Shown: one piece after another, positions 1-11,207 of the stretch
How positions within the stretch are numbered: the first letter of the stretch is position 1
Layout of the letters: each line of letters opens with the position of its first letter
Source: Candidatus Eiseniibacteriota bacterium
Lineage (GTDB): Bacteria > Arandabacterota > Arandabacteria > JAGLYR01
Direction: 5' to 3'
Length of the DNA stretch: 11,207 bases
Assembly: GCA_023132135.1 (NCBI GenBank)
Contig: JAGLYR010000136.1
Location: 1-11,207, forward strand
Program-made: the position numbers and the translations under genes
Notes under the pieces: generated by a model
Seen by the model: only the letters and a program-made list of their open reading frames with translations
Told to the model about the DNA's origin: nothing
Database searches by the model: none

Positions 1-102
1 TCCTTACCCTTCCACCCGACACCGTAGGGCCGACCCGTGTTCATGTCCTACCAAGCATTGTTGTCAAGTTCCCGCACAAGGATACCGAATAGTAGAAGAC
101 AC

Positions 103-196
103 AAATCGAAGTCCCGGTGGATATGGAAATCGGACTGACGCTTCGACCCGACACGGTTTCCAAACCGAGGTCCCGGTGGGTATGGAGCTCGGACTG
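103..196. repeat. Two copies of an imperfect 35-bp direct repeat
   Basis: Positions 103-137 and 162-196 align over 35 bp with five mismatches (30/35 identical) and are offset by 59 bp. The shared core is GTCCCGGTGG followed by TATGGA and CGGACTG. The second copy runs directly into the likely ribosome binding site (GGAGA, 196-200) of the hybrid kinase. A shorter similarity, ACCCGACAC-GT, occurs at 14-25 and 146-157, and CGGTTT-CC-AAACCG (154-167) could form a small hairpin. Either a regulatory site for the kinase gene or a dispersed element fits; nothing in the sequence decides between them. No coding region is seen in 1-210. Confidence 0.7.
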
Positions 197-210
197 GAGA
201 AAATGAAATC

Positions 211-2574
211 GTGAAGATACCGCTGCCCCCTTCGCGAAGAGATGTGACCGGGACAATCCTGGCCGGGATTGGACTTGGGGCACTCTACTGGCTGATTCAG
301 TCCTCCACAGATGCCTTTCTCTTCCACAAGGGCGAGTTCTTCCAGCAATTCCTGCACCCGGACCGGTACCAGCTGTTCATGCGCCTCCAAGCTGTTTTCC
401 TCCTCATGTTCCTGGGCGCCTACCGGGGAGTGCTGGTCCACCGCATCCGGCAGGCGGTGGGGAACTGGCGCATGGCGGAGTCCGCCCATCGGGAACTGCA
501 GGGGCAGAACGTTCGCCTGCTTCGGGACCTGGAATGCGCAAACCAGATGGCCCGGCAGGCGATAGCCGCGGACCGGGCCAAGAGTGATTTCCTGGCCATG
601 ATGACCCACGAAATCCGCACACCCCTCAACGGGATCATGGGCATGACAGAAGTCGCGCTCAGCACGGAGCTGAACCCAGAGCAGAGGGATTTCCTGGAAA
701 CAGCCAAAGCCTCGGCGGATTCGCTGCTCCAGGTCATCAATGATGTGCTGGATTTCTCCCGCATGGAGGCGGGGAAACTCGATCTGGACGAGGTGAGCTT
801 CAGCTTGCGGGATTGCCTGTCCGACATTGTGGGTGCCCTTGGTCTGCTGGCCTCGAGGAAGGGCTTGGAACTGACCTGCGAGGTCGGTCCTGATGTGCCG
901 GATGCGCTGGTGGGCGATCCGAGTCGACTGCGACAGATCATGGTCAACCTCATCGGGAATGCCGTCAAATTTACTGAGCGCGGCCATGTTAAGGTTTCTG
1001 TTGAGCTGGATCCGGGCCCGGCAGGAGAAGCGCGACCCAAAGCTGATCCGTCCGCCGGAAGCCGGTACGTGCGCTTCTCCGTCGCGGACACAGGCGTGGG
1101 CGTTCCCCGTGAAAACCGGGAGACGATCTTCGGCGCCTACATCCAGGCCGGGGACTCTCCGCCTCGCCGGTATGGTGGTTCGGGTCTTGGCCTGGCCATC
1201 TGCAGGCAACTGGTCGAGATAATGGGAGGGCGGATCTGGCTGGAGAGCGAACCAGGCCCGGGAAGCACATTCTGCTTCACTGCTCACTTTGGTTTGCAGA
1301 CCGGCTTGGAGATCAGCCGGGAACCGGCTCGGCTGGCCCATCCGACGAATCTGGCGGGGCTCCCGGTTCTGGTGGTTGACGAAAATGCCGCCAGTCGGCG
1401 GGTTCTGGAACAGACGCTGAGCAGCTGGTCCATGGAGGCAGAGGCTGTAGATGGGGGGGACTCCGCGCTGGCGAAGCTGGAAGAGGCGACCGAAGCCGGG
1501 CGGGACTATGTTCTCGTGATCCTGGATGGGAAGGCGACTGGAATGGATGGCTTCGCGCTGGCCAACAAGATCAAGAAAGACGCCACGCTCTCAGCCTCTT
1601 CCCTGATCATGATCAAGTCCTCGGGGGAGAGGGGAGACGGCGCCCGTTGCCGGGAACTGGGCATTGCGGCCTACCTCACCAGACCAATTCGTCAATTGGA
1701 GCTCCTCCAGGCAATCACGACCATCCTCGATAAAGACCCATCGGACGAAGGCCACCACGAGCTGGTCACGCGCCACACACTCCGGGAAGCCCGCCGTCGC
1801 CTGCGCATTCTGCTGGCGGAAGACGATGCGGTGAATCGCAAGTTCGCCCTGCGTGCCTTGGAACAGACAGGGCACACGGTGGTGGTGGCTGAAAACGGAA
1901 AGGAGGCCGTGGCGGCTTTCGGGCTGGAGTCTTTTGATCTTGTGCTGATGGATGTGCAGATGCCGGGCATGAACGGCCTGGAAGCGGCCGCCGAGATCCG
2001 GAAGCAGGAGGTGGGGACAGGCGGCCATATTCCCATCATTGCAATGACAGCCGGGGCTTGGGACGGCGACCGGCAGCGGTGTCTCGACGCGGGGATGGAT
2101 GGCTATCTCGGCAAACCACTGACTCTCAAGGCACTCCACGAACTGATGGACGACTTCCTTGGCGCGGGACCGGTTTCCCGGGTGGGGTGGCAGGCACCTC
2201 CCGCTTCCCACAGCACGCCGGCCGACTGGGGGCGCGTTCGCAGGATGGCCGAGGACGATCCCGAGTGCGAACAGGAGCTTCTGAATCTCTTTGTTTCGCA
2301 GACTCGGGAGAGACTCTCCTTCCTGGATACAGCGGTGCGGGAAGGGGACGGTGCGCGGATCGAGGAAGTGGCTCATGGGTTGAAAGGTGCCTGCGGAAAC
2401 CTGGACGCGAAGAACCTGGAGCATCTGGCCCACGAGCTCGAACGAGTAGGGGCCTCCGGGAATCTGGACAGCACAAGGGAGATCTTCCAGGCTCTGCTGG
2501 CTGAATGGCACAGGGTGGAGAGGTACTTGCTCGACTACAGGAAATCGCCGAAGTCCGTAGTCCCAAGTCCCTAG
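211..2574 (+). CDS. Membrane-anchored hybrid histidine kinase (HisKA-HATPase-REC-REC-HPt)
   Basis: The 787-residue product is a hybrid sensor kinase with an internal phosphorelay. Two hydrophobic segments (about 14-32 and 58-77) flank a short loop, so there is no sizeable extracytoplasmic sensor domain. A probable coiled coil (85-120) leads to the HisKA H-box with His133 ([10 protein letters not shown]). The ATPase domain shows an N-box ([11 protein letters not shown], 246-256), G1 (DTGVGVP, 293-299) and G2 (GGSGLGLAI, 322-330). The first receiver (385-507) keeps Asp439 but has Arg491 where the conserved Lys is expected. The second (531-650) is canonical: DD at 538-539, Asp581, Thr613, Lys635. 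The C-terminal HPt domain carries His722 in AHGLKG. The start is GTG at 211; GGAGA at 196-200 lies ten bases upstream, and the ATG at 203 runs straight into a stop. This architecture resembles BarA/ArcB/TorS-type kinases, but the signal and output partner are unknown. No response regulator with a DNA-binding output lies next to it. Confidence 0.93.
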
Positions 2575-2579
2575 TCCGG
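2552..2579. repeat. Heptamer tandem repeat (AGTCCNN x4) across the kinase stop codon
   Basis: Four consecutive 7-bp units begin with AGTCC at 2552, 2559, 2566 and 2573. They encode the last residues of the hybrid kinase (KSVVPSP) and contain its TAG stop (2572-2574). The 13-mer AAGTCCCTAGTCC (2565-2577) recurs in reverse complement at 9082-9094, which suggests a dispersed low-complexity element rather than selected protein sequence. Confidence 0.75.
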
Positions 2580-2620
2580 ACTAGCTCAGGGCCAAGGACA
2601 AGGGGAGGGTAGACGGGAAC

Positions 2621-2654
2621 GCACAAGGGGCACCCGTTTGGGTGCCCCCTGTGC
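2621..2654. terminator. Stem-loop between convergent genes (probable bidirectional terminator)
   Basis: GCACAAGGGGCACCC (2621-2635) pairs with GGGTGCCCCCTGTGC (2640-2654) around a GTTT loop. The stem is 15 bp with one mismatch. It sits between the stop of the hybrid kinase (+, 2574) and the stop of gdhA (-, 2670). No strong T-run follows on either strand (ATTGATTCTT on plus), so rho-independent efficiency is uncertain, but placement and stem strength support a shared terminator. Confidence 0.72.
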
Positions 2655-2669
2655 ATTGATTCTTGCAGG

Positions 2670-4101
<1,432 letters not shown>

Positions 4102-4109
4102 GGGATTTG

Positions 4110-6122
4110 CTATTCCTCCCCGACAATCTGCTCTGGGGAAACTTCCTGCTTCATTGGCACGGAGACGGTGAAGGTCGTTCCCCTGCCGGGTTTGGAGTGA
4201 ACCTCGATCCCGCCGCGGTGCATCTTGATGATCCCGTACGCGATGGCGAGCCCAAGCCCTGTGCCCTTGCCGATGGGTTTGGTTGTGAAGAATGGCTGGA
4301 ACAGCTTGGACTGATTCTCCTCGGGGATCCCTGGTCCGGAATCCGAGATCCCGATCCTGAGAGTGCGGCCGTCCACGCTGGACTTGGCCTCAAGGATCAG
4401 GGATCCGCCGTCGGGCATGACCTCCAGGGCGTTGAGGACAATGTTCATAATGACCTGTCTGATCTGGTCCGGATCCAGCTCCACATCGGGCAGGTCCGGC
4501 GCGACGTCAAATCGCACCTCGACCGTATGGTCGGGAAACTGCTCTTCGGCTTCCTTCACCGTCTCTTCCAGAAGGCTCGCAATATTGGTGCTGGCCAGAT
4601 TCAGCTTGCTCTGGCGGGCGAAGTTGAGCAACCCCGACACGATCTTGCGACAGCGTTCGGTTTCGTCGATGATGAGCTGCGCGTCCGCCTTCCCCTGTTC
4701 GCTCTCGCCTAACTGGTCTTGCAGTAGATGGCCGTAGATCAGGACGGTTCCCAGTGGATTGTTGATCTCGTGGGCCACCCCGGCGGCCAGCTGGCCCATG
4801 GCCGCCAGTTTCTCGGAATGAACGAGTTGCTCCTGTGCGGCCGCCAGCTTCCGGTTTGTGCGCTGGAGTTCCAGGGAGGTGCGCCCACACTTCCTGATCA
4901 GGTGGTGCAGGCACATGTTCTCATCCGTGAGCCCCTGGGCCAGTGCCACGCCCGCCTCCCAGCACGTGCTGTACCCGCAGGAACCACAGTCCAGCATGTC
5001 TTCCTCGGTATGCCGGTCCAGCCTTTCGAGCGCGTCGTAGACTTCCGCGTCGGACGGCATGGGAAGCCGGAGATCGTTGGCGATGAAGCTCCGGCTCAAG
5101 TCTACCCCGGTGCGCCGCTCCAGCTTGCCCAGCCACCGGGCCTGCTCGGCCTTCCCGCCCTCAGCCATGCAGTACTCCGCCAGGATCTGGCGCTTGGCCA
5201 GAGGGCTCAGGTCGCGGCTCACAAAGGGAGCATCCAGACCCCGTTCACAGAAGCATGTCTCGATGAAGCGAACCTGGGTATCTGAGGTGGCAAGGTCGCG
5301 GAAGGCGTGCACGCACTCTTCCGGCGAGAGGTAGAAGGCGGCCTCTTGCGGCGAGAAGTGGGGGTCGGCCCCCAGAATCCAGGAGCGGGCTCCTGCAATT
5401 GGATACCACCTGCCGATGACGGGGTGAGGTTCGTCGAAGGGTTCCTCGTGAAGAAGATCCCGGATGATGCCATGGCGCAGGAACATGTCCCTGAGCTCAT
5501 CGAAGGTAATCACCGCGTCGATGACTCCCTCGACCTCCGGATCCATCATCTCGAACCGGTGAGCGGCGCAGGCACTGGCGTACACGATGCGAAGGGGACC
5601 TTCGTTCCCGGCGCGGAGATACCGGCCCACGGCGATCATGGGCGAAACGATGGGGGCAAGGAAGGGGACCAGGGACGGAGTGAACCGGCACACATACCTG
5701 TGAGTCGCGGGGCAGGCTGTCGAGATGATCATGGCCATCTCGCGCCGACTGAACAACTCCTGGTACTCCGGGGCGATGAGATCGATGCCGAATGCGCCTT
5801 CGACAACCCGGTCGAAGCCGCGGTACTTAGCGGCAGCCACCAGCTTGTGCGGACTCAGGCCCGGGAATGCGGCGGGAAAAGACGAATCGAGAACCAGGAC
5901 CGTCTCAGTGGCTTGTTCCAGGAATTCCCGAACCGGGGGCACCATTGAGTCCAGCTCGATTGCTCCCTGCCCGCACGCCTTGATGCAACCGCCACAGCCG
6001 AGACAGCGTTCTTCGCTGATTTCCGCGCGACCCAGCCGTGCAGCAATGGCTTTCGTGGGACAGTACAGAATGCAGGAATAGGACCCGCGGCACTTGCCGG
6101 TATTCGCCTGGATGATGCTCAT
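4110..6122 (-). CDS. Histidine kinase with degenerate [FeFe]-hydrogenase-like iron-sulfur sensor
   Basis: The 670-residue soluble protein joins an iron-sulfur sensor to a kinase core. Residues 8-55 are ferredoxin-like: C11, C17, C21-P, then C40-x2-C43-x2-C46-x3-C50; the expected cysteine at 14 is Ser. Residues about 65-330 resemble the [FeFe]-hydrogenase large subunit C-terminal domain (PF02906), but the H-cluster motifs are altered: L1 TSCCP is STACP (C137 kept), L2 MPCxxK is SACAAH (C185 kept), and L3 is ETCFCERGL (C290, C292), with Leu at the bridging-cysteine position and no GGGQ. A PF04060-type FeS motif follows (C379-x2-C382-x4-C387-x16-C404), then a coiled coil (410-440), HisKA with His451 (AHEINNPLG), and an ATPase with DSGPGIP (594-600) and GKGTGLGLAIAYG (618-630). 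The ATG at 6122 is chosen over one at 6176 because AGAGGA lies just upstream and the longer form overlaps nfnAB. Group C1 [FeFe] hydrogenases are kinase-linked putative H2 sensors; this looks like a relative that senses through a [4Fe-4S] cluster without hydrogenase activity (inference). The likely partner is the response regulator in the same operon. Confidence 0.88.
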   Translation of the reverse strand: MSIIQANTGKCRGSYSCILYCPTKAIAARLGRAEISEERCLGCGGCIKACGQGAIELDSMVPPVREFLEQATETVLVLDSSFPAAFPGLSPHKLVAAAKYRGFDRVVEGAFGIDLIAPEYQELFSRREMAMIISTACPATHRYVCRFTPSLVPFLAPIVSPMIAVGRYLRAGNEGPLRIVYASACAAHRFEMMDPEVEGVIDAVITFDELRDMFLRHGIIRDLLHEEPFDEPHPVIGRWYPIAGARSWILGADPHFSPQEAAFYLSPEECVHAFRDLATSDTQVRFIETCFCERGLDAPFVSRDLSPLAKRQILAEYCMAEGGKAEQARWLGKLERRTGVDLSRSFIANDLRLPMPSDAEVYDALERLDRHTEEDMLDCGSCGYSTCWEAGVALAQGLTDENMCLHHLIRKCGRTSLELQRTNRKLAAAQEQLVHSEKLAAMGQLAAGVAHEINNPLGTVLIYGHLLQDQLGESEQGKADAQLIIDETERCRKIVSGLLNFARQSKLNLASTNIASLLEETVKEAEEQFPDHTVEVRFDVAPDLPDVELDPDQIRQVIMNIVLNALEVMPDGGSLILEAKSSVDGRTLRIGISDSGPGIPEENQSKLFQPFFTTKPIGKGTGLGLAIAYGIIKMHRGGIEVHSKPGRGTTFTVSVPMKQEVSPEQIVGEE

Positions 6123-6129
6123 TTTTCCT

Positions 6130-8424
6130 CTACCACTCATCCGTACGCAGGTACTGATCGATACTCTGGGCGGCATTTCGCCCGGCGCCCATGGCGAGGA
6201 TCACGGTGGCGGCACCGGTGACGATATCGCCCCCGGCGAAAACCCCGCGCTTGGAGGTCTTGCCCGTCTCCTCGTCGGCGATGATGTTCCCCCACCTGTT
6301 GAGCTCCAGCCCTGGTGTGGTCCGCCCGATCAACGGGTTCGGCCCCTGTCCGACGGCAATGATCACCACCTCGGCGGGAACCACGTGCTCCGATCCCTCG
6401 ATGGGTACCGGGCGACGGCGTCCCGAGGCGTCGGGTTCTCCCAGCTCCATCTTCAGGCACTCCACCCCCGTGACCCAACCCCCATCATTGCCGATGATTC
6501 GCACAGGATTCGTCAGAAGCGTCAGGAGAATCCCTTCGGCCTCCGCATTCTCAATCTCCTCCTCCCGGGCCGGCATTTCCTGCCGCGACCGCCGGTACAC
6601 GTTGAACACGCGCTTCGCCCCGAGCCGCGCCGCCACCCGGGCCGAGTCCATTGCCACGTTTCCCCCACCGACCACCACCACATTCTCTGCCACCCGAACA
6701 GGCGTGTCGTACTCCGGGAACAGGTAGGCCTTCATCAGATTGGCCCGTGTCAGGAACTCGTTGGCCGAGTAGACCCCATTGAGATTCTCCCCCTCAATCC
6801 GCATGAAGTAGGGAAGACCTGCTCCCGTAGCAACGAAAACCGCATCGTAGCCATCGTCAAAGAGAGCATCGATCGTGTCGCTCTTGCCAATCACGTAGCT
6901 GGTGCGGATTTCCACCCCCAGTTTGGACACGTAATCCGCCTCGGTCTGGACTACACGCTTGGGCAACCGGAACTCGGGAATGCCGTAGACAAGCACACCT
7001 CCCGGCTTGTGAAGGGCTTCGAAAACGGTGACCCGGTGTCCCTTCTTTGCCAGATCGCCGGCTGCAGTGAGACCCCCTGGCCCGGCCCCGACAATTGCCA
7101 CCCGCTTCCCCGTCTCTTTCGGCTTCTCGGGCGCTCGGATGTCCCCCTGCTGGAACTCGTAGTCGGCCGCAAAACGCTCCAGGCGGCCAATGGCTACGGG
7201 CTCACCTTTCTTCGACAGAACACACAACTTCTCGCACTGGTCCTCCTGCGGGCACACTCGCCCGCAGATCGCGGGCAGGCTGTTCGTTCTCTTGATCTTG
7301 TGAATGGCTCCCATGAAGTTCCCGGTCTTCATATCCGAAATGAAACCGGGGATGTCCACCGCCACCGGGCACCCGGCCACGCATGGTTGCTTCTTGCACT
7401 CGAGGCACCGGCTCGCTTCCTTCAGCGCCTGTTTCCGACTGTACCCCAGCGCCACCTCATCGAAATTCTGCACCCGGAGCTGCGGGTCCTGCTGCGGCAT
7501 GGGCTCCCGCTCCTTCGCCCGAACCAGCTCTTCCTCCTGCTCCTGCAGCTTGCACTGGTAGTCCCACAACGCCCGGTTCTCCTCCCGGGAATACATCGCC
7601 TGCCGTTGGAGAAGCTCCTCAAAATCCACCAGCGCCCCGTCAAACTCCGGACCGTCCACGCACACGAACTTCGTCTCATCGCCCACGGTCACCCGGCATG
7701 CTCCGCACATCCCGGTGCCGTCCACCATGATGGAGTTGAGACTGACCATGGTCTTGATCTTTGCCGCCACTGCTACCCTTACCACGGCCCGCATCATCAC
7801 CACAGGACCAATGGCCACCACCAGGTCGATCGTCTCGCCATTGCCGATGGCTTCCTCCAGCGGACCGGTCACCAGTCCCTTCCGCCCGTAACTGCCATCG
7901 TCGGTCACGGTCACCACCTCGTCGCTGACAGCGCCCATCTCCTCCTGCAGAATCAGCAGATCGCGGTTCCGGGCTCCGATCACCGACACAATCCGGTTCC
8001 CCGCCTCTTTCAGCGCCCGGGTGATCGGATAAAGCGGCGCCACACCTACGCCCCCCCCAATGCAGTAAACGGTCCCGTACTTCTCGATTTCCGACGGGAC
8101 CCCCAGAGGACCCACCACGTCCAGGATCGTCTGGCCCTTCTGAAACCCACCGAGCTTCCGGGTCGAGACCCCGATCACCGCAAAAACCACCGTGATCCAG
8201 CCCTCTGTCCTGTTGTAGTCCACAACCGTCAGAGGAATCCGCTCGGCATAGTCGTCCGCCCGAAGAACAACGAACTGTCCCGGTTTCACCCACCGGGCCA
8301 CATGAGGCGAACATATCTTGAACAGCACGTTGCCCTGGGCAATCTCCTGCCGCTCCAGGATCAGGTTTTTCCCCCGCGTTGCGTCATCCGTCTCGTGACA
8401 CGAATGGGATCCAGATTTCACCAT
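6130..8424 (-). CDS. nfnAB: Fused NfnA-NfnB: ferredoxin:NADP+/NADH oxidoreductase (electron-bifurcating type)
   Basis: The 764-residue protein is a head-to-tail fusion. Residues 20-270 match NfnA/SudB, a ferredoxin-NADP-reductase-like subunit: FAD motif ERIPLT (61-66), NAD-binding GGGVGVAP (123-130), and a [2Fe-2S] motif with Asp235, Cys240, Cys243 and Cys255, reproducing the unusual Asp-plus-three-Cys set known for Nfn. Residues 320-764 match NfnB/SudA, related to the glutamate synthase small subunit: cysteines 340, 343, 348, 352 and 387, 391, 397, 401 for two [4Fe-4S] clusters, FAD site GAGPGG (446-451), NADP(H) site GGGNVA (586-591), and the C-terminal GGD (731-733). In the family, reduced ferredoxin and NADH together reduce NADP+, or the reverse with bifurcation. 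Separate nfnA and nfnB genes are about 280 and 460 codons, so both halves are full length, joined by a charged linker (about 272-320). The ATG follows the response-regulator stop by 3 bp with only a weak ribosome site, implying translational coupling. The stop is 7 bp before the kinase gene. True GltD is less likely because the NfnA half is attached and no gltB is present. Confidence 0.92.
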   Translation of the reverse strand: MVKSGSHSCHETDDATRGKNLILERQEIAQGNVLFKICSPHVARWVKPGQFVVLRADDYAERIPLTVVDYNRTEGWITVVFAVIGVSTRKLGGFQKGQTILDVVGPLGVPSEIEKYGTVYCIGGGVGVAPLYPITRALKEAGNRIVSVIGARNRDLLILQEEMGAVSDEVVTVTDDGSYGRKGLVTGPLEEAIGNGETIDLVVAIGPVVMMRAVVRVAVAAKIKTMVSLNSIMVDGTGMCGACRVTVGDETKFVCVDGPEFDGALVDFEELLQRQAMYSREENRALWDYQCKLQEQEEELVRAKEREPMPQQDPQLRVQNFDEVALGYSRKQALKEASRCLECKKQPCVAGCPVAVDIPGFISDMKTGNFMGAIHKIKRTNSLPAICGRVCPQEDQCEKLCVLSKKGEPVAIGRLERFAADYEFQQGDIRAPEKPKETGKRVAIVGAGPGGLTAAGDLAKKGHRVTVFEALHKPGGVLVYGIPEFRLPKRVVQTEADYVSKLGVEIRTSYVIGKSDTIDALFDDGYDAVFVATGAGLPYFMRIEGENLNGVYSANEFLTRANLMKAYLFPEYDTPVRVAENVVVVGGGNVAMDSARVAARLGAKRVFNVYRRSRQEMPAREEEIENAEAEGILLTLLTNPVRIIGNDGGWVTGVECLKMELGEPDASGRRRPVPIEGSEHVVPAEVVIIAVGQGPNPLIGRTTPGLELNRWGNIIADEETGKTSKRGVFAGGDIVTGAATVILAMGAGRNAAQSIDQYLRTDEW

Positions 8425-8427
8425 GGT

Positions 8428-8841
8428 CTAGTTTTCCGTTCCCTTCTCCCGCCGGGCCAGCAACTCCTCCACCTTTCCCAGCAACCTTTCCGGCGACACC
8501 GGCTTTTCGAGAAAATCGTCCGTCCTCATCCAGTATCCATCCAGCTCCTGCGAGAACTCCACTCCGGTTACCTCGCGCACAGAGGTTAACATCAGAATGG
8601 GTGTCTCCTTGAATGCCGGATCGCTCTTCACATCCCTCGCGAACTGGAACCCCGAGTCGTGCTTCTCCATCATCAGATCCAGCACAATCAGGTCCGGGAA
8701 TATCACCCGGATTCTCTCCAGTCCTTCCTTGTGACTGTATGCTACACTGATCTCGTACCCGGCGTTCTCCAGTACCGCACGATTCACTTCCACGAAATCG
8801 TAGTCGTTGTCCACTACCAGGATCTTCGCCTTGCCCGCCAT
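8428..8841 (-). CDS. Single-domain response regulator (receiver only)
   Basis: This 137-residue protein is a CheY-like receiver with no output domain. The acidic pocket is D11-N12-D13 (VVDNDYDF), the phosphoacceptor is Asp55 (LIVLDLM), the switch residue Thr86 (LMLTSV) and the conserved Lys113 (FLEKPV). The loop after Asp55 (MMEKHDSGFQFARD) and the segment 90-110 are longer than in CheY. The ATG is supported by GAGGAG nine bases upstream. It is the first gene of the three-gene operon and probably accepts phosphate from His451 of the hydrogenase-like kinase. With no DNA-binding domain, its output must be by protein contact, for example with the divergent sigma-54 activator, with NfnAB itself, or in a phosphorelay; the sequence does not say which. 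Confidence 0.92.
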   Translation of the reverse strand: MAGKAKILVVDNDYDFVEVNRAVLENAGYEISVAYSHKEGLERIRVIFPDLIVLDLMMEKHDSGFQFARDVKSDPAFKETPILMLTSVREVTGVEFSQELDGYWMRTDDFLEKPVSPERLLGKVEELLARREKGTEN

Positions 8842-8919
8842 TGCCGAACTCCTCTTTCGACTCCCTGCTTCCCGGTCCGGGGAGAGTATACGGCCCCAAA
8901 CCGGAGAACTCGCATGTAG

Positions 8920-8935
8920 TGCAAGCGAGCGCCCA
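8920..8935 (-). promoter_or_regulatory. Candidate sigma-54 promoter for the response regulator-nfnAB-kinase operon
   Basis: The minus strand reads TGGGCGCTCGCTTGCA. It keeps the GG of the -24 element and the TTGCA of the -12 element at the correct 10-bp separation, but the CACG after the GG is not matched. Transcription would start near 8909, about 68 nt before the ATG at 8841. The divergently encoded sigma-54 activator makes this plausible. The score is well below that of the site at 10702. Confidence 0.38.
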
Positions 8936-9081
8936 TATTACGGGCCGCGCAAGCCCCATGTCAACCCTTGTGGGCGACAGGGCGAGAGCACGAGAGCGAA
9001 CCCTTGGCCGCAGAATACGCAGAGGAAGAAGAGCAGTGTTTTCCCTCTCCCTCTGGGTGAGGGTATGAGGCCCTTTTCCTT

Positions 9082-9094
9082 GGACTAGGGACTT
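9082..9094 (-). repeat. Second copy of the AGTCCCT heptamer element
   Basis: The reverse complement reads AAGTCCCTAGTCC, identical to 2565-2577 at the end of the hybrid kinase gene. The two copies are 6.5 kb apart in opposite orientation and in unrelated contexts. Confidence 0.55.
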
Positions 9095-9176
9095 GTTCTG
9101 ATGCCCTTTTCCGTCGAAAGCATTTGCCCGTCCGCTCATCGTGTCCTACCATATGACATTAGGAGGATGCGGGACC

Positions 9177-10532
9177 GTGAGCAGGAACTCATCAGAATTG
9201 CCTTCCCCAACGCACGGCGATGTGATACTCAACTCCATCGCCGATGGGGTGTTCACCGTGGATCTGGACTGGAACATCACCTTCTTCAACAGTGCCGCCG
9301 AACGCATCACGGGAATATCCCGTGATCAGGCCATCGGACAGAGATGCTTCGATGTTTTTCGGGCCAGCATCTGCGAGACGGCGTGTGCGTTGAGACAGAC
9401 CATCGATGGGGACAAGGAGATCATTGATCTGAAAGCGAACATCATGAATGCCGCCGGCGAAACAATCCCAATCAGTATCAGTACGGCGGTTCTGCGGGAC
9501 GAAGCGGGAGACGTGGTCGGCGGGGTGGAGACCTTCCGGGACCTGTCGGCCATAGAGGCGCTTCGGAAGGAAATCACGAAGGAATACACTTTCGAGGACA
9601 TCATCAGCAAGAACCGGGACATCCGGCGGATCTTTGATGTCCTCCCGGACATTGCCCAGAGCGAAAGCACAGTGCTGATTGAGGGACCCAGTGGTTCGGG
9701 GAAGGAACTCTTCGCTCGCGCGATCCACAACTTGAGCCCCCGCAAGGACGGCCCGTATGTGGTCGTCAACTGTGGCGCTCTTCCGGATACGCTGCTCGAG
9801 TCAGAACTCTTTGGCCATGTCAGGGGAGCCTTCACCGATGCGCGGAGCGATAGGGACGGCCGCTTTGCCAGGGCATCGGGAGGCACAATCTTCCTGGATG
9901 AGATCGGGGATACTTCCAGCGCTCTTCAGGTGCGTCTTCTCCGGGTGCTCCAGGAGAGAGAGTATGAACGGCTTGGGAGCTCGGATACCGTGAAAGCAGA
10001 CGTCCGCGTGATCGCAGCAAGTAACCGGAAACTCTCCGAGCTCCTGGCCGGTGGAGTTTTCCGGGAGGATCTCTACTTTCGGTTGAACGTGGTCAAGATC
10101 GTGCTGCCGCCGCTTGTGAATCGGAGGGAGGATATCCCCCTGCTCGTTGAGTATTTCGTCCGGCGCTTCAACCTGAGGCAGGGAAAGGAGATCCAGGGGG
10201 TCTCGGGTGAGGTGATGGATGTTCTGATGGCGTACGGCTATCCCGGCAACGTCCGTGAACTGGAGAACATCATAGAACACGCTTTCGTCCTGTGCCGGGG
10301 TCACGAGATCGAGGTCGGACACCTGCCCGGCGAGATCCGGTTGGTCCCCGCCGAGCGCCCGGAGAAAACCAGGCATTTCGGCGAGAACCCCCTGCAACAG
10401 GCCGAAGCCATTGCCATACTTGAGGCCCTGCGCAAGCACGGAGGCCACAGACGTTTAGCGGCTGCTGAGCTGGGCATCGACAAGACGACCCTCTGGCGGA
10501 AGATGAAGAAACTGGAAATCACATATCCCTAG
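9177..10532 (+). CDS. PAS-containing sigma-54-dependent transcriptional activator
   Basis: The 451-residue product is a bacterial enhancer-binding protein that would drive open-complex formation by RNA polymerase-sigma-54 using ATP. Residues 15-125 form a PAS domain with three cysteines in RCFDVFRASICETACALR (Cys57, Cys66, Cys70), a spacing that could hold a metal or iron-sulfur cluster. The AAA+ domain (140-370) has Walker A GPSGSGKE (170-177), Walker B GTIFLDE (236-242), arginine-finger region FREDLYFR (296-303) and GNVRELENII (357-366). The sigma-54-contact loop is GAFTDA (217-222), with Asp for the usual Gly. The C-terminus is a Fis-type helix-turn-helix (RRLAAAELGIDKTTLWRKMK). There is no receiver domain. 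GTG at 9177 is chosen because AGGAGG (9161-9166) lies ten bases upstream; an in-frame GTG at 9141 and ATG at 9153 have no ribosome site. The gene is divergent from the nfnAB operon and 227 bp upstream of the PF02579 gene, whose sigma-54 promoter is its most likely target. Confidence 0.93.
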   Translation: MSRNSSELPSPTHGDVILNSIADGVFTVDLDWNITFFNSAAERITGISRDQAIGQRCFDVFRASICETACALRQTIDGDKEIIDLKANIMNAAGETIPISISTAVLRDEAGDVVGGVETFRDLSAIEALRKEITKEYTFEDIISKNRDIRRIFDVLPDIAQSESTVLIEGPSGSGKELFARAIHNLSPRKDGPYVVVNCGALPDTLLESELFGHVRGAFTDARSDRDGRFARASGGTIFLDEIGDTSSALQVRLLRVLQEREYERLGSSDTVKADVRVIAASNRKLSELLAGGVFREDLYFRLNVVKIVLPPLVNRREDIPLLVEYFVRRFNLRQGKEIQGVSGEVMDVLMAYGYPGNVRELENIIEHAFVLCRGHEIEVGHLPGEIRLVPAERPEKTRHFGENPLQQAEAIAILEALRKHGGHRRLAAAELGIDKTTLWRKMKKLEITYP

Positions 10533-10570
10533 CCTGTATTATTCATGAATCCCTGCGGCGAGCGCGAAGG

Positions 10571-10584
10571 TTGCAATATTGCAA
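10571..10584. promoter_or_regulatory. Perfect 14-bp palindrome, candidate activator (UAS) site
   Basis: TTGCAATATTGCAA is a perfect inverted repeat between the activator gene and the PF02579 gene. Its centre is about 125 bp upstream of the -24 element and 150 bp upstream of the predicted start, within the usual range for enhancer sites of sigma-54 activators. Fis-type helix-turn-helix dimers bind such dyads. Binding by the neighbouring activator is inferred. Confidence 0.55.
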
Positions 10585-10601
10585 GCAATGGCGGGCCAGC
10601 G

Positions 10602-10617
10602 ATCGCGTTTCCGCGAT
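10602..10617. other. Short inverted repeat after the activator gene
   Basis: ATCGCG (10602-10607) and CGCGAT (10612-10617) flank TTTC, giving a 6-bp stem. It follows the activator stop by 70 bp without a T-run, so it could be a weak terminator or a protein site. Two further perfect palindromes lie nearby: ATTCATGAAT (10541-10550) and GTGAGCTCAC (10641-10650). Confidence 0.35.
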
Positions 10618-10701
10618 ACCTCCGGTCTGAACGGACTGCCGTGAGCTCACTAACCTCCGATGCTGCAATCGATTCCCTTAGTTGCGATGGGTCGGCATCG
10701 G

Positions 10702-10717
10702 TGGCACGCTGGTTGCT
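10702..10717 (+). promoter_or_regulatory. Consensus sigma-54 (-24/-12) promoter
   Basis: TGGCACGCTGGTTGCT matches the sigma-54 consensus TGGCACG-N4-TTGCW at every defined position, with GG (10703-10704) and GC (10715-10716) ten bases apart. The predicted start is near 10728, about 32 nt before the ATG of the PF02579 gene. A sigma-54 activator is encoded directly upstream and a palindromic candidate enhancer lies at 10571-10584. Confidence 0.9.
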
Positions 10718-10759
10718 GTTTAATGATCTGGATGGAAAGAGGGAACCCTTGGAGTAACG

Positions 10760-11167
10760 ATGGTCATTGCAATTCCGATTTTTGGCAGCCGCGTCTCGCC
10801 CCGCTTCGACCACGCACAGGAACTTCTCCTGATCAAAGAGGCGGAGGGACGAGTCGTTGAGAGCAAGCGGGTTATCTTCGGGGACTCAGGTCCGCTCGAG
10901 CGGGTCGCCCGCCTTGCCGCTCTCCATACCAATGTGGTAATATGCGGAGGGATAAGCGGCTTCCTTGCGCGGCAACTGGCGTTCCGGGGGGTCCGGGTGT
11001 ATTCATGGGTGACGGGGGAGGCGGAAGATGCGCTCGGGTGCTTCCTGACCGGCCAGCTGGAAACGGGTTTGATGGCGGGCCCGAGAGGGCCATGCGGTCG
11101 TTGGAGATTGGGTCGTGGGGGGAGAGGCCGCGGTGGGCACCGCGGCCGCCGTGGACCTGGTGGATAG
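10760..11167 (+). CDS. NifX/NifB-like dinitrogenase iron-molybdenum cofactor family protein (PF02579) with Gly/Arg tail
   Basis: Residues 1-100 of this 135-residue product match the small PF02579 fold: an N-terminal strand with IAIPIFGSRVSPRFDHA (3-19), a central VVICGGISGFLARQLA (59-74), and a C-terminal VYSWVTGEAEDALGCFLTG (80-98). Characterised family members (NifX, the C-terminal part of NifB, the orange protein ORP of Desulfovibrio) bind or carry metal-sulfur cofactors; the CGG at 62-64 and Cys94 are possible ligands. Residues 107-135 are dominated by Gly and Arg with one Cys (112), a tail seen in some members. GGAG lies five bases before the ATG. The gene has its own consensus sigma-54 promoter and is likely the first gene of a transcript that may continue past the window; MinD/Mrp-type ATPases would be expected next if this is ORP-like. 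The cofactor it handles cannot be told from sequence. Confidence 0.85.
   Translation: MVIAIPIFGSRVSPRFDHAQELLLIKEAEGRVVESKRVIFGDSGPLERVARLAALHTNVVICGGISGFLARQLAFRGVRVYSWVTGEAEDALGCFLTGQLETGLMAGPRGPCGRWRLGRGGRGRGGHRGRRGPGG
11126..11147. repeat. GC-rich perfect inverted repeat within the Gly/Arg tail
   Basis: GGCCGCGGTG and CACCGCGGCC are separated by two bases, a perfect 10-bp dyad close to the 3' end of the PF02579 gene. It encodes part of the RGRGGHRGRRG tail. In RNA it would form a very stable hairpin 20 nt before the stop codon, without a following T-run. Confidence 0.6.
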
Positions 11168-11207
11168 CCCGCATTTCTCATCAGCGGGGGACAGCAGTAT
11201 TCCCCAA

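Follow-up and report, generated by a model that had tools for sequence, protein, structure and literature searches.

Histidine kinases that carry an [FeFe]-hydrogenase-like sensor domain are classified in HydDB as group C1, a putative, histidine kinase-linked and possibly H2-sensing group (PMC5037454). A Cx2Cx4Cx16C motif has been reported for the sensory groups C and D, and the cysteine of the L1 motif is not conserved in their subclasses M2e and M2f (PMC8163306). At this L1 position, sensory hydrogenases have alanine in about 43% and cysteine in only 17% of the cases (PMC10055695). For group C1 proteins with a HATPase domain from Hydrogenedentota, a 2024 study could detect hardly any H-cluster motifs and did not decide whether they sense H2 (PMC11406978). 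Proteins of groups C and D with an H-domain carry the annotation of putative H2 sensors, and surveys of genomes and metagenomes include them among the hydrogenases.

Here we describe a kinase of this kind from a Candidatus Eiseniibacteriota bacterium, encoded on a contig of 11,207 nucleotides, the whole of which is referred to as the window. An initial annotation, made from the letters of the sequence, had proposed a repurposed hydrogenase without an H-cluster. Our results support this proposal well, and more by genome, context and fold evidence than by motifs alone: no maturases or hydrogenases were found, the loss of the H-cluster lysine tracks the loss of hydrogenase neighbours, and a hydrogenase-like fold is predicted at high confidence. 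The best explanation, to which we assign a probability of about 0.7, is a soluble histidine kinase with a former [FeFe]-hydrogenase domain as its sensor, in which the diiron half of the H-cluster is gone, and which senses the redox state through Fe-S clusters, in connection with NfnBA and NADPH metabolism. The protein is very probably an H-domain sensor kinase without an H-cluster. As for the signal, the gene context favours a redox input by way of NfnBA, ferredoxin and NADPH.

Operon and domain architecture

The kinase belongs to a compact operon with the gene order RR-NfnBA-kinase-GDH, in which the genes are separated by only 3, 7 and 15 bp (Table 1). The reading frame, position and strand given in the initial annotation were right, with MSIIQ as the tight start. 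GDH, which begins 15 bp after the kinase, is probably co-transcribed with it. The NfnBA-like neighbour, a putative partner of the kinase, scores slightly below the cut-off with NF009414 (1072 bits, cut-off 1103) and above the cut-off with TIGR01316 (609 bits). A consensus-pattern search found no sigma-54 promoter immediately upstream of the operon. Elsewhere in the window, a perfect match to the -24/-12 promoter sits 42 bp ahead of the ATG of a gene with a Nitro_FeMo-Co domain, and a hybrid histidine kinase is encoded on the strand opposite to the operon.

Table 1. Features of the window, with positions counted from its first letter; residue numbers refer to the sensor kinase
Feature	Position	Strand	Basis
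Stand-alone receiver-domain response regulator (RR), 137 aa, first operon gene	8428..8841	-	PF00072, E 6e-17
Fused NfnBA-like protein (NfnA/DHODB-type flavoprotein + GltA/NfnB), 764 aa	6130..8424	-	NF009414, TIGR01316
Sensor histidine kinase, 670 aa, start MSIIQ at 6122	4110..6122	-	ORF and translation, Pfam
N-terminal 2[4Fe-4S] ferredoxin domain, residues 8-58	5949..6101	-	Pfam Fer4 family matches
[FeFe]-hydrogenase H-domain, about residues 74-305	5208..5903	-	PF02906, E 9e-29; AF2 pLDDT 90.8
L1 ISTACP; C137 = CpI C300, Ala136 at C299 position	5709..5726	-	Family and profile alignments
L2 ASACAAHRFE; C185 = CpI C355, His188 at K358	5550..5579	-	Family and profile alignments
L3 FIETCFCERGLDAPFV; C292 = CpI C499, Gly295 at C503, C290 extra	5220..5267	-	Alignments
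Codon of Gly295	5238-5240	-	
C-terminal Fe-S domain, Cx2Cx4Cx16C (C379, C382, C387, C404)	4893..4997	-	PF04060
HisKA, phospho-acceptor His451 (HEINNP)	4611..4799	-	PF00512, residues 442-504; motif position
HATPase_c; N, G1 and G2 boxes intact	4149..4475	-	PF02518, residues 550-658; motifs
NADP-specific glutamate dehydrogenase (GDH)	2670..4094	-	NF006929, 762 bits
Hybrid histidine kinase, two receiver domains + Hpt	211-2574	+	
Sigma-54 activator gene	9141-10532		
Perfect -24/-12 sigma-54 promoter match (TGGCACGCTGGTTGCT)	10702-10717	+	
Nitro_FeMo-Co domain gene, ATG	10760		

According to Pfam, the kinase chain consists of a 2[4Fe-4S] ferredoxin domain, the H-domain (Fe_hyd_lg_C, covering residues 85-295), a C-terminal Fe-S domain (match to residues 377-405), HisKA and HATPase, and homologues with the same domain order were found. 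With ferredoxin, H-domain, Cx2Cx4Cx16C and HisKA/HATPase in one chain, the protein has the makeup of the group C1 sequence family, and H451, the N, G1 and G2 boxes and the adjoining RR gene are those of a two-component kinase. The ligand positions of the ferredoxin domain are C11, S14, C17, C21, C40, C43, C46 and C50. Ser14, overlooked in the initial annotation, stands at the second cysteine of the first ferredoxin motif, a position that is cysteine in the nine nearest relatives. The first ferredoxin cluster site, like the site in the H-domain, is thus left with three cysteines.

Hydrogenase fold and H-cluster residues

The sensor half had been likened to the catalytic domain of [FeFe] hydrogenases, and rightly so, as indicated by PF02906, by the AF2 model (pLDDT 90.8, pTM 0.91) and by its structural matches. 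[FeFe] hydrogenases top these matches, in agreement with Foldseek. The best is CbA5H of C. beijerinckii (8zqd), with a Z of 40.5 and an rmsd of 2.4 A for 345 aligned residues. CpI structures are also found in the top ranks, where about 348 residues align with a Z of 37.7-39.3 and an rmsd of 2.5-2.6 A; further CpI chains lower down have a Z of about 31.

The residues were placed with a family alignment of 71 sequences, the profile of which was aligned to CpI chains. This equates C137 with C300, C185 with C355, H188 with K358, C292 with C499 and G295 with C503 of CpI. C137, C185, C290 and C292 lie where the initial annotation had put them, and the alignment identifies C137, C185 and C292 as cubane ligands, conserved in 71/71, 71/71 and 70/71 sequences. 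C290 stands two residues before C292, at the position of CpI M497. Two hallmarks of an [FeFe] hydrogenase are missing. The lysine in contact with the diiron site (K358 in CpI), present in 54/71 sequences, is His188 in the window kinase, as the reported absence of an L2 lysine had implied. The fourth cubane cysteine, which bridges to the diiron site, is present in 69/71 sequences, the exceptions being the window kinase with glycine and a second protein, L048, with glutamate.

The loss of the bridging cysteine had been recognized from the start, but was placed at Leu296, as would be expected when the Cx3C spacing of group A is assumed. In kinase-linked C1 proteins L3 reads FCEGC[IV]xGP, for example FCEGCINGP, with a Cx2C spacing that is one residue shorter. 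Because L3 of the window kinase fits this spacing without a gap (FIETCFCERGLDAP / FLDILFCEGCINGP), the position of the bridging cysteine is Gly295. The Cx2C form of L3 occurs even in C1 kinases that keep the lysine and adjoin HydA, and the Cx3C form in catalytic and group D proteins. A sequencing error or frameshift at L3 is unlikely, since at least two separate base changes would be needed to turn TGT GAA CGG GGT CTG into CEGC, and the reading frame continues past these codons. Two other motif arguments hold as observations and lose their weight as evidence: the alanine in place of the proton-transfer cysteine in L1 is common in sensory hydrogenases, and the missing GGGQ is also missing in the sensory relatives that we examined.

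In a wider sample of relatives, no members without the bridging cysteine were found besides the window kinase and L048. The latter (genome G115, positions 6758-9061) combines a sigma-54 activator with an H-domain in one fused protein, with the L3 sequence KYCTIENDSH and an independent loss of the bridging cysteine; HydE, HydF and HydG were not found in its genome. The reverse of the loss seen in the window occurs in a C1 kinase from Chloroflexi (L115, 7911-9866), in which the first L3 cysteine is histidine and the bridging cysteine is kept.

Maturases and hydrogenases in the source genome

The window is one contig (C42) of a metagenome-assembled genome (MAG; G000) of 3.40 Mb in 345 contigs, with 96.4% completeness and 0.4% contamination. 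HydE, HydF and HydG were not found in this MAG, nor was any H-domain protein besides the window kinase or any [NiFe] hydrogenase. An H-cluster is therefore very unlikely. The genome shows neither a builder of the H-cluster nor a hydrogenase to regulate; given the gaps of a MAG, this evidence is strong but not absolute.

Six genomes of the same class (G001-G005 and G007) encode sensors like those of group D (L003-L008; about 420-430 aa), which have all four H-cluster cysteines and mostly the lysine. HydE and HydF were found in 0/6 of these genomes, and HydG in 0/4 tested. In the five genomes that were tested with PF02906, the sensor was the sole H-domain protein. Three other genomes (G085, G086 and G151) encode catalytic-type [FeFe] hydrogenases while HydG was not found, even with G085 being 99% complete. 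Either maturation follows an unexplained route there, or genes were missed.

Lysine loss and gene context in the family

We classed 100 relatives by residue 188, into 78 with and 22 without lysine, counts that are not independent because of shared ancestry. Among the sensors that keep the lysine, 56/78 have a catalytic HydA as their neighbour and 0/78 have NfnBA. Those without it are set in a very different context, with 0/22 beside HydA and 7/22 beside NfnBA. Another 11/22 are fused to, or overlap with, a gene for a sigma-54 AAA+ domain, and nine of these come from Geobacter/Desulfuromonas-type genomes; in L094, L121 and L048 the domains confirm the fusion. In the Geobacter/Desulfuromonas-type clade (L094, L110, L111, L114, L121, L131, L136, L138 and L140) the H-domain is fused directly to the sigma-54 AAA+ domain, which makes these proteins one-component regulators. 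HydG was found in 0/9 of their genomes.

The maturase follows the same division. HydG was detected above the cut-off in 26/45 genomes of lysine keepers compared with 4/23 genomes of lysine losers, many of them MAGs of unstated completeness. The four HydG-positive genomes of lysine losers (L062, L066, L067 and L102) also hold catalytic hydrogenases, and in 18/19 of the HydG-less ones no PF02906 match scored like a catalytic enzyme. The one remaining (L063) has catalytic-type enzymes and a HydG match only below the cut-off. The genome G065, a single contig of 5.0 Mb with a lysine-less sensor, yielded no HydE, HydG or HydF above the cut-off, and no [NiFe] or catalytic [FeFe] hydrogenase.

Since, among the 100 classed relatives, the sensors next to HydA all keep the lysine and those next to NfnBA have all lost it, residue 188 together with the L3 cysteine pair and the presence of HydEFG offers a simple sequence test of whether a protein is an H2 sensor or not.

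Phylogenetic affiliation

The kinase belongs to a large family: one alignment scan confirmed 519 loci, of which 80 were kept. A protein-only scan of the genome contigs found no relatives. The phylum-level sets were small, with 8 genomes for that of the window and 1 for G065. One locus (G377), 42% identical over residues 1-201 and with the lysine kept, was left out due to a masked stretch. The sensor half of the window kinase is 25-39% identical to the kinase-linked relatives of group C1.

In a tree of 108 sensors, the window kinase has a long branch and groups with nine proteins (L061, L062, L063, L066, L067, L075, L102, L112 and G065) at an SH-aLRT support of 90, the nine alone having 98. Their hosts belong to KSB1, Aminicenantes, Syntrophus/Smithella-type Deltaproteobacteria and others. 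All nine have glutamine or arginine instead of the lysine, and aspartate instead of the alanine of APSFPA. With the motif columns removed, a tree of 61 rows does not resolve the placement of the window kinase, and a tree of 35 rows puts it with the nine at an SH-aLRT of about 74, while the AU test does not reject its placement with the Geobacter clade (p-AU 0.48). Because the sister group is unsettled by the sensor once these columns are removed, we used the operon and the RR for the affiliation. The RR of the window nests among the RRs of the nine loci (SH-aLRT 92) and is 63% identical to that of L067, an independent line of sequence support for the link with this subclade.

The gene context paints a similar picture. 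In seven of the nine loci the order sensor-RR-HK2-NfnBA is found, HK2 being a receiver-PAS-HisKA-HATPase protein in the two that were examined. Their NfnBA proteins match that of the window with 621-1191 bits, the NfnBA of L062 being split into pieces. The window shares the lost lysine, the adjoining fused NfnBA and the matching RR; its operon is without HK2 and has NfnBA between the RR and the kinase.

Sequence identity between the window kinase and the subclade amounts to 35% in the H-domain, 47% in the C-terminal Fe-S domain and 57% in HisKA, compared with 49%, 71% and 66% in deep pairs within the subclade. The H-domain and the C-terminal Fe-S domain have thus diverged more than HisKA, as expected if a constraint by the cofactor was relaxed. 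The retention of C137, C185 and C292 in a fast-diverging H-domain argues for a remaining cluster. The loss of the lysine alone is no proof that an H-cluster was lost, since the nearest relatives keep the bridging cysteine and the genomes of some hold maturases and active hydrogenases. The simplest reading is that the lysine and the hydrogenase context were lost first, and that the window lineage then lost the bridging cysteine.

Signalling model and alternative explanations

In the model that we favour, Fe-S clusters would fill the sites of the ferredoxin domain, the H-domain and the C-terminal domain. The cluster of the H-domain could be a [4Fe-4S] cluster held by the three cysteines plus C290, H188 or an exogenous ligand, or else a [3Fe-4S] cluster. 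The ferredoxin domain would exchange electrons with reduced ferredoxin or with NfnBA. A change in the state of the H-domain or C-terminal cluster would then alter, through the linker helix, the kinase activity at His451, the C-terminal Fe-S domain relaying the cluster state to the HisKA helix. The phosphate would presumably be received by the CheY-like RR of the operon, and the output would adjust the NADPH/ferredoxin balance and glutamate metabolism.

The protein might still be an H2 sensor, a degenerate member of group C1 with a modified H-cluster whose diiron unit is held by C290 or C292 instead of the bridging cysteine, and which would report H2 to the kinase. The confidently predicted hydrogenase fold, the three retained cubane cysteines and the nearby C290 would fit such a protein, but the lysine and the bridging cysteine are both gone, neither maturases nor an [FeFe] or [NiFe] enzyme to regulate were found in the genome, and the neighbouring gene is NfnBA rather than a hydrogenase, which makes this explanation very improbable. 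More plausible, though still unlikely, is a sensor of O2, NO or CO, in which ligand binding or cluster breakdown at an open site of the H-domain cluster switches the kinase. Exogenous ligands bind at the open iron sites of Fe-S proteins. A cubane site with three cysteines, for which C290, H188 or solvent could be the fourth ligand, would suit this mode of sensing, as would the similarly depleted first ferredoxin site. Yet the operon partners point toward NADPH and ferredoxin metabolism, and relatives in similar operons keep all four cysteines, so that an open site is not a property of the clade.

The H-domain could also have become a scaffold free of clusters, with sensing left to the ferredoxin and C-terminal clusters. 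Its fast divergence, the loss of two key positions and the intact Cx2Cx4Cx16C motif would be in line with this. Three cubane cysteines were nevertheless kept despite the fast sequence change, and the C-terminal cluster of TamHydS, as far as the response to H2 is concerned, was unresponsive (PMC13104023); we therefore regard a pure scaffold as improbable. Equally doubtful as a persisting H2 sensor is a decaying gene, that is, a C1 sensor losing its function after the species lost its hydrogenase metabolism. The length of the branch, at 1.7 to 2.0 changes per site, and the loss of several conserved residues may hint at decay, but the 670-aa frame and the kinase boxes are intact, the operon is tight, and the cysteines of two cluster sites are fully conserved. 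The redox-sensing kinase without the diiron site thus remains our preferred explanation.

A broader reading would extend this to the relatives. Tentatively, the NfnBA-linked kinases and the sigma-54-fused proteins of Geobacter/Desulfuromonas type could be ferredoxin/NADPH redox sensors built on a hydrogenase fold without the diiron site, instead of H2 sensors, the window kinase being an extreme member that lost the bridging cysteine as well.

Comparison with known systems

Our searches of the openly licensed literature turned up no account of the NfnBA-linked clade, of the link between lysine and gene context, or of a C1 sensor without the bridging cysteine. Compared with the other members of the NfnBA-linked subclade, the window kinase shares the loss of the lysine (to glutamine or arginine there, to histidine here), a DxxFPA-type motif in place of APSFPA, and a matching RR. 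It differs in that the subclade keeps the bridging cysteine and Cys14, and in the GDH gene that follows the kinase.

Among characterized proteins, TmHydS and TamHydS of groups C and D (PMC10055695, PMC8163306) likewise combine a ferredoxin domain, an H-domain and Cx2Cx4Cx16C, with no cysteine at the position of CpI C299. In contrast to the window kinase, they carry a functional H-cluster with its full set of ligands and are not fused to a kinase. A precedent is Nar1/IOP1, a eukaryotic CIA factor (PMC12621388), which is also an H-domain homologue without [2Fe]H, from hosts that lack maturases. Compared by description, Nar1 keeps the bridging cysteine (C416), is a proposed cluster-trafficking factor and has no kinase. 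The window protein, with one cysteine of the site missing and kinase domains present, does not fall within the four-cysteine, non-kinase Nar1/NARF type.

Hydrogenedentota members of our set (L083, L089 and L113) keep the lysine and both L3 cysteines, unlike the window kinase. The Cx2C spacing may explain why H-cluster motifs were not found in the C1 proteins of this phylum.

Taken together with its relatives, the window kinase suggests that the label "H2 sensor" can be wrong, and the kinase itself is a concrete protein for studying how an H-domain might signal when it has no H-cluster. Its domain order is that of group C1 (HydDB, PMC5037454). Unlike group C1, it has His188 instead of the lysine, Gly295 instead of the bridging cysteine, and NfnBA instead of a catalytic HydA as its neighbour, in a genome in which maturases and a hydrogenase were not found. 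The kinase is a variant of group C1 rather than a new kind of system, and doubt about the H-cluster motifs in C1 proteins of Hydrogenedentota has already been published (PMC11406978).
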